A stretch of DNA of 64,000 bases from Natranaerobius thermophilus JW/NM-WN-LF (lineage in GTDB: Bacteria; Bacillota; Natranaerobiia; Natranaerobiales; Natranaerobiaceae). The position numbers were made by a program, and so were the translations under genes. Shown in pieces: positions 1 to 64,000 of this stretch. The notes beneath the pieces are model-generated. The model was not told the origin of the DNA. It saw only the letters and a program-made list of their open reading frames with translations, and searched no databases. The stretch covers positions 935,001-999,000 of the forward strand of contig NC_010718.1 in assembly GCF_000020005.1 (NCBI RefSeq), read 5' to 3'. Positions within the stretch are counted from its first letter, which is position 1. Every line of letters starts with the position of its first letter.

Positions 1-8
1 ACAGGACC
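1..8. terminator. Left arm of a terminator hairpin split by the IS
   Basis: ACAGGACC at the window edge is the exact reverse complement of GGTCCTGT at 1501-1508. Removing the IS and one copy of the 8-bp duplication gives ACAGGACC, a 9-nt loop TGAAAATAA, then GGTCCTGT followed by TTTTACTTTTTT. This is an intrinsic terminator, and the IS lies between its arms. Confidence 0.65.
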
Positions 9-87
9 TGAAAGAGGGTGTAAAATAAACGGTGTAAACCTTCCGAATTGATGTATAATAAAAAAAGGATGGGAGGTTTGCACCGTT

Positions 88-1293
88 ATGAATTTAATTG
101 ACAAAAAGAAAGTCAGAGAAATGATGAAGGAAGGAAAGTTGAAAGATGTGAATGATATTCAAGACTTACTGAAGGAACAGTTTGGCGAGCTGATAGAAGA
201 AATGCTGGAAGGCGAACTTGACCATGAATTAGGCTACTCGAAGTATGATTATCGAGAAAAAGAAACTACCAACAGTCGAAACGGGAAGAGAGAAAAACAA
301 CTCAAATCGAATTATGGTAATTTAGAAATAGAAGTACCAAGAGACCGAGAAGGTGAATTTGAACCACAAGTAGTTAAAAAGAACCAACGAGACGTTTCAA
401 GCATCGATGATCAGGTTCTAAGCATGTATGCAAAAGGCATGACAGTAAGAGATATACAGACTCATTTACAAGAGCTTTATGGAGTGGATGCTTCTCCTAC
501 ACTCATTTCCGGAATTACAGACAAAATAGTTCCTCTAATTAAGGAGTGGCAAAACCGACCGCTATCAAGAATCTATGCTCATGTAGTTATGGATGCTGTC
601 CATTACAAAGTGAGGCAAGATGGTAGAATAGTCAACAAAGCAGCTTATATGGCTATAGGAATTGATTTAGATGGCATGAAGGATGTTTTGGGCATTTGGA
701 TTGGAGAAAATGAAAGTTCGAAATACTGGTTGAAGATAATTAACGAGTTAAAAAATCGAGGCGTAGAAGATATTTTAATTGTATCAATAGATGGTTTAAA
801 AGGGTTTGAAGATGCAATACATGCTGTTTATCCGCAAACAGAAATTCAAAGCTGCATAATTCATCAGATTAGAAATAGCACAAGATATATATCGTACAAA
901 GATCGAAAAGAATTCTGTAGTGATCTTAAGAATGTTTATAGAGCCCCAACTGAGGAAGTCGCTTTAATAGAGCTAGATAAACTCGAAGAAAAATGGGGAG
1001 ATAAATATGAGATTTCCATTAGATCGTGGAGAAATAATTGGGACAAGCTCTCTGTTATGTTTAAATATCCAGAAGAAGTTAGAAAACTAATTTATACAAA
1101 CAATTCTATGGAAAGCTACAACCGACAATTAAGAAAAGTTACCAAATCAAAAAGTATCTTCCCTACCGACGAATCCTTATTAAAAATGCTTTATCTTGCT
1201 ACAATGGATATCACTAAAAAATGGACTATGAGAACAAAAAACTGGGCTCAGATTCTGGGACAATTGAGTATTTACTTTGAAGGAAGAATTTAA
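88..1293 (+). CDS. IS256-family (mutator type) transposase
   Basis: DDE transposase that would cut and join the ends of its own element. The 401-residue length is typical of the family. Probable catalytic residues are D169 (in VVMDAVHY), D235 (in VSIDGLKG) and E342 (in NNSMESYNR), with the family's CIIHQIRNS block following the second Asp. The N-terminus is Lys/Glu-rich and probably binds the ends. The ATG at 88 has a GGGAGG ribosome site upstream. No frameshift or stop interrupts it, so the protein is probably active. Confidence 0.95.
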   Translation: MNLIDKKKVREMMKEGKLKDVNDIQDLLKEQFGELIEEMLEGELDHELGYSKYDYREKETTNSRNGKREKQLKSNYGNLEIEVPRDREGEFEPQVVKKNQRDVSSIDDQVLSMYAKGMTVRDIQTHLQELYGVDASPTLISGITDKIVPLIKEWQNRPLSRIYAHVVMDAVHYKVRQDGRIVNKAAYMAIGIDLDGMKDVLGIWIGENESSKYWLKIINELKNRGVEDILIVSIDGLKGFEDAIHAVYPQTEIQSCIIHQIRNSTRYISYKDRKEFCSDLKNVYRAPTEEVALIELDKLEEKWGDKYEISIRSWRNNWDKLSVMFKYPEEVRKLIYTNNSMESYNRQLRKVTKSKSIFPTDESLLKMLYLATMDITKKWTMRTKNWAQILGQLSIYFEGRI

Positions 1294-1375
1294 AACTTTT
1301 TAACTTTTTTGATTGATGATAGCTAGTACCAGGGGATTCTATACCCACTTATTACCACAAAATCTCAAAAATGAA

Positions 1376-1420
1376 AAATCGAGGGAGATGATCTTCCCAC
1401 ACAGGAAACTCCCTCGATTT
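1376..1420 (+). terminator. Hairpin in the IS right-hand tail
   Basis: AAATCGAGGGAG pairs perfectly with CTCCCTCGATTT over 12 bp across a 21-nt loop, 83 bp after the transposase stop and inside the element. It probably ends the transposase transcript or shields the element from outside transcription. The downstream T-tract is short (TTTCTTC), so termination is inferred from stem strength. Confidence 0.5.
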
Positions 1421-1500
1421 CTTCACTGTATTTAAGTTGTTCCTATAGGTCATAATCGGATTGTTTACACCAATTACTTGACAGACTCACCTGAAAATAA

Positions 1501-1519
1501 GGTCCTGTTTTACTTTTTT
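1501..1519. terminator. Right arm and T-tract of the terminator split by the IS
   Basis: GGTCCTGT followed by TTTTACTTTTTT. Without the IS it would pair with the arm at 1-8. On the minus strand it lies 18 nt beyond the stop of the betaine-binding protein gene, so it was probably a shared terminator for that gene and a convergent one left of the window. Confidence 0.6.
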
Positions 1520-1536
1520 AGTTTTGGGATTCAAAT

Positions 1537-2490
1537 TTATTTATATATTTCTTTAAGTACTTCTCCAGCATCTCTACCATCAACAGTGTGAACACCATCT
1601 ACCCATTCTAATACTAAATCAAGGTTTTCAGATACCCACTCCTTTGCTACAACATTAGGACTTCGGTTTTTACGACTGTATTCATATATCCATTCACTTT
1701 GTATTTCATTATTAATATCAAACTGCTCAAAAAACTTGTAAAGATTCGGATCATCATCTTTTAAACCTTTTCTAGCAATCGTTCCTACTTTTTCATCTTC
1801 TCCCCAAATTCCTTCCGGGTCGTCTAGATATCTCATATCTAAAACAACATTCATCCAATGGGGTTCCCAACCACTAAAGACAATCCATTCTTCATTGTTC
1901 ATGTAATTTTGAACGTGTTGAATCATGGCTGCAGTACTACTCTCTACTATTTTCCAATCACCTAGATCATAGATATTGTTATCGAAAGCATCAATCATTA
2001 TCTGATTACCATCATTTCCGGATTCTAAGCCGTAATAAGTATGATTGAATTCTTCGGAGTACTCTGATAAATCAGCTAGAGAAGTAACTCCTGCCTCGTA
2101 CACATAATATGGCACAGCTGGTCCATAATTAGTGTCTTCAAGCTGGGTACTTACATGTACTACGCTTCCATCAGCTAATTTATTTTTTAAGGGAGTACCC
2201 CATGTTTGAAACCAAGTTCCAGTAAAGACATCCAAATCACCTTCAGACAAGCCTTCTAAAATAACAGGTAGTGCGTACTGATTAATATTAACTTGATATC
2301 CAAGGCTTTCTAAAATTTCACTAACAACATGGGTCTTTTGAGTAACACCTGGCCATTCAACAATAGGTAATTCCACTTCTGTCAATGTTTCCTGATTGTT
2401 TCTGTTTATGGCGTATACACTGGCTGAAATAACTACTACAACAATTAACCCTAACAGAAAAAATATTTTTGAACCTTTTGAAATTTTCAT
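1537..2490 (-). CDS. Glycine betaine/proline-type ABC substrate-binding protein
   Basis: Extracytoplasmic solute receptor of the ProX/OpuAC type, expected to bind glycine betaine or a related compatible solute for an ABC importer. The start is taken as the ATG at 2490, preceded by GGAGGAGAATTG, and gives 317 residues; a longer reading lacks this site. Residues 5-30 form one hydrophobic segment without a lipobox Cys, so it may stay anchored as an uncleaved signal. Trp-rich blocks (VEWPG, GTWFQTWG, SGWEPHWM) match the aromatic box that cages quaternary amines. No permease or ATPase gene is adjacent, so its transporter is encoded elsewhere or left of the IS. Confidence 0.88.
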   Translation of the reverse strand: MKISKGSKIFFLLGLIVVVVISASVYAINRNNQETLTEVELPIVEWPGVTQKTHVVSEILESLGYQVNINQYALPVILEGLSEGDLDVFTGTWFQTWGTPLKNKLADGSVVHVSTQLEDTNYGPAVPYYVYEAGVTSLADLSEYSEEFNHTYYGLESGNDGNQIMIDAFDNNIYDLGDWKIVESSTAAMIQHVQNYMNNEEWIVFSGWEPHWMNVVLDMRYLDDPEGIWGEDEKVGTIARKGLKDDDPNLYKFFEQFDINNEIQSEWIYEYSRKNRSPNVVAKEWVSENLDLVLEWVDGVHTVDGRDAGEVLKEIYK

Positions 2491-2582
2491 CAATTCTCCT
2501 CCTTTGATAACACACAACAAGTGATGTACTTATTATACAGTTTTTTACAATAATAATCAAGACTTTTATGGCGGGACTGATA

Positions 2583-3923
2583 TCATTCTAAGTACTTCTT
2601 TACTGAATTTTGATCATTCAGAGGTGTAAAAATAACAAGTCTATCATCTTCCTTTAAAACTGAATTCTCATTTGGAATGAACATATCTTCTTCTCTAATA
2701 ACAGCTCCAATTTTAATTTTTGAAGGCAATTTGAGATCCGAAACCTGTTTGTTTATTACTGATGAATCTTCAGATAATACAATCTCCGTTCCCACGGCTT
2801 CTCCATTTTGAAAAATAGACATTGTTTCAATATCCATATCACGTAAAAACTTCATAATTTGAGATGCAGTAGTTAAAGAGGGATTTACTGTACTTTCTAT
2901 TCCGACTGCTTTATAAATCGGTTCATATTGAATATTTGTAATTTCTGAAATAGTATCTATCCCATTTTGATTTGCAATAGTTGAATTGATAATGTTTGTT
3001 TTATCATCTCCAGTGACTGTGATTACAATGTTGGCTTCAAGAATTTCTTCTTGATTAAAGTAATTGCTTTCTAATACGATACTTTCATGTAAATTTCTTT
3101 TTAAAACTTCGCATTGTTTATGTTCTCTTTCAATTACCTTAATCATAAAATCATGATGTTTAGAATGCTCTTCTAATTCTCTTACTAAATTATATCCCAT
3201 CTTTTTGCCACCAATAATTATGATACGTTGGTTTTCTACTTCCTTATTAGTAATTTTGATATTTGCTTTTTTTATACTATCAGGTGAACCAACTAAATAA
3301 ATTATATCACCAGGGGAAACCTTCTCATCGTCAAAGGCCAATTTAAAGCTACAATCTTTACTTTCAATGCCAATTATTTGAGAATCTTCCGGTAAATCGA
3401 TATTTTTTAATGAATTGTTAATAACTTCAGATTGTTCCGTTACCCTAATACCTAGCAGCAAAGATTTCCCCTTACCAAAATAATGGATATCAGATGCATG
3501 AGGAAAATGAATATATTCAACAATTTCACTTATAACTGATTGTTGAGGACTAATTAAATAATCAATACCTAAATACTGTTCTGGTACTTTTTTATTGCTA
3601 GCTTTTTCTGTAATATTTTCTAGACTAGCAACTTGACTTATTGTAAATGGCTCGCCTAGCTGTTTAGCTAGCATACAAGATACTATGTTTACAGTATCAT
3701 TTTCAGTTAGTGCAATAATCATCTTAGCCTTATCCACGTTAGCTTTTTTTAGATCTTCAATATTAGCGCCACTACCGTTTATTATAAGAGTGTCTAGCTC
3801 TTTTTTAAGCTGTTCAGCTGTTTGTTTATTTTCTTCAATTAAAGTGACTTTATGTTTTCTTTTAATTAACATTTTAGCTAGTTTTTTACCAACTTGACTT
3901 CCGCCAATTATTGTTACAAGCAT
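2583..3923 (-). CDS. TrkA-type cytosolic K+ transport regulator with two RCK modules
   Basis: NAD(H)- or nucleotide-binding regulatory subunit of a cation transport system. It has two tandem TrkA_N plus TrkA_C modules: the first begins LVTIIGGSQVGKKLA, the second at about residue 230 with RIIIIGGKKMGYNLV, where the dinucleotide loop departs from GxGxxG. The ATG at 3923 follows GAGGTG at proper spacing; an upstream GTG at 3944 overlaps the preceding gene's stop and has no site. It lies directly behind the antiporter gene in the same direction and probably gates that transporter. A TrkH/KtrB partner is not in the window. Confidence 0.88.
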   Translation of the reverse strand: MLVTIIGGSQVGKKLAKMLIKRKHKVTLIEENKQTAEQLKKELDTLIINGSGANIEDLKKANVDKAKMIIALTENDTVNIVSCMLAKQLGEPFTISQVASLENITEKASNKKVPEQYLGIDYLISPQQSVISEIVEYIHFPHASDIHYFGKGKSLLLGIRVTEQSEVINNSLKNIDLPEDSQIIGIESKDCSFKLAFDDEKVSPGDIIYLVGSPDSIKKANIKITNKEVENQRIIIIGGKKMGYNLVRELEEHSKHHDFMIKVIEREHKQCEVLKRNLHESIVLESNYFNQEEILEANIVITVTGDDKTNIINSTIANQNGIDTISEITNIQYEPIYKAVGIESTVNPSLTTASQIMKFLRDMDIETMSIFQNGEAVGTEIVLSEDSSVINKQVSDLKLPSKIKIGAVIREEDMFIPNENSVLKEDDRLVIFTPLNDQNSVKKYLE

Positions 3924-3940
3924 TGTAAACACCTCAATTT

Positions 3941-5086
3941 TCACTTAGTTGTTATTCGGTAAAAGTAATCTGAAAGCTCTGTTGCTTTATAAAAAAATAC
4001 TAATCCTATAAGTGCTGTTATGATAATGTAAACTCCTGAAAAGGTGAGTACTGCTGGACCTGCTAGACTAGCTATGATTACGCTGAATTCTCCTCTTTGA
4101 GTTAAGGAAAAACCCGCTCTAAGTGAACTCTTTGCCGATAATCCGTATATCCTACCTCCGTATAGTCCAATAATGAATTTTGCAACTAAACTCCAAATTA
4201 TTAAGACTACTAAAGCAAGAGGGTGTATAAGACCTGCTTCAAAGGAAATAGAAGTTCCAAACCAGAAAAAGAAAAAAGGAAGTAAAATATTTTTTATAGG
4301 AGTAATATTTTTATCAATATCTTCTCCTGTTAATGTTTCAGAAATCATAACACCGGCCAAAAATGCCCCTAATAATTTAGATAGCTCTAAATAAACTGCT
4401 ATACCTGAAACTAGAAATATGATAGACATAATTAGTAGCGGCATATAGTCGGTTTCTAAGTACCTGTAGAAAAATAATTCAAGTTTTTTAAAAACATATC
4501 GAGCAACAAATATAGAGACTATCGTCATTAATATGGCTTTACCCAAAATAATAATAACAGAGGCCAATTGAACCTGGCCTTCAACTGTTAAAGCTGTTAA
4601 GATGGAAACTATTACAGGTGCGGCTATATCTTCAAATATTAATAAAGCCAGCTTAAATTCAGCTTCAGGCGTATGTTCTCTATCGGTTTCCTCCAGAGCT
4701 TTCATAGTGATAGAAGAGCTCGTAGCATAACAAACACCTCCGATAATAAGCGCATCAATTACTCCAAAACCCAATACATAAGTTATCCCGAAACTGACTC
4801 CAAAATTTAAAATAATATCTAAAGTTCCTACTTTCCATATTCGTTTAGAAATATTGATCAAATGATTCAAAGGAAATTTAAGACCTAAGAGGAAAAACAA
4901 TAAAACAATACCAATCTGGGCAATATCATGAATTACTGCGATTTCAGGGTGAGCTAAAAATCCCGAAAGTAATAACCCCAAAAAAATATATGATAATAAA
5001 GTAGGAATATGTAACTTGCTAAAGGAATGGCTGATAATGAATAATAAAAATAGTAGGAGACCACCAGCAAGTAATATAAATTGCAT
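3941..5086 (-). CDS. CPA2-family monovalent cation:proton antiporter (KefB/GerN-like)
   Basis: Integral membrane exchanger of 381 residues with about 12 hydrophobic segments, spanning only the Na_H_Exchanger domain and lacking a fused RCK domain. Family features seen include LLFLLGLKFPL and GVCYATSSS in the N-terminal half and LGAFLAGVMISE later. The start follows AAGGAGATGG. The next gene encodes a separate RCK protein, so the pair may act as a two-subunit K+(Na+)/H+ antiporter in pH or osmotic control. The exchanged ion cannot be read from sequence. Confidence 0.88.
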   Translation of the reverse strand: MQFILLAGGLLLFLLFIISHSFSKLHIPTLLSYIFLGLLLSGFLAHPEIAVIHDIAQIGIVLLFFLLGLKFPLNHLINISKRIWKVGTLDIILNFGVSFGITYVLGFGVIDALIIGGVCYATSSSITMKALEETDREHTPEAEFKLALLIFEDIAAPVIVSILTALTVEGQVQLASVIIILGKAILMTIVSIFVARYVFKKLELFFYRYLETDYMPLLIMSIIFLVSGIAVYLELSKLLGAFLAGVMISETLTGEDIDKNITPIKNILLPFFFFWFGTSISFEAGLIHPLALVVLIIWSLVAKFIIGLYGGRIYGLSAKSSLRAGFSLTQRGEFSVIIASLAGPAVLTFSGVYIIITALIGLVFFYKATELSDYFYRITTK

Positions 5087-5292
5087 GTTTATCCATCTCC
5101 TTGAAGAAGTAGTTTACTTTTATAGTTTTTTAATTGATGGAATTCATTATACGATAATTCTGTATCAACAGCTGCACAAAATGTGTAAGAAAAAGGGATT
5201 TATATGTTGACTATATAATGGTCTTGGCATAGTGTGAAGTCCAACAAATATCAAACAATTTAACAGAACCTCAAGTGGGAGGGGGGATTATT

Positions 5293-6075
5293 ATGGTTGA
5301 GAGAATTGATGTTAATAACAGAGCATCTCCTTCCACACTACACTTCAGAATTAATCGTCATAAAATTGAAGATCTTATTCGCTTATCCAAAGAATTTAGT
5401 GAGAGTAAACCAAAAAATATCTCACAACTTGTTGCTGGCGCTAACATTGGAATTAACTGCGAAAACAGAGCAGAAATTGCCGAGTTGATTACTAATATAA
5501 GAGAAACATTTAAAGGGTTGAAACAAAGCTCTAGAAAGTTGGTCAAGGAAATTAGAAACATTGATAACAACGTATCAAAATCTAATGGACAAAGTGATAA
5601 TCAAGTAGATTCTATAATTGAGGGTGTAAACAACTTTATTAGCTATTTTAATAAAACCATAGTTCATACCCACAGTCACTATACTAGCCAAGACTTGAAG
5701 CAACTAGGAGATAACTTAACAAATTATTCTTATTCTGGCTATGAAAACGATGCCCTGCGAAAAATTGGTATAGAGATTGGGGTAGAGGGGAAGTTATCAA
5801 TTAACGAACTAGTTATGGAAAATAAAATGCAAGAATTTATCACTAATTGGGATGAGGAAACGAAGGAGGGACTAGACAGTTTAGAAACTATGGTTAATAA
5901 TGTAGAAAGAATTGTGGAAAAGGCTCTAGATTATCCCCCTATTAAATATACAGACAAACTAGAAGTTCAGGAACAAATAATGGATTTGGCTGATTATCAA
6001 ATTTTTAATAACACTGGTCAAAGTGTCTATCCAATTCCTATTAATTCAGGAATCTTACTGGATTTTGTCTTGTAG
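5293..6075 (+). CDS. Uncharacterised protein with similarity to the FliD C-terminal region
   Basis: No clear family assignment. The 260-residue product is soluble, without signal peptide or membrane segment. Residues about 80-110 look helical. The stretch LRKIGIEIGVEGKLSINE resembles the FliD (flagellar cap) signature in which an isoleucine-glycine turn precedes a G-x-L-x-hydrophobic-(D/N)-E motif. The FliD N-terminal domain and coiled coils are missing, and no flagellar genes are nearby. The ATG at 5293 has GGGAGGGGGG 8 nt upstream and is preferred over a GTG at 5275. Divergent from the antiporter genes. Confidence 0.6.
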   Translation: MVERIDVNNRASPSTLHFRINRHKIEDLIRLSKEFSESKPKNISQLVAGANIGINCENRAEIAELITNIRETFKGLKQSSRKLVKEIRNIDNNVSKSNGQSDNQVDSIIEGVNNFISYFNKTIVHTHSHYTSQDLKQLGDNLTNYSYSGYENDALRKIGIEIGVEGKLSINELVMENKMQEFITNWDEETKEGLDSLETMVNNVERIVEKALDYPPIKYTDKLEVQEQIMDLADYQIFNNTGQSVYPIPINSGILLDFVL

Positions 6076-6101
6076 ATAAAACACTATAATCTGGAGAGGA
6101 T

Positions 6102-7067
6102 GTGATTAAAATTAAAGGTTTATATTTTGACAGTAAATTAAAGTATTCGGAAAACATATCGAAACCTGTACCAGGTGCCGGAGAAGCCTTGATAGAAATA
6201 AAACTGGCTTCAGTATGTAATACTGATTTAGAAATTATCAAAGGGTATAAATCATTTCAGGGTATTTTAGGACATGAGTTTGTAGGAATTGTCAGAGAAG
6301 CAGAAACTGAAAACTTAAAAGGAAAAAGAGTCGTGGGGGATATAAATATAGGTTGTAATCAGTGTTCAATGTGTTATAAGGGACTTCCCAATCACTGTAC
6401 AAATAGGAAAATTCTTGGGATGTCAGATAAAAACGGGGCCTTTGCAGACTATATTACTTTACCAGAGAAAAATCTCTATATCGTGCCTGATAATGTAACA
6501 GATTATGAAGCCGTTTTGGCTGAGCCTTTAGCTGCCGCCTTACAGATCCCCGAACTTTGTCATATAAAACCTACAGATAAAGTCGTTGTTTTGGGTGATG
6601 GTAAATTAGGATATTTAATCACACAGGTGTTGGCTAACACTGCTTGTGATTTAAAGGTAGTCGGAAAACATAGTAATAAACTCAAGCGATTTGAAAGATA
6701 CAGTAAAGTAGCTCTAATTAATGATTTAGAAGAAGCAGCTTGCTATGATATGGTTGTTGATAGTACTGGCAATGAACAAGGTTTGAAACTAGCTCAGAAA
6801 CTAGTAAAGCCCAGAGGGACCATAGTTCTAAAAAGTACTTATTCCAGCGTTGCTGCTTTTAACCCTAGCGATTGGGTTGTTAATGAAATTAATATTGTCG
6901 GCAGTAGATGTGGACCTTTAGATGGGGCATTGAGATTGCTAGCTAAAAAATATATCGATGTAGAGAATATATTAGATAACCCCTGTTCATTGAAGCACTA
7001 TAAAGCTGTCCTTTTCTCAAAACAGGATTCAAAACCTGTCTTTGACTTAACAAAAGACTCTGTTTAA
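6102..7067 (+). CDS. Zinc-dependent MDR-family alcohol/polyol dehydrogenase
   Basis: NAD(P)-dependent oxidoreductase of the threonine/sorbitol dehydrogenase class, 321 residues, slightly short for the family. Catalytic zinc ligands are visible in SVCNTDLE (Cys) and LGHEFVG (His-Glu); the structural zinc site is CNQCSMCYKGLPNHC. The Rossmann fold begins at VVVLGDGKLGYL, where the usual GxGxxG is GDGKLG. The GTG start follows GGAGAGGAT, 26 nt after the preceding gene, so the two may be co-transcribed. The substrate cannot be assigned. Confidence 0.85.
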   Translation: MIKIKGLYFDSKLKYSENISKPVPGAGEALIEIKLASVCNTDLEIIKGYKSFQGILGHEFVGIVREAETENLKGKRVVGDINIGCNQCSMCYKGLPNHCTNRKILGMSDKNGAFADYITLPEKNLYIVPDNVTDYEAVLAEPLAAALQIPELCHIKPTDKVVVLGDGKLGYLITQVLANTACDLKVVGKHSNKLKRFERYSKVALINDLEEAACYDMVVDSTGNEQGLKLAQKLVKPRGTIVLKSTYSSVAAFNPSDWVVNEINIVGSRCGPLDGALRLLAKKYIDVENILDNPCSLKHYKAVLFSKQDSKPVFDLTKDSV

Positions 7068-7130
7068 GTTTGGTTGTCGGTAATAGCACTTAACAAAAAA
7101 TAAATCTAATAGAGATAATCTAGATTGCGC

Positions 7131-8174
7131 TTAATTTGATGTAACTGTCTTGAAAAATTGAGTTATCTCTTGTTTTTCTCGTTCAGACTTACCGGGTAGA
7201 ATCGTTCTATTACCGTAAGTTTCGACTTCGATATCAGTTTCACTTATTAGTTTTTGGGTATAAATTCTTCGGAAGTCTTCAGCGAAAAATTCTGCTGGTC
7301 GCCAGTACCAGCTTTTTTGTTCTGAATCATTCCAGAATCTTATTTTTTTATAAATATTTTCGCAATTTCTTAATTCTAGGTACTCGGCTCTTTTTTCATC
7401 ATTCATGAATCTATAGTCTATTATATGACCAATTTCGTGAAGTAACACTCCAACCTGTCTTTCCGGTTTATGACTCGTATCAAGATATATGTGGTATGCA
7501 TTGCCTTTTCTTACTATACCACTATAGTTACCTAGTTCCCCGTCTTTTAGTAAAGTAATTGTAAAATCAGAACATTCCAATTTGGTATTTTCGATAATAA
7601 AGTTTTGGGTTTTTTCTATTTTATTGACATCAATTTTATTTTCGTTTGCTTTATCATAGTCATTATCTGGAGCTAGTCCAATTTCAGGAATGAGTTCGTC
7701 ACTTCTAGCAACTCGGATATTATTGCTCCTAAACATATTTTCCTCGAAACAGAACATATTTTCTCTTAATAGCTCAGTCAATTCATAAACGCTAATAATT
7801 AGCTGTTCATCTTTAATAAAGTGGGGGACGGAAAGTTCGTTAAGATCAATCTGTTTTTCATTTTGGCCTTTTACTTGTAAAAACAATTTATTGTTATCTT
7901 TATCACATGAAATTTTAAGACAATCAACTCTGTTATTAATTTCTTGAACAGGTACGTAACTTGTTTTTTTAACTAATTTATCATTTTGAATGAAAAGATC
8001 AGGTCCTGTAGAATAGCAAATTTCAAGGATGCACGACCAGCACACTTGAAAACCGGTAAACTGGTTGTTTCCGACTTTAATTTCGCAATTCTCTTCGTAA
8101 AAAATTAAATTGAAATGAATCAATAAAGTGAAGAGGGATGTCAGGACAATTAATATTATTTTGCTATAAACCAT
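7131..8174 (-). CDS. Membrane-anchored HExxH metalloprotease-like protein
   Basis: Probable gluzincin-type zinc peptidase outside the membrane. An N-terminal hydrophobic segment (residues 4-24) acts as anchor or signal. The middle (about 65-135) looks like a copper-amine-oxidase-type stalk domain with TSYVPVQEI and later YELTELL strands. The zinc site is LLHEIGHIIDY, and PAEFFAEDF about 50 residues on could supply the third Glu ligand. The ATG at 8174 follows AGGTG with 6-nt spacing; an upstream GTG at 8183 has no spacing. A Cys-rich stretch at residues 33-60 is unusual. Stand-alone gene. Confidence 0.65.
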   Translation of the reverse strand: MVYSKIILIVLTSLFTLLIHFNLIFYEENCEIKVGNNQFTGFQVCWSCILEICYSTGPDLFIQNDKLVKKTSYVPVQEINNRVDCLKISCDKDNNKLFLQVKGQNEKQIDLNELSVPHFIKDEQLIISVYELTELLRENMFCFEENMFRSNNIRVARSDELIPEIGLAPDNDYDKANENKIDVNKIEKTQNFIIENTKLECSDFTITLLKDGELGNYSGIVRKGNAYHIYLDTSHKPERQVGVLLHEIGHIIDYRFMNDEKRAEYLELRNCENIYKKIRFWNDSEQKSWYWRPAEFFAEDFRRIYTQKLISETDIEVETYGNRTILPGKSEREKQEITQFFKTVTSN

Positions 8175-8243
8175 CGTGAACACCTGCCAGTAAATGTGAA
8201 AAGTATCACTATGGCTAATTTTATCTCAATCCGTTTTTATTTG

Positions 8244-10511
8244 TCAATTTAGAAATTCGATTTTACCTAAGATATTAAATATATACAATTCATGCATTGC
8301 CCGTGTCATTGACACGTATAAAAGCTTGGCATCCAATTCATTTTTTTGATACTCTTCTTCTAGGTTAACAATTAAGGCTGTATCAAATTCCAATCCCTTA
8401 GTAGCATAAGATGGTATTATTACTGCTCCAGCCTGATAATCCTCTTCTGAACCCGTTAATACTGGTAGGTCAATTCTTTGTTGCTGGAGATTCTGTTTGA
8501 TGGTCTCACATTCATTCATGGTTTTCCCAATGATAGCAATGGAGTTATAGTTACTAGATTGTAGCTTTGTAATTGTTTCTGCTAGATCTTGAATTAAGTC
8601 AGGAATTTGAGTATACACATTATTTTCGGGCTTTTTGCCGTGGCGTACCACTGGCCTTGCTAAAGGGACATTGTCATTTACACTTTGTTCTAAAATTTGA
8701 TTAGCCAGGTTCATTATCTCTACAGTAGTACGATAGCTTTGCTGTAATGACAGAGAAGTGGCTTCTTTATCAAATATGTGGTTATTTACTGTTTCCCAAT
8801 CTTTGATACTTCTATATGCATGAATTCCTTGGGAAAGGTCACCTAGTAATGTGAAGTTTTTAGTGTTAAGGACATATTTCAAAGTGTGAAGTTGAAACAA
8901 GCTGAAATCCTGTGCTTCGTCGATTATTACATTTGTGCTCTCAATTTCTGTTGAGAACCCTTCTAAATTTGCTTTTATATATAATAGTGGTGCTAAATCT
9001 TCTAATTCTAGTTGTTTATGTTTAAATAAAGTTTTAGCCGTTTTAGATAAATAATTAACTTTTTCTTCGTCTATATTTCCAGGACAAAATTTCTTTAGTA
9101 AAGATGGAGTTTTCATTAAATTCTTGTAATGTGTGAGATAGTTTTTCTTGGAAAATTGTTTAGTGTATTTTGAAACTATTTTTCCAGCTCCTTGTTTAAC
9201 CCTTGCAATTTTTTGATCACGTTCTTCCATCAAGGCTACTGCATTTTTTCTACCTAGTTCTTGATTTTCAGATTTTCTGGCCTGATCAATCTTTTGTTCG
9301 TATTCACTTTGTATGGATTGAATAATTAATGATTTTTGTTGTTTTGCCCTTGTTGATAATTTCTTCTTGATATGATCAATTCGTTGAAATAAAGGCAAGT
9401 AAGAGTAGTCTTTCATAAAAGCTGTTGTGATTTCATCCTTGCTCATTATGCTATAACCTTCTAATTCAATTCCCTCTTTTGGTAGTAAATCTTGTTCGAT
9501 TTGGCAGATGTAGTTGTCAATTAATTTCTTGAATGTCATTGAACCTTTGAAGGTAGCCCTCCATTTGATCAAATCTTTTTCGGAATTTGTTAAGCCATAG
9601 TTTTCAAGTAGTGTAGATAATTTATAATCTTGTAAAGTTAGTTGTTCCTTTATTTCTAGTAGTTCAAAACAAAAACTAGTAAATGTGGTTTGTTTTGCTT
9701 CTTCAACTCCTAAATCTGGAAGTACATTGGAGATATAATCTAAAAATAATTTGTTAGGGGCTATAATCATAAAATTCTCGGGATTAAAACTTTTTTCATA
9801 GGTGTATATTAAATAAGCTATCCTATGGAGAGCGATGGTTGTTTTACCACTACCCGCTGTCCCTTGAACAATTAAGGGTTTATTTAAATCTGCTCGGATA
9901 ACTTGATTTTGTTCAGCCTGAATAGTTGATACTATATCTTTGAGTTTGTTATCGGCACTTCCCCTGAGAGAGGCTTGTAGAAGTTCATCAGTAGTAGTGA
10001 TATCTACATCAAAAAAATCCTGAAGCTCTTCGTTTTCTATGGTATATTGACGTTTCAGGGATAATTCACCTGTAATTTCTCCCTCATAGGCTTTGTAAGA
10101 TACTTCGCCTAATCTCCCCTCGTAATATAAACTTGCAATTGGTGATCGCCAATCTATGATTACAGGTTCGTTATCTTCTTTAAATAAAGATAATTTACCA
10201 ATATAATAGCTTTTTGGCTCTTCATCACGATGGTCTCTAAAATCAATTCTACTAAAGTAAGGGCTGCTTTTAGCCCGTTTAACTTTATCTACAGTTTCTG
10301 TACTATGGTCTAAATATCTGGCATTAACGAGTATAGTTATATAGCTTTGACTGCTGTCGAGAAAATCCAAAATTTCATAAGCTTCCTTTATTTGACCTGC
10401 AGAATGTTGTTGTTTATTTGATATTTCATTTATGAAGTGATCCATATAACTTTTAGTCCGTTCTAAGTGATCTAGCTCTTCATTATAATCTGGATGGTTT
10501 AATTCCGACAT
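8244..10511 (-). CDS. helD: HelD-like RNA polymerase recycling ATPase (UvrD/Rep-type helicase fold)
   Basis: Superfamily 1 ATPase that, in Firmicutes, binds RNA polymerase and releases stalled core enzyme from nucleic acid. It is 755 residues long, typical for HelD. The N-terminal 60 residues are predicted coiled coil (the arm entering the secondary channel). Walker A is GTAGSGKTT near residue 215, the Walker B region is VIIDEAQDFS, and later helicase motifs include QQSYRTT and VSMTRAM. A long Lys/Gln-rich helical insertion lies between. The ATG at 10511 has AAAGGAG upstream. Monocistronic, divergent from the nuclease genes. Confidence 0.88.
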   Translation of the reverse strand: MSELNHPDYNEELDHLERTKSYMDHFINEISNKQQHSAGQIKEAYEILDFLDSSQSYITILVNARYLDHSTETVDKVKRAKSSPYFSRIDFRDHRDEEPKSYYIGKLSLFKEDNEPVIIDWRSPIASLYYEGRLGEVSYKAYEGEITGELSLKRQYTIENEELQDFFDVDITTTDELLQASLRGSADNKLKDIVSTIQAEQNQVIRADLNKPLIVQGTAGSGKTTIALHRIAYLIYTYEKSFNPENFMIIAPNKLFLDYISNVLPDLGVEEAKQTTFTSFCFELLEIKEQLTLQDYKLSTLLENYGLTNSEKDLIKWRATFKGSMTFKKLIDNYICQIEQDLLPKEGIELEGYSIMSKDEITTAFMKDYSYLPLFQRIDHIKKKLSTRAKQQKSLIIQSIQSEYEQKIDQARKSENQELGRKNAVALMEERDQKIARVKQGAGKIVSKYTKQFSKKNYLTHYKNLMKTPSLLKKFCPGNIDEEKVNYLSKTAKTLFKHKQLELEDLAPLLYIKANLEGFSTEIESTNVIIDEAQDFSLFQLHTLKYVLNTKNFTLLGDLSQGIHAYRSIKDWETVNNHIFDKEATSLSLQQSYRTTVEIMNLANQILEQSVNDNVPLARPVVRHGKKPENNVYTQIPDLIQDLAETITKLQSSNYNSIAIIGKTMNECETIKQNLQQQRIDLPVLTGSEEDYQAGAVIIPSYATKGLEFDTALIVNLEEEYQKNELDAKLLYVSMTRAMHELYIFNILGKIEFLN

Positions 10512-10654
10512 ATCTGACTCCTTTCCACTTTGTTTGAAGGGAACTACACTTACACATTAACCTAATATAACATAGTCGTATCGATAAAAAAAGAGATTAA
10601 ATAGATCGATCTAGGAAGGACAATTTAAACAATATCAACCTATCTAAACTTAAG

Positions 10655-10683
10655 TTGACTGAAAGCCAAAAGTTGTATAGTAT
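10655..10683 (+). promoter_or_regulatory. Sigma-A type promoter for the yhaO-yhaN operon
   Basis: TTGACT and TAGTAT hexamers separated by exactly 17 bp. They lie about 140 bp before the first gene on the plus strand, leaving a long untranslated leader that contains the hairpin at 10761-10798. Confidence 0.5.
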
Positions 10684-10760
10684 TAAAGAAACCTGTATTT
10701 TATTTAGCTTTCCTTAAAGTTAAATGTTGATAACTGTAAAATTTCGATTTAGTACTAACT

Positions 10761-10798
10761 CCGCCCTTAAACCTTAAACCCAAAAGGTTTCTGGGCGG
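10761..10798 (+). promoter_or_regulatory. Strong leader hairpin before yhaO
   Basis: CCGCCC pairs with GGGCGG, and inside it AAACCTT pairs with AAGGTTT. It ends 26 nt before the GTG start and overlaps the leader just ahead of the ribosome site. It is followed by TTTAATGTTAA, a weak T-tract, so it could be a partial terminator (attenuator) or a translational element. The rest of the 10512-10824 gap holds only the promoter above. Confidence 0.5.
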
Positions 10799-10824
10799 TT
10801 TAATGTTAACAGGGGGTGAAAAAA

Positions 10825-12033
10825 GTGTTGCGAATTTTACATACTGCCGATATCCATTTGAAAACAGGTTGTGATGAGAGATGGAGGGCTTTAGAAGAGC
10901 TGATCGCTAGAGGACAGAAAGAAGATATTGACCTACTAATAATTTGTGGTGATTTGTTTGATAGTAGCCAGGATGCTGTAAATTTATATAATTATCTGAG
11001 GTCATTATTCACCAATACCGGTTATAGAATTGTTATTTTACCTGGAAATCATGATTTAGATGTCTACCAAGAAGGATTATACTTTGGTGAAGATGTTAGT
11101 ATTATCAAGGATGTTAATAAACCCTTGGTTCTAGAAGAACACGATACTGTGATTTGGGGATTACCCTTTTCGGAATCTGATGAACTGAACGTTCTTAAAC
11201 AGATGAAGGCAGTATCTAGACAAGCAGATAGTAACAAATACAATATTTTACTATTTCATGGGGAGTTACTTGAGACCTACTATTCAGGGAGTGATTTTGG
11301 AGATGAAGGGACTGGCAGTTATATGCCAGTAAAAAAATCTAATTTAACAGGCTTGAATTTTGATTATATCCTGGGAGGTCACTTTCATACTAATTTCCGT
11401 CTATTTGAATTAGATAAACCTGATAAAACAAGTAATGTCCAACAAACTACCTCGGTAAACCTAGACCAAAACCAAAACCAAAACCAAAACCAAGGAATAC
11501 AAAACAATAGAGTGCAATACTTTGTTTATCCAGGTTCTCCAGTTTCTATAACCAACAAGGAATTAGGTAAAAGAAAAGCGAATTTGTTCAATGTGGGGGA
11601 GTCTCCCAAAGAAGAATTGCTAGATACATTCTATTATCATTTTGAAGAATTTAAATTAGACCCACTAAAGGATAATCACGACCCTTTGAAAGAAATTAAT
11701 GACAAGTTGTGGGCTATGGATATTGGTAATGAATCTGAATTGATTTTAAAAATTACTGGTTTTTTTGATAGTTCCAAGTTGGAAATCACTGAAAACAATT
11801 TGCTCACAGAAATTGAGTCTATATGTCAAAGAGTTTTAGCCGAAAAAACACATACTGACTCTGATTCGCTAAATTTTAGAGTCATTCCGGAATTTAAAGA
11901 TATGGGAAGCATTTTGGATGATGAATTATTAAAATCTTTTCAGGACAAGCTCGAAGCTGTAGAGGATAACGAAGCCAAAAAAGAGAAAATGCTGCAGATG
12001 GTCATGGAGGCTTTGATGGAGGTGAAAAATTGA
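10825..12033 (+). CDS. yhaO: YhaO/SbcD-like metallophosphoesterase, DNA nuclease subunit
   Basis: Predicted Mn-dependent DNA exonuclease subunit of an SbcCD/Mre11-Rad50-like complex. Metal-binding motifs are in order: HTADIHL, CGDLFDS, LPGNHDLD, LLFHGEL and GGHFHTN. The GTG at 10825 lies 8 nt after AGGGGG; an in-frame GTG at 10816 overlaps that site. A run of alternating Asn-Gln from a repeated 6-bp unit (11463-11490) interrupts the region between the last His motif and the capping domain. The stop overlaps the next start by 4 nt, so the two subunits are translationally coupled. Confidence 0.88.
   Translation: MLRILHTADIHLKTGCDERWRALEELIARGQKEDIDLLIICGDLFDSSQDAVNLYNYLRSLFTNTGYRIVILPGNHDLDVYQEGLYFGEDVSIIKDVNKPLVLEEHDTVIWGLPFSESDELNVLKQMKAVSRQADSNKYNILLFHGELLETYYSGSDFGDEGTGSYMPVKKSNLTGLNFDYILGGHFHTNFRLFELDKPDKTSNVQQTTSVNLDQNQNQNQNQGIQNNRVQYFVYPGSPVSITNKELGKRKANLFNVGESPKEELLDTFYYHFEEFKLDPLKDNHDPLKEINDKLWAMDIGNESELILKITGFFDSSKLEITENNLLTEIESICQRVLAEKTHTDSDSLNFRVIPEFKDMGSILDDELLKSFQDKLEAVEDNEAKKEKMLQMVMEALMEVKN
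11463..11490 (+). repeat. Hexanucleotide tandem repeat inside yhaO
   Basis: About four copies of CAAAAC in tandem encode Asn-Gln dipeptides. The 6-bp unit would lengthen or shorten the protein without frameshift, so it marks a length-variable loop. Confidence 0.75.
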
Positions 12034-14426
12034 AAATCAATGAAATTAATATTCAAAGGTACGGGATTTTACAGAATAAGGTTTACACCTTTAATAATGA
12101 TACTAATATCTTCTTGATATTTGGTGAAAATGAATCCGGGAAAACTTTAACTATTGATGCTTTATCTAGACTGCTTCTCCCTAAAAAACCAGATCCTAGT
12201 AAACAACCAGGGAAATTTGGTTTTAAAGATAATGAAATTAATCGTGTTGATTATTTTCCTGAAGGCTATTTAATGATGACAGATTTTAACGGAAAGGAAC
12301 GTAAACTGAGTGAGAAAGGCTCGTTTTTTGATGGTTTAGATATACCTTATAAATCATTGAGAAATATTTTTATTATCCGAAATAGTGATATGTTTATAGA
12401 AGATGAAGAGAGCTTCTATAAAAATGTTACTAATCATATTACTGGGATGAGGATAGAAGACATAGATAAAATCAAACAAAAAATTCGCGAACAAAACAGG
12501 TTGACTGGAAAATTAGGTTTTAGTAACCGGGAATCAGATTTTAAATTAGCAGATCGGTTGAAAGAAGCCGAATCATTAAGTCAGGAAATTGAGGAACTGA
12601 TGGATGAATCCTTTAGGGAACAGTATGATACATTGGAGGAAGATTATCTTTCATGCCAGGAAGAAAAAAGCAGGTTATATCAACAGCTTGAAGAATATGA
12701 ACAAGCCTATTACAGGGAGTTATATGAAAAAGGAGATTATTATTACAATCAGCTTTTAGATGCAAAGGAAAAACTAAGACAACTGGCCTCTTATACCGAG
12801 GATAAATTGAATCAATGGAATAATTGTCTGAGAGATTTAGAGAATCATCGTACTGAATTAAAAGAAAAGAAAGATAAATTAGATCAACTTGGTCAAAAAC
12901 ATTCTGAAATAGTAGCTCAAAAAGAAGAACGAGAGAAAACGCTTGCCCAATACGAACATAAAATAACTGGCATACAAGAGTTAGAACCAGAACTTGAAAA
13001 AGCCCAGCAATGGAAAGAGAACTTGGCTGGTAAAGATAAGTCCCAAAAAATAATGTTGAATTTATGGAAATTTTTCGCTGTCCTCTTTGGAATTACTCTT
13101 ATGGGAGTACTAGTAAATCCAGAATCTTGGATATATATCTTGAGTGGAATTTTAGCTTTACCAACTTTATTACTGGTAATACCACGGATTACATTTGCCA
13201 GAGAAAGTTCTCAGTTCAATAAATTCATGGAAAAATTGAAACATAAGGTAGCGAGTTGTGGGATAGAAGGAAGTTCTTTAGACCAAATTATCAGGAATAT
13301 ATCCACAATTAAATCTAATCGGGATGCTATTCATAAAGAAGTATATGAAAAACTTCTCCCAAGACAAAATGCCTTACAAGAAAATATTAAGGATTTAGAA
13401 GGGCATAAGCTTCCAGAATTAACAGAAAAAATCAACTCTATTGATAAAGAGATAAAAGAATTACAATTGAGCTTGGGAGTAGAGACAGTAGATGAGTTTT
13501 CCGCTAAACTAACTGAAAAACAAAAGCAGGAGCGAATATTAGAAAACGCCGCCAGTGTTTTAGATAGTATTTTTAGTCAGGAAAATAACCAAAGATCCAA
13601 TAGCTTAAGTGGGGAATCTTCTGATAGATTTCAAAAACTTATCGGAAACAATTTAGACTTTTGGAAACAGAAGATAGATGAATTAAAAAAATTTGCAGAT
13701 AAGGCCCCTGGAATTAGGTACTCCCAAGGAGAAATAGCCAATCTCAAAACAAATATAAAAAATCTTGAAGACAAAATGGAAGAAATAAATAAACAAATAA
13801 AAAGCTACCATGACAAATTAGATGAGATAGCCAAGAGAGCTGAAAAAGCGCTGTATCCTGATGATACTCAGGAAGTAATATGCAGAACTACCAAAAATTT
13901 AGAGGATATAAAAAGGCGTTTAGATAAATTTGTAAGTGAGAATGACATGATAAAAGAAGCTGCAAAATCCATAGATGATATTTTCAATGAGATAATTAGT
14001 GAAGAACAGGAAAAAATGCAGGAGCTTTTTTCTAAAAATAGCAAACTACAACACTACTTTTCAGAGTTAACTTGTGGCAATTATCATGACGTGACTTATG
14101 ACAGAGAAACAAATCAGTTATTCTGCTGGTCTAAGGATGGGATGGTTTTAGAAGCTGAAAAACTGTCAGGTTTTGCCTATGATCAGTTATATTTTTCCAT
14201 CAGATTGGTTCTAGCTGAGAAAATCCTAGGAAATAAACAGGGATTTTTAATTCTTGATGATCCCTTTATCAAGGCAGATTACAACAGACTAAGTCGACAA
14301 ATTGATATGATTAAAAGAATCTCTGCTTTAGGGTGGCAAATAATTTATTTTTCAGCTAAGAATGAAGTTAAAGAAGTATTATCTCAAGATATAGACAGTG
14401 GTCAAGTTCATTTGTTTGACGCTTAA
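12030..14426 (+). CDS. yhaN: YhaN/SbcC-like AAA ATPase with coiled coils and a membrane hairpin
   Basis: Rad50/SbcC-like partner of the preceding nuclease. Walker A is FGENESGKTLTID near residue 35; the Walker B block is FLILDDPFIKAD near the C-terminus. Long Glu/Lys-rich coiled coils fill the middle, interrupted at about residues 345-390 by two adjacent hydrophobic segments, as in YhaN proteins, which implies membrane attachment. The TTG start follows GGAGGTG and overlaps the previous stop. The 798-residue length is shorter than SbcC. The pair probably handles DNA ends or secondary structures at the membrane. Confidence 0.87.
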   Translation: MKINEINIQRYGILQNKVYTFNNDTNIFLIFGENESGKTLTIDALSRLLLPKKPDPSKQPGKFGFKDNEINRVDYFPEGYLMMTDFNGKERKLSEKGSFFDGLDIPYKSLRNIFIIRNSDMFIEDEESFYKNVTNHITGMRIEDIDKIKQKIREQNRLTGKLGFSNRESDFKLADRLKEAESLSQEIEELMDESFREQYDTLEEDYLSCQEEKSRLYQQLEEYEQAYYRELYEKGDYYYNQLLDAKEKLRQLASYTEDKLNQWNNCLRDLENHRTELKEKKDKLDQLGQKHSEIVAQKEEREKTLAQYEHKITGIQELEPELEKAQQWKENLAGKDKSQKIMLNLWKFFAVLFGITLMGVLVNPESWIYILSGILALPTLLLVIPRITFARESSQFNKFMEKLKHKVASCGIEGSSLDQIIRNISTIKSNRDAIHKEVYEKLLPRQNALQENIKDLEGHKLPELTEKINSIDKEIKELQLSLGVETVDEFSAKLTEKQKQERILENAASVLDSIFSQENNQRSNSLSGESSDRFQKLIGNNLDFWKQKIDELKKFADKAPGIRYSQGEIANLKTNIKNLEDKMEEINKQIKSYHDKLDEIAKRAEKALYPDDTQEVICRTTKNLEDIKRRLDKFVSENDMIKEAAKSIDDIFNEIISEEQEKMQELFSKNSKLQHYFSELTCGNYHDVTYDRETNQLFCWSKDGMVLEAEKLSGFAYDQLYFSIRLVLAEKILGNKQGFLILDDPFIKADYNRLSRQIDMIKRISALGWQIIYFSAKNEVKEVLSQDIDSGQVHLFDA

Positions 14427-14452
14427 TTTAAACTTTGGAGGTGCATTTATAT

Positions 14453-14755
14453 ATGAATGACAAAGAGATTGTCTTAACTGAAAACTTGGAAGAAGGTTTT
14501 GAAAGAGCTCTGGCCGAGTTAAAAGGTATGGCAGAAAAGCAAGAAATAACTCCTTGGTATTCCTATGATGTTATTAGTAAAGATGAACTATCTCAAAATG
14601 ATCTCGAATTTCAAGAAAGGTATTATGTCAATTTACATGGGCTGGGAGTCAAATCTGGAGCCGGAGAAATTGTACATCAAGTTATTATCGACTTGTTTTA
14701 TTACGGTGAAATTGATGATGATTTGAAGAAAATTAAGATTACCTTTTTTGAATAG
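14453..14755 (+). CDS. Small conserved-looking protein of unknown function
   Basis: Not recognised. The 100-residue product is acidic and soluble, without Cys or membrane segment; a Gly-rich turn GLGVKSGAG sits near residue 66. The ATG at 14453 has the strong site TTGGAGGTG 9 nt upstream; an upstream TTG at 14435 overlaps that site. It lies 26 nt behind yhaN in the same direction and is probably in the same operon, so a role with the nuclease pair is possible but unproven. Confidence 0.75.
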   Translation: MNDKEIVLTENLEEGFERALAELKGMAEKQEITPWYSYDVISKDELSQNDLEFQERYYVNLHGLGVKSGAGEIVHQVIIDLFYYGEIDDDLKKIKITFFE

Positions 14756-14795
14756 GTGTGAAGAAAGTGTAATGGTTGTAAAAGGAGTGTTTTGA

Positions 14796-15470
14796 TTGGG
14801 AAATAGAAGTTTTAAAAATGGTGACATTAGCACCTGGAAACAGATAATACTTAGATACAATAATTTGTATAAGCAAATGTTAACTAAAATAAATGGCCTA
14901 GAAAGCTACGATCAAACTGGTCAACAAGAGAATCATAACACTCAAGTTATTAGAAGAATAAAAAAAGCAATTCAAAATCTGCATGAGCTTGATCAAACAC
15001 CGCAGAAAAAACCGGTTTGTAAGTATTTAGAAGATTTGATTGCATCTTCTGAGGGATCAAATGAAGATATTAATGATTTACTATATTTATTAAATAATGT
15101 CCAGCATGATCTGAGATGGGAATTCGGTTATCATGAAATGCCCCATGACTTAGCTAATAAATATGCTTATACAGAATTACTTGGCCCTCGAGGACCTGTC
15201 CTTGCTCGAGATATTGTTTTAGGATTAGTTTTATTAGGACCGGATTGTTGCTATCCTAAACATTTTCATCGCAATATTGCCGAGTCATATATCTGTTTAA
15301 AGGGAAGTTGTATAATAAACGATAAACCTCTAGATTCAGGAGAGTATTTTTTTAATCTTCCTGGGGAAGTGCATTATTTGACAACTGAAGTTAATACTCC
15401 CTGTTTGCTAGCATATGCTTGGATATCAGATAAAGAAAAATTAAGAGGTAAAGGCATGGAATTTTATTAA
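14796..15470 (+). CDS. Cupin-domain protein resembling DMSP lyases (DddL/DddQ type)
   Basis: A 224-residue protein with an N-terminal helical half and a C-terminal cupin barrel. The block LLGPRGPVLARDIVLGL followed by YPKHFHRNIAESY matches the layout of dimethylsulfoniopropionate lyase cupins: probable metal ligands H156, H158, E163 and H193, with Y165 as candidate catalytic Tyr. The second cupin motif is LPGEVHYLTTE. The TTG start has AAAGGAG upstream. If correct it would cleave DMSP or a related osmolyte, but other small-molecule cupin enzymes are possible. Its last 4 nt overlap the convergent channel gene. Confidence 0.7.
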   Translation: MGNRSFKNGDISTWKQIILRYNNLYKQMLTKINGLESYDQTGQQENHNTQVIRRIKKAIQNLHELDQTPQKKPVCKYLEDLIASSEGSNEDINDLLYLLNNVQHDLRWEFGYHEMPHDLANKYAYTELLGPRGPVLARDIVLGLVLLGPDCCYPKHFHRNIAESYICLKGSCIINDKPLDSGEYFFNLPGEVHYLTTEVNTPCLLAYAWISDKEKLRGKGMEFY

Positions 15471-16261
15471 GGACTAGCATTTTCAAGGATAGATTGAGTT
15501 AAAATGTTTGAAAATGGTTTATTGGATAGGATTATTTTATCTATTTTGCTGAGATTTTTGAAAGAGGATAAATGCTGTTCATTGATCACCTCTACTGAAG
15601 TATAAATATCCTTCTTATTTTCATTGAGTAATTCCTGGATAGTTAAGCCAATTAACAGGGTTTTACCATCCAAGGAAATTTCATCAGTTATATTATCTTT
15701 TGCAAAGACACTAATAGCTTTGGATTGCAAGATATTAGCCTTAGTGAGAGTGTTTTTATCTGTAGGTGCTCCTTGTATGTAGTGAACCTGTTCATGCTGG
15801 ATAGGAGTTGTTTGTAATTCATCGATTAGTACAATTTTTTTGTTTTGATTTTTTAAAAGTTCATCTATGGCATTTTCAGTTTTTTTAGACCAATTAATCA
15901 TAACTATGTGATTTTTACCCAAATAACTCAAATTACCACTCTCCTTGGCTTGCCGGTATTGAATAACGCCATCCACCCATTTTGCTATTATAACTCCAAA
16001 AATTCCTATTCCTATGATAAACAGAATAATTGTATATATCCTACCTGCTAAAGTATTTGGAAGAATATCTGCATAGCCCTGTTGAGAAATAGTGGTCATG
16101 ACAAACCAAAATCCAGCAAAGGGAGTGCTAAAAGTATCGGGCTCAATAAAATACAAAACATATGAACTCAAGACTAGAAATAGGATTGCAAGAGTAACGA
16201 GCTTGAAGTTTTTTATTTGCAATATTTGATTAAGAACATTTTTTACTAGATATAATGGCAT
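15467..16261 (-). CDS. Two-TM potassium channel with RCK (TrkA_N) domain and atypical filter
   Basis: Ion channel subunit: TM1 at about residues 21-39, pore helix and filter at 50-66, TM2 at 72-95, then a cytosolic RCK-like domain from residue 112 (HIVMINWSKK). The RCK nucleotide loop is degenerate. The expected T-V-G-Y-G-D filter reads Q60-Q61-G62-Y63-A64-D65, retaining only Gly-Tyr and Asp; pore flanks (WFVMTTIS and DILPNT) are normal. The length, 264 residues, is short for the class, with no TrkA_C. It may be a channel of altered selectivity or a non-conducting regulator. Confidence 0.82.
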   Translation of the reverse strand: MPLYLVKNVLNQILQIKNFKLVTLAILFLVLSSYVLYFIEPDTFSTPFAGFWFVMTTISQQGYADILPNTLAGRIYTIILFIIGIGIFGVIIAKWVDGVIQYRQAKESGNLSYLGKNHIVMINWSKKTENAIDELLKNQNKKIVLIDELQTTPIQHEQVHYIQGAPTDKNTLTKANILQSKAISVFAKDNITDEISLDGKTLLIGLTIQELLNENKKDIYTSVEVINEQHLSSFKNLSKIDKIILSNKPFSNILTQSILENASP

Positions 16262-16448
16262 GGACTCCCACCTGTTTAATTTTTAGTAATTGATATGGTT
16301 TATTATTAGAAGTTAACTTGTTAATAATACAAAAGGATAATAGTAGGTTATCTTCCTATTTTTTCTACTTTTCAAATAACTTACGATATTGTAATATAAT
16401 GATGAACAAAATGATTTAGTCCAAATTTAAGATAGTGAGGTGGGAAAA

Positions 16449-17471
16449 GTGAGGAAGAAAACTATTAAATCTACTTTAGCGATCTTTGCTCTGTCGGGAG
16501 CTGTTTTATTTAATGCCGGCTTTGCCAATGCTCAGGATTCTTTCTCGGTCCAGGTAAATGATGAAGAAGTGCGGTTTGTTGATCAGCAACCTTTTATCGA
16601 TGAAAATAATCGAACTTTAGTACCTGTACGGTTTGTTAGTGAGGCATTAGGAGCAAGGGTCGATTGGAATGGAGACAAAGGTGACCAAGGCCAAGTACAT
16701 ATAAAAAGAGACGATACCCAATTAATAATTGAGATTGGGGAATCACACTTTTATCATGACCAGGAAAAAGTTGCAATAGACACAGAAGCTAAAATCACTA
16801 ATCAAAACAGAACTGTCTTACCAGTCAGAGCATTATCAGAAGCTTTGGGAGCTGATGTAAGCTGGGAAGATGATACTGTATCGATAGAGGATACGAGCTT
16901 GGCCACGGAAGATATCGAGACAAAAGAAGATGATACTACTCGAGATAATATGGAGGAAAGTGTAGAAGGACAAGAAACCGAAATTGGCGCTAAATCTGAA
17001 AAAGTCACTCAAGTTAATGAGGCTATTACTAGTCATGGGTATGATGCCTTGGAAGAAGATGCAGTAGAGAAGCTAATCAAGCAATCGGAACAGTTGGACT
17101 TGGATTTGAGCTTGCTACTGGGTCTGATGAGAGTTGAGAGTACTTTTAATCCAGAGAATGTGGGTAGTGCATCAGGGGCTTTAGGATTATTCCAAATAAT
17201 GCCCGGAACAGCTTCAAATCTTGCTAGTCAGCACGGATGGGAATATGAACGGGAAAAACTTTTTGATGCTCAATACAATATCAAGCTTGGTACTACTTAC
17301 TTGCATCAATTAATGGAAAAGTACGATGGTAATGTACACAAGGCTCTATCCGGATATAACCGAGGTACAGTAGGTTTACAGAACTATATGGATGTCCATG
17401 GGACTCCTGTAAGTGATTTTTCTCAAATGGTGTTGGATAAAGCTGATAAATATGGTCAGAACTTAAATTAA
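16449..17471 (+). CDS. Secreted lytic transglycosylase with copper-amine-oxidase-like stalk domain
   Basis: Exported peptidoglycan lyase. A Sec signal peptide ends at about FANA. Residues 30-140 form two halves of a stalk (Cu_amine_oxidN1-type) domain with NNRTLVPVRFVSEALGA and NRTVLPVRALSEALGA. An acidic linker (about 145-185) joins it to a C-terminal SLT goose-lysozyme-like domain; the catalytic Glu is in MRVESTFNP, followed by GALGLFQIMP and ALSGYNRG. The GTG at 16449 follows GAGGTGG; an earlier GTG at 16440 overlaps that site. It ends at a shared bidirectional terminator. Confidence 0.9.
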   Translation: MRKKTIKSTLAIFALSGAVLFNAGFANAQDSFSVQVNDEEVRFVDQQPFIDENNRTLVPVRFVSEALGARVDWNGDKGDQGQVHIKRDDTQLIIEIGESHFYHDQEKVAIDTEAKITNQNRTVLPVRALSEALGADVSWEDDTVSIEDTSLATEDIETKEDDTTRDNMEESVEGQETEIGAKSEKVTQVNEAITSHGYDALEEDAVEKLIKQSEQLDLDLSLLLGLMRVESTFNPENVGSASGALGLFQIMPGTASNLASQHGWEYEREKLFDAQYNIKLGTTYLHQLMEKYDGNVHKALSGYNRGTVGLQNYMDVHGTPVSDFSQMVLDKADKYGQNLN

Positions 17472-17540
17472 TAGCATTTTGGCAGTCGATTGATTAGACA
17501 TACTTGGCATAAAAAATATGACATTAAGGATTTTATATAA

Positions 17541-17575
17541 AAAAGGAACAGGGGACTAGTCCCTGTTCCTTTTTA
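17541..17575. terminator. Bidirectional intrinsic terminator
   Basis: GGAACAGGG and CCCTGTTCC form a stem around a short loop, with AAAAA on the left and TTTTT on the right. It therefore works in both directions between the convergent transglycosylase and DEAD-box genes. Confidence 0.9.
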
Positions 17576-17582
17576 TATAATT

Positions 17583-19007
17583 TTATCTTCCTTTTTTACG
17601 ATAATTTTTATGGCTTCTCTTGTGTCCCTGGCGCTTACCTGAACCTGACTTACCAGAACCCTTTTTTGATTTGGATTTTCCTCTAACGATCGGAGCCTCT
17701 TCGGTAAGTTTGATATTTGGTCCTTCACTTTCTACTGTTAAACTTTTTAAAGCACCAGCTACTAGTTCAATTGAGTCATTTTCTTCTAATAATTCTTCTG
17801 CTAATTTATGGTATTGTCTAGCATTCTTATCTTTTGCTTCGCTTAATAGTTTTTCTACGGCTATTTTTTGTTTACCTTCTAGAGCTTCGTCTACCGAGGG
17901 TTTTGGTCTGCGAGGGATTTGCCTCTTAATACTTTGTTCAATTAGATTTAAATGTCCTTTTTCTCTAGGTGTTACTAAAGTGACAGCTGCACCGCTTTGT
18001 CCTGCTCGGCCAGTTCTGCCAATACGATGGACGTAACTGTCAGCATCTTGAGGAATATCAAAGTTATAAATATGACTGATTCCAGTAACATCTAACCCTC
18101 TAGAAGCTACGTCTGTTGCTACAAGGAGTTCTGTAGCTCCAGTACGGAAATTTTTGATAACATGGTCTCGTTTTGTTTGGGGCATATCGCCATGAATCCC
18201 CTCAGCAAAATAACCTCGTTTTTTCAAGGCCTGATAAAGTTCATCAACTCTTCGTTTAGTTCTTCCGAATACAATAGCTTTTTCAGGAGACTGACTGTCT
18301 ACTAAGCGACAAAAAACATCGAATTTATCTCCTTCTTTAACCTCGACATACTGTTGTTCAATACTTGGCACGGTAATTTCTTTTGTTTTTGTTCTAATTA
18401 TTTCGGGGTCATTCATAAATTGTTCGGCTAAACTTTTGATCGGTCCCGGCATGGTGGCTGAAAACATAAGAGTCTGCTTGTGACTTGGGGTTTTTTGTAA
18501 TATAGTTTTGATATCTTCAATAAAACCCATATTCAACATTTCATCGGCTTCGTCTAATGTAACCATATTCACATTGTTTAATTTGATTGTCTTTCGATTT
18601 AGGTGATCGATTAAACGACCTGGTGTTCCGACTATTATTTGAGGCCGTTTTTTGAGAGCCTTGATTTGGTGCCCTATACTTTGGCCTCCATAAATAGGTA
18701 AAGCGGTGATTCCATTATACTGACCTAATCTATTAATCTCTTCTGCCACCTGTATAGCCAACTCTCTAGTGGGAGTTACTACAAGCCCTTTGATTTCTTT
18801 ATTATTAGGGTCTTGAATCCTTTCAATATATGGAATCCCAAAGGCGGCTGTTTTCCCCGTCCCAGTTTGAGCCTGGCCAATAATATCTTGACCATTCATT
18901 ACTTGTGGAATAGCCTGTCTTTGGATTGGTGTGGTTTCTTCAAAGCCCATTTCTGATATGGCCTTTATAACACCGTCGTTAAGTCCTAAATCATTAAAAG
19001 TAGTCAT
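17583..19007 (-). CDS. cshA: DEAD-box ATP-dependent RNA helicase (CshA-like)
   Basis: Cytosolic RNA helicase for RNA decay, ribosome assembly or cold adaptation. All core motifs are present: Q-motif ([14 protein letters not shown]), [21 protein letters not shown] and [12 protein letters not shown]-terminal tail of about 100 residues ends in a Lys/Arg/Gly/Ser-rich basic stretch typical of RNA-binding tails. The ATG at 19007 follows AAAGGA by about 11 nt; an ATG at 19019 lies too close. Its mRNA leader carries a terminator-like hairpin, suggesting attenuation control. Confidence 0.9.
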
Positions 19008-19049
19008 AAAAAAATACATCCTTTCGTTGTCTTTTCTCTTATTGTGCGC

Positions 19050-19102
19050 AAAAAAATAGAGCTTTACTTACATTTGGCAAAGCCAAACTCAGGTAAAGCT
19101 CT
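19050..19102 (-). terminator. Terminator-like hairpin in the cshA leader
   Basis: Read on the minus strand, AGAGCTTTAC pairs with GTAAAGCTCT (10 bp), with an inner TTTGGC/GCCAAA stem, followed by ATTTTTTTG. It lies about 45 nt upstream of the start. No minus-strand gene lies between it and the divergent degV, so it is a leader attenuator candidate rather than the end of another transcript. Confidence 0.7.
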
Positions 19103-19199
19103 GCAATATTAAAACATATTATACCACATTTTGATTACAAATGATAGGATTGATCTTACAGTTAGAATGGTTAGATTTACTAATTTTTTTGTTATTTTT

Positions 19200-19229
19200 T
19201 TGCAGACCTCGTAATTCATGATGTATAAT
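19200..19229 (+). promoter_or_regulatory. Probable sigma-A promoter for degV
   Basis: TTGCAG and a perfect TATAAT separated by 18 bp, about 70 bp before the degV start on the plus strand. Confidence 0.5.
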
Positions 19230-19296
19230 ATAGACAATAAGTAGTGTAAATTAATATGGCTATTATGCTATTATCTATAGAAGAGGAGGTAAAATT

Positions 19297-20145
19297 TTGC
19301 AAAAAATTGGTATTGTGACAGACAGTACAGCGGATATTCCTGAAAATTTGCGTGAGAAACATAACATCCATGTGATACCGTTATCAGTAGTTCACGGTGA
19401 TACAGTTTATCGGGATGGTGTAGATATTGATTCAGAAAATTTTTATGAGTTGCTAGAAAATAGTGATACTATTCCGCAATCTTCTCAGCCTACACCTCAA
19501 GATTTTGAAAATCTCTATAAAAATTTATTGGGAAAATATGAAGAAATAATCTCAGTTCATTTATCGGCCGGATTAAGTGGTACCATTAATGCCGCCGAGC
19601 AGGCAGGCAAATTGTTCCAGAACAGGGTACATGTATTTGATTCCAAAGGGATTAGTGCCGGGATAGGTTTACAGGTTATAGAAGCAGCTAAAAAAATTCA
19701 AGAAGGCTGGGAAACAGAAAAAGTGATGGAATTTTTAGGATCTTTAAGAAACAATGTTGAAACCTTGTTTACTCTTGACACTTTAGAATATCTACATAAA
19801 GGTGGGCGTATTGGTAAAGTTTCATCTATGTTGGGGTCATTCTTAAATATCAAACCAATTGTGAGAGTTGAAGACGGAAAATTTGTCCCCTACGGTAAGG
19901 CTAGAAGTAGGCGAACCGCCTTGAATAAAATTGTTAACAATTTAGAAACTTTTGCAGAAAATCGGGTACCCTGGAAACTAGCTATTGCTCATGGACAGGG
20001 TAAAGAGGGTGCTGATTTTTTAAAGGAAGTGCTCGATGAAAAATTCGGAATAGAGGCGGATATTTATACTACAATCGGCCCTGTTATTGGAGTACATACT
20101 GGACCTGGAACTTCTGGGGCAGCTGTCATGTTTAGTCCGGAATAA
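19297..20145 (+). CDS. DegV-family fatty-acid-binding protein
   Basis: Cytosolic lipid carrier of the DegV/FakB type, which holds a fatty acid for phosphorylation by a FakA kinase. The 282-residue length is normal. Family blocks are IVTDSTADIP at the N-terminus, SQPTPQDF, LSAGLSGTINAA and a C-terminal GPVIGVHTGPGT motif. The TTG start has the strong site GAGGAGGT. No kinase gene is nearby. The next gene begins shortly after the stop in the same direction. Confidence 0.9.
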   Translation: MQKIGIVTDSTADIPENLREKHNIHVIPLSVVHGDTVYRDGVDIDSENFYELLENSDTIPQSSQPTPQDFENLYKNLLGKYEEIISVHLSAGLSGTINAAEQAGKLFQNRVHVFDSKGISAGIGLQVIEAAKKIQEGWETEKVMEFLGSLRNNVETLFTLDTLEYLHKGGRIGKVSSMLGSFLNIKPIVRVEDGKFVPYGKARSRRTALNKIVNNLETFAENRVPWKLAIAHGQGKEGADFLKEVLDEKFGIEADIYTTIGPVIGVHTGPGTSGAAVMFSPE

Positions 20146-20172
20146 AAGTGCAATGAGGTGGTGTTATTGCAC

Positions 20173-21354
20173 ATGGAAAGGAGAAAATTCCTTTCTAAGA
20201 CTGGAAAAATATTAGGGTTAAGTTCTACTTTGTCTGCTTTGTTATTACAAGGGTGTGACATGTTCCCTTGGTCTGAAGATACAGACCCTCTAAAAGGAGA
20301 TGGAACAGATACTGGTCTTGATATAACTAATGACATAAAAGACTTAAAAGAGGCCATGTTTTATAAATCATTAAATGAAAATCGTGTAAAATGTCAGGTC
20401 TGCTTTAGAGAATGTGTAATTAAACCTTCGGAAAGAGGATTTTGCCGGAATAGGGAAAATAAAGAAGGTAAACTCTACAACATTGTCTATGGCAGACCTT
20501 CTGCTGTTCAAATTGATCCAGTAGAAAAGGAACCACAACATCATTTTATGCCAGGCAGCTATATTTTTTGTGTAGGGACTGCAGGCTGTAACTATCGATG
20601 TAAATACTGTCACAATTATCAATTGTCTCAACAGAGTATTGATGATTTGCGTTATGAAAAACTACTCCCTGAAGATTTAGTAGAACAAGCACTGGAGCAA
20701 AATGTAGCTGCAATCTCATTCACTTATAATGAGCCTACTTCTCTTTATGAATACATGTACGATACAGCTAAGTTGGCCCAGGAACATGAAATAGGAGTTA
20801 TGTTCCATTCCAATGGTTCTATGAGTACAGAACCCCTGAAAAAGTTGTTAAAATATGTGGATTCAACGACTATTGACTTAAAAGGATTTGAAGACAATTT
20901 TTATCAGGATATTTCACAGGCTGAGTTATCACCAGTTTTAGACACTCTTAAAACTATTGTTGATGCAGGGGTTTGGTTGGAAATAGTTAACCTAATGGTG
21001 ACAGATTTAAATGATGATCCTGAAGTAGTAAAAGATATGTGCACCTGGATAAAAGAAGAGTTAGGTGAAGATATACCTTTACACTTTACCAGATTTACAC
21101 CTAGCTATAAAATGACTGATACCTCACCTACTCCTGTAGAACGTCTGGAAAAAGCCAGAGAAATAGCAATAGACTGTGGTTTGCGTTTTGTAACCATTGG
21201 CAATGTTCCCGGTCACCAGTATAATTCCACTTATTGCCCTGAATGTCACCAATCTCTCATTAAAAGAGATCACTTTTCCGTACATGAAATAAATTTAGAA
21301 GATGGAAAATGCGAAAACTGTGGATTAGATATCCCTGGTGTTTGGAGCATCTAA
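20173..21354 (+). CDS. amrS: AmmeMemoRadiSam-type radical SAM protein with Tat-lipoprotein signal
   Basis: Radical SAM enzyme of the AmrS family (PflA-like). The Fe-S motif is CNYRCKYCHNY near residue 140, preceded by a CQVCFRECVI cluster, and the C-terminus has a zinc-ribbon-like CPECH...CENCG. The N-terminus reads ERRKFLSKTGKILG, a hydrophobic stretch, then LLLQGC, a twin-arginine signal with lipobox, suggesting export as a folded lipoprotein. The start is uncertain: ATG 20173 is used, and TTG 20167 and GTG 20158 are alternatives near GAGGTGG. It is followed 3 nt later by a membrane spermidine-synthase-like gene. The usual AMMECR1 and Memo partners are absent here. Confidence 0.85.
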   Translation: MERRKFLSKTGKILGLSSTLSALLLQGCDMFPWSEDTDPLKGDGTDTGLDITNDIKDLKEAMFYKSLNENRVKCQVCFRECVIKPSERGFCRNRENKEGKLYNIVYGRPSAVQIDPVEKEPQHHFMPGSYIFCVGTAGCNYRCKYCHNYQLSQQSIDDLRYEKLLPEDLVEQALEQNVAAISFTYNEPTSLYEYMYDTAKLAQEHEIGVMFHSNGSMSTEPLKKLLKYVDSTTIDLKGFEDNFYQDISQAELSPVLDTLKTIVDAGVWLEIVNLMVTDLNDDPEVVKDMCTWIKEELGEDIPLHFTRFTPSYKMTDTSPTPVERLEKAREIAIDCGLRFVTIGNVPGHQYNSTYCPECHQSLIKRDHFSVHEINLEDGKCENCGLDIPGVWSI

Positions 21355-21356
21355 TC

Positions 21357-23774
21357 ATGAGTTTAACTGTAAGACGATCAGAGGCTTTGATTAAGCTGTT
21401 TACAATATTAATTGGTATTACCGGAATGATGGGACAGCTCCTTCTTTTAAGGGAGCTGTTAGTAACTTTTTACGGTAATGAATTAGTTATTGGGATTGTT
21501 ATTGCCAATTGGGTGATTATGGAAGCTATCGGCAGTTTCTTTGGAGGTAAAATTAGCACTTCTCAAAGCTCAAAGCTTTGGTACTTTTTATTCCTGGCCC
21601 TATATGCCCTGGTCTTACCAGCAGCTTTATATTTCTCACGGACTGCTGTAGTAATTTTATTTGATGTATTGCCTGGTGAATCCATAAATATTTGGGAGCA
21701 CTTCTTGTCTTCTATCTTAATACTTGTTTTTCCCGCCTTAATTCACGGGGCATTGTATCCCTTGGGGACAGCTATGTTAAAAGATGTGAGAGATTCGGCT
21801 AATGTAAATCTTTCAAGACAATCTGCCGGTGATGTGTATATTTTAGAAAATCTAGGAACTTTAATTGGCGGTCTGTTTTTTACAATAATATTGGTTGACA
21901 AATACCACTCTTTTACCTTGGGGATAGCCATCACAGTAGTTCATTTAATGGCAGTAATAATGGGGACTACTTTTTTATCAAAAAGAGGGAAAGTACCGAG
22001 GAAAACGGAAGGGATCTATCTTGTATTGATAATCTTAGCTGTTGTGATAGTTTCCCCTTGGGGTTTTGATGTAGCCGATACCTTGCACGAGTCTTCCTTA
22101 GAGCAGCAGTGGTGGGGAGCAAATATAGTCCATTATGAGAACACACCATATGGTAATATAACTACCCTGGAAAGTGATGGAGAATATACATTCTATTATG
22201 ATGGACGTCCGGTTTTCACAGCCCCTGTCCCTGATATGGCCAGAATTAAAGACTTTATTCATGTGTCTGCAGCTTCTCACTCTTCACCTGAAGAAGTGTT
22301 AATGGTGGGAGGAGGTATGGGAGGCAGTATTGCTCAACTTCTTGAACATGAAGTTTCAGGATTAAAATATGTGGAACTAGATCCCAATTTACCTGGAGTT
22401 GCCGGGAAATATCAAGTTTCACCGGTAAAAGAAGAATTGGAAGATCCCAGGGTAGAGCTAGAAATTACTGACGGCCGCCAGTATCTGAGACAAACCGAAA
22501 ACAACTATGATCTAATAGTCATGGGGTTCATTACTCCTGAAACTTTACAAACCAATCGCTTATTCACCGTTGAATTTTATGAATTGGTGGAGCAAACCTT
22601 GGCCGAAGGTGGTCTCCTAGCGTTTACTGCCCCTGGCTCACGGGAATATATGAGCCGTGAAATGAAGCAATTAAATGCTTCCCTTTTTAACAGTGTTAGC
22701 CGTGTTTTTTCCGACATTAAGTTGATTCCCGGGGATGATAATATTTATCTTGCCTCTAATGATGAAATTAACTTAACCCCTCAAGTTCTATATCAAAGAC
22801 TTGAAGAACGGGATATTACTACTGAAATGATGACGGAAAGTTATTTGGAATATCGTCTTGATCCTGGAGTTAAGGAGAAGATAACAAAGGATATAAAGAC
22901 CATGGAAGTTCAACCAAACTTTGATTTCAATCCAAAAGGTTTCTTTTATACACTTCAGCATTGGGGGACCATGTTTTCGCCTACTATGGTTCAATTCCTT
23001 GATAAGTTAGAGAGCTTTGAACCGATTTATTATATAGCCCTGATAGCCCTTATATTCAGTGTTGTTTACATCGTTCCTCGGATCGCTCTAGTTTCGAGAT
23101 ACTCCTCTGATCTTAGTATCCCCTTACTGATTGCCATTTTTATAAGCGGGATTATAGCTATGGCCTTTGATTTATTTATCATGTTTTCATTTCAGACTTT
23201 TTATGGTTCAATCTATAAAATGACGGGTTTTCTTCTGGCTTCATTCATGCTGGGAATGTTTTTAGGTGGTAATTGGTCTGTTAGTAAACTGGTATCTACA
23301 CAGACCAAAGAAATTCAAATCCGAACATTTAAGTTATGTGAACTGGTTTTAATTTTATTGATTTTTGGCCTAGGAAGTTTAATTTATGCAATGGGATCTT
23401 GGTCGAGAGTTTTACCTGATTTTATTTTTATAGGAATTTTTGGTATTTTAGCTGTTGTATCAGCTTTTCCCATAGGGGTTCAGTTCCCCCTTGCTGTAAG
23501 CATTTTGGAGGATGATTGGGACCCAAAATGTAAATCAACGGGGAATTTCGCTAAATCAATAAAAACGGAAAACTCAAAATTCGTCAGTACAGCTTCAGCT
23601 TTATATGCTGCTGATTTACTGGGGGGTTGGATTTCTGGACTTGTGATATCCATGGTGTTATTCCCGGTTATCGGTTTGGTAAATACTCTAATAGTTTTGG
23701 GTTTTATGAAGGTTGGCAGCTTGCTTTTATTATGTTTCTATCCTGTTAAATATGGGACTTCCAATCATTATTAA
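21357..23774 (+). CDS. Membrane protein with embedded spermidine-synthase-like domain
   Basis: An 805-residue fusion: six or seven transmembrane segments (residues about 10-230), a soluble aminopropyltransferase-fold domain (about 240-510), then seven or so further segments. The Rossmann part shows MVGGGMGGSIAQLLEHE, LKYVELDPNL, ITDGRQYL and LIVMGFITPETLQTNRLFT. In true spermidine synthases the last block carries Asp residues (D-x-x-D-P) absent here, so catalysis is doubtful. The ATG at 21357 follows GGAG by about 10 nt and comes right after the radical SAM stop. Its end overlaps the convergent ABC permease gene by 45 nt. Confidence 0.83.
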   Translation: MSLTVRRSEALIKLFTILIGITGMMGQLLLLRELLVTFYGNELVIGIVIANWVIMEAIGSFFGGKISTSQSSKLWYFLFLALYALVLPAALYFSRTAVVILFDVLPGESINIWEHFLSSILILVFPALIHGALYPLGTAMLKDVRDSANVNLSRQSAGDVYILENLGTLIGGLFFTIILVDKYHSFTLGIAITVVHLMAVIMGTTFLSKRGKVPRKTEGIYLVLIILAVVIVSPWGFDVADTLHESSLEQQWWGANIVHYENTPYGNITTLESDGEYTFYYDGRPVFTAPVPDMARIKDFIHVSAASHSSPEEVLMVGGGMGGSIAQLLEHEVSGLKYVELDPNLPGVAGKYQVSPVKEELEDPRVELEITDGRQYLRQTENNYDLIVMGFITPETLQTNRLFTVEFYELVEQTLAEGGLLAFTAPGSREYMSREMKQLNASLFNSVSRVFSDIKLIPGDDNIYLASNDEINLTPQVLYQRLEERDITTEMMTESYLEYRLDPGVKEKITKDIKTMEVQPNFDFNPKGFFYTLQHWGTMFSPTMVQFLDKLESFEPIYYIALIALIFSVVYIVPRIALVSRYSSDLSIPLLIAIFISGIIAMAFDLFIMFSFQTFYGSIYKMTGFLLASFMLGMFLGGNWSVSKLVSTQTKEIQIRTFKLCELVLILLIFGLGSLIYAMGSWSRVLPDFIFIGIFGILAVVSAFPIGVQFPLAVSILEDDWDPKCKSTGNFAKSIKTENSKFVSTASALYAADLLGGWISGLVISMVLFPVIGLVNTLIVLGFMKVGSLLLLCFYPVKYGTSNHY

Positions 23775-24491
23775 TAGTATTATTAAAGCTAATATTACCA
23801 TGGTATCTAAAAAATTAGCAGTTGTGTAATCTAAATTTATAGTATTCCTAAGTAAATTTACTCCATAGGTCATTGGATTGAGATTAGTAATGGTAGCCAC
23901 ATAATTCGGTAAATTTTCAATAGGGAAAATCGCCCCTGAAAGAAAAAACATAGGAAAAATTAAAAAGTTCATGACAGTTGGAAAGGCCTGCATATCATCG
24001 ACTTTGGTGGCAATTACTGTTCCTAATAAAGTAAATGATAACGCTATCAATAACATCACAACTAGGAATAAAGGTAAGGCCACAATGCTATTAAGTCTAA
24101 ATCCCATTATTAGATAGCTGAGTCCAAATACTATAAGTCCCTGCAACATGCTGGTAATGGCGCCGCCAAGACAACGACCTATAAGCAAACTCGGCCTGGG
24201 TACTGGAGCAACCAGGGTTTCTTTTAAGAATCCGAATTCTTTATCCCAAATGATAGACATGCCATTCATCATTGAACCAAACAATAATGTCATTCCAATG
24301 ATTCCTGGAGTTAGATATTGGATATAATCAATATCGCCAGCCTGTTCGAATACCGGGCCAAAACCTAATCCTAGAGCAATTAAAAATAGAGTGGGTTGGG
24401 CAATGGAGCTTATCATTCTAGGTTTGGATCTATAAAATAATTTAATTTGTCTGATCATCATTATGTAGATAACTTCCATAATATTTCTCAT
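23730..24491 (-). CDS. ABC-2 type exporter permease
   Basis: Six-segment membrane subunit of a DrrB/NodJ-type ABC exporter, 253 residues. Family features include YLTPGIIGMTLLFGSMMNG, the conserved ETLVAPVPR loop and FPMFFLSGAIFPIENLP. The ATG at 24491 follows GAGGAGGT with 5-nt spacing; a TTG at 24506 overlaps this site. The ATPase gene lies just upstream in the same direction. Exports a drug, lipid or polymer; the substrate is not predictable. Confidence 0.9.
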   Translation of the reverse strand: MRNIMEVIYIMMIRQIKLFYRSKPRMISSIAQPTLFLIALGLGFGPVFEQAGDIDYIQYLTPGIIGMTLLFGSMMNGMSIIWDKEFGFLKETLVAPVPRPSLLIGRCLGGAITSMLQGLIVFGLSYLIMGFRLNSIVALPLFLVVMLLIALSFTLLGTVIATKVDDMQAFPTVMNFLIFPMFFLSGAIFPIENLPNYVATITNLNPMTYGVNLLRNTINLDYTTANFLDTMVILALIILLIMIGSPIFNRIET

Positions 24492-24571
24492 ACAATACCT
24501 CCTCAATCCCTATCTAATCAATCGTTCCATAATATCTTCATTACTATTTTAATTTAATTTTTAATTTATAA

Positions 24572-25354
24572 TTAATATCTTAAATCATAACCAGTGATTT
24601 CTAAAAAGGCTCGTTCTAATGATTCTGTTTCCGTTTGAGCCTTGATTTCTTTTGAACTGCCCATGGCTAGGATTTGACCTTGATCAATTATGGCAATATT
24701 TTCAGCCACTTTCTCTGCTTCTTCTAAGTTGTGGGTAGTTAGGAAAACTGTAATATTATAGTCCCGATTTATCTCGTCAATGTGATTCCACAGGAAAAAC
24801 CTGGTTTGAGCGTCTAAACCTGAAGTGGGTTCATCTAATATCAGTATTTTGGGGTAATGGAGTAAAGCCCGGACTATTTCTACTCGTCTTTTCATACCAC
24901 CGGAAAATGTCTTTACTAAACTGTTTCTTCTTTCCCATAAACCCACATTATCTAACATGGTTTGAATACGGTCTTTTCGTTCATTTTTTGGGACCCCGTA
25001 TAACACTGTGTGATAATATAAATTTTCATAAGCTGTTAGTTCTTTATCTAGGGTGTGATCTTGGAACACTACTCCCATGGCATCTCTAACCCGATGCTCT
25101 TCTTTAGCGGTGTTATATCCATTGACCAGTATTTCACCTGAAGTTGGTCGTGAGACGGTAGTTAATATTTTAATAGCAGTACTTTTGCCTGCACCATTAG
25201 GTCCTAAAAAAGCAAAAATCTCGCCTTCATCCACCTGAAAAGAAATATTGTCTACGGCTGTAACTCCTCCTTCATATTGTTTTACCAGTTGATTAACTTG
25301 TATTATTTTGTTGTTTTCGCTGTTTGCTTCTTGGTCAAGCTGTTTCTGGCTCAT
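24572..25354 (-). CDS. ABC-2 type exporter ATP-binding protein
   Basis: DrrA-like ATPase of 260 residues. Walker A is GPNGAGKST, the signature TFSGGMKRR, Walker B LILDEPTSGLD and the H-loop TTHNLEEAE. It lacks the C-terminal extension of longer DrrA proteins. The start follows AAAGGAGG by 8 nt. It forms an operon with the permease gene 80 nt downstream. Confidence 0.92.
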   Translation of the reverse strand: MSQKQLDQEANSENNKIIQVNQLVKQYEGGVTAVDNISFQVDEGEIFAFLGPNGAGKSTAIKILTTVSRPTSGEILVNGYNTAKEEHRVRDAMGVVFQDHTLDKELTAYENLYYHTVLYGVPKNERKDRIQTMLDNVGLWERRNSLVKTFSGGMKRRVEIVRALLHYPKILILDEPTSGLDAQTRFFLWNHIDEINRDYNITVFLTTHNLEEAEKVAENIAIIDQGQILAMGSSKEIKAQTETESLERAFLEITGYDLRY

Positions 25355-25564
25355 GCATACAGCCTCCTTTGATTTTTCAAACCATGATTATATGGCTAAA
25401 AACTATTTTATCAATTTGTATATATTATAACAAATTACTGCCAAAATTTGTAAAAAGTTACTTTAGGCCGGAATTTTCTAATGTCAATTACCGATGTGAT
25501 TTGATATAATATATTACTGAATGAGTTTAAAATGGGAAGAGGGAATTTATTAGGAGGGTTGAGC

Positions 25565-28402
25565 TTGAGGAATAAGTTTATTATTTTAATGTTTGTTGTG
25601 ATTTTTTTATTATTTTCAATGGGGTCTATAGCTAATTTCATTACAGAATGGCAATGGTTCTCCAGCTTGGGTTATTTGGATTTATTTGTGATGCCTTTTG
25701 TAATTCAAGTGGTGATTTCCATAGCTGCCTTTATTGTTGGAACTGTATTTGTTTATTTTAATTTGAATACATTATCTAACTATTTATTGACCCCCAAAGA
25801 ACAGGTGAAGCTGTATGAAAGCAAGTACGCAGAACTAATTGACAAATTTCAATCATTCGGAAAATGGGCTAAAATTGGAATATCTGCCTTTTTAGGACTG
25901 ATCTGGGCAGGTTTATTTCAAGGTTTGTGGCTGAGAATCGTTTATTTTATACACGGTGAAGCCACAGGGGAACTTGAACCTGTTTATAATTTAGATTTAG
26001 CTTTTTACTTATTTAGATTGCCTATGTATCAACAGATTGTAACAGCACTTATAAGTTTAGTTTTATTCACTTTAATTGCTGTTGTCGTAATTTACCTTGC
26101 AAGGGGCTTTCTATCATGGAATACTATCAAAGATGATGGTGGTTTTCCCGCTGGTCGTTTGGCGTTAAGACATATCAATATATTGTTAGGGATTTTCTTA
26201 TTAGTTTTAGCACTTAATGCCATACTGGGAAGGTATGAGTTGTTGTTTTCTGCCCGGGGAGCTGTCTTTGGTGCTGGATATACGGATATCCATGTTACGC
26301 GACTGGTATACACAGGCCTTGGTGTGATTGGAACTTTAGGATTTGTTATTAGCTTAGCGAATCTAAAATTAGCCAAGTATAAACTGGTATTCTTCTCTTT
26401 AGGAGCCTTTTTCCTTGTCTCTATATTGGGAGGGGTTGCCGGACAGATAGTGCAATCGACTATAGTATCTCCTAATGAATTGACTAGAGAAAGGCCTTTT
26501 ATAGAAAATCACCTGGAAATGACGCGTACGGCTTATGGACTAGCAGATATTCAGGAAGAAACCTGGGATGTGGATGTGGAAGGCGAGTTGGAAGATGACG
26601 CAGTAGAAGAAGGAGAAGATATAGAAGAAGAACTCGAGGAAATCGAATCAGAACTTCCGCCACCTGAACTTGATGAAGTAACTTATAATAACATGCGATT
26701 ATTGGACTATCGTCCAGTACAGGATGTATACAGGGAAGCACAAGAGTACAGAAGATATTATCATTTTAATGATGTAAATCTAGCCAGGTATCGGATAGAT
26801 GATGAATATCATCAGGTGATGGTATCACCTCGGGAAATGGATGTAGACAGAATACCATCTGAAGCTCAAACACCGGTTAATCGCCATTTAAAATATACCC
26901 ATGGGTATGGCTTGGTGATGAGCCCAGTAGGACAATTTACCGATGGCGGTATGCCTGAATACTATTTGAAAGATATGCCGATTGAGGATGATTTAGGATT
27001 GGGGATAGAAAGACCAGAATTATACTTTGGTGAACTGACTAACGATTTCGTATTAGTAAACACTGATGTAGAAGAGTTTCACTACCCTGGGCAAGAAGAA
27101 GTGGACTTGACCTATCAAGGAGAAACTGGTATTGATATGAGTTTACTTAATAGAATTCTGTTTGCTATTCGTGAACGCAGCAGTTTCCTATTGTTTTCCC
27201 AGGAGTATTCTTCAGATAGTCAAATATTGATAAATCGAAATATCCACGACAGAGTGGAAAGACTGGCACCCTTTTTAGAATATGATAATGACCCTTATAT
27301 AGCAGCAGCTAATGGTGAATTATACTGGATTATGGATGCTTATGTTACTAGCGATAATTTTCCGTATAGTAGACCTTTCCAGGGAGATGACAATTATATT
27401 AAAAATCCGGTAAAAGTAGTTATAGATGCTTACACAGGTGAAACTTCATTTTACTTAGTAGAAGATGATGAGCCCTTGACCCAGGCTATCTCCAATGCTT
27501 TTCCAGATCTGTTCTCTGACCCTCAGGAATTGTCAGATGAATTGAGGGCCCAGTTTAGGTATCCTCATAATTTCTTTACTATCCAGGCTAATATGTTGAA
27601 AAACTATCACATGACAAATCCAGTGGTATTTTATAATCGGGAAGATGGTTGGGATATACCCACAGAAAGTTACGGAGAAACAAGTATTGAAATGGAACCT
27701 TATTATGCCACCTTAAATTTACCTGATACAGACGAACCTGAATTTGTTTTGATGCAACCTTTCACACCAGTACAGAGAAATAACATGATTTCTTGGCTTG
27801 GTGCTCGAAATGATGGAGATAAATATGGTGAATTAGTACTTTATCGCTTTCCTTCTGGACGCCATGTTTACGGACCCAGGCAAATTGATGCCAGGATAGA
27901 CCAACATCCTGACATTTCAGAACAGCTGTCACTCTGGGATGGCCAAGGCTCACGGGTTATCAGGGGTAACTTACTGGTAATACCACTAGAGGACGGTGTT
28001 CTATATATTGAACCCCTTTATTTACAGGCCGAGGATAGTAGTTACCCGGAAATGAGAAGGGTAATAGCTGCCTGGGGAGACTTGCTTGTTATGGAAGACA
28101 GCTTGGAAGAAGCTTTAGATGCCCTGGGTACCACAGCGGAAGATGTAGACACCGAAGTTATGGAAGAAGAGTTACCCGAACGAGAAGTAGAAGAAGTGGA
28201 AGAACTGGTTGAACAAGAATTTGAAACTATAGGTGAACTTGTAGATGAAGCGCTTAGGCTTGAAAGAGAAGCTGAAGCAGCTATTAGTGAAGGAAATTGG
28301 GGAGAGTACGGAGAATTACAAACTGAACTAAGTGAAATTTTAAAAGAACTAGAGGAGAGACTAGATACAACCATAGAAGATGAAGACAGTGATGATCAAT
28401 AA
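25565..28402 (+). CDS. UPF0182-family large membrane protein
   Basis: A 945-residue protein with about seven membrane segments in residues 1-310, then a large extracytoplasmic domain. Family blocks include NYHMTNPVVFYNREDGW and FTPVQRNNMISWLGARNDG. Function is unknown for the family. An unusually acidic insert (residues about 335-375, rich in Glu/Asp) and an acidic C-terminal helical tail are consistent with a salt-adapted exterior. The TTG at 25565 has TAGGAGGG upstream; an ATG at 25532 lacks a site. It lies upstream of thrC with a 23-nt gap. Confidence 0.88.
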   Translation: MRNKFIILMFVVIFLLFSMGSIANFITEWQWFSSLGYLDLFVMPFVIQVVISIAAFIVGTVFVYFNLNTLSNYLLTPKEQVKLYESKYAELIDKFQSFGKWAKIGISAFLGLIWAGLFQGLWLRIVYFIHGEATGELEPVYNLDLAFYLFRLPMYQQIVTALISLVLFTLIAVVVIYLARGFLSWNTIKDDGGFPAGRLALRHINILLGIFLLVLALNAILGRYELLFSARGAVFGAGYTDIHVTRLVYTGLGVIGTLGFVISLANLKLAKYKLVFFSLGAFFLVSILGGVAGQIVQSTIVSPNELTRERPFIENHLEMTRTAYGLADIQEETWDVDVEGELEDDAVEEGEDIEEELEEIESELPPPELDEVTYNNMRLLDYRPVQDVYREAQEYRRYYHFNDVNLARYRIDDEYHQVMVSPREMDVDRIPSEAQTPVNRHLKYTHGYGLVMSPVGQFTDGGMPEYYLKDMPIEDDLGLGIERPELYFGELTNDFVLVNTDVEEFHYPGQEEVDLTYQGETGIDMSLLNRILFAIRERSSFLLFSQEYSSDSQILINRNIHDRVERLAPFLEYDNDPYIAAANGELYWIMDAYVTSDNFPYSRPFQGDDNYIKNPVKVVIDAYTGETSFYLVEDDEPLTQAISNAFPDLFSDPQELSDELRAQFRYPHNFFTIQANMLKNYHMTNPVVFYNREDGWDIPTESYGETSIEMEPYYATLNLPDTDEPEFVLMQPFTPVQRNNMISWLGARNDGDKYGELVLYRFPSGRHVYGPRQIDARIDQHPDISEQLSLWDGQGSRVIRGNLLVIPLEDGVLYIEPLYLQAEDSSYPEMRRVIAAWGDLLVMEDSLEEALDALGTTAEDVDTEVMEEELPEREVEEVEELVEQEFETIGELVDEALRLEREAEAAISEGNWGEYGELQTELSEILKELEERLDTTIEDEDSDDQ

Positions 28403-28425
28403 ACCACTATTATGAGGTGAATATT

Positions 28426-29475
28426 ATGTGGAAAGGAATAGTGAATTATTATCGTGAGTTTTTACCCGTGGATGAAGATTTTCCTCAATGCTCTTTGCAA
28501 GAAGGAAATACCCCCCTATATTATGCTGGGGAAATTTCCAATAGAGTTGGAGCTGAAGTTTATCTGAAATTTGAAGGTTTGAATCCCACGGGATCATTTA
28601 AAGATAGAGGCATGGTAATGGCCGTTACCAAGGCCATTGAAGATGGATCAGATACTATAATGTGTGCTTCAACAGGTAATACTTCTGCTTCAGCTGCGGC
28701 ATACGCTGCGAAAAATGGTTTGACATGTGCAGTTCTAGTTCCCCATGGCAATATTGCCATGGGGAAATTATCCCAGGCATTAATGCATGGTGCTAAAATT
28801 ATAGAAATCGAAGGGAATTTTGATGAAGCTCTGACTATAGTACGTGATATCACCAGTAAACATCCAATTAGCTTGGTAAACTCTTTGAATCCGTATAGAC
28901 TAGAAGGACAAAAGACAGCAGCTTTTGAAGTTTGTGATCAATTACAAAGTGCTCCTAACTACTTAGCTATACCTGTTGGGAATGCCGGTAATATTACAGC
29001 CTACTGGAAAGGATTTCAAGAATATAGAGACTACAACATGATTGAAAATTTACCCCGAATGCTCGGTTTTCAAGCTCAAGGGGCTGCACCTATATTATCA
29101 GGAGAACCGGTACAGAAACCGGAGACCCTTGCTACTGCTATCAGAATTGGCAATCCCGCCAGCTGGCAAGGGGCGTTAACTGCTGTAGAACAATCAAAAG
29201 GGGAAGTCGGCTCAGTATCTGACCAAGAAATTATCCATGCATATCAGACTTTAGCTAAATACGAAGGGGTTTTTGTGGAACCAGCTTCTGCAGCTTCAGT
29301 GGCAGGCATAATGAAGTTGGGTCAACAGGGTTGGTTTAAACCTGAAGATAAAATAGTGTGTGTCAATACGGGTCATGGTTTAAAAGACCCTGACTGTGCC
29401 ATTAATTCCATGGAATATCAACCTCAGGTGATTCCGCCCTTAGAGGATCAGGTTTTAGACGCGGTTTATTCATAA
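28426..29475 (+). CDS. thrC: Threonine synthase
   Basis: PLP enzyme converting O-phosphohomoserine to threonine. The 349-residue length fits the short ThrC class. The PLP-binding lysine is in GSFKDRGM; the phosphate-binding block is CASTGNTSASAAAYAA, and VNTGHGLKD lies at the C-terminus. The ATG at 28426 follows ATGAGGTG; a GTG at 28417 overlaps the site. It is followed by thrB, forming a partial threonine operon; homoserine dehydrogenase is not in the window. Confidence 0.95.
   Translation: MWKGIVNYYREFLPVDEDFPQCSLQEGNTPLYYAGEISNRVGAEVYLKFEGLNPTGSFKDRGMVMAVTKAIEDGSDTIMCASTGNTSASAAAYAAKNGLTCAVLVPHGNIAMGKLSQALMHGAKIIEIEGNFDEALTIVRDITSKHPISLVNSLNPYRLEGQKTAAFEVCDQLQSAPNYLAIPVGNAGNITAYWKGFQEYRDYNMIENLPRMLGFQAQGAAPILSGEPVQKPETLATAIRIGNPASWQGALTAVEQSKGEVGSVSDQEIIHAYQTLAKYEGVFVEPASAASVAGIMKLGQQGWFKPEDKIVCVNTGHGLKDPDCAINSMEYQPQVIPPLEDQVLDAVYS
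28739..28766. repeat. Perfect 28-bp palindrome inside thrC
   Basis: The left arm TTCCCCATGGCAAT is followed directly by its exact reverse complement, with no spacer. It encodes residues of the VPHGNIAMGKL segment. Confidence 0.9.
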
Positions 29476-29542
29476 ATTATTATTTATTGCGATATATTCA
29501 TTAGTTAGTAATATAACGATTTTGAAATAGGGTGGTGTTAAA

Positions 29543-30478
29543 GTGGAAGAAAAAAATTTAGTAAAAGTTCAAGTACCGGGAACTTCGGCTAATTTAGGAG
29601 CGGGTTTTGATTCTATGGGAATTGCTCTAAATATTTATAATTATGTCAGCCTAAGACAGTTAGAACCTGGTTCTGGCGTAATAATAGAAGTCAAGGGCGA
29701 GGGAGCGGATTTCATATCTAGAGACAAAGATAATCTTGTATATCAAGCTATTGCTGGAGTTTATCGCGAAATTTATGGTTCAGATGTCCTAATACCTGAT
29801 TTAGAAATAACCTTGGAAAATAATATACCACTGGCTAGAGGACTTGGTAGCAGTGCGGCAGCCATAGTGGGTGGAGCAGTAGCTGCTAATGAGATGTTTA
29901 ATGGTGAATTAACCAGGGACGAGTTGTTGAAACATGTGTTAGAACTTGAGGGCCACCTTGATAATATAGCACCAGCTATGTATGGAGGATTAACCTGTAG
30001 TCTAATAACTCGGGAAAACGAATTAATGTTCAGAACAGTTGATGTAGTAGAAGATTGGAATTTCATCATAATTGTACCTGGTCAAGAACTATCAACTCAA
30101 AAAGCCCGAGAAGCTTTACCAGAAAGAATTGCGTTTCAAGATGGTTTGTTTAATTTGAGTCGAGCTAATATGTTGATCTTAGCCTTTCAACAGCGAGATT
30201 ATGAATTGTTATGGCATAGTATGGATGACGAACTTCATGAGCCCTACCGGGCAAAATTAATACCCGGCTTGGATAGATTGTTGCAAGAAGTACGAGGGGC
30301 GGGTATTCCTGCTGCTATTAGTGGAGCAGGTCCTTCTATAGCATGTGTTTTAAGTGAGATTGAAGAAGAAAAAATTGTCCGTGAGCTCGGAAAAGAGAAA
30401 TTTAGTGCTCACGGAATCGAGAGCAATTTTTTCAAATTAAAACCCGATAACTCTGGAGCCAAGTCTATATTACATTAA
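29543..30478 (+). CDS. thrB: Homoserine kinase
   Basis: GHMP-family kinase making O-phosphohomoserine for the preceding threonine synthase. The N-terminus has VPGTSANLGAGFDSMG, the ATP loop is PLARGLGSSAAA, and the C-terminal motif is AISGAGPSIAC. The 311-residue length is typical. The GTG start follows GGGTGGTG, 67 nt after thrC. Its 3' end overlaps the convergent cardiolipin synthase gene by 9 nt. Confidence 0.95.
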   Translation: MEEKNLVKVQVPGTSANLGAGFDSMGIALNIYNYVSLRQLEPGSGVIIEVKGEGADFISRDKDNLVYQAIAGVYREIYGSDVLIPDLEITLENNIPLARGLGSSAAAIVGGAVAANEMFNGELTRDELLKHVLELEGHLDNIAPAMYGGLTCSLITRENELMFRTVDVVEDWNFIIIVPGQELSTQKAREALPERIAFQDGLFNLSRANMLILAFQQRDYELLWHSMDDELHEPYRAKLIPGLDRLLQEVRGAGIPAAISGAGPSIACVLSEIEEEKIVRELGKEKFSAHGIESNFFKLKPDNSGAKSILH

Positions 30479-31927
30479 AGGTGAAAATAGTCTTAAGATG
30501 TCTTCAATTATTTTTCTTATGGCACCTCTATTTTTAAACTCTTCCCAATAAAGAGGAGAGGAGTTGTAAATATCTTGTAAGAATATTTGCCTGTGTTTTT
30601 CGGAGAAATCTTTATCATAAATAAAAGCGTTGATTTCATCACTAAGCCTAAAGCTCCTGATATCTATATTGGTGGAACCTATTGTACAGACTTCTCCATC
30701 TATCTGGACAGTTTTTGCGTGTATATATCCCTGATATAAATAAACTTCAGCACCAGCTTCTAACAACTCACCAGCAAATGACAGGGAAACTGGTTTAAGA
30801 AAAAAGGAGCTTGGAATTTCAGGTATCATGATTTGAACTTTTACACCAGAATAAATGGCAATTTTTAAAGCTTGTATCATGCTCCTGTCAGGTACGAAAT
30901 AAGGGCTTTGAATTTGGATATTTTCCGTGGCAGAATTAATCATTTTGATAATGCCCATCTTAATTCTTTCACTATCAGTATCAGCGCTGTTGATTACCAG
31001 TTGCATACCAGATCCATTGGTGTTTGTGGTGCTGGTAGAGCTGGAGTTTGAAGGGAAATATCTAGCTATTTTTTCCCTGGGTAAATCTTTGGTTATGTCA
31101 GAGCTTAATCGAGCCCAGTCTTGAAAAAAATAAAACTGCAATACTAACACGCTGGAACCAGTGATACGCATGTGGGTATCACGCCAGGGTGTTTTTATTT
31201 TATGCTGGCTCAAGTAGGTGTCGCCTACATTCATTCCACCCATATAACCTATTTTACCGTCAATAATGGCCATTTTTCGGTGATTACGGAAGTTTAATCT
31301 TAAGAGGTTTTTAAAAATGGATTCTTCATAACACTGAACTTGTCCACCGGCTTCAATTAAAGGATGGAAAAAAGACTTTGGTGTCATACTTCCGATGGCA
31401 TCGTAAATTACCCTTACTTTTATTCCTTCTTTGGCCTTTTGAGTAAGGTGGTCAACTAATTGCTTTCCGGTGCTATCTCTATATATCTTAAAATACATCA
31501 CATGAATACTGTCCTGAGCCTGGTCTATATCTTGAAAAAGGCGTGAAAATTTGTCTTCCCCCCATGTAAAAACTTCGATATCATTGTCTGAGGTGTATAA
31601 ACTGTAACTATAATTTCTATGAAAGTCTATTAAATCTTTAACATACGGGTTAAAGTAATCGTTTTTCGTATAATTGTGTTGAGCTAAATATTGATAGTAT
31701 CTTGATAATTCATTTTTGTAATTATCTCTAACAACGCTTTCTTTCAATCTTTTAGCCCTTTTTTTACTCCAGGTTTCTCCAAATATTAAGTATAGGATAT
31801 AACCTAATCCAGGTAGGAATAAAATTATTAAAACCCAGGAGAATGCCTCACTGGGTTGTTTACGTTCAATAAATATAACTGAGATAATTAAAACTAATTC
31901 AATGAGAACCACCAATTCCAGCAACAT
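30470..31927 (-). CDS. cls: Cardiolipin synthase
   Basis: Phospholipase-D-superfamily membrane enzyme that condenses two phosphatidylglycerols into cardiolipin. Two N-terminal membrane segments (residues 1-60) precede two HKD motifs, NHRKMAIIDGKIGYMGGMN and HAKTVQIDGEVCTIGSTNID. The 485-residue length is standard. The start has AAAGG upstream. A run of Ser, Thr and Asn near residue 300 is a low-complexity loop. Cardiolipin enrichment is a common salt response, fitting the inferred habitat. Confidence 0.92.
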   Translation of the reverse strand: MLLELVVLIELVLIISVIFIERKQPSEAFSWVLIILFLPGLGYILYLIFGETWSKKRAKRLKESVVRDNYKNELSRYYQYLAQHNYTKNDYFNPYVKDLIDFHRNYSYSLYTSDNDIEVFTWGEDKFSRLFQDIDQAQDSIHVMYFKIYRDSTGKQLVDHLTQKAKEGIKVRVIYDAIGSMTPKSFFHPLIEAGGQVQCYEESIFKNLLRLNFRNHRKMAIIDGKIGYMGGMNVGDTYLSQHKIKTPWRDTHMRITGSSVLVLQFYFFQDWARLSSDITKDLPREKIARYFPSNSSSTSTTNTNGSGMQLVINSADTDSERIKMGIIKMINSATENIQIQSPYFVPDRSMIQALKIAIYSGVKVQIMIPEIPSSFFLKPVSLSFAGELLEAGAEVYLYQGYIHAKTVQIDGEVCTIGSTNIDIRSFRLSDEINAFIYDKDFSEKHRQIFLQDIYNSSPLYWEEFKNRGAIRKIIEDILRLFSPLM

Positions 31928-32020
31928 ATATAATCAACCTTTCTTTATTATGAAATTCATTGTCATAAAATTTTAATTATTTATTTTTTTCAAAGAGTAA
32001 AGCATTGATATAAAGTGGAG

Positions 32021-32239
32021 TTAAGGACTAAAACTATTATCTTTTTGATTGTTATTTCTGGTTCTCATGTTAATATATAATAATAAAGTGGTTGTAATAA
32101 CTGTGGGTATCCAAATAATTGGATGTTCTCTAAATACAATGTAGAGAGTTAATATCTTAGCTCCTCGGTAAGCTATCCACCAAGAGATAGCTTTTTTTGT
32201 TTTAGGACTAGAAAAGAACCTTCGAGTTAGTTTTCCCAC
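32021..32239 (-). CDS. Small membrane protein of unknown function
   Basis: Not recognised. The reading used is 72 residues from the GTG at 32239, which follows GGGGGA by 8 nt; longer readings from 32257 or 32272 lack a site. An N-terminal basic part (KLTRRFFSS and PKTKKA) precedes one or two hydrophobic segments (AKILTLYIVF and IIWIPTVITTTLLLYI) and a polar Asn-rich tail. It lies behind the 5' end of the divergently controlled CoA-disulfide-reductase operon. Confidence 0.55.
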   Translation of the reverse strand: MGKLTRRFFSSPKTKKAISWWIAYRGAKILTLYIVFREHPIIWIPTVITTTLLLYINMRTRNNNQKDNSFSP

Positions 32240-32339
32240 AATTTTTTCCCCCAACATTAAGTTGTTGCACAATTATTAATAAACAATACCGAGCTCTTTT
32301 ATTACAATAGCATATATTTGTAGTTTTAAAAAGGTAGTT

Positions 32340-32368
32340 TTGACAATTAATTATGTCTATGTTATATT
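32340..32368 (+). promoter_or_regulatory. Strong sigma-A promoter of the flavoprotein-ferredoxin operon
   Basis: A perfect TTGACA and TATATT separated by exactly 17 bp, 65 bp before the TTG start of the flavoprotein. An inverted repeat lies immediately downstream where transcription should start. Confidence 0.8.
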
Positions 32369-32379
32369 TTAGATACCGC

Positions 32380-32396
32380 ATACCCCCGAGGGGTAT
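32380..32396. promoter_or_regulatory. CsoR/CstR-like operator
   Basis: Inverted repeat ATACCCC-CGA-GGGGTAT, placed 11-28 bp downstream of the promoter -10 box. A-T-A-C followed by a C/G-rich core is the form of site bound by CsoR-family tetrameric repressors (copper-sensing CsoR or persulfide-sensing CstR). The regulator gene is not in the window. Confidence 0.6.
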
Positions 32397-32432
32397 ACAA
32401 AATATAAAATTTTATAATTAGGGGGAATTATT

Positions 32433-33800
32433 TTGAACCCTGAAGAACAACAAAAATTCAGAGTAATCATTGTAGGGTCTGGTGTAGCAGCGCGAAGTGC
32501 TATTCAAAGTTTAAATTTATACAAAAATTTAGATATCACTGTTATTAGAAGAGATGATCATCAAATTGTTCCTTGTGCAATACCTTACACTTTTAAAAGA
32601 CTACAGCCGAGTGACATAATAGGTGACGATAAAAACTGGGACACCTTAGACGCCCGAATCATTAATGATGAAGTTGTGAATATAGACAGGGAAAATAAAA
32701 TGTTAAGGCTGAAAAGTGGTAGTTCGTATTCATATGATAGGTTAATTTTGGCTACAGGAGCTAATCCAATTAAACCTCCTATTAAAGGTATGAATAAAGA
32801 AAATGTTTTTTTCGTTGAAAAAAATGCCAGACAAATTAGTGAGTTACAGGAAAAAGCTGCTAGTTCTGGAAGGGTTGTAATTATTGGTGGGGGCTTTATT
32901 GGAGTTGAGATAGCTGATGAACTGAGCGGAAGTGGTAAGGATATTCATTTGATAGAGACAGAACACAGACTACTTCCTAAGGCCTTTGATTCTAAAATTT
33001 CTGATCGAGTGGAGAAGATATTGGGTGAACAGGGAGTTACTGTACACACAAATAAATTTGTCACAGAAATAAAATCCAATAAAATTGTAATGTCAGGCCA
33101 AGATAAATCAGGTGAATATGAACTGGCTACAGATATGGTAATATGTGCAATAGGTGTTACGCCAAATTCCGAATTGGCTGAAGCTTCAGGCATAGCTGTT
33201 AATAGTGCTGATAAAGGAATTATTGTTGATGACTATTATTATAGTTCAGATCCTAATATCTTAGCTTGCGGCGATTGTATTTCAAAACGAGATTTTAATA
33301 GTGGTGGTGAGTCAGGAGTTAGATTGGCATCAACAGCTGCTTCTGAAGGAAAAGTAGCAGGTTTCAATATTTTTAATAGACGTTTTCCTAACAACAAAGG
33401 AGTCATCAACCTCTTTAATACCAAAATAGGAGATACAAGTTTTGCAGCAGCAGGGATAACTGAGTTTGAAGCTAAAAAGAAGGGGTGTCCAGTAGTAAGT
33501 ATAGATGGCAATTTTCCCGATAGACATCCAACTAAATTTTCTGATGTTACAACCAACTATGTCAAATTGATTTTTAACAGTTTTAACGGGAAACTTTTAG
33601 GGGGGCAAGTACAAGGAAGCAAAAGTATTGGAGAATTTATTAACACTGTTGGTTTAGCGATTCAACATGAGTTAACTGCCTATGATTTGGCATCAGTTCA
33701 GTATGCTACTCACCCCCTGCTAACTACAGGTCCAAGTGGATATCCACTTTTAAAACTATCTATAGAGGCTATTAGAAATCTGACAGGAAATGAAAATTAA
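32433..33800 (+). CDS. CoA-disulfide reductase-like FAD/NAD(P)H oxidoreductase
   Basis: Flavoprotein of the CoA-disulfide reductase, NADH oxidase and persulfide reductase group, 455 residues. The FAD site is IIVGSGVAARSA; the single redox Cys is C48 in IVPCAIPY, matching the family position; the NAD(P)H site is VVIIGGGFIGVEIA; LACGDC is the second FAD motif. A C-terminal dimerisation domain follows; no rhodanese is fused. The TTG start follows AGGGGGA. The CstR/CsoR-like operator ahead hints at control by sulfur or copper stress. Co-transcribed with the next gene. Confidence 0.88.
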   Translation: MNPEEQQKFRVIIVGSGVAARSAIQSLNLYKNLDITVIRRDDHQIVPCAIPYTFKRLQPSDIIGDDKNWDTLDARIINDEVVNIDRENKMLRLKSGSSYSYDRLILATGANPIKPPIKGMNKENVFFVEKNARQISELQEKAASSGRVVIIGGGFIGVEIADELSGSGKDIHLIETEHRLLPKAFDSKISDRVEKILGEQGVTVHTNKFVTEIKSNKIVMSGQDKSGEYELATDMVICAIGVTPNSELAEASGIAVNSADKGIIVDDYYYSSDPNILACGDCISKRDFNSGGESGVRLASTAASEGKVAGFNIFNRRFPNNKGVINLFNTKIGDTSFAAAGITEFEAKKKGCPVVSIDGNFPDRHPTKFSDVTTNYVKLIFNSFNGKLLGGQVQGSKSIGEFINTVGLAIQHELTAYDLASVQYATHPLLTTGPSGYPLLKLSIEAIRNLTGNEN

Positions 33801-33876
33801 AAGTATGAAATAATCATTGAGCTTTACAAGGGAGGTATTGTTGGTAAAAACTCACTGATAGAGGGAGGAAATTATT

Positions 33877-34602
33877 ATGTCAACTGCATCTTATTTTATT
33901 AAAACAAATAGGTCATTTTCTTTGATCAGAAAATATGCGTGGTTTGTGACACTTTTGATCGGAGTTGGAGGTCAATTTTTACCACAACTTGGGTTACTAG
34001 TTCCATTCATAATGATTGCTTTAATTGTTATGAGTCTCTTTAAAGGAAAATATTGGTGTGGAAACTTTTGCCCTCATGGTAGTTTTTTTGACCAGTTAAT
34101 TTTACCAATCAGCAGAAATGTTAGAATACCAAACTTTTTAAAATCCAAGCTTGTTATCGCTGCTGTTTTTCTTTTATTTATTATTAATTTGTCGATTCGA
34201 TTTGTGATTATAATTCAACAAATGGGTACAGAACCTTTGACTCACAGATTAGGCTTTATGTTTGCAAACACTTATTTAATGGTGCTACTTGTTGGAGGTC
34301 TACTTGGTGTAGTGATCAATGCCAGAACCTGGTGTCAGTTTTGTCCTATGGGGACTATGGAATCAATTTTTTATAAATTAGGTAAAAAATTAGGTCTAAC
34401 CAAAAAATTTGATGAAAAAGTGACCATTGAACATCCTGATTTATGTCATTCCTGTGGTAAATGTTCCAGGGTATGTCCTATGCAGTTAGAACCGCATAAA
34501 AACTTTTCAGAAAATCATCAATTTGAAGATGAAAGATGTATTAGATGTTATACTTGTGTTAACAATTGTCCGGCTAAAATTTTGCAAATGAATGCATCGT
34601 AA
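33877..34602 (+). CDS. Membrane 4Fe-4S ferredoxin-type protein (NapH/YccM-like)
   Basis: Membrane electron-transfer protein, 241 residues. About four or five segments are present; two conserved loops carry CGNFCPHGS and CQFCPMGT. The C-terminal domain has two 4Fe-4S motifs, CHSCGKCSRVCP and CIRCYTCVNNCP. The ATG follows GAGGGAGGA. It lies 76 nt after the flavoprotein, so they may share electrons, for example quinol to flavin or the reverse; that link is inference. Confidence 0.87.
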   Translation: MSTASYFIKTNRSFSLIRKYAWFVTLLIGVGGQFLPQLGLLVPFIMIALIVMSLFKGKYWCGNFCPHGSFFDQLILPISRNVRIPNFLKSKLVIAAVFLLFIINLSIRFVIIIQQMGTEPLTHRLGFMFANTYLMVLLVGGLLGVVINARTWCQFCPMGTMESIFYKLGKKLGLTKKFDEKVTIEHPDLCHSCGKCSRVCPMQLEPHKNFSENHQFEDERCIRCYTCVNNCPAKILQMNAS

Positions 34603-34661
34603 TGCCTTAAATAGCGGGTAACTGAAAAGTAATGATAATTATTATAAATATAAAAAAAGAC

Positions 34662-34690
34662 TTGACTAATTTGCTAATGACTGGTATATA
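34662..34690 (+). promoter_or_regulatory. Promoter of the large structured RNA
   Basis: TTGACT and TATATA hexamers separated by exactly 17 bp, with predicted transcript start near 34697, just ahead of the first hairpin of the RNA. Confidence 0.75.
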
Positions 34691-34696
34691 TATAGT

Positions 34697-35352
34697 AGAA
34701 GAATAACAAAGGAACTAACCGGTTTTTGAAATTTTACCGGACTACGTCATGAGTGTGGCGCAGTATCCTAGTTGGTAACTCCAGCTCCGAAGGCGGGCCT
34801 AAAAATCCGCTAAAGGGCACATCGATGAATCCTCTTGTGTTGGCTTTCGGCGCCCAGCCGAGGGTCGATGCTGGGGGCAAGGTAGTCAGGGGAATCCGCA
34901 AAGGCATGCGGGTGTATCCTGGCTACCGTGGAGACCTGGGTACGTGGTTTTTCGTCCATTTAGGCAAGAAAATTCAACACTACGGCTCAGGGTGTAAACC
35001 TGCATGCGGCAGACTCTGTGTGCAGTGTAGCCTGCCTTGAGTGGTGGCGGGGAATGGGTTTATCCCTGAAACCGTTGCTGCAAAAGAGGCTAGGAGTTGG
35101 AAAGTGCCATTGGAGAAAATCCCTAGGCTGTTCTCTTATGGGAAGCAGTCCGGGACTTGAAGTGCAGGCTAAGTGGCGATCCGGCGCCAATCTTACTGGG
35201 AAAGGCATTAAAGGGAAACCGCCGAGATGGCGACACTCGGTTGCTTTTTCGGGAAAACCCGCCGGACCTGAAGCCGCAGCATTAGCCCGGACTGCTGCCA
35301 CACTCACCTTTGGAGTAACAAAGGCTTCCCGAAAGGGTTGCCTTTTTTTTAT
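34697..35352 (+). ncRNA. Large structured noncoding RNA, probably OLE class
   Basis: A GC-rich block of about 650 nt stands out from AT-rich surroundings and holds no convincing gene, though frames happen to be open. It begins with a CCGGT/ACCGG hairpin and contains many local stems, such as GGCTTTCGGCGCCCAGCC and CCGGCG, and ends in an intrinsic terminator. It has its own promoter. The length, extremophile-type Firmicute setting and complex fold fit OLE (ornate, large, extremophilic) RNA, which acts with membrane proteins. RNase P, tmRNA, SRP RNA and group I/II intron signatures were looked for and not seen. The class is inferred, not aligned; ROOL-type RNA is an alternative. Confidence 0.7.
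35321..35350 (+). terminator. Terminator of the large RNA
   Basis: AAGGC-TT-CCC, loop GAAA, GGG-TT-GCCTT, then eight T residues. Confidence 0.9.
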
Positions 35353-35468
35353 TATGGCTATAATATAAATTTTTATCAATAAATTTTAGAAATTTGGAGG
35401 AATAAGTCAAAAAATGTATAAAATAATAAATAGATATGATTATTAATTACTATTAATATAAAAAGGAG

Positions 35469-36257
35469 GTGGAGAAAATTTTAAATTCACGGATACGATC
35501 TTATATAAATTTAGTTGCTCTGGCCCTTGTATTGATAGTCAATTTTTTATCAAATTATATTCCATTCAATAATTTAACCCAGGAAGATATTACAGAAATT
35601 TATCCTGTATTAATTACTCCAGCGGGATATGTATTTTCTATATGGGGAATAATCTATCTATTGTTAATTGGGTTTATTATCTATCAAGCACTGCCTAGCT
35701 ACAGGGAGACACCAAAAGTTTCTGCGGTAGGTATTTTGTTTGCAGTTACAGCTTTATTAAACATTTTATGGTTATTTGCTTGGCATTATTTACAAATCGG
35801 TTTATCTATGGTTCTAATGATACTGTTATTGATTACTCTGATAGGAATTTATAAAAAAATTATTGGCAGAAAATCAAGCGAAACCTTTTTTGATTGGTTG
35901 TTTGTCAGATTACCATTTAGTATATATTTGGCTTGGATTTCTGTGGCAACCCTGGCAAACTTAAATATTTTGTTGAATGATTGGGGCATATTAGGAACAG
36001 AAGGTTTTGGAGCTATGGTCTTTACAATACTTATGATCATTATCGGTGCCGTACTGTCTTTATATGTTTTTTATCGTTTGGGGGATATAGTTTTCCCATT
36101 AGTATTTACTTGGGCTTTTATAGGAATTGGAGTTCGTCATGGAACTGAAATAGCAGTACTAACAATGTTTGCATGGTTGGCCTCGGCTGTTATTTTATTC
36201 CTATTAGGATGGATTGCAGCTCGCAACCGTATGGCTACTGATACAAATAATACATAA
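35469..36257 (+). CDS. TspO/MBR-related tryptophan-rich membrane protein
   Basis: Membrane protein of the long TspO/MBR-like family of Firmicutes, 262 residues with about seven hydrophobic segments. Family blocks include YPVLITPAGYVFSIWGIIY, LNILWLFAWHY, LPFSIYLAWISVATLAN and VFTWAFIGIGVRHG. TspO relatives bind tetrapyrroles or lipids, but the function of this branch is unknown. The GTG at 35469 overlaps the AAGGAGG site; in-frame ATT at 35478 has ideal spacing, so the true start is uncertain. It lies behind the large RNA, where OLE loci often carry the OapA membrane protein, but it is not OapA-like in sequence. Confidence 0.85.
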   Translation: MEKILNSRIRSYINLVALALVLIVNFLSNYIPFNNLTQEDITEIYPVLITPAGYVFSIWGIIYLLLIGFIIYQALPSYRETPKVSAVGILFAVTALLNILWLFAWHYLQIGLSMVLMILLLITLIGIYKKIIGRKSSETFFDWLFVRLPFSIYLAWISVATLANLNILLNDWGILGTEGFGAMVFTILMIIIGAVLSLYVFYRLGDIVFPLVFTWAFIGIGVRHGTEIAVLTMFAWLASAVILFLLGWIAARNRMATDTNNT

Positions 36258-36276
36258 AAATAAAAAAGAGAGATTA

Positions 36277-36309
36277 GGCGGGTTAGCACTATTGCTGCCC
36301 GCTTTTTTT
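36277..36309 (+). terminator. Intrinsic terminator after the TspO-family gene
   Basis: GCGGG...AGCA, loop CTAT, TGCT...CCCGC, then TTTTTTT, 20 nt after the stop. Confidence 0.88.
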
Positions 36310-36457
36310 ATGAATTTATTTATATTGTGAAAAAAGAGTGTCAGTGATAAAATATTTACAATTATAAATTTGAGTTAGTTAATGAAATTAAAATAAATCA
36401 AAGAGAAAATTATAACTGACATTAGGTTTTATGAAGTCTTGATTGGAGGATTAAAAA

Positions 36458-37162
36458 ATGAGTGAGAACACCAATTGTTACACTGTGTTAATCATAGAAG
36501 ATGAACAGGGACTTGTGAAAGTTTTGAAAGCCTATTTGGAGAAAGAAGGATACCAGGTCTATGCCTCTCACGATGGTTTAGCAGGATTAGAACTTTTTAA
36601 AAAACAAAATCCTGACATTGTGGTTTTAGATTTAATGCTTCCCAACATGTCAGGAGAAGAAATAGCCAGAAAAATCAGAAAAGAGCAAGAGACTCCAATT
36701 CTCATGTTAACTGCCAAGGGCAGTGAAGATGAGAAAATTACAGGTTTGGGAATAGGTGCAGATGATTATGTAGTAAAGCCTGCCAGCCCAAGGGAAATAA
36801 TAGCCAGGTTAAAGACAATTTTGCGAAGAGTAGGAAAAGAGCCTGGCAGAATACAACAAGAAATTATTACAGCAGGTGAAATCACCATTGATACTTTGGC
36901 TAAAAAAATTTATTTGCGAGGAACAGAGATTTCTTTAACTCAAACGGAATTTGATATTTTATCAACCCTGGCACTATATCCTAAAAAAGTGTTTTCTCGC
37001 GAAAACTTGGCTGATAGAATATACGGTTATTTATGGGAAGGGGACTCCCGTACGATAGATACCCATATCAAGAATTTGCGAAGAAAAATTGAACAAAATC
37101 CTAAAAAACCTATTTTTATAAAAACTGTGTTTGGTGCCGGTTATCAATTTGGTAAATTTTAA
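36458..37162 (+). CDS. OmpR/PhoB-family response regulator
   Basis: Transcription factor of a two-component system, 234 residues. The receiver has acidic pocket EDE, phosphoacceptor D58 in VVLDLMLP and Lys in VVKPASP. A winged-helix DNA-binding domain occupies the C-terminal 100 residues (SRTIDTHIKNLRRKIE). The ATG follows TTGGAGGA. The sensor kinase gene begins 12 nt after the stop. A direct repeat upstream of the next secreted-protein gene is a likely binding site. Confidence 0.93.
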   Translation: MSENTNCYTVLIIEDEQGLVKVLKAYLEKEGYQVYASHDGLAGLELFKKQNPDIVVLDLMLPNMSGEEIARKIRKEQETPILMLTAKGSEDEKITGLGIGADDYVVKPASPREIIARLKTILRRVGKEPGRIQQEIITAGEITIDTLAKKIYLRGTEISLTQTEFDILSTLALYPKKVFSRENLADRIYGYLWEGDSRTIDTHIKNLRRKIEQNPKKPIFIKTVFGAGYQFGKF

Positions 37163-37174
37163 AGGAGTGCCTAA

Positions 37175-38659
37175 ATGTCTTTACAAAAATTATTTAGGAA
37201 AAATAGCTTATTTTTACGATTGTTCTTGGCACTGTGGTTTCTTAGTGCTGGATTGCTAATATTGACCGGTGTGTTTGTTAATAGAACTGTAGAGGCAGAA
37301 TTTACAGAACTGGTGAGATCTAGTGAGATTGCAGAACATGAGCAAATAACTGAATCAATTTCTGATATTTTAGCTCAGGAAGATAATTTTGCTAGTTCTT
37401 TACAGATGTCTATAAACCATTTGGCTAGGACTCATAACAAGAGAATTATCTTGGAAGATTCTAATAGGGATGTAATTTTGGATACTGGTGAAGATCAACG
37501 AAGACATGGTCCTATGATGGATAGGGGGATGCATCAAGGTAGAGGCCCTGGCCGAGATCAAGAACACGGAGAAAAGTCGGTAACAGAGTTTTACACTGAT
37601 AGGGAGATAGAAGAAAACACATACCCTTTAACTATAAACGACGGTGAAAAGGGTAGAGTTACTATCCTGTCTTTAGACAGAAAAGATGGTTTTTTTACTC
37701 CAGAAGAACTGGATTTCACCAGGCAGGTTACCAGAAGTATCCTAGCTGGTAGTGGTATAGCTTTGTTATTGTCTGCTTTAATTAGTTTAATAGTGTCTTT
37801 GTCTATATCCAAACCTGTTAACAGTTTAAAAAGTACAGCTGAGCAGTTAAAGAAGGGTGAATTATCTCAAAGAGCAAATGTGGTAGGGCCTGAAGAAATA
37901 CAAGAATTATCAGTGAGTTTTAATGCCATGGCTGAGAATCTTGAGCATACAGATTTTATCAAGAAAAAGTTGACCCAGGATATTTCTCATGAATTGCGAA
38001 ATCCCGTATCTTCTATAAAAGCCTATCTTGAAGCTTTCCAAGATGGTGTTTTGGAAGTAGACGAGGATAATTTGAATAGTACAATGGAAGAGCTTACTCG
38101 TTTAGAGACTTTATCTAAACAGTTGCATCAGCTAGCTTTAGTAGATTTCAAAGAGTACGAGCCTAAACTAGACTGGGTGAATTTAACGGATTTAGCTTAT
38201 AAGCTAAAACACACTATTAGTAAACAGGTTTTAAAGTATAATATTGAATTCAGTTGTAACTTACCTGAAGAGGAAATATGGATTAAAGGAGATCAAGAAT
38301 TGTTATATGCTGCTATAAATAACCTGGTACAAAATGCGCTTAAATTCACAGATAATGGTGGGTTGATTGAAATGGGCGTAGAAATAAAAGATGATACTAA
38401 TCAAGTTATGATGTATGTTTCCGATAATGGTCAAGGGATTCCTCAAGATAAATTACCTTATATTTTTGAACGCTTTTATCAAGTCGAGGAATCCAGGACT
38501 AAAAAAGACCTGCCGAAAAATGATCCTAATTATAGCTCTTGTGGAAGTGGAATAGGCTTGTCACTAGTCAAAGAATGGACTAAGGCTATGGGCGGTTATG
38601 TAGTGGTAGATTCCCAGTTAGGCAAAGGAAGCACTTTTAAATTAATATTCCCTTATTAA
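37175..38659 (+). CDS. Sensor histidine kinase with Met/His-rich sensor loop
   Basis: Membrane kinase of 494 residues: TM1 at 14-33, extracytoplasmic sensor 34-188, TM2 at 189-211, HAMP 212-262, phosphoacceptor H272 in DISHELRNP, then a full ATPase domain (N-box NNLVQNALKF, DNGQGI, GSGIGLSL). The sensor has a short Met/His/Arg/Gly-rich patch near residues 109-132, with H111, M114, M115, M119, H120 and H131, a pattern used to bind copper or other soft metals. Probably phosphorylates the preceding regulator. Confidence 0.92.
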   Translation: MSLQKLFRKNSLFLRLFLALWFLSAGLLILTGVFVNRTVEAEFTELVRSSEIAEHEQITESISDILAQEDNFASSLQMSINHLARTHNKRIILEDSNRDVILDTGEDQRRHGPMMDRGMHQGRGPGRDQEHGEKSVTEFYTDREIEENTYPLTINDGEKGRVTILSLDRKDGFFTPEELDFTRQVTRSILAGSGIALLLSALISLIVSLSISKPVNSLKSTAEQLKKGELSQRANVVGPEEIQELSVSFNAMAENLEHTDFIKKKLTQDISHELRNPVSSIKAYLEAFQDGVLEVDEDNLNSTMEELTRLETLSKQLHQLALVDFKEYEPKLDWVNLTDLAYKLKHTISKQVLKYNIEFSCNLPEEEIWIKGDQELLYAAINNLVQNALKFTDNGGLIEMGVEIKDDTNQVMMYVSDNGQGIPQDKLPYIFERFYQVEESRTKKDLPKNDPNYSSCGSGIGLSLVKEWTKAMGGYVVVDSQLGKGSTFKLIFPY

Positions 38660-38684
38660 TCTTCACAAAATCTTCAAATCTTCC
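38658..38684 (+). promoter_or_regulatory. Likely response-regulator binding direct repeats
   Basis: AATCTTCA occurs at 38658-38665 and 38669-38676, 11 bp apart (one helix turn), and AATCTTCC follows at 38677. A TATAGT -10-like box lies at 38688 with no good -35, as in activator-dependent OmpR-type promoters. The first copy overlaps the kinase stop codon. Confidence 0.55.
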
Positions 38685-38741
38685 TGATATAGTTAAGATC
38701 AAATACGGATAAAACACAAACAAACAGGAGGTCGATTAACT

Positions 38742-39212
38742 ATGTTTAAAAAAATCCTAGGTATTTTCATGGTTGTTAGCTTAATTGCAGGTGCTGCCAT
38801 AGTGATTCCCGGACAAGTAGTAAGTGCTGGGGAAGGCTTGGATGAACTAGAACTTTCAAATCAAAATGAAAGTAATAGTTCAGTAGAAAGATGTCCTATT
38901 ATTGATGAAAATGAGTATACAGAATGGGAAAATTGGAGAATTGATAAAGATCAAAAACAGATCGAGAGGATTGAAGAGCTTGTAGAAGAAGGAGTCATTT
39001 CTGAAGAAGAAGGTCAAGAATTGATCCAAGCTATAGAAGAAAAAGAATACGAGGGAGGTAATTGTCCTGTAGATGGTCAACGAGAAAGATCTTTTAATAT
39101 GAATCTAAAAAATTATTTTGATTCTGAAGAGGATAGAGAAGCAGGTTATAGAAACGGTAGAGGTTCAGGATATTCCGATGGTAGAGGACCTGGTTCTTGT
39201 AGAAATCGCTAA
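38742..39212 (+). CDS. Small secreted acidic protein, probable target of the two-component system
   Basis: Not recognised. A 156-residue product with a clear Sec signal peptide (cleavage about VVSAG). The mature part is strongly acidic in the middle, with a helical Glu-rich segment containing a SHOCT-like EELVEEGVISEEEG turn, and ends in a Gly/Arg/Ser-rich tail. Three Cys residues sit in RCPII, NCPVDG and SCRNR. The Gly-Arg tail echoes the Gly/Arg patch of the kinase sensor. The ATG follows ACAGGAGG. It may bind a metal or modulate the sensor; this is inference. Confidence 0.75.
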   Translation: MFKKILGIFMVVSLIAGAAIVIPGQVVSAGEGLDELELSNQNESNSSVERCPIIDENEYTEWENWRIDKDQKQIERIEELVEEGVISEEEGQELIQAIEEKEYEGGNCPVDGQRERSFNMNLKNYFDSEEDREAGYRNGRGSGYSDGRGPGSCRNR

Positions 39213-39295
39213 TTCGCTAATATTGCCCAAAACAATCTATAATCATTTATGTTTTTGGTTTGGTATTAAGGAACTAAGAGTTTTACTCATAAAAT

Positions 39296-39316
39296 AGGGC
39301 CGTCAAGAGCGGCCCT
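39296..39316. terminator. Hairpin between convergent genes
   Basis: AGGGCCG and CGGCCCT pair perfectly over 7 bp. The right side has AAAAAATTTT and the left, on the minus strand, ATTTTATG. Termination could serve the secreted-protein gene and the convergent PAP2 gene. The T-tracts are weak. Confidence 0.55.
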
Positions 39317-39425
39317 AAAAAATTTTGTATGCTGTTAACAGGTGATCTAATCTTTTTTTATTATAGGTATGGAAGACAAAATTTAACTAGAACCACGCTA
39401 CCTTGGTTTTTAAGTACTTAAGCAA

Positions 39426-40010
39426 TTAATAGACCACAGTTACAGTAGCAATGACACCAAGTAAAGCGCCTAAAACTAATTCACTCATAGTGTGTCTTCT
39501 AAGCTTTAATCTAGACCAAAAAACTAGAGGTAGTAAAATAAAAGAGGCCAGATAATTTTTACCTAAAATAAAAATTAAAAAAGTTAACGGACCGGCAACC
39601 CCACAAGCATGTCCACTTGCCCTAAACTTGATGATACTATTACAAATAGTTAATAAGATACCCGCTAGAATATAGGTTAAAAATAGTAATTTCACACCGA
39701 CGGGGCCGTTTAGAATAAATACTGTAACAGTTCCAAAAAATTGTCCGATTATACCAGTGATAAAAGCCAGTTTTCGCTCACCTTCTCTTCCTTGTTGGCG
39801 GTATTTAGGGATATAATTTTTTAACCAATAAGCAGATAAAGGTACAATGACAAGGAAAAATATTGACATAAGGTACCAGTTTAAATTGTGGTGAAAAAAG
39901 CTACTGTCATTTAAATATATGATGGTAATGACAAGTAAGGCAATTATTGGGACAACAGTGAATACACTGATTAACTTAGCTATTTTTTGAGATAAATAAT
40001 TTATAGTCAT
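39426..40010 (-). CDS. PAP2-superfamily membrane phosphatase-like protein
   Basis: Membrane protein of 194 residues with about six hydrophobic segments. The motif KFRASGHACGVAG (phosphatase SGH signature) and SRLKLRRHTMSELVLG (the Arg-x5-His signature) indicate the PAP2 fold; the first motif, KxxxxxxRP, is not obvious, so activity is uncertain. The ATG at 40010 follows TTGGAGGT by 6 nt; an ATG at 40016 overlaps the site. Stand-alone gene on the minus strand. Confidence 0.75.
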   Translation of the reverse strand: MTINYLSQKIAKLISVFTVVPIIALLVITIIYLNDSSFFHHNLNWYLMSIFFLVIVPLSAYWLKNYIPKYRQQGREGERKLAFITGIIGQFFGTVTVFILNGPVGVKLLFLTYILAGILLTICNSIIKFRASGHACGVAGPLTFLIFILGKNYLASFILLPLVFWSRLKLRRHTMSELVLGALLGVIATVTVVY

Positions 40011-40103
40011 ACCCATACCTCCAATTTTAGAGTGAACTCTATAACAAGGATATAGAAAAATTTGTTATTTTGCAACTCATGTTGTGAAAATTAAAAAAAT
40101 AGA

Positions 40104-40132
40104 TTGACAAAACTTGCAAAAAGAGGTAAAGT
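40104..40132 (+). promoter_or_regulatory. Sigma-A promoter for the secreted stalk-domain protein
   Basis: A perfect TTGACA and TAAAGT separated by 17 bp, about 40 bp before the GTG start. Confidence 0.6.
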
Positions 40133-40173
40133 AATTTTAATACAACTAAATATGGGAGAGGAGACAAAAATTA

Positions 40174-41394
40174 GTGAAAAAATCATGTTTCAAACTACTA
40201 GTTATCAGTACGATGTTCATTTTTGCTTTTTTTGGAACTGCTGGTCATAATGTAATTGCACAAGAAGATGTATTTGTAAAGAGTGACTTGATGTTAAAAA
40301 TTAATGGTGAACAAGTTGAAGCAGAAATGTTTATTGAAGAAGGTAGGGTACAGATTGAAGCTGAAGCAGTAAACGAACTTTTTAATGGCGACTTTGAAGA
40401 AAAATTCATCTCGTTAAGAGAAGTTTTTGAGACTGCAAGAGCTAAGGTCGACTGGAATGGTCAAGAAAGGATTATAAACATCACATTGGCAGAAATTGAC
40501 AGTGAAGGTATGTCAAACATAGAGTTAAATAGTGATGAAATTGTGATATTGGCAGAAGAATATATTTTGGAGAAAAACACATACAAAATGAGTGGTAATG
40601 GCATTTCATCCTTTGAAATGGAGCTTCCGGATATGCCAGTTTTTCCAGTATTAGAATTTCCAATAAACATTGAAGCTGATTTGCAATATGATCCTTTTAA
40701 ACTATACATTAAACAAAGTATGGATATCCCACAGGAAATGTTGATTGAACTGGATAACGAGGGCTCTAGTTTTGATACTGTAACAAATACTGAAATGTTA
40801 ATTTTAGAAGATAAATTTTACCAAAATTATCCCGAGGATCAATGGATAGTCATGTCCTTTGAAGATTTGGGGATGGATGAAATGTTACAGTATTTAACTA
40901 ACATGGATCCTAGGGAAACTATTGAACTTGGCAAACAATATGGAATTGAATATGATTTGATTGATGAATTAACTTTTAATGGAGAAGACTGTTATGTCAT
41001 TAGGGTTGAGCTAGAAACAGATACACTTGTAAGTTTCATAAAGGATATTTTCGGCGAAAGTCAGTTAACTTTAATTGATGAAGGTGATTTAACCAAGGAA
41101 GAATTAGAAATCATGAATGAGCAGATGTTAAATTTATTGGACAGTATAGAAATGGCCATAGTGCAGGATATGGTAATAAACAAAGAAACTTATGAAACTC
41201 ACCAAATAATCTCAGAAATGGACTACACCTTTGAGATAAATGAAGTAATTGAAGGAGAAGACTTTAGCGGGAAAGTAAAAACATCATCTTTTATGACTCT
41301 AGAACTATTTGATTACGGAGTAGAACTAGACTTTCCAGAAATTGCTGATGCCATTACTTTAGAAGAATTTACTGAAGTCTTGCTTAATGAGTAA
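40174..41394 (+). CDS. Secreted protein with stalk-like N-terminus (DUF6612-like)
   Basis: Exported protein of 406 residues. The signal peptide ends at about NVIAQ. Residues 35-110 resemble a copper-amine-oxidase-type stalk domain (FVKSDLMLKINGEQV and AKVDWNGQERIINI). The rest is an acidic beta-rich domain of the LppX/DUF6612 kind, with repeated Glu/Asp and a helical NEQMLNLLDSIE. No catalytic signature. The strong negative charge suits a salt-adapted exterior. A good terminator follows. Confidence 0.75.
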   Translation: MKKSCFKLLVISTMFIFAFFGTAGHNVIAQEDVFVKSDLMLKINGEQVEAEMFIEEGRVQIEAEAVNELFNGDFEEKFISLREVFETARAKVDWNGQERIINITLAEIDSEGMSNIELNSDEIVILAEEYILEKNTYKMSGNGISSFEMELPDMPVFPVLEFPINIEADLQYDPFKLYIKQSMDIPQEMLIELDNEGSSFDTVTNTEMLILEDKFYQNYPEDQWIVMSFEDLGMDEMLQYLTNMDPRETIELGKQYGIEYDLIDELTFNGEDCYVIRVELETDTLVSFIKDIFGESQLTLIDEGDLTKEELEIMNEQMLNLLDSIEMAIVQDMVINKETYETHQIISEMDYTFEINEVIEGEDFSGKVKTSSFMTLELFDYGVELDFPEIADAITLEEFTEVLLNE

Positions 41395-41412
41395 TAACTT
41401 AACTTAAAAAGA

Positions 41413-41460
41413 GGAGCTGCACTTAAGTATATACATTACTTTCGGTGCAGCTCCTTTTAA
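41413..41460. terminator. Bidirectional intrinsic terminator
   Basis: GGAGCTGCAC and GTGCAGCTCC form a 10-bp stem with TTTTAATTTT on the right and CTCTTTTTAAG on the minus-strand side. It closes the secreted-protein gene and the convergent argG-argH-nhaC operon. Confidence 0.85.
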
Positions 41461-41519
41461 TTTTGTGTGTAGTAGTCTAATCTTTTTAGAACAAGTGTCA
41501 GAACTGTTTCTCTCCAAAA

Positions 41520-43061
41520 TTAATAATTTAATTTACTGGATTCATTTTTTGGATGCTTATAGAGGGCCATTTTATGCAACACAAAAGCTAATACTATCAC
41601 AGCGAGTGTTCCCGGAATTAATATCAGGGCAGTTTCAAAGATGCCTGCAAGGACAAACATTATCACGGCTATAACACCTACAGTAGATGCGTAGGGCATT
41701 TGAGTTTGAAAATGATCTATATGATCACATGCTGAACCCATTGAGGCTAAAATTGTAGTGTCAGATATGGGTGAACAATGATCACCAAAGAGTCCTCCTC
41801 CTATTACTGCACCAATGGTTGGCAGTAGGGGAGCTCCAAGGGCAAAAGCCATGGGTAAGGCAATGGGAAACATTATTGCAAATACCCCCCAAGATGTTCC
41901 AGTTGCTAAAGCCATCAAAGCCCCTGTTAGAAAAGTGACAGCAGGTAATAAAGTGGGACTTAGAAAACCTTCTGTTAAATCAACAAGAAAGTCTGCGGTT
42001 CCTAAGTCTTCAGTGACAGCTCCGATATTCCATGCTAAAACCAATACTACGATCATAAACATCATTCCTGTCATACCATCTACAATAGTACTCAAACTCT
42101 TGTCAAAATTCATAATATTGTAATATTTTAACATTCCGATTAAAACAAGCTTTCCGAGGATAAAACCAAAGGCAATAGCTGTTCTAATATTAATTCCTTC
42201 TACTTGCTCGGTTGGAAACCCATGAGAAACTAAAATAGTAAACAGTGAAACTAACAAGACCAGAACAGGTACTATCATAGTACTGGCTTTAGGTTCTACA
42301 CCTTCGGGTAGATTAACTTCTTTGGTTTTTCTCATAGGTACTGCACCATCTCTGATAACCTTACCTTCTTCCTCTGCTCGTCTTTCAGCTTTTAACATGG
42401 GTCCGTAGTCGTTACCTGTCATGGCTAAATAACCACATAAAATTAATGTCATGATTGCATAAAAGTTATACGGAATTGCACCGATAAAAGCTTCCCAACT
42501 TGTCATTTCCGTGATTCCCTGGGCATCTAATTGGTCTTGAATTAGTCCCATATTGTAAACTCCCCAACCAACTATGGGTATTAGGGAAACCAGGGGAGAA
42601 GTGGTGCAATCAAGTACATAAGCAAACTTTTCTCGAGATACTTTTAATTTATCATTTAGAGTTGCAAAAATAGGCCCAACCAAGAGGGCATTTCCCATAT
42701 CAGTGAACCAAACTAAAATACCAGCAATCCATGAGCCAGTCTGAGCTTTATTTTTACTATTAATGACTTTTGTAACTTTTTTAGTAAATGCCAAAGCCCC
42801 TCCAGAATGTGTCATTAAGGCAACAAAACCACCGATTATCACCATCATTGCCATGGCCTGAGCATTATAAGAGCTTGCAATGACTTCAAAAGTATAGTCT
42901 CTGATAAACATTTCTAAGGCTGTGATTGGGTTACCACCGGCATAAATCATTATACCGACAAAAGTACCTATAAATAGTGAAGGGATTATATTTTTTGTTA
43001 GTACCGCTAGCCCTATAGCCAGGGCTGGCGGTACTAATGATAGAATTCCGAAATGTTCCAT
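41520..43061 (-). CDS. NhaC-family transporter, likely amino-acid linked
   Basis: Twelve-segment membrane transporter of 513 residues, by sequence a NhaC-type Na+/H+ antiporter (GGGLFGDHCSPISDTTILASMGSACDH block). It lies 27 nt after argH in the same direction, so it should be controlled by the T-box ahead of argG. NhaC-type proteins under T-box or lysine riboswitch control have been predicted to carry the matching amino acid; arginine or a precursor is therefore likely, or Na+-coupled exchange thereof. The start follows AAAGGAGG by 8 nt. Confidence 0.85.
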   Translation of the reverse strand: MEHFGILSLVPPALAIGLAVLTKNIIPSLFIGTFVGIMIYAGGNPITALEMFIRDYTFEVIASSYNAQAMAMMVIIGGFVALMTHSGGALAFTKKVTKVINSKNKAQTGSWIAGILVWFTDMGNALLVGPIFATLNDKLKVSREKFAYVLDCTTSPLVSLIPIVGWGVYNMGLIQDQLDAQGITEMTSWEAFIGAIPYNFYAIMTLILCGYLAMTGNDYGPMLKAERRAEEEGKVIRDGAVPMRKTKEVNLPEGVEPKASTMIVPVLVLLVSLFTILVSHGFPTEQVEGINIRTAIAFGFILGKLVLIGMLKYYNIMNFDKSLSTIVDGMTGMMFMIVVLVLAWNIGAVTEDLGTADFLVDLTEGFLSPTLLPAVTFLTGALMALATGTSWGVFAIMFPIALPMAFALGAPLLPTIGAVIGGGLFGDHCSPISDTTILASMGSACDHIDHFQTQMPYASTVGVIAVIMFVLAGIFETALILIPGTLAVIVLAFVLHKMALYKHPKNESSKLNY

Positions 43062-43088
43062 GTGTATGTCCTCCTTTTTAAAGCATTT

Positions 43089-44552
43089 TTAAGGTAAAAA
43101 GCTTTGATATGTTTTAACTTGCTCTGTTAGGCTATGAAAATATTTTTGAGCTTGTCCCAATTGAAATTGAAGGGCTTCCGGTGCTGGTGCACCTCTACTG
43201 TTTCTGTTATGGACACATTTGATTGGATCCATAATATTTAATATTTTAGTTGTGTCCATTTGAGTTAGTATTTGTTGACTGTTTTCTTCTAAAGAATCGG
43301 CTATCTGTTTAAATGAAATATCGAGCTCCTGTTCAGTTAATTGATAGAACAGTTTATTATGTTCTTGACAATGTTTTACAAGTTGACCTACAACTGCATG
43401 TGCATCTCTAAATGGGATACCCTGAGTTGCCAGGTAATCAGCGATGTCTGTGGCATTTGAAAAATCTTGGTATAGTGCTTTTTCCATGTTTTTTGTTTTG
43501 ATGGTCATGGTAGATAGTATTTTAGATGTTAGCTTTAGGGAACTTTCCACGGTATCTAAACTATCAAATAGTCCTTCTTTATCCTCCTGAAAATCTTTGT
43601 TATATGCCATGGGTAATCCCTTATATGTAGTGGCTAGTGCAGTTAAGTGACCAACTACTCTGCCTGTTTTACCTCTGATTAATTCTGGTACATCCGGATT
43701 TTTCTTTTGGGGCATAATGCTCGAACCAGTAGCAAAGGCATCATCTAATTCAATAAAGTCAAATTCCTTAGTAGACCATAGAATGAGTTCCTCGGCTAGG
43801 CGACTTAAATTGATCATGATAGAGCTTAAACAAAAGATAAATTCTAAGGAGAGATCTCTACTGCTAACGGCATCCATACTATTTTCAAACTGTTGTGTGA
43901 ACCCTAAGTCTTTTCTAGTGGACCTCCTTGAGATATTAAACCCCGTTCCGGCAAAAGCCCCACTCCCTAATGGAGAAAGATCAGCCCTGTTGCGAAAGTC
44001 TATCAACCGGCTAGCATCTCTTTGAAATTTCCAAAAGTAATTTAGCATGTGATGGCCCAAAGTTGTAGGTTGTGCCCGTTGAAGATGAGTGTAACCCGGC
44101 ATATAAGTCTTGGTATGCTGCTCAGAAAGTTCTTTAATAACTGACATATTTTGTAATAATTCATTTACTAACTTTATGGCCTTATCACATAAGAACATAT
44201 TCATATCTACAGCTACCTGATCATTTCTGCTTCTGGCTGTATGAAGTTTTTTGCCTACTTCACCTTTGAGTTCTATCAAACGTTTTTCAATACTCATGTG
44301 AATATCTTCGTCACTTAAGTTGAATTCGAGTTTATCCTGCTCGGCTTCTTTCCAGATTATATCCAAGCCTTCTGTGATCTGTTTGTAATCTGTTGTGTCG
44401 ATGATGCCCTGTTGGAACAGCATTTTTACATGAGCTTGACTGCCAAGAAGATCATAAAATATTAACCGGTTATCAAATTCGATGGAAGCATTAAATTCAT
44501 CTACTAGTTGATCTGTTTGTTTTGAAAATCTTCCACCCCAGAGTTTTGACAA
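43089..44552 (-). CDS. argH: Argininosuccinate lyase
   Basis: Last enzyme of arginine synthesis, splitting argininosuccinate to arginine and fumarate. The family signature GSSIMPQKKNPD is intact, with TARSRNDQVA and LSPLGSGAFAGT. The 487-residue length is slightly above average. The TTG start (44552) follows GGAGGAG. Only 2 nt separate it from argG. Confidence 0.95.
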   Translation of the reverse strand: MSKLWGGRFSKQTDQLVDEFNASIEFDNRLIFYDLLGSQAHVKMLFQQGIIDTTDYKQITEGLDIIWKEAEQDKLEFNLSDEDIHMSIEKRLIELKGEVGKKLHTARSRNDQVAVDMNMFLCDKAIKLVNELLQNMSVIKELSEQHTKTYMPGYTHLQRAQPTTLGHHMLNYFWKFQRDASRLIDFRNRADLSPLGSGAFAGTGFNISRRSTRKDLGFTQQFENSMDAVSSRDLSLEFIFCLSSIMINLSRLAEELILWSTKEFDFIELDDAFATGSSIMPQKKNPDVPELIRGKTGRVVGHLTALATTYKGLPMAYNKDFQEDKEGLFDSLDTVESSLKLTSKILSTMTIKTKNMEKALYQDFSNATDIADYLATQGIPFRDAHAVVGQLVKHCQEHNKLFYQLTEQELDISFKQIADSLEENSQQILTQMDTTKILNIMDPIKCVHNRNSRGAPAPEALQFQLGQAQKYFHSLTEQVKTYQSFLP

Positions 44553-44554
44553 TG

Positions 44555-45769
44555 TTATTCTCCTCCTTTGCCTCTTTTGACAATACCTTCGGTTGTTAAA
44601 GTGAGACCAAATAAGTTGATGAATCCTTCAGCATCTTTTTGATTATAAACTTCATCTTCTTCAAAGGTGGCCAAGTCTTCTCTGTATAAGCTATAGGGTG
44701 CTGATCTTCCGGCTATCATTACATTGCCTTTATATAACTTTAGTTTTACATGTCCTGATAGATGTTTTTGAGTTTTTTCAACAAAACCATCGAGAGCTTG
44801 TTTTAAACTACTAAACCATAAACCATTGTAAACTAGTTCAGAATATTTATTAGTAATTACCTCTTTAAAGTGCATGGTATCCTTATCTAATACCAGGTAC
44901 TCTAGTTCTTTTTTAGCGTGATATAAAAGAGTGCCACCTGGGGTTTCATATACTCCTCTTGATTTCATACCAAGAAGTCTGTTTTCTACTATATCTATTA
45001 TTCCGATACCATGTTTCCCGCCAATTTCGTTGAGAGTCTCCATCATTTGAACTGGTGATAGTTCCTGGTTATTCAATTTAACAGGAATTCCTTGTTCAAA
45101 ATCTAAGTCCAAATATTCGGGTTCATCTGGAGCTTGTTCTGGGACAGTCGTCATCACGAACATATTTTGATCCGGCTCAAAATTAGGATCTTCTAAAATA
45201 CCACCTTCGTAACTGGAATGAAATAAATTTCTGTCGATACTGTAAGGCATTTCTTTAGTAACAGGTACGGGAATTCCGTATTTATTTGCATATTTAACGG
45301 CATCTTCTCTGCCTTTGATATCCCATTCTCGCCAGGGCGCTATAATGGATAAATGAGGCGCCATAGCTTTAACAGCCATTTCAAACCTAACCTGATCATT
45401 CCCCTTTCCAGTACAGCCATGAGCTATAGCATCAGCATTTTCCTGTAAAGCAATTTCAACTAATTTTTTACCCAATAGTGGTCTGCAAATAGCTGTTCCA
45501 AGTAAATACTTACCTTCGTACATAATATTTGCTTTCATGGCGGGATAGATATAATCAGTTACAAACTCCTCTTGCAAATTTTCTACATAAACCTTACTAG
45601 CTCCGGTATCATAAGCTTTCTGTTCGGCAGCTTCTACATCTTCTTTTTGACCAACATCACCTATCATTGCAATAACCTCACAATCGTACTGCTCTTGAAT
45701 CCATTTAATGGCAACAGATGTGTCCAGTCCTCCGGAATACGCTAAAACTACTTTGTTAATCTTACTCAT
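44555..45769 (-). CDS. argG: Argininosuccinate synthase
   Basis: ATP-dependent ligase joining citrulline and aspartate. The pyrophosphatase loop AYSGGLDTS is at the N-terminus; [12 protein letters not shown] and [12 protein letters not shown] follow. 404 residues, standard length. The ATG follows AAAGGAG. First gene of the arginine operon behind the T-box leader. Confidence 0.96.
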
Positions 45770-45821
45770 AATTAATTTCTCCTTTCGTTATTGAATTTGA
45801 TTTTTTATTTAATTTAATAAT

Positions 45822-46050
45822 AAAAAAACCCGTCCCTATGACACATAATTGATTACATGTGTATAGGGACGGGTTATTACCCGCGGTACCACCCAGATTG
45901 ACCGGTGTGTTGATAGATGAAGTGTGTTTAGAGCAGCTTTGTCTAAAAACAATAACAAGCTAGTACAGTCAGTGCTATACAGCAATAGCTAAACAGTAAT
46001 AGGTATACGGAGATAGCTATTATATAGCCGCTCCTAGAAAAGATGGCTAT
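45822..46050 (-). ncRNA. Second T-box antiterminator/terminator module
   Basis: On the minus strand, the T-box core GGGTGGTACCGCGG (45881-45894) precedes an intrinsic terminator whose CCCGTCCCTAT and ATAGGGACGGG arms are followed by TTTTTTT (45822-45873). Between the first terminator and this T-box only about 155 nt occur, with a TATATAGCC/GGCTATATA hairpin but no recognisable AGTA/GAA specifier loop. It controls argG. Confidence 0.8.
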
Positions 46051-46052
46051 AT

Positions 46053-46350
46053 AAAAAACTCCTCATCCCTAAGGGACGAGGAGTCAACTCGCGTTACCAC
46101 CCTGATTACCGGTTATCTATGGATATTTGGAAAATAATTGATATCCGCAGCTCAAGTAAATTACACACTTTACACCGGTCCTCTCTTGTGTTTGTTAACG
46201 GAAACAATCCGGGGTAACCTACTGAGAATTAATAATTCTCCTGTTCGGTTCCCAACTCCAGGGTGCGCTTCACTAGTATCCCAGTACCGGGCTCCCACCA
46301 ATCCCCGGCTCGCTATACTGAAGAATAACTAGCTACTCTCCCTATCATCG
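46053..46350 (-). ncRNA. T-box riboswitch, tRNA-Arg specific (CGC specifier)
   Basis: Complete T-box leader on the minus strand: stem I with AGTA (46334-46337) on its 5' side and GAAG-CGC-ACC on the 3' side; CGC at 46265-46267 sits one base after GAA, where specifiers lie, and reads Arg. The T-box sequence AGGGTGGTAACGCGAG is at 46088-46103, and terminator arms CTCCTCGTCCCT/AGGGATGAGGAG then TTTTTT lie at 46053-46083. Uncharged tRNA-Arg should allow argG-argH-nhaC transcription. Confidence 0.88.
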
Positions 46351-46384
46351 TTTTTGAAAACGTGTTTAATTTTGGTTAATAAAT

Positions 46385-46413
46385 ATATTACTTGCCCAAA
46401 ATTAAATTGTCAA
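46385..46413 (-). promoter_or_regulatory. Promoter of the arginine operon
   Basis: On the minus strand TTGACA (46408-46413) and TAATAT (46385-46390) are separated by 17 bp. The start point would fall about 30 nt before the first T-box stem. Confidence 0.75.
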
Positions 46414-46436
46414 GTATAAATTAATAATTTTATTAT

Positions 46437-46470
46437 GAGGGGGTCCTTCAATGCGAGATGAAGGACCCCC
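46437..46470. promoter_or_regulatory. Strong GC-rich hairpin overlapping a short ORF end
   Basis: GGGGGTCCTTC pairs perfectly with GAAGGACCCCC over 11 bp with a 10-nt loop. No T-tract follows on either strand, so it is not a classic terminator. It lies over the last codons and stop of the 17-codon minus-strand ORF. Confidence 0.6.
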
Positions 46471-46501
46471 TCCCCATTATCTGGAACCTTCTCACCAACA
46501 T
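46448..46501 (-). CDS. Possible 17-residue leader peptide
   Basis: A 17-codon ORF beginning ATG at 46501, with an ideal site AGGAGGTGAT 5-7 nt upstream, the strongest in the neighbourhood. The predicted peptide MLVRRFQIMGRGSFISH is basic with three Arg. Its stop lies within a strong hairpin. It sits between the upstream radical SAM pair and the arginine operon promoter. It could be a real small protein, a leader peptide, or chance; there is no homology evidence. Confidence 0.4.
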   Translation of the reverse strand: MLVRRFQIMGRGSFISH

Positions 46502-46521
46502 AGTATCACCTCCTTGTGGAA

Positions 46522-46577
46522 GTGAACTATATTGCTAAAGGCCCAGTTGATGGGCTCTATCCCCGTTGGCAGTTCAC
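46522..46577 (-). promoter_or_regulatory. Structured RNA element ahead of the short ORF
   Basis: On the minus strand GTGAACT pairs with AGTTCAC at the ends of a 56-nt element with an inner GCCC/GGGC hairpin; the ribosome site of the 17-codon ORF follows directly. The layout resembles a small structured leader, but no known riboswitch class is recognised. Confidence 0.5.
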
Positions 46578-46618
46578 ATTATAATAATTATATTTAAGGA
46601 CTGTCAAGGTAGAGTCTG

Positions 46619-47374
46619 TTATTGATTTTTCTCTGTTAAGTACTTCCAGTACTTTTTTGGTAGGAACTGTTGTTGCAGCTTTAAATTTTGTCTTTCTGGA
46701 ATAGAAACGTGCCGAAAGTATTGTTTCCACATATTTTGAAACTGTTCTTCTTCCTTGTGTTCTAATAATTTGTTAGCTGGCAAGTTATCGGTAGTGTATA
46801 TTAATGATTTACCATTGTATAATGCGCATTTATCTCTTCGTTTATCATGAATTATCCAGGATTGGTCAGCAAGACGTTTTTTGAAATGTGGGGCTATCAG
46901 TGTCAATATATTATGATCGGGCTCCATAGGGGCATAATAGACACCAGACTGTAATTTCTTAAACCTTAAAAAACCTAGCATACGATGTCTTTCACGAGAG
47001 ACCTTTTGCGATAATTGATTAACGGTATGTACGGAATGTTCGGATAACATTTCATCAACTTGATTTCCTTTTTGAAATCCCAATTTCAAATAATGATATA
47101 TAGAAGTTTCTATCCCTTCTATTTCTGACAAAAAAGCGTAATATATCTTAGATAATGCCCTTTTTGAGATTTTTGAATTGATTTTCTCTGTCATTGTTTT
47201 AGCCAATTGCTGATGGGTAGTGACATTTTTATATTCTGCAAATAATTCTTGGGACAAATTCGTTCCAGAGGGGACAATTTTAGGTGTATTTTCAGAGGAT
47301 TTAAAAACATAATATAAACTGGTTAATAACCCCTCATAAGTACCGTCATAAATGTAATAAGTTACTGAATGCAT
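46619..47374 (-). CDS. DUF4130/TIGR03915-type putative DNA metabolism protein
   Basis: A 251-residue soluble protein beginning HSVTYYIYDGTYEGLLTSLYY, characteristic of the family encoded beside radical SAM DNA-modification/repair proteins. Its C-terminal half contains FLRFKKLQSGVYYAPMEPDHNI and DKRRDKCALYNG blocks, resembling a nucleic-acid glycosylase-linked domain. The ATG directly abuts the stop of the upstream radical SAM gene, so the two are coupled. The reaction is unknown. Confidence 0.85.
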   Translation of the reverse strand: MHSVTYYIYDGTYEGLLTSLYYVFKSSENTPKIVPSGTNLSQELFAEYKNVTTHQQLAKTMTEKINSKISKRALSKIYYAFLSEIEGIETSIYHYLKLGFQKGNQVDEMLSEHSVHTVNQLSQKVSRERHRMLGFLRFKKLQSGVYYAPMEPDHNILTLIAPHFKKRLADQSWIIHDKRRDKCALYNGKSLIYTTDNLPANKLLEHKEEEQFQNMWKQYFRHVSIPERQNLKLQQQFLPKKYWKYLTEKNQ

Positions 47375-48652
47375 TTAATTACCACCCCACAAAGATAATT
47401 GTTTGTATTCAGGACCCTTTAGCAGCCTAGAATAAATGAGATCAGGCTTAAAAGGTATCCCACCGTAATATTTGCCTTTGCAAGTGATAAAATATTTAGC
47501 CCGTTTTAGGACAATTCCCATACGCTTTAGATCTTCAAAGCCCAATTGGAAGTGTTTTCGGGCTTTCAAGATTCTTCTTGCAGATTTTGGGCCAATCCCA
47601 GGAATTCTTAATAACATTTTTTTACTAGCTTGATTAATTTCCTGGGGGAAGAGGTGGAAGTTTCTTAAAGCAAATTGGGCTTTTGGATCAAGCTCCAAGG
47701 ACAGGTTAGTGTCTTGATTATCAAAAAGCTCTTGATAATTAAATTTATAAAATCTTAACAGCCAATCCGCCTGGTATAGTCTGTGTTCTCTCAAGTAAGG
47801 AGGTTCGGCTATTGCTGGAAGTTTTTCTTTGTGTTTGTTGCTAATAGGTATAAAGGCCGAGTAAAATACTCGTTTTAGGCCTATCTGTTGATAAAGGTTT
47901 TCCGAGAGTCTGAGAATATCTCGATCAGAATCATTAGTGGCGCCAACAATTAATTGAGTACTTTGACCTGCTGGGACAAAAGATTGTTTGGAAGAAGTTT
48001 TTTTGGGCCTAGATTTGCTTGTCTTTTCGGTTCTTGCAGGCCTATTTAGCTTGGTTTCTTTAATTTTATGACTAACTGCCTTCATTGAGGAAACTATCTC
48101 TTTACCATTTTTTTCTGGAGCTAACAATTGTAAACTTTTTTGCGTTGGTAGTTCAATATTGATGCTCAACCGATCTACATGTTTACCGGCCTCAATCAAC
48201 AAAGTTTTATCCGCACCTGGGATGCCTTTTAAGTGAATGTATCCGTTGAATCTATAGTCTTCACGTAACATCTTAACAGTTGTTGCTAACAATTCCATAG
48301 TGTAATCTTCGTTGTTTAAAATGGCAGAGCTAAGAAACAGTCCTTCTATATAGTTTCTACGATAAAATTCTTCAGTTAGCTGACACACTTCTTCAGGAGT
48401 GAAGGTGGCCCTGTGAATATTGTTAGAGGCTCCATTAGCACAATAAAAACAATCGTAGATGCATTTATTGGTAAATAGGATTTTTAGTAAAGATACACAT
48501 CTTCCATCTTCTGTCCAACTATGACAGATACCGCTTTTAGATGCATTCCCAAAACCGCCTTCTGTTCTGGCTCTTCTAGAACCACTAGAGGAACAGGATA
48601 CATCGTATCTGGCACCTTGAGCTAAAATGGCTAGTTTTTGTGTTAGTTCCAT
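47375..48652 (-). CDS. Putative DNA modification/repair radical SAM protein (TIGR03916-like)
   Basis: Radical SAM protein of 425 residues. The Fe-S motif is CIYDCFYC near residue 70, preceded by a Cys/Ser/Gly-rich ARYDVSCSSSGS block. A C-terminal helix-hairpin-helix motif (LLRIPGIGPKSARRILKAR) should bind DNA. A basic Lys/Arg/Ser/Thr linker near residue 210 interrupts the barrel region. The ATG at 48652 follows GGGAGGAA; an earlier start at 48670 lacks spacing. Paired with the DUF4130 gene; usually both are linked to a uracil-DNA-glycosylase-like activity. Confidence 0.87.
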   Translation of the reverse strand: MELTQKLAILAQGARYDVSCSSSGSRRARTEGGFGNASKSGICHSWTEDGRCVSLLKILFTNKCIYDCFYCANGASNNIHRATFTPEEVCQLTEEFYRRNYIEGLFLSSAILNNEDYTMELLATTVKMLREDYRFNGYIHLKGIPGADKTLLIEAGKHVDRLSINIELPTQKSLQLLAPEKNGKEIVSSMKAVSHKIKETKLNRPARTEKTSKSRPKKTSSKQSFVPAGQSTQLIVGATNDSDRDILRLSENLYQQIGLKRVFYSAFIPISNKHKEKLPAIAEPPYLREHRLYQADWLLRFYKFNYQELFDNQDTNLSLELDPKAQFALRNFHLFPQEINQASKKMLLRIPGIGPKSARRILKARKHFQLGFEDLKRMGIVLKRAKYFITCKGKYYGGIPFKPDLIYSRLLKGPEYKQLSLWGGN

Positions 48653-48763
48653 AACTAATTCCTCCCTCAAATTCTCTCTCTTTAAAAGGCTGTATTAGAG
48701 TTGTATGTTGATGTTGTGCTCTTGAATTTCACATCCAATGTTTCGGGCTGGTACAACTAACTC

Positions 48764-48822
48764 TACACAAAATTCGTTCAATGGAAGAGTTCAACTATCA
48801 ACAACTGAGTATCAAAAGAGCT
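48764..48822. repeat. Dispersed repeat, copy A (before cbiA)
   Basis: TACACAAAATTCGTTCAATG then GAAGAGTTCAACTATCAAC and, after a short variable part, AAAAGAGCT. It is about 85-90 percent like copy B at 51991-52044. No ORF. The rest of the 48653-49001 gap holds only the cbiA promoter. Confidence 0.7.
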
Positions 48823-48876
48823 TAATACATAAATTCGAACTGGTGTTCAGATATTCCTGCCTTTGATTTTAAGTTA

Positions 48877-48905
48877 TTGGTATTTTTTTAAGTTCATAGT
48901 ATAAT
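48877..48905 (+). promoter_or_regulatory. Promoter for cbiA
   Basis: TTGGTA and a perfect TATAAT separated by 17 bp, about 95 bp before the cbiA start. Confidence 0.55.
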
Positions 48906-49001
48906 GGTCGAGAATGTTGAGAGTGTACTTACAATTCAGTATTCAATTTGTGTAATAGCACAAAACACAAGGTTAAATAATTTACGGATGGGGTGATTCT
49001 T

Positions 49002-50441
49002 GTGAATAGAAAAAGGATAGTCGTTGCCGGGACAAATAGTGGAAGCGGCAAAACTACTGTTACAATGGCATTATTGGCAGCGTTAAGAAATCAAGGGCAG
49101 TCAGTACAAGGGTTTAAGGTTGGCCCTGATTACATAGATCCCAGCTTCCATACTACTATCACGGGAAGACCAGCTAGAAATCTTGATACATGGATGATGT
49201 CACCGAATATTATGAAGGAAATATTTCAGCGTGGTTCAGAAAAAGCGGATATTTCAATAATTGAAGGTGTAATGGGCCTATACGATGGTAAATCGGGTAA
49301 AGACGACCGGGCCAGTACTGCAGAAATCGCTAAAAAACTTGATGCACCAGTGATTTTAGTTGTTAATGCCAAAAGCCAGGCAAGAAGTGTAGCTGCCTTA
49401 ATTTATGGTTTCCAAAATTTTGACCCCGATGTAAAAGTTGCCGGAGTTATTTTAAACAAGGTTAGTTCTGAAAACCATTATCGTTATCTAAAAGAAGCTG
49501 TAACATCCTTGGGTTCAGTAGAATTACTCGGTTATTTGCCTGATGAACCTGACATCGAATTACCGGAAAGGCATCTGGGATTAACCCCGGCAGAGGAAAG
49601 TCATGATTTACATCAGAAAGTTTCAAAACTGGCAGATATGTTTAGTGAAAGGGTGGATATGAAAAAAATAAATCAATTGGCCACGGCTTATGAACAATGG
49701 CAGCCTGTTTCCGAAACTTTTTATAATAACAAATTGGATTCAGTTAAAGAACATATGATCACTAACAAAACTACCAAAATTCCTGTGGCCATAGCTAAAG
49801 ATCTTGCTTTCTCTTTTTATTATCAGGACAATTTAGAATGGCTTGAAGAACAAGGAGTTGAATGGGTACCAGTCTCTCCTTTAAAAGATAAAGAGATTCC
49901 CGAATATGTGTGTGGATTATATCTAGGAGGAGGTTTCCCTGAATTATACGCTTCTCAACTTTCATCCAATACTTCCTTCATGGATAATTTAAAAAATTTA
50001 CATAAAAAGGGGTTGCCTATACTGGCAGAGTGTGGTGGATTTATTTATTTATGTAATACTTTGCAGGACTTAAAAGGGGATAAGTATTCCCTGACAGGGT
50101 TGATACCTGGACAAGTAACAATGAATTCTAGGTTGATGGCCTTAGGTTATCGTGAAGCTCATGCCGTGAAAGATTCAATTCTACTTAAACAGGGCGACAA
50201 AGTTAAGGGTCACGAATTTCGGTATTCACAATTCGAGGTAGAAATGAACGAAGAATTAGATGAAGACTCTTTTCCCTATGCATACATTATCTCTGCAAGG
50301 AATAAAAGCAAACAAGCAGGTTACCTATCCGGCAACCTGCTGGCTAGTTACTTGCATATACACCTGGCTTCAAATATTAATGCCGCAAAACGGTTGTTTA
50401 ATAGTTTTCACGATTATTACAGGTTAAAGCAATTTCAATAA
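49002..50441 (+). CDS. cbiA: Cobyrinate a,c-diamide synthase
   Basis: Glutamine-dependent amidotransferase that amidates the a and c side chains of cobyrinate. An N-terminal P-loop ATPase (GTNSGSGKTTVTMALL) and a C-terminal class I glutaminase-like domain with the nucleophile Cys in LAECGGFIYL are present. The 479-residue length is standard. The GTG at 49002 follows GGGGTGAT; a GTG at 48993 overlaps it. Its end overlaps the convergent cbiC by 18 nt. Confidence 0.94.
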   Translation: MNRKRIVVAGTNSGSGKTTVTMALLAALRNQGQSVQGFKVGPDYIDPSFHTTITGRPARNLDTWMMSPNIMKEIFQRGSEKADISIIEGVMGLYDGKSGKDDRASTAEIAKKLDAPVILVVNAKSQARSVAALIYGFQNFDPDVKVAGVILNKVSSENHYRYLKEAVTSLGSVELLGYLPDEPDIELPERHLGLTPAEESHDLHQKVSKLADMFSERVDMKKINQLATAYEQWQPVSETFYNNKLDSVKEHMITNKTTKIPVAIAKDLAFSFYYQDNLEWLEEQGVEWVPVSPLKDKEIPEYVCGLYLGGGFPELYASQLSSNTSFMDNLKNLHKKGLPILAECGGFIYLCNTLQDLKGDKYSLTGLIPGQVTMNSRLMALGYREAHAVKDSILLKQGDKVKGHEFRYSQFEVEMNEELDEDSFPYAYIISARNKSKQAGYLSGNLLASYLHIHLASNINAAKRLFNSFHDYYRLKQFQ

Positions 50442-51038
50442 GGCATTGATAACGGAGGCCCCTATGGGGCTTCCTCCTTTATAACCGGAAATTGAAATAT
50501 AAGGTAAGTCGGAGTTCATTAATGCATCTTTGGATTCTTTAGCACCTACAAAACCTACGGGAACTCCTACCACTAGAGCGGGGGTTATGTTATGATTTTT
50601 AACTAATTCAAGAAGTTTAAATAAAGCTGTGGGAGCATTTCCGATAACTACGATATTTCCATGAAGATTTTCACCAAAGGTTTTAAATGCAGTTTCCGCT
50701 CTGGTGCTTCCAATCCTGTGAGCCTCTTCTGCCACATTTTCATCGGCTATTTTACAATGGATCTTTGAACCGAGCTTTTTAAGTTTAGATTTGTTTAGCC
50801 CAGCTGTAACCATATTTACATCAGTGAAAATGTCGGCTCCTGCAGTTAGTGCTTCTAAGCCCTTGGTGACAGCCTTAGAAGAAAATCTGATATCTCGATG
50901 TATCTCTAAATCGCCAGTAGTATGGATCACTCTCATAACTACGGGTAATTCTTTTTGACTAAAAGCAGATAGATTTACTTTATTTTGAATGATTTCCATA
51001 CTTTTAGTTTCTATTTCTTGCGGTTGTAGTTTAGTCAT
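50424..51038 (-). CDS. cbiC: Cobalt-precorrin-8 methylmutase
   Basis: Moves the C11 methyl to C12 to give cobyrinate. The catalytic His is in MRVIHTTGD; GNAPTALFKLLEL and VGVPVGFVGAKESK are family blocks. 204 residues. Its start overlaps cbiX by 8 nt, so the two are translationally coupled. Confidence 0.94.
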   Translation of the reverse strand: MTKLQPQEIETKSMEIIQNKVNLSAFSQKELPVVMRVIHTTGDLEIHRDIRFSSKAVTKGLEALTAGADIFTDVNMVTAGLNKSKLKKLGSKIHCKIADENVAEEAHRIGSTRAETAFKTFGENLHGNIVVIGNAPTALFKLLELVKNHNITPALVVGVPVGFVGAKESKDALMNSDLPYISISGYKGGSPIGASVINALLKLL

Positions 51039-51408
51039 TCTTCTGACTCCCTTTGGCAGAAGCTATTCTATTTTCTATGATTTTAATTAATCTAGGATCT
51101 TCTCCGATAGGATTTGCCAGAATAAAGGTCTTCTCAGGATTCTCACGGCGGTACTTTTCGAGTTTTTCTGGGATATCTTTTTTAATATGTACTCCTGGAT
51201 ATAAAAATACTGGTGCAATTACAATAGTTTGATATTTTTTAGAAATTGCATCTTCTAAGACCTCTTCTAATGTGGGGCTGGCAAATTGTAAAAAGGCATA
51301 ACTTGTGTCAGTGTGATTATTTTCCCTGTACATTGTGGCTAGAGTTTTTAATACTTCATTAGCTTCCGGATTTCGACTTCCATGTCCTAATATAATATTA
51401 ATTTCCAT
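51031..51408 (-). CDS. cbiX: Small sirohydrochlorin cobaltochelatase (CbiX-S)
   Basis: Inserts cobalt into sirohydrochlorin at the start of the anaerobic pathway. The 125-residue length is the short single-domain form. Metal-binding His residues occur in LGHGSRNPEAN and YPGVHIKKDIPE. The ATG follows GGAGGGTG. It forms a two-gene minus-strand operon with cbiC, divergent from the riboswitch-led operon. Confidence 0.9.
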   Translation of the reverse strand: MEINIILGHGSRNPEANEVLKTLATMYRENNHTDTSYAFLQFASPTLEEVLEDAISKKYQTIVIAPVFLYPGVHIKKDIPEKLEKYRRENPEKTFILANPIGEDPRLIKIIENRIASAKGSQKND

Positions 51409-51635
51409 AGTATCACCCTCCAGTTAAATGGATTTACAAACCCTAAGAAATTATGTACCAATCTCTTAAGGTTGATAAAATTTATAGAAATTATAACATT
51501 AAATCATATAAAATAAATAGTTGATTTAACTACCTCTCTGTGATAAAGTTTATAAAAGAATTGGAATTTTATATACATTAAATATAATCACATTCACATT
51601 CTTTAAAATAAATATTTAAAAATTAATATTAGCGA

Positions 51636-51801
51636 GTTAACAGGTGCCGGGTAACACCGGTTAAAAGGGAATCAGGTGAAAATCCTGAGCGGTCCCGCCA
51701 CTGTGACTGGTCTAAGGGATGGTCCGGATACCACTGGATAGCCAAGCTATCTGGGAAGGTGGATCATTCTATGCCAGGAGCCAGGAAACCTGCCTGTTAA
51801 C
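51636..51801 (+). ncRNA. Cobalamin riboswitch aptamer
   Basis: Closing stem GTTAACAGG (51636) with CCTGTTAAC (51793-51801). The conserved GCCACTGTG B12 box is at 51698-51706, with GGGAATCAGGTGAAAATCCTG before it and GCCAGGAGCCAGGAAACC toward the end. It senses adenosylcobalamin and represses the downstream cbi operon. Confidence 0.95.
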
Positions 51802-51940
51802 CCGTACTCACTGCCTTCGAGGTAAAGGTAAAGTACTTCTGAGCAGAGATGTGCCCAGGGCACATCCTCCGGTGATATATTTTTTGTTTATCAACTGGTA
51901 GCTAAGAAGTATCCGGCCTACTCGAAGGGCCGGATTTTTT
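51802..51940 (+). terminator. Riboswitch expression platform and terminator
   Basis: ATCCGGCC, a 9-nt loop, GGCCGGAT and TTTTTT at 51911-51940 form the terminator. Upstream, GATGTGCC/GGGCACATC pairs as another hairpin at 51849-51867. The remainder to 52096 is noncoding and carries repeat copy B. Confidence 0.85.
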
Positions 51941-51990
51941 ATATTCGAATCTAATTCTCCTGTTCACTTGTTAAGATGTAATATCAACCT

Positions 51991-52044
51991 TACACAAAAT
52001 CCGTTAAATCGAAGAGTTCAACTATCAACGGAATATAAAAGAGC
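51991..52044. repeat. Dispersed repeat, copy B (before the TVP38-like gene)
   Basis: TACACAAAATCCGTTAAATC then GAAGAGTTCAACTATCAAC, and AAAAGAGCC after a shorter variable part. Same order and orientation as copy A at 48764-48822. It sits between the riboswitch terminator and the first gene of the operon. Confidence 0.7.
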
Positions 52045-52096
52045 CTATATTTAAAATTAATGTGCCCTTGTCACGGGTATGGGAGGTGTTGGTTCT

Positions 52097-52837
52097 GTGG
52101 ATAAAATACATCCCGGTTTCAAAATGAAATCTTTGGCACAATTATTATTTTGCTTACTTATTTTCAGCACCTTATATATTATTTTATTTTTTAATTCCAT
52201 TGACCTGACTTGGTTCCAAGACAATTTACATATCCTACGTTCTTACGCAGATAATAACTTGTTTTTAACAATATTAATCTTTTTTATAATCCGCTTTTTC
52301 TTTGCTGTCGTATCAATTCCCGGTAGTGGTGTCTTAACTATTGTTGCTGGTGCTATTTTTGGCTTTTTATTGGCTTCGATTTTAGTTACCATATCTGTTA
52401 GTCTTGGGGTATTTGTGGTGTTTTTAATAAGTAGATATGCACTCCGTGACTACCTTACAAGAAAATTCTCAGATAAACTTGAGTATGTTGAGCAAGTCTC
52501 GCGAGACCATGGAGCAAGTTTGCTGTTTTTATCTAGAGTTACTGAGATCATTCCTTCTTTTGCCATAAATTCTTTGTTTGCTTTAACTCCTATCAAGGCA
52601 AGTACGTATTACTGGATAAGCCTTGTGGGCCTGTTACCAGGTATTTTGATCTATGTTAATGCTGGACATCAAATCACTGAAATTCAAAAACTATCTGATC
52701 TTATATCCCCCAAGATCACAATATCTCTAGCGGCATTAGGATTCATTCCACTAATCACCAGTGTTTTTTATAAGTATATTTGTAGAAGACTTTTAAGGGG
52801 TAGTGATTATGACCAGTTATCTAAGCAAACAAAATAG
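52097..52837 (+). CDS. TVP38/DedA-type membrane protein
   Basis: VTT-domain (SNARE-associated/TVP38) membrane protein, 246 residues and five to six segments. The core reads VVSIPGSGVLTIVAGAIFGF and LFLSRVTEIIPSFAINSLFA, the re-entrant helix and conserved Arg region of the family. The GTG at 52097 follows GAGGTG by 8 nt; an ATG at 52079 overlaps the site. It is the first gene of the cobalamin-riboswitch operon and overlaps cbiD by 29 nt, suggesting a role in cobalt or corrinoid physiology that the family name does not predict. Confidence 0.85.
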   Translation: MDKIHPGFKMKSLAQLLFCLLIFSTLYIILFFNSIDLTWFQDNLHILRSYADNNLFLTILIFFIIRFFFAVVSIPGSGVLTIVAGAIFGFLLASILVTISVSLGVFVVFLISRYALRDYLTRKFSDKLEYVEQVSRDHGASLLFLSRVTEIIPSFAINSLFALTPIKASTYYWISLVGLLPGILIYVNAGHQITEIQKLSDLISPKITISLAALGFIPLITSVFYKYICRRLLRGSDYDQLSKQTK

Positions 52838-53981
52838 CAGTTTACATCAGAATAGCTTGAAAAAGGGGATTACCACAGGAAGCTGCGCAACAGCTACGGC
52901 TAAAGCTGCCCTATTGGCTGAATATTCGGGGGAATATCCAAAAGAAGTGACGATAATTACTCCTGAAGAGAAAAAACTTACCATCCCCATAGCAGCTTAT
53001 GGTTTCAGGACTAATGATAAAAAGTCTGCTTGGGTACGAAAGGATGCAGGAGATGATAGTGATATAACCCATGGGACATTAATTGGAGCTAAGGTAAAAT
53101 TGACTAAAGACAGGGAGATAGTTATCGACGGAGGTCAAGGTGTGGGCCAAGTAACGAAACCTGGTTTACCTGTAGAAGTGGGGCAAGCTGCTATAAATCC
53201 CGGTCCCAAACAAATGATAGTCAATAACTTAAGAGAATTTTTACCTAAAGACAAAGGAGTTTCTATAACCATCACAGTTCCCAAGGGAGAACAGCTGGCG
53301 GAGAAAACGTTAAATTCAAAGCTTGGAATAGTTAAAGGGATTTCAATTTTGGGAACTACGGGTATTGTAGAACCGATGTCAACTCAAGCCATGAAAGAGT
53401 CATTAAAAATACAACTTCCTCAGATCAATCAACTAAAGCAAGATACACTTGTTATTGTACCTGGAAGATCTGGTGAAAAAATAGCTCTTTCCCGGGGAGT
53501 AAATGGTGACTGTATAGCAATAGTGGGTAATTATATCGGTTATATGATTAGAAATGCTATGAAATATGATTTTACAAAAATATTATTATTAGGACATATT
53601 GGGAAACTGGCCAAGTTGTCGGCGGGGATTTTTAATACTTACAGTAAAACCGCTGATGCAAGGAGAGAAATTTTTGTCACTCATGCGGCTTTAAAGGGGT
53701 TTTCAAATCCAGTAATTGATCAGTTGTGGGAGTCAGTTACTGCCGAGGAGAGCGTTAATATCTTGTTAAATCACGATGAGACAACAGGCAGTAATCAAGG
53801 TGACAGAACTTTGAAAAGCATTGCCCAGGAAGCAGAACATAGGGTTAGCGAATTAACAGGACCCGACCATCAAGTAGGGGTTTTATTAACCAATAGGCCC
53901 GGTAAGATCATTGCATGGGGTAATGGAGCAAAAGATATATGCTATAGCAAAGGGTGGGATGTATGGGAAAGATTATCATAG
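52809..53981 (+). CDS. cbiD: Cobalt-precorrin-5B C1-methyltransferase
   Basis: SAM-dependent C1 methylation in the anaerobic corrin pathway. KKGITTGSCATATAKAAL is the N-terminal signature, and GRSGEKIALSRGVNG follows. 390 residues. The ATG at 52809 has GGGG upstream, and overlap with the previous gene implies coupling. Confidence 0.93.
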   Translation: MTSYLSKQNSSLHQNSLKKGITTGSCATATAKAALLAEYSGEYPKEVTIITPEEKKLTIPIAAYGFRTNDKKSAWVRKDAGDDSDITHGTLIGAKVKLTKDREIVIDGGQGVGQVTKPGLPVEVGQAAINPGPKQMIVNNLREFLPKDKGVSITITVPKGEQLAEKTLNSKLGIVKGISILGTTGIVEPMSTQAMKESLKIQLPQINQLKQDTLVIVPGRSGEKIALSRGVNGDCIAIVGNYIGYMIRNAMKYDFTKILLLGHIGKLAKLSAGIFNTYSKTADARREIFVTHAALKGFSNPVIDQLWESVTAEESVNILLNHDETTGSNQGDRTLKSIAQEAEHRVSELTGPDHQVGVLLTNRPGKIIAWGNGAKDICYSKGWDVWERLS

Positions 53982-55234
53982 TGGGAATTGGACCAGGAAG
54001 TAAATCTTACTTAACAGAACAGGGAAAAAATTATATTTTAAATGCAAGCATTCTTGTGGGATCTCAACCTGCTCTTAAATTGTCCCGAGTATTGGGCGCA
54101 CAACCTAATAAGACTTATGATTATTCTCTTGGGATGGATTCAATTTTAGCAAAAATAGATTCGTGCCTTCAAGAAGATAGAACTGTCACAGTTCTAGTAT
54201 CGGGAGACCCGGGATATTACAGCCTGTGTTCATTGATTAAAAATAAATTTTCCCAGGATAAAATTAAAATTGTCCCAGGAATCAGTTCTCTGCAGTTAGG
54301 TCTCTCTAAAATTCAAGAAAACTGGAATGATGTAGACAGCATTAGTCTTCACGGTAGAAAAAATAATCTGGAAAATTGTCTTTTGTTAATGAAATCTTGT
54401 GACAAGTTAGCAATCTTACTAGGAGGAGATGTTGATACCCATTTGTTCGGTGAGTATATATGTTTAAATGATTCTAATTTTAAAAAAAGAAAAGTAACTG
54501 TGTTGGCTAATCTTTCATGGGATAGTGAACAAGTTTTTGAAACTACCATTGAACAATTAAGCAATTATCCTCCGTATGAAAACTGCATTCTATTTACTAA
54601 CCGTGAGAGTGGGGAAGCAGGTGACTGTAACAGTACGAAAGTTAGTTTTTCGGATAAAGAGATCATAAAAAGAAATGTACCCAGGACCAAAGAAGAAATT
54701 AGGGCAGTCCTTGTCTCTAAAATGAATTTATATCGAGGAGCTGTTGTTTGGGATATTGGTGCTGGTACTGGGGCAATATCATTAGAATGTTCTAGTATGG
54801 TTGGCCCTCAAGGAAAAGTGTGTGCTGTAGAACGTTCAACTGAAGCTCTGGAAGTGATTAAAGAAAATAAATCTAAATTCCAAAGAAATAATATTGAAAT
54901 CGTGGCAGGTGAAGCCCCTGGAGTTTTAGGTGAACTTCCACCCCCTGACAGAGTTATAGTTGGAGGAAGTAGTGGTCAATTAACTCCTATTTTAAACTAT
55001 CTGAATCAACTGGAAAGTTTTACAGGTCCAGTAGTAATCTCTACAGTTGCCCTGGAAAGCTTTTATACTGCCTGGGAATTTTTCGAAAATCAAAGGGGTT
55101 GGGAGCTAGAAATTAAACAAATTCAGGTTAATTATATGAAGACTTTGAATGATAATATATCGATTTGGGCAGGGCAAAACCCTATTTCAATATTGATTGC
55201 AACAAAATTCTCTAATAGTAGTACCATTTTGTAG
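53963..55234 (+). CDS. cbiET: Bifunctional cobalt-precorrin-7 C5-methyltransferase/precorrin-6B C15-methyltransferase (CbiE-CbiT fusion)
   Basis: Fusion of CbiE (residues about 1-205, IIIVGIGPGS signature and LVSGDPGYYSL) and CbiT (about 215-423, with SAM motif VWDIGAGTGAISLE and PRTKEEIRA). CbiT also decarboxylates C12. It matches CobL of the aerobic route in layout. The ATG at 53963 follows AAAGGGTGG and overlaps cbiD. A 10-nt direct repeat TAGTAGTACC lies at the gene end. Confidence 0.93.
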   Translation: MGKIIIVGIGPGSKSYLTEQGKNYILNASILVGSQPALKLSRVLGAQPNKTYDYSLGMDSILAKIDSCLQEDRTVTVLVSGDPGYYSLCSLIKNKFSQDKIKIVPGISSLQLGLSKIQENWNDVDSISLHGRKNNLENCLLLMKSCDKLAILLGGDVDTHLFGEYICLNDSNFKKRKVTVLANLSWDSEQVFETTIEQLSNYPPYENCILFTNRESGEAGDCNSTKVSFSDKEIIKRNVPRTKEEIRAVLVSKMNLYRGAVVWDIGAGTGAISLECSSMVGPQGKVCAVERSTEALEVIKENKSKFQRNNIEIVAGEAPGVLGELPPPDRVIVGGSSGQLTPILNYLNQLESFTGPVVISTVALESFYTAWEFFENQRGWELEIKQIQVNYMKTLNDNISIWAGQNPISILIATKFSNSSTIL

Positions 55235-55276
55235 TAGTACCACCTTGAAAAACCTTTCAAAAAAGGGGCTGAGGAT

Positions 55277-56149
55277 ATGTATAACACGAGGAAACTAAAA
55301 TCGGGGAAACTATATGCTATAGGAGTAGGTCCGGGGGATCCGGAATTACTAACCTTAAAAGCTGTGAGAGTTCTATCGAGTAGTGATATTATTATAGCTC
55401 CTAAGAGTCCAGGGCAGAAAAAAGGCTATGCCCAGAGCATTGTTAAAGCAGCTTTTAAAAACTGGGAATGGGATGACAAATTACCTCCAGTGGAGACAGT
55501 AGAAGTTAGCATGAATTCGAGTGCGGATAGCAAAACTTTTACAATTAAAAACTCACTGCAAAGAAAAGTTCTTGAAAAACTGCTTGCAGGTCAAAATATA
55601 TCTTTCATTACCCTGGGAGATCCTATGTTTTATAGTACCTATAGGCATTTAGCCCAATTAATTCAAGAATATAATCAAACTAATCAAGCCGATCAAACCA
55701 AACAAACCGAGCTAATCGATCAAATCAATCAGACCAATTTGACCAATCAGATCAATGGGGCAAACTCGTTTAATTCACAATCAAATGATGCCCATATCCA
55801 GGTTGAAGTGATCCCAGGTATCTATTCCTTTAGTGCCATTAGTGCTAAAATTGGTGGGATTCAACTTACCTTTGGGTCTGATAAAACAGTGATTGTTCCG
55901 GTAAAAAAAGATCAAGATTATCGAAATTACCTAAAAGATTTTGAAACTTTGGTGTTTTTAAAAGTTACCAGTAATTTTGACAAGCTAGTAAATCAAATCA
56001 AAGAATCCCAGAGAGTTGAAGAGGCCGTACTCGTTGAAAAGTTGGGTTTTCCCGATGAGAAATTATATCAAAATATCTTGGAAGTGGAACCTAGAAAAGT
56101 CAGTTATCTATCAACACTGATAGTCTCAAAAAATTTAGGAAGCAGGTGA
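55277..56149 (+). CDS. cbiL: Cobalt-precorrin-2 C20-methyltransferase with Asn/Gln/Thr-rich insert
   Basis: Tetrapyrrole methylase: LYAIGVGPGDPELLT at the N-terminus, LGDPMFYSTYRHLA, VEVIPGIYSFS and FLKVTSNFDKL. The typical length is 230-240 residues, but here 290 owing to a low-complexity insert at about residues 132-174 rich in Asn, Gln, Thr and Ile, built from degenerate short DNA repeats. The insert falls in a loop between methylase motifs, so activity could persist. The ATG follows GAGGAT. Confidence 0.93.
   Translation: MYNTRKLKSGKLYAIGVGPGDPELLTLKAVRVLSSSDIIIAPKSPGQKKGYAQSIVKAAFKNWEWDDKLPPVETVEVSMNSSADSKTFTIKNSLQRKVLEKLLAGQNISFITLGDPMFYSTYRHLAQLIQEYNQTNQADQTKQTELIDQINQTNLTNQINGANSFNSQSNDAHIQVEVIPGIYSFSAISAKIGGIQLTFGSDKTVIVPVKKDQDYRNYLKDFETLVFLKVTSNFDKLVNQIKESQRVEEAVLVEKLGFPDEKLYQNILEVEPRKVSYLSTLIVSKNLGSR
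55674..55790 (+). repeat. Degenerate tandem repeat encoding Asn/Gln/Thr-rich insert in cbiL
   Basis: Repeated AATCAA, GATCAA and ACCAA units of irregular length keep frame and encode TNQ/DQT/INQ-like peptides. Confidence 0.7.
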
Positions 56150-56153
56150 TACT

Positions 56154-56936
56154 ATGGACAGATCACAGCAGCCAAAAGTCTATTTTTTAGGAGCAGGTCC
56201 TGGTGACCCGGAACTTTTAACGAGGAAAGGGGAAAAATTGCTGACTGATTGTGATGCTGTAGTATATGCAGGTTCTTTAATTAATCCGGCTTTGTTGAAG
56301 CTAGTTTCTTCAAATTGTCAATTATATGATAGTGCTGAGCTCTCCAAAGAAGAGATTACGGATATTTTGATTAATCATTCCCGAAAAGGAGATAAAATAG
56401 TGCGGCTTCATTCGGGAGATCCTGGCCTTTACGGAGCCATTCAGGAACAGATAGATGAACTGAAAGGATGGGGTATTGAAGTTGAAATTATTCCAGGTAT
56501 TAGCGCTTATCAAGGGGCAATGGCAGCTTTAAAAAGGGAATTTACCTTGCCGGGTGTTACTCAGACAGTTATTCTAACACGACATGGAAAAAGAACACCT
56601 GTCCCGGAGAAAGAACAGTTAAAAAACCTGGCTAAAAATGAAAGTACCATGTGTATCTATCTTAGTACTCATTTAATAACTGAAGTAGTTCGAGAATTAA
56701 CTGAAGGGGGATTATCCGGTACCACACCAGTCAGGGTAGTATATAAGGCCACCTGGCCTGATGAACAAGTGATTAGCGGAACCTTAAATAATATATCTCA
56801 AAAAGTTGCTGATGCTGAAATTTCCAAAACAGCTTTGATTGTTGTAGGACATGTACTTTCTTCATCGGACTATCAAGAAAGCAAATTGTATGATAAACAC
56901 TTCAGCCATGGTTTTAGAAAAGGAAAGGAAGAGTAG
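56154..56936 (+). CDS. cbiF: Cobalt-precorrin-4 C11-methyltransferase
   Basis: Tetrapyrrole methylase of 260 residues: VYFLGAGPGDPELLTRKG, YAGSLINPALL, LHSGDPGLYGAI and PGVTQTVILTRHGKRTPVP. The ATG has CAGGTGAT upstream, 4 nt after cbiL. Confidence 0.95.
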   Translation: MDRSQQPKVYFLGAGPGDPELLTRKGEKLLTDCDAVVYAGSLINPALLKLVSSNCQLYDSAELSKEEITDILINHSRKGDKIVRLHSGDPGLYGAIQEQIDELKGWGIEVEIIPGISAYQGAMAALKREFTLPGVTQTVILTRHGKRTPVPEKEQLKNLAKNESTMCIYLSTHLITEVVRELTEGGLSGTTPVRVVYKATWPDEQVISGTLNNISQKVADAEISKTALIVVGHVLSSSDYQESKLYDKHFSHGFRKGKEE

Positions 56937-56938
56937 TG

Positions 56939-58216
56939 ATGAGTTGGGCTTTTAAGAGAATTTCCATTATTGCCGTGAGCCGTGAAGGCGTTAATCTGGG
57001 ATTGAAATTATTTCAACACTTTACTGAAAGTACTTTATTTATCCCCCAAAACATCTATTTGGATAATTACCGTCATGATGGAAACCTCCGCGAATCTCAG
57101 GATAATGACTGTCCTCCGGGAATTTATACTACCCAGGGTAAATTATCCCAAGTGGCTAGGTTAGCTCTTAAAAGTTATCAAGGGATTATAATTATCGGAG
57201 CAGCAGGGATCGCTCTGCGAATTTTGGCCCCTTATTTGGAAAGTAAACTAAAGGATCCTGGTGTGGTTTGTTTAGATCCAGAAGGTAATTTCTCCGTTAA
57301 TTTTCTTTCAGGGCATTTAGGAGGAGGAAGCGAACTTTCCCGAGAGGTGGCTGAGGTCATAGGGGCACAAGCAGTCATTACTAATGCAAGCTATGTCAAA
57401 GAGAAAATGACTCCCGATCATCTGGCTTCTTTGTGGAATTTAACATTAAATGATGATACGGATAAATCTATAATCAAGGATATTAATCAGAGAATAGTAA
57501 ATAATCAACCGATTAATTGGTTTTTAGAAGATAAATTGTATTTTAATTCCCAAGATAGCTGGGATAAGTCTTTGGATAATCCAGATAATCCTTTATTCGA
57601 CTTGGGTGAAACGGCTAACACAATATTGAATAAAGATATAAAGCTGCCCAGGATTAAAGTGATTTCAACAGCTACTTTATCCACTTTAACAACTAGATCA
57701 ACAGATAATATACCATCTGTAATCATAAGTGACAGCTGTGAATCCCAGTTTAATAGTGGTTTCTTTAATAAGAGTCAAGATTTGATACTTCGCCCTAAAT
57801 CAATATGTATAGGAATTGGTTGTAAGAGGGGTACTGAATTTGAAAGTATACTCGAGGCAATTTCCATATCTCTGAAAAAAGCTGGTATCTCTTTTGATTC
57901 CATACGGGCATTAGCCAGTGTTGACAAAAAAAGCTGTGAAGTAGGATTACTGCAGGCAGCTAGATATTTGAATATCAACAGTTATTTTTATTCAACTCAA
58001 GTATTGAAGGAAAATATGAACAGTTCGCGAGAATCTGAATTTGTCACAAAACAAATGGGGGTGGGTGGAATATGCGAACCAGCAGCCAGGACTCTAGCAG
58101 GTACAGAGGAACTTTTGATGAAGAAACTGACTCACAAAGGTGTAACTGTAGCACTGGCCAGGGCAAAGTGGCCGTGGTGGGTATTGGACCCGGTGGTGGA
58201 AAGAGCCTATCAATAG
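56939..58216 (+). CDS. cbiG: Cobalt-precorrin-5A hydrolase
   Basis: Opens the ring-contracting delta-lactone and releases acetaldehyde. Core block SGHLGGGSELSREVAEVIG and VITNAS; C-terminal domain CIGIGCKRGTEF and ALASVDKKSCEVGLLQAA. 425 residues, longer than many CbiG owing to a variable middle (about 165-270). The ATG at 56939 is preferred over the GTG at 56936. Its last 16 residues lie in overlap with cbiH. Confidence 0.9.
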   Translation: MSWAFKRISIIAVSREGVNLGLKLFQHFTESTLFIPQNIYLDNYRHDGNLRESQDNDCPPGIYTTQGKLSQVARLALKSYQGIIIIGAAGIALRILAPYLESKLKDPGVVCLDPEGNFSVNFLSGHLGGGSELSREVAEVIGAQAVITNASYVKEKMTPDHLASLWNLTLNDDTDKSIIKDINQRIVNNQPINWFLEDKLYFNSQDSWDKSLDNPDNPLFDLGETANTILNKDIKLPRIKVISTATLSTLTTRSTDNIPSVIISDSCESQFNSGFFNKSQDLILRPKSICIGIGCKRGTEFESILEAISISLKKAGISFDSIRALASVDKKSCEVGLLQAARYLNINSYFYSTQVLKENMNSSRESEFVTKQMGVGGICEPAARTLAGTEELLMKKLTHKGVTVALARAKWPWWVLDPVVERAYQ

Positions 58217-58884
58217 AAGCTAAACAAATATTGCTAAACTCGGAAGTCATTATTGGGTATAAGACTTATATTCAACTGATAGAGGACTTAATTACAGAAC
58301 AACAGGTAATTTCTTCTTCCATGAAGCAAGAATTAGACAGATGTCAAGAGGCTCTTAAATTAGCTAAAGAAGGGAAACAAGTAGCCATAGTAAGCAGTGG
58401 AGACCCTGGAGTTTACGGAATGGCAGGGGTTGTATTGGAATTAAATGAAGACCCAGATCTTCCTGTTGAAATTGTTCCGGGAACAACAGCCGCTACGGGT
58501 GCTGCTTCTTCTTTAGGTGCACCTTTAATGCATGATTTTACAGTTATTAGCCTCAGCGATCTATTGACTCCCTGGCAGCAGATCATAAAAAAATTAAAGG
58601 CTGTGGCTAGTACTGACTTTGTAGTAGTACTTTATAATCCGAAAAGCAGTCAACGGAGAGAACAAATTGAAATTGCCCGGGAAATATTTCTGGAATATCG
58701 CAGCCCCCAAACCCCTGTTGGATTAGTTTCTAACAATTACAGACAAGGGGAAAAGACTGTTATTACAACACTGGAGGAATTCACAAACTGTGATATTGAT
58801 ATGAGTACAACTGTCGTAATTGGTAATGACCAAAGTTATGTTAAATTCGAAAAGATGATTACTCCAAGGGGTTATCAATTATGA
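58168..58884 (+). CDS. cbiH: Cobalt-precorrin-3B C17-methyltransferase
   Basis: Tetrapyrrole methylase catalysing ring contraction: VAVVGIGPGGGKSLSIEA, VSSGDPGVYGMAG, PGTTAATGAASSLGAP and YNPKSSQRREQ. The start is uncertain: the methylase fold begins at the GTG at 58168 (49-nt overlap with cbiG), while an ATG at 58072 with GGGTGGGTGG upstream would add 32 polar residues encoded by conserved cbiG sequence in another frame. Confidence 0.93.
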   Translation: MAVVGIGPGGGKSLSIEAKQILLNSEVIIGYKTYIQLIEDLITEQQVISSSMKQELDRCQEALKLAKEGKQVAIVSSGDPGVYGMAGVVLELNEDPDLPVEIVPGTTAATGAASSLGAPLMHDFTVISLSDLLTPWQQIIKKLKAVASTDFVVVLYNPKSSQRREQIEIAREIFLEYRSPQTPVGLVSNNYRQGEKTVITTLEEFTNCDIDMSTTVVIGNDQSYVKFEKMITPRGYQL

Positions 58885-59666
58885 TCTTAGTTTTGGGTGG
58901 AACCGATGATGGAATTAAAGTTGGCGAATTTTTAACTAAACAAGGTCATTCTGTTATGGTCAGTGCCAGTACAGATTATGGTAAGAGTATCATTAGCAAT
59001 TCGGGTCTGAGGGTTTTTCCAGATCCCCTCGGCATTTCCTCGGGTGATTTTATAGACAAATTAAACCAGTATAATATTCAGGCTGTAGTGGATGCCACAC
59101 ATCCTTTCGCTACCTTTGTAACTAAAGGTGGTTTTCAAAGCTGCCGAGAAATAGGTATACCTTTTATTAGATTTGAAAGAGAAGCTGTTACCTTGCCTGA
59201 TCCTGATCACAGCTTACTTAGACAAGTTGACAGTTTCCAGGAAGCTGCCGATTTAGCTCAGGAACTAGTTCTAGAACTGGACGATAAGGTTTTTTTAACT
59301 ATTGGAACTAACAAAATAGATTATTTTACTTCAAGGATTTCCCAAGACAAGTTAATAGTGCGAGTATTACCGATGGAAAGCAGTATAACTAACTGCCTTT
59401 GTCATGGTTTAAAACCCGACAACATTGTGGCCCTCAAAGGTCCGTGGAGCTATTCCCTAAACAAGGAATTATTTCGCTCTTATAATACCAAGGTTTTACT
59501 TACAAAGGAGAGCGGTGAAAGCAGTGGCCTACTAAATAAAATACAGGCTGCTCTGGACTTAAATATGAATGTCATTTTAATTAAGCGCCCTTACTATCCT
59601 GAAATAACAACTACTTCCAATCTGTTAGAGCTTGAAAATTATTTATCTGCAAAATTATTCAATTAG
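58881..59666 (+). CDS. cbiJ: Cobalt-precorrin-6A reductase
   Basis: NAD(P)H-dependent reductase. The N-terminal MILVLGGTDDGIKVGEFL and VVDATHPFATFVT are family hallmarks; FLTIGTNKIDYF and VALKGPWSYSLNKE follow. 261 residues. Its ATG overlaps the cbiH stop by 4 nt. Confidence 0.93.
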   Translation: MILVLGGTDDGIKVGEFLTKQGHSVMVSASTDYGKSIISNSGLRVFPDPLGISSGDFIDKLNQYNIQAVVDATHPFATFVTKGGFQSCREIGIPFIRFEREAVTLPDPDHSLLRQVDSFQEAADLAQELVLELDDKVFLTIGTNKIDYFTSRISQDKLIVRVLPMESSITNCLCHGLKPDNIVALKGPWSYSLNKELFRSYNTKVLLTKESGESSGLLNKIQAALDLNMNVILIKRPYYPEITTTSNLLELENYLSAKLFN

Positions 59667-59689
59667 ATTGAGGGGAAGGGGAATTTAAG

Positions 59690-60271
59690 ATGGGAAAACT
59701 TGTACTTATCACTGGTGGTTCTGCTTCGGGGAAAAGTTACTATGCAGAACAATTGGCTTCCCAATTGGAATCAAAACATAGTGAGCTTGACGGAGTCATT
59801 TATGTGGCCACCTCTCGTGTGGAGGACCAAGAAATGAGCCAACGAGTTTTAAAACATAAGAATCGCCGTCCTGAACACTGGGACACGGTGGTAGCACCTA
59901 AACTCAACTGGGAAGACATCAATCAAATTGTTCAGAAAAACCAGATTGTTTTAATAGATTCTATCTCTATGTATCTCTCAAATAACTTACTTGATTTTAT
60001 TGGTTCAAATGATCCGGATAATTTAGATGCTAGCTGTATGGAAAAGTTCATCTACCAACAGAAAGCTCAAATGGACGAGCTCTGTAATTTGTTTTTGCAA
60101 GGAACAGCAACTGTAATAACAGTGAGTGATGAGGTGGGTTGGGGATTGGTGCCAGCTCATAAAATGGGGAGATTGTATCGTGATTTGGTGGGAAGGATGA
60201 ATCAAATATTGGCTCAAAAAGCTCAAGAGGTTTCCTTAGTGGTATCTGGTATTCCCACGAGAATTAAATGA
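59690..60271 (+). CDS. cobU: Adenosylcobinamide kinase/adenosylcobinamide-phosphate guanylyltransferase
   Basis: Activates adenosylcobinamide for nucleotide loop assembly. The P-loop GGSASGKSYYAEQLA, the RVEDQEMSQRVLKHKNRRP segment with the His nucleophile, and ITVSDEVGWGLVP are present. 193 residues. The start follows GAGGGGAAGGGG. Confidence 0.94.
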   Translation: MGKLVLITGGSASGKSYYAEQLASQLESKHSELDGVIYVATSRVEDQEMSQRVLKHKNRRPEHWDTVVAPKLNWEDINQIVQKNQIVLIDSISMYLSNNLLDFIGSNDPDNLDASCMEKFIYQQKAQMDELCNLFLQGTATVITVSDEVGWGLVPAHKMGRLYRDLVGRMNQILAQKAQEVSLVVSGIPTRIK

Positions 60272-60302
60272 GAAATTAACTAATTTGAAGGGAGAGTTTT
60301 TT

Positions 60303-60797
60303 ATGCTAAGTTTGGATCACAGAGAATTGGTGAAAATTGCATTGTTAATAGCTTTATCAATGATTGGTTCCCAGATTAAGATCCCCAGTTTAACGGGAAC
60401 TCCAGCCTTGGATTCTTTTCCAGCTTATTTAGCTGCTTTTATCTGGGTAGGTAAGTATGCAGCAGCTATCGGCTTCTTTGGTCATATATTCACATCTTTG
60501 CTTGTGGGTTTTCCCATGTCTATCCCAATTCATTTGATTTTAGCAGTAGGTATGGCTGGATGTGTGTATGCAGTCTCCCATGTAAACAATTACAGCGGTA
60601 GAGCAGCCGGAGTATTGGCAGGGATGGTACTCAATGGACTGATCTTACCTGGAATATTTGTTCTCATTCCCGGTTTTGGGATTCCTTTTTTCATGGGAAT
60701 GGTTGTTCCAGTAACAGTTGCAAGTGCTGTGAATATAGGATTGGCAGTTACAGCAGCCCCGGTTTGCAGTCAGTTTCTCAATCGTAAGCCAGTTTAA
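60303..60797 (+). CDS. cblT: ECF-type S component, likely alpha-ribazole transporter CblT
   Basis: Small membrane substrate-binding component of an energy-coupling-factor importer, 164 residues with about five segments. The N-terminus ELVKIALLIALSMIGSQIKIP is S-component-like. Its position between cobU and a CblS-like kinase gene points to CblT, which imports alpha-ribazole. The ATG at 60303 follows AAGGGAGAG. ECF energising subunits are not in the window. A different vitamin or corrinoid substrate is possible. Confidence 0.7.
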   Translation: MLSLDHRELVKIALLIALSMIGSQIKIPSLTGTPALDSFPAYLAAFIWVGKYAAAIGFFGHIFTSLLVGFPMSIPIHLILAVGMAGCVYAVSHVNNYSGRAAGVLAGMVLNGLILPGIFVLIPGFGIPFFMGMVVPVTVASAVNIGLAVTAAPVCSQFLNRKPV

Positions 60798-60821
60798 CTG
60801 GGCTTTAAAGGGGGATAAAAA

Positions 60822-61577
60822 ATGATTTTCCAACTCGATGATGTCAAAATGATAAAAATGTCTAAAAATGAGTACTTGGCAGTAGCCTGTGATTCTCTAG
60901 GAGGGATAGGTGAAAAGTCCCTGGATAAGGTAAAAGTTCCTTGCGAATGGGTAGGCAGAGTTTTGACTCGAGTAGCTGTCATGGAACTTTTAGCACTTAG
61001 AATAGATCCCTTTCTAGTTATAAACACCCTGGCAAATGAAATGGTACCAACTGGTGAACAAATCATTTCGGGTATTAAAGAAGAATTGGATACTGTTGAG
61101 ATTGATCCTGAGATTTCTTTGACAGGCAGTTGTGAGACAAATATCGTTACTGACCAGACTGGAGCGGGTGTAACAGTTTTGGGAAAATCTCCAGAATTTC
61201 CTGGATGGGGCTATAGTTATCCAGGTATAGCTCTATATATGATAGGAACCCCCAAAGTAGGTGCTGAAGTTGACCTTAACGATCCCGAAATAATGGACTT
61301 GCAAACTATGAAAGAGTTGAGTGAAATAAACGGAGTTTTAGAAATTCTACCTGTGGGTTCCCAGGGTTTATTAAAAGAATCCAACACCCTGGCAAACAGA
61401 TCAGAACTAAGGTTACAGCTTAATAACGCTATAAAAACAGATGAAGGCTTGTTGACAAAATCTGCTGGTCCCAGTACTTGTGTGATTTTTACAGCTGACC
61501 ATGATGGTGCCGACCAGGCCCAAAAACTGGCCCAAGTTTCTGGAAAAAAGATGACCCAGTTGGGAAGATTGTATTAA
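60822..61577 (+). CDS. cblS: AIR-synthase-related protein, likely alpha-ribazole kinase CblS
   Basis: A 251-residue ATP-binding protein of the PurM/ThiL/SelD fold: YLAVACDSLGGIGEK at the N-terminus, VMELLALRIDPFLVINTLANE and TGSCETNI. CblS phosphorylates alpha-ribazole to alpha-ribazole phosphate, the substrate for CobS, bypassing CobT. The context (after the CblT-like gene and before cbiB and cobS) supports this; activity is inferred. A 16-bp tandem repeat extends through its stop. Confidence 0.68.
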   Translation: MIFQLDDVKMIKMSKNEYLAVACDSLGGIGEKSLDKVKVPCEWVGRVLTRVAVMELLALRIDPFLVINTLANEMVPTGEQIISGIKEELDTVEIDPEISLTGSCETNIVTDQTGAGVTVLGKSPEFPGWGYSYPGIALYMIGTPKVGAEVDLNDPEIMDLQTMKELSEINGVLEILPVGSQGLLKESNTLANRSELRLQLNNAIKTDEGLLTKSAGPSTCVIFTADHDGADQAQKLAQVSGKKMTQLGRLY

Positions 61578-61608
61578 AAGAAGATTGTATTAAAAGAAGA
61601 TTGTATAA
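61564..61608. repeat. Tandem 16-bp repeat across the cblS stop
   Basis: GAAGATTGTATTAAAA occurs twice in full and once in part (2.8 copies), overlapping the last codons and stop of cblS. Confidence 0.85.
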
Positions 61609-61647
61609 ACAAATTAATTAAGATGTAATACGGAGTGGGTGTTTTAT

Positions 61648-62622
61648 ATGGAAATAATCGGAACTTCAATATTGATAGTTATATTTGCTTTTTTAATTGA
61701 CAGCCTCTTGGGAGATTTTCTGGGCCGTTATCACCCTGTTTGTTTAATTGCCCTGTTAATTAATTTTTTATGGGAAAAGATTGTAACAATCAGTACTTCT
61801 TGGGGCTTTAATTTTCTTTTGGAAGGAAACAACTTTTCTGGTCTAGCTAAATTCGCCGGATTTTTAATAACGATTATAGTAGTTGGTGTGACTTTTACTT
61901 TAAGTTATTACTTAGCTTCCATGCATTTCATAATAGATATTTTATTAATATATTTTGCGTTATCTTATAAAAGTTTAGTGGAGCATCTGGCTCGTGTTTT
62001 ATGTCCTTTATCACATGGTGATTTAATCAAAGCCAGGGAAGAATTGTCGAAAATCGTTGGTAGGGACGTGGACTATCTGGAGGAAGCTGAAATTGCCAGG
62101 GGTGGTATAGAAACTAGTGCAGAAAGTTTATGTGACGGAATTATAGCACCTTTATTTTTTGCTTTTATTGGTGGGGCCCCCCTGGTAATGTCCTATAAAG
62201 CAGTCAACACTTTGGATTCAATGATCGGTTACAACTTTTATCCCTACAAAGATCTTGGCTTTGCCTCGGCCAAGTTGGATGATGTATTAAATCTGATACC
62301 GGCTCGTCTAACTGCCGTTTTTATCTTAATTACATCATTACTAACAAAGAAAAACTTTGTTAAAGGCCTGCAAGTTATGAGACATGATGCATCAAAACAT
62401 CCTAGTCCCAATGCCGGTTTTTCCGAATCAGTCATGGCCGGAATTTTGAATATCAAATTGGGTGGTGTCAACTATTACTCCGGAAATAAATCCTTCCGAC
62501 ATTATATGAATGAAACCGGGCATAGTCCTGACCATTTAGTATTAAGACAAGCAATTAATATAGTTCATCTTACAGCATGGATTGGACTAGCTATCATGGC
62601 TAGCTTGAAGTATTTACTGTGA
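61648..62622 (+). CDS. cbiB: Adenosylcobinamide-phosphate synthase
   Basis: Membrane enzyme that attaches aminopropanol phosphate to adenosylcobyric acid. 324 residues with about five segments; signatures are DSLLGDFLGRYHPV, IVGRDVDYL, ETSAESLCDGIIAPLFF and HPSPNAGFSESVMAG. The ATG at 61648 follows GGAGTGGGTG; a GTG at 61639 overlaps the site. Confidence 0.93.
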   Translation: MEIIGTSILIVIFAFLIDSLLGDFLGRYHPVCLIALLINFLWEKIVTISTSWGFNFLLEGNNFSGLAKFAGFLITIIVVGVTFTLSYYLASMHFIIDILLIYFALSYKSLVEHLARVLCPLSHGDLIKAREELSKIVGRDVDYLEEAEIARGGIETSAESLCDGIIAPLFFAFIGGAPLVMSYKAVNTLDSMIGYNFYPYKDLGFASAKLDDVLNLIPARLTAVFILITSLLTKKNFVKGLQVMRHDASKHPSPNAGFSESVMAGILNIKLGGVNYYSGNKSFRHYMNETGHSPDHLVLRQAINIVHLTAWIGLAIMASLKYLL

Positions 62623-62641
62623 TATGGGAGAGGTGATAACA

Positions 62642-63460
62642 GTGGATAAGATCAAAGAGATAATCGGGAAGTTTTTAGGTGCTACTTCGTTGCTAACGAG
62701 AATTCCCGTTCCTGTTTGGGGATTTAGCTATCCTAATCCTTCTTGGACGCCTTATTTTCCTTTTGTAGGTCTTACTCTGGGAACAATTTATGTGATTGTA
62801 GATATGTTGATAAGTCCTCTACTGGTACCGGAAATTATGGCTTTTTTTATGGTATTACTTGATATATTTTTGTCCGGTGGCTTACATTTGGACGGTTTGG
62901 CTGATAGTTTTGATGGATATTTTAGCGGCAAGACTGGTACTGAATTGCTTGAAATTATGAGGGATAGCAATGTTGGAGCATATGGTGTAATAGCTCTATG
63001 GATCTTATTATCTGGCAAATGGCTATTATTAAGTTTTATTATTTCAATGGGTGAACCCATCTGGTTGTTGTTATTTCCTTGGGCAGGAAGATTGATTATG
63101 TGGCAGGTGTTAATATCTTATCCATATCCTGAAGGTGTTCGCGGGATGGGAGAAATTATAAAAGACTCAAAAGGTTTTAAAACAAGACAGGCCCTTATGG
63201 TACCGGTATTTAGTATAGTAATTGTTCTGTCTCTTTCTCTTTTGCTGACTGGTTTACAATATGATGAGCAATTAAACTTAAGCAATTATTTCTTAGTCAT
63301 TCTGACCATTGTTGCAACTATTTTAGTTGTCGGGATTGTGACTAATATTTTTGTTAAAAATTTTAATGATAAACTAGGTGGAGTTACTGGGGATATATAC
63401 GGAGCCAGTTGTGAAATTGGACAATTACTGGTTTTATCTTTTGGCGCAATATTAATGTGA
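62642..63460 (+). CDS. cobS: Adenosylcobinamide-GDP ribazoletransferase (cobalamin synthase)
   Basis: Membrane enzyme joining the lower ligand alpha-ribazole to adenosylcobinamide-GDP. Signature GGLHLDGLADSFDGYFSG and REIM-like EIMRDSNVGAYG with about six membrane segments, 272 residues. The GTG at 62642 follows GGAGAGGTG; the ATG at 62624 is close behind cbiB but overlaps the site. Confidence 0.93.
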   Translation: MDKIKEIIGKFLGATSLLTRIPVPVWGFSYPNPSWTPYFPFVGLTLGTIYVIVDMLISPLLVPEIMAFFMVLLDIFLSGGLHLDGLADSFDGYFSGKTGTELLEIMRDSNVGAYGVIALWILLSGKWLLLSFIISMGEPIWLLLFPWAGRLIMWQVLISYPYPEGVRGMGEIIKDSKGFKTRQALMVPVFSIVIVLSLSLLLTGLQYDEQLNLSNYFLVILTIVATILVVGIVTNIFVKNFNDKLGGVTGDIYGASCEIGQLLVLSFGAILM

Positions 63461-63556
63461 ATTGTTGATATAACTTCCGGAATATAAATTGTGGGAAATA
63501 TAAGTTGGATGTAATATAATTCAGAATATATAAGTTGCAGAATAGGTGGGATTGCC

Positions 63557-64000
63557 ATGAAAAGTCAGGTAAAAGTTCCTTTGACCTGTGGAGAATGGGT
63601 TCAAGGCACAATTGATGGTCAAGATTTTTTGGTGTCATGTCCAATCAATGCATTTAGCATAGTTACTTTAGAATTATTTGCAGTTGATGAAAGAACCGAA
63701 GTAAAACCAATTAGTGGTGTAAGATATGGCCCCCATGGGTTTCCCCAAATACCTGGGAAAGCAATACAAGCCCTGCAAAGATTTGTTTCTGAACCTAACA
63801 ATGACTTAAATATACCTAGTAAAATTAAAATTGCAGATAAATATGGGATGAATCTAACTATTAAATCTGACCTTCCTTCAGCACAAGGTTTTGGAACCAG
63901 CAGTGCAGATATCTACGGAACATTATACAACTTATATAACTTGATAGGAGCTTCTTTTCATGATCAATATATCTTATCAAGTTCCTTGGCCAGGCAAGCA
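63557..64000 (+). CDS. pduX: L-threonine kinase (PduX), 3' end beyond window
   Basis: GHMP kinase that makes L-threonine O-3-phosphate, precursor of the aminopropanol phosphate used by CbiB. First 148 codons only; still open at 64000. PLTCGEWVQG, FLVSCPINAFS and the ATP loop LPSAQGFGTSSAD identify it. The ATG at 63557 follows AGGTGGGATTG. The threonine-phosphate decarboxylase CobD would be expected next but lies outside. Confidence 0.85.
   Translation, partial: MKSQVKVPLTCGEWVQGTIDGQDFLVSCPINAFSIVTLELFAVDERTEVKPISGVRYGPHGFPQIPGKAIQALQRFVSEPNNDLNIPSKIKIADKYGMNLTIKSDLPSAQGFGTSSADIYGTLYNLYNLIGASFHDQYILSSSLARQA

Follow-up and report, generated by a model that had tools for sequence, protein, structure and literature searches.

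OLE is a large, membrane-associated bacterial RNA whose ribonucleoprotein at the membrane supports stress tolerance. The link between OLE and the protein OapA was first drawn from the adjacency of their genes, and the function of OLE is, to our knowledge, still unsolved. The ole and oapA genes co-localise in most hosts (PMC12054373), with oapA the commonest immediate downstream neighbour of ole (PMC12265935), and a genome that has one almost always has the other (PMC11332333). About 1% of the reads from non-coding RNA in sediment of a soda lake were OLE reads, not assigned to the organism considered here (PMC6704655). Lineages that keep both ole and oapA, but apart from each other, offer a natural test of whether the RNA acts in trans, of whether RNA and protein have to be made together, and of what regulates the RNA by itself.

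OLE RNA and its flanks in Natranaerobius thermophilus

The window analysed here is a stretch of 64,000 nucleotides on the 3,165,557-base contig of the N. thermophilus genome (3,191,453 bases, three contigs). A preliminary description of its sequence had proposed a large structured RNA, probably OLE, with its own promoter and followed by a TspO-family gene. As regards the RNA this was borne out: the whole-window Rfam scan gave a full-length match to OLE (RF01071, 417.3 bits; gathering score, 50 bits; E 3.7e-119), and the minimum-free-energy fold of positions 34697-35350 had a z of -7.2 against 20 shuffles. OLE was the sole Rfam family at this position in the whole-Rfam scan, and ROOL had no covariance-model match in the window. 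The RNA is a genuine OLE, a member of a known family, and it is the only copy in the genome. It shares long runs of invariant columns with other OLE RNAs across species (alignment A2, 10 sequences), the core motifs thus being kept.

The full-length model match and conserved core are shared with the OLE RNA of Halalkalibacterium halodurans and its relatives, as are the conserved internal-loop motif UUAAAGGGAAACC beside P13 and the presence of OapA, OapB and OapC genes in the genome. The window copy differs from that type in lying away from oapA, in having its own terminator and in being without the long P9 arm whose palindromic loop is the kissing loop of the published OLE dimer (PMC12286853, PMC12265935). 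Its P9 arm is 38 nt long, compared with about 75-80 nt, usually with the palindromic loop, in most OLE RNAs. A shortened P9 is also found in the variant 1 OLE RNAs (PMC11332333), from which the window copy is distinguished by the presence of P7, P8 and the P13 region and by the OapB and OapC candidates encoded in the genome. Within this remarkable RNA family the window copy is an ordinary representative; what is unusual is its gene arrangement.

Table 1. Features of the OLE locus, in coordinates of the window.
Feature	Position	Strand	Basis
Gene upstream, for a NapH-like 4Fe-4S membrane ferredoxin	33877..34602	+	Pfam Fer4_5; score for the NapH family under the NCBIfam cut-off
Promoter-like site of ole: TTGACT (34662-34667), 17 nt, TATATA (34685-34690), extended TG	34662..34690	+	Sequence; shuffle p ~0.13
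OLE RNA, model 1-616; long P9 arm and its palindromic dimer loop absent	34739..35317	+	RF01071, alignment A2, arm length
Intrinsic terminator: AAAGGC TT CCC GAAA GGG TT GCCTTT, then T-run	35320..35350	+	Hairpin sequence
TATAAT box 3' of the terminator, perhaps part of a separate promoter of the TspO gene	35359..35364	+	Sequence
Gene for a TspO/MBR family membrane protein, considered to adjoin by coincidence	35469..36257	+	Pfam PF03073, 29.8 bits; synteny not conserved

The claim of a promoter of its own fared less well. A promoter-like site does begin exactly at the coordinate from which the preliminary description starts, but when the stretch, which is AT-rich, was shuffled, 13% of the shuffles gave a match of equal quality, which is no better than chance, and for this reason an ole promoter here is regarded as no more than plausible. 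The terminator hairpin (-14 kcal/mol) was graded good; it was missed by the automatic scan, since this requires an unbroken stem. It was also observed that a 12-nt near-direct repeat flanks OLE (GAATAACAAAGG at 34701-34712 and GAGTAACAAAGG at 35313-35324), either by chance or as the trace of an insertion. A repeat of equal quality occurred in 1.3% of shuffles, and no weight was given to it because the place was picked after the repeat had been seen. Elsewhere in the window, a T-box leader (46069-46357, minus strand) and a cobalamin riboswitch (51625-51811, plus strand) scored above their Rfam cut-offs.

The distant oapA gene and the census of detached OLE genes

The gene immediately downstream of the window OLE is not oapA; such adjacency is usual for OLE and no strict requirement, as the literature itself speaks of 'most' hosts (PMC12054373). 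A profile built from 25 OapA proteins encoded beside OLE in relatives (profile A1) found a single intact oapA in the genome (C2:1771618-1772169), 801 kb from OLE, which ruled out loss of the gene. The encoded protein (229 bits, a 194-aa frame with no stops) keeps all 11 residues that are invariant across 25 other OapAs. Its operon reads folD-xseA-xseB-ispA-YuiD-like-oapA-dxs-tlyA-nadK, and a 98-bp gap separates oapA from the YuiD-like gene; apart from oapA and dxs (TIGR00204), the genes are named from a reading of the translations and from gene order. An Rfam scan of this locus found no OLE, and in both a relative of the same family (G001) and one of the same order (G002) OLE lies directly upstream of oapA, in the slot of the 98-bp gap. 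A candidate OapB gene lies between map and infA; the PDB match of its product is OLE-associated protein B (7k9b, E 3e-9), and the gene was recognized by this match and by position, as a search with a KOW profile returned L24- and NusG-type matches only. A candidate OapC gene lies between rpoC and rpsL, and its product matches YbxF in the PDB (4lck). Of the two possibilities that the preliminary description had raised, separation of OLE from oapA and recruitment of a different membrane partner, the former is what was found; as OLE is single-copy, the distant oapA has no OLE of its own, the situation that the preliminary description had named as telling against it.

In a sample of relatives, OLE was found in 76 of the 101 genomes, the same 76 having an OapA match. 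The two genes adjoin in 72 of these, and oapA lies elsewhere in three, namely the window genome (G000), G005 and G013. In the remaining one, the 1.6-Mb genome G015, an OLE of low score (170 bits; L036, G015:C15:391342-392328) immediately precedes a broken oapA and dxs, which looks like decay of the OLE-oapA system. Across a sample of the phylum, OLE was present in 284 and OapA in 289 of 398 genomes. A targeted follow-up of 40 genomes, mostly low-scoring and hence not a fair sample, added eight detached OLE genes: four in family f5 (G123, G154, G345, G385), three in f94 (G180, G205, G254) and one in f93 (G177).

The 11 detached OLE genes occupy at least four unrelated sites, and oapA is intact in each genome. 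Families f5 and f94 share one site, with pepF-like and mrp-like genes upstream and a uvrC-like gene downstream, whereas G000, G013 and G177 represent three further distinct sites. The gap upstream of oapA (31-98 bp in G000, G005, G013, G123 and G177) is too small for OLE, and in G254 oapA still precedes dxs. The window locus therefore resembles those of f5/f94, f13 and f93, all other Bacillota, in having OLE far from an intact oapA, and differs from them in site and neighbours. These loci indicate that co-localisation of ole and oapA is common and not required. No published description of a detached OLE locus was found in a literature search that was short on subscription papers.

Probable relocation, the decay alternative and the TspO neighbour

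In a tree of 79 OLE sequences the window copy joins those of G001 and G002 with a support of 0.94, and its identity is highest to G001 (70.6%) and next highest to G002 (67.1%), which shows vertical ancestry and hence relocation within the lineage. Acquisition from another lineage after loss of the native copy would fit the new genomic site, which has no conserved synteny in relatives, but is contradicted by this grouping with relatives of the same family and order; it was rejected on the tree and is considered extremely improbable. A mobile element was also rejected: phage records gave no match, and viral contigs contained no exact copy of a core OLE pattern. The alternative that OLE lost its function on parting from oapA and is now a decaying remnant draws on the low score of the window copy, among the lowest of full-length OLEs, and on its lack of the long P9 arm. 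Furthermore, in the unselected sample the detached OLEs, three in number, have the three lowest scores of 75 matches, the variant G015 being set aside; by simple counting the chance of this is 1 in 67,525, although low scores of detached OLEs may partly mirror the make-up of the Rfam seed. Against decay stand the intact core motifs and strong fold, the retention of OapA and of the OapB and OapC candidates, and the fact that all five f5 genomes retain the detached OLE at their shared site. Neither does loss of the P9 arm follow from detachment, since most of the other OLEs in which it is cut (G177, G201, G011, G184, G159, G003 and G301) are attached; as the arm measure misread several sequences, notably those of f5/f94 and G001, only short arms whose sequence was read are counted here. 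Decay of the copy is thus very unlikely, while some reduction of its function may have occurred, given the score and the P9 arm, with the core kept.

The TspO-family identity of the next gene was upheld (29.8 bits against a cut-off of 24 bits for PF03073, TspO_MBR). The listed GTG start overlaps its own Shine-Dalgarno sequence; judging from orthologues, translation may instead begin near 35478, perhaps at an ATT codon (35469-35480). That this lineage has taken on a TspO-type membrane protein as a new or extra partner of OLE might be suggested by the direct adjacency of the two genes on the same strand and by the membrane and stress associations that both have in general terms. The distribution of the gene speaks against it. 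Orthologues in G001 (63% identity) and G002 (56%) lie among unrelated genes, far from OLE, and an Rfam scan found no OLE at those two loci; G005 and G013, despite their detached OLEs, have no match to the protein, and none of the detached OLEs of f5/f94, f13 and f93 lies beside TspO. In a search of 84,980 genomes, none of the 80 closest TspO loci had more than one of five OLE motifs, compared with four or five in the 31 OLE loci used as a control; nine of these TspO loci were also scanned with Rfam, and OLE was found at none of them. In addition, a terminator stands between the two genes, no OLE-TspO link was found in the literature searched, and, because the old operon still holds an intact oapA, the TspO gene most likely adjoins OLE by chance and is no replacement partner. 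The recruitment raised in the preliminary description is accordingly rejected on distribution and synteny and seems hardly credible.

Relocation of the sole OLE gene, with OapA retained, is considered highly probable. Under this model OLE would have left its ancestral position directly before oapA, in the interval from ispA to dxs, and moved about 801 kb after the split from the nearest sequenced relative. It would now form its own short transcription unit ending at the intrinsic terminator, with the TspO gene no part of the OLE system. The RNA is likely to work in trans, and assembly with OapA, OapB and OapC into the known membrane ribonucleoprotein is the most likely course because all three proteins appear to be still encoded.

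Marks of detachment

A terminator of -12 kcal/mol or better was found near the OLE end in eight of the 11 detached genes but in only six of 54 attached ones (Fisher p 7e-5), five of the eight belonging to one family. Counted by site, terminators occur at three of the four detached sites; they are found in f1, f13 and f93 and, if the f5 part of the shared site is included, also in f5, while the detached OLEs of f94, unlike the window copy, have no clear terminator. A promoter was rejected as a mark of detachment, since promoter-like sites are at least as frequent in attached OLEs: around 60% of 53 attached OLEs (canonical loci L002-L031 and L094-L118) have a strong one just upstream, at a shuffle p of 0.05 or less, so that independent transcription of OLE may be common even within the operon. 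Taken over all sites, the pattern would be consistent with OLE having broken from oapA several times, becoming a self-contained RNA gene with its own terminator, possibly separate regulation and faster change of the RNA, a tentative reading whose chances we put slightly short of even.

A further OLE-like stretch, unannotated, was noted on a 504-kb conjugative plasmid of Pusillibacter faecalis (L219, NZ_AP023421.1:196851-204975), with 125 nt at 76% identity. It lies about 0.6 kb upstream of a gene with a CNNM domain and dxs, and the plasmid apparently carries the whole OLE-oapA-dxs block.
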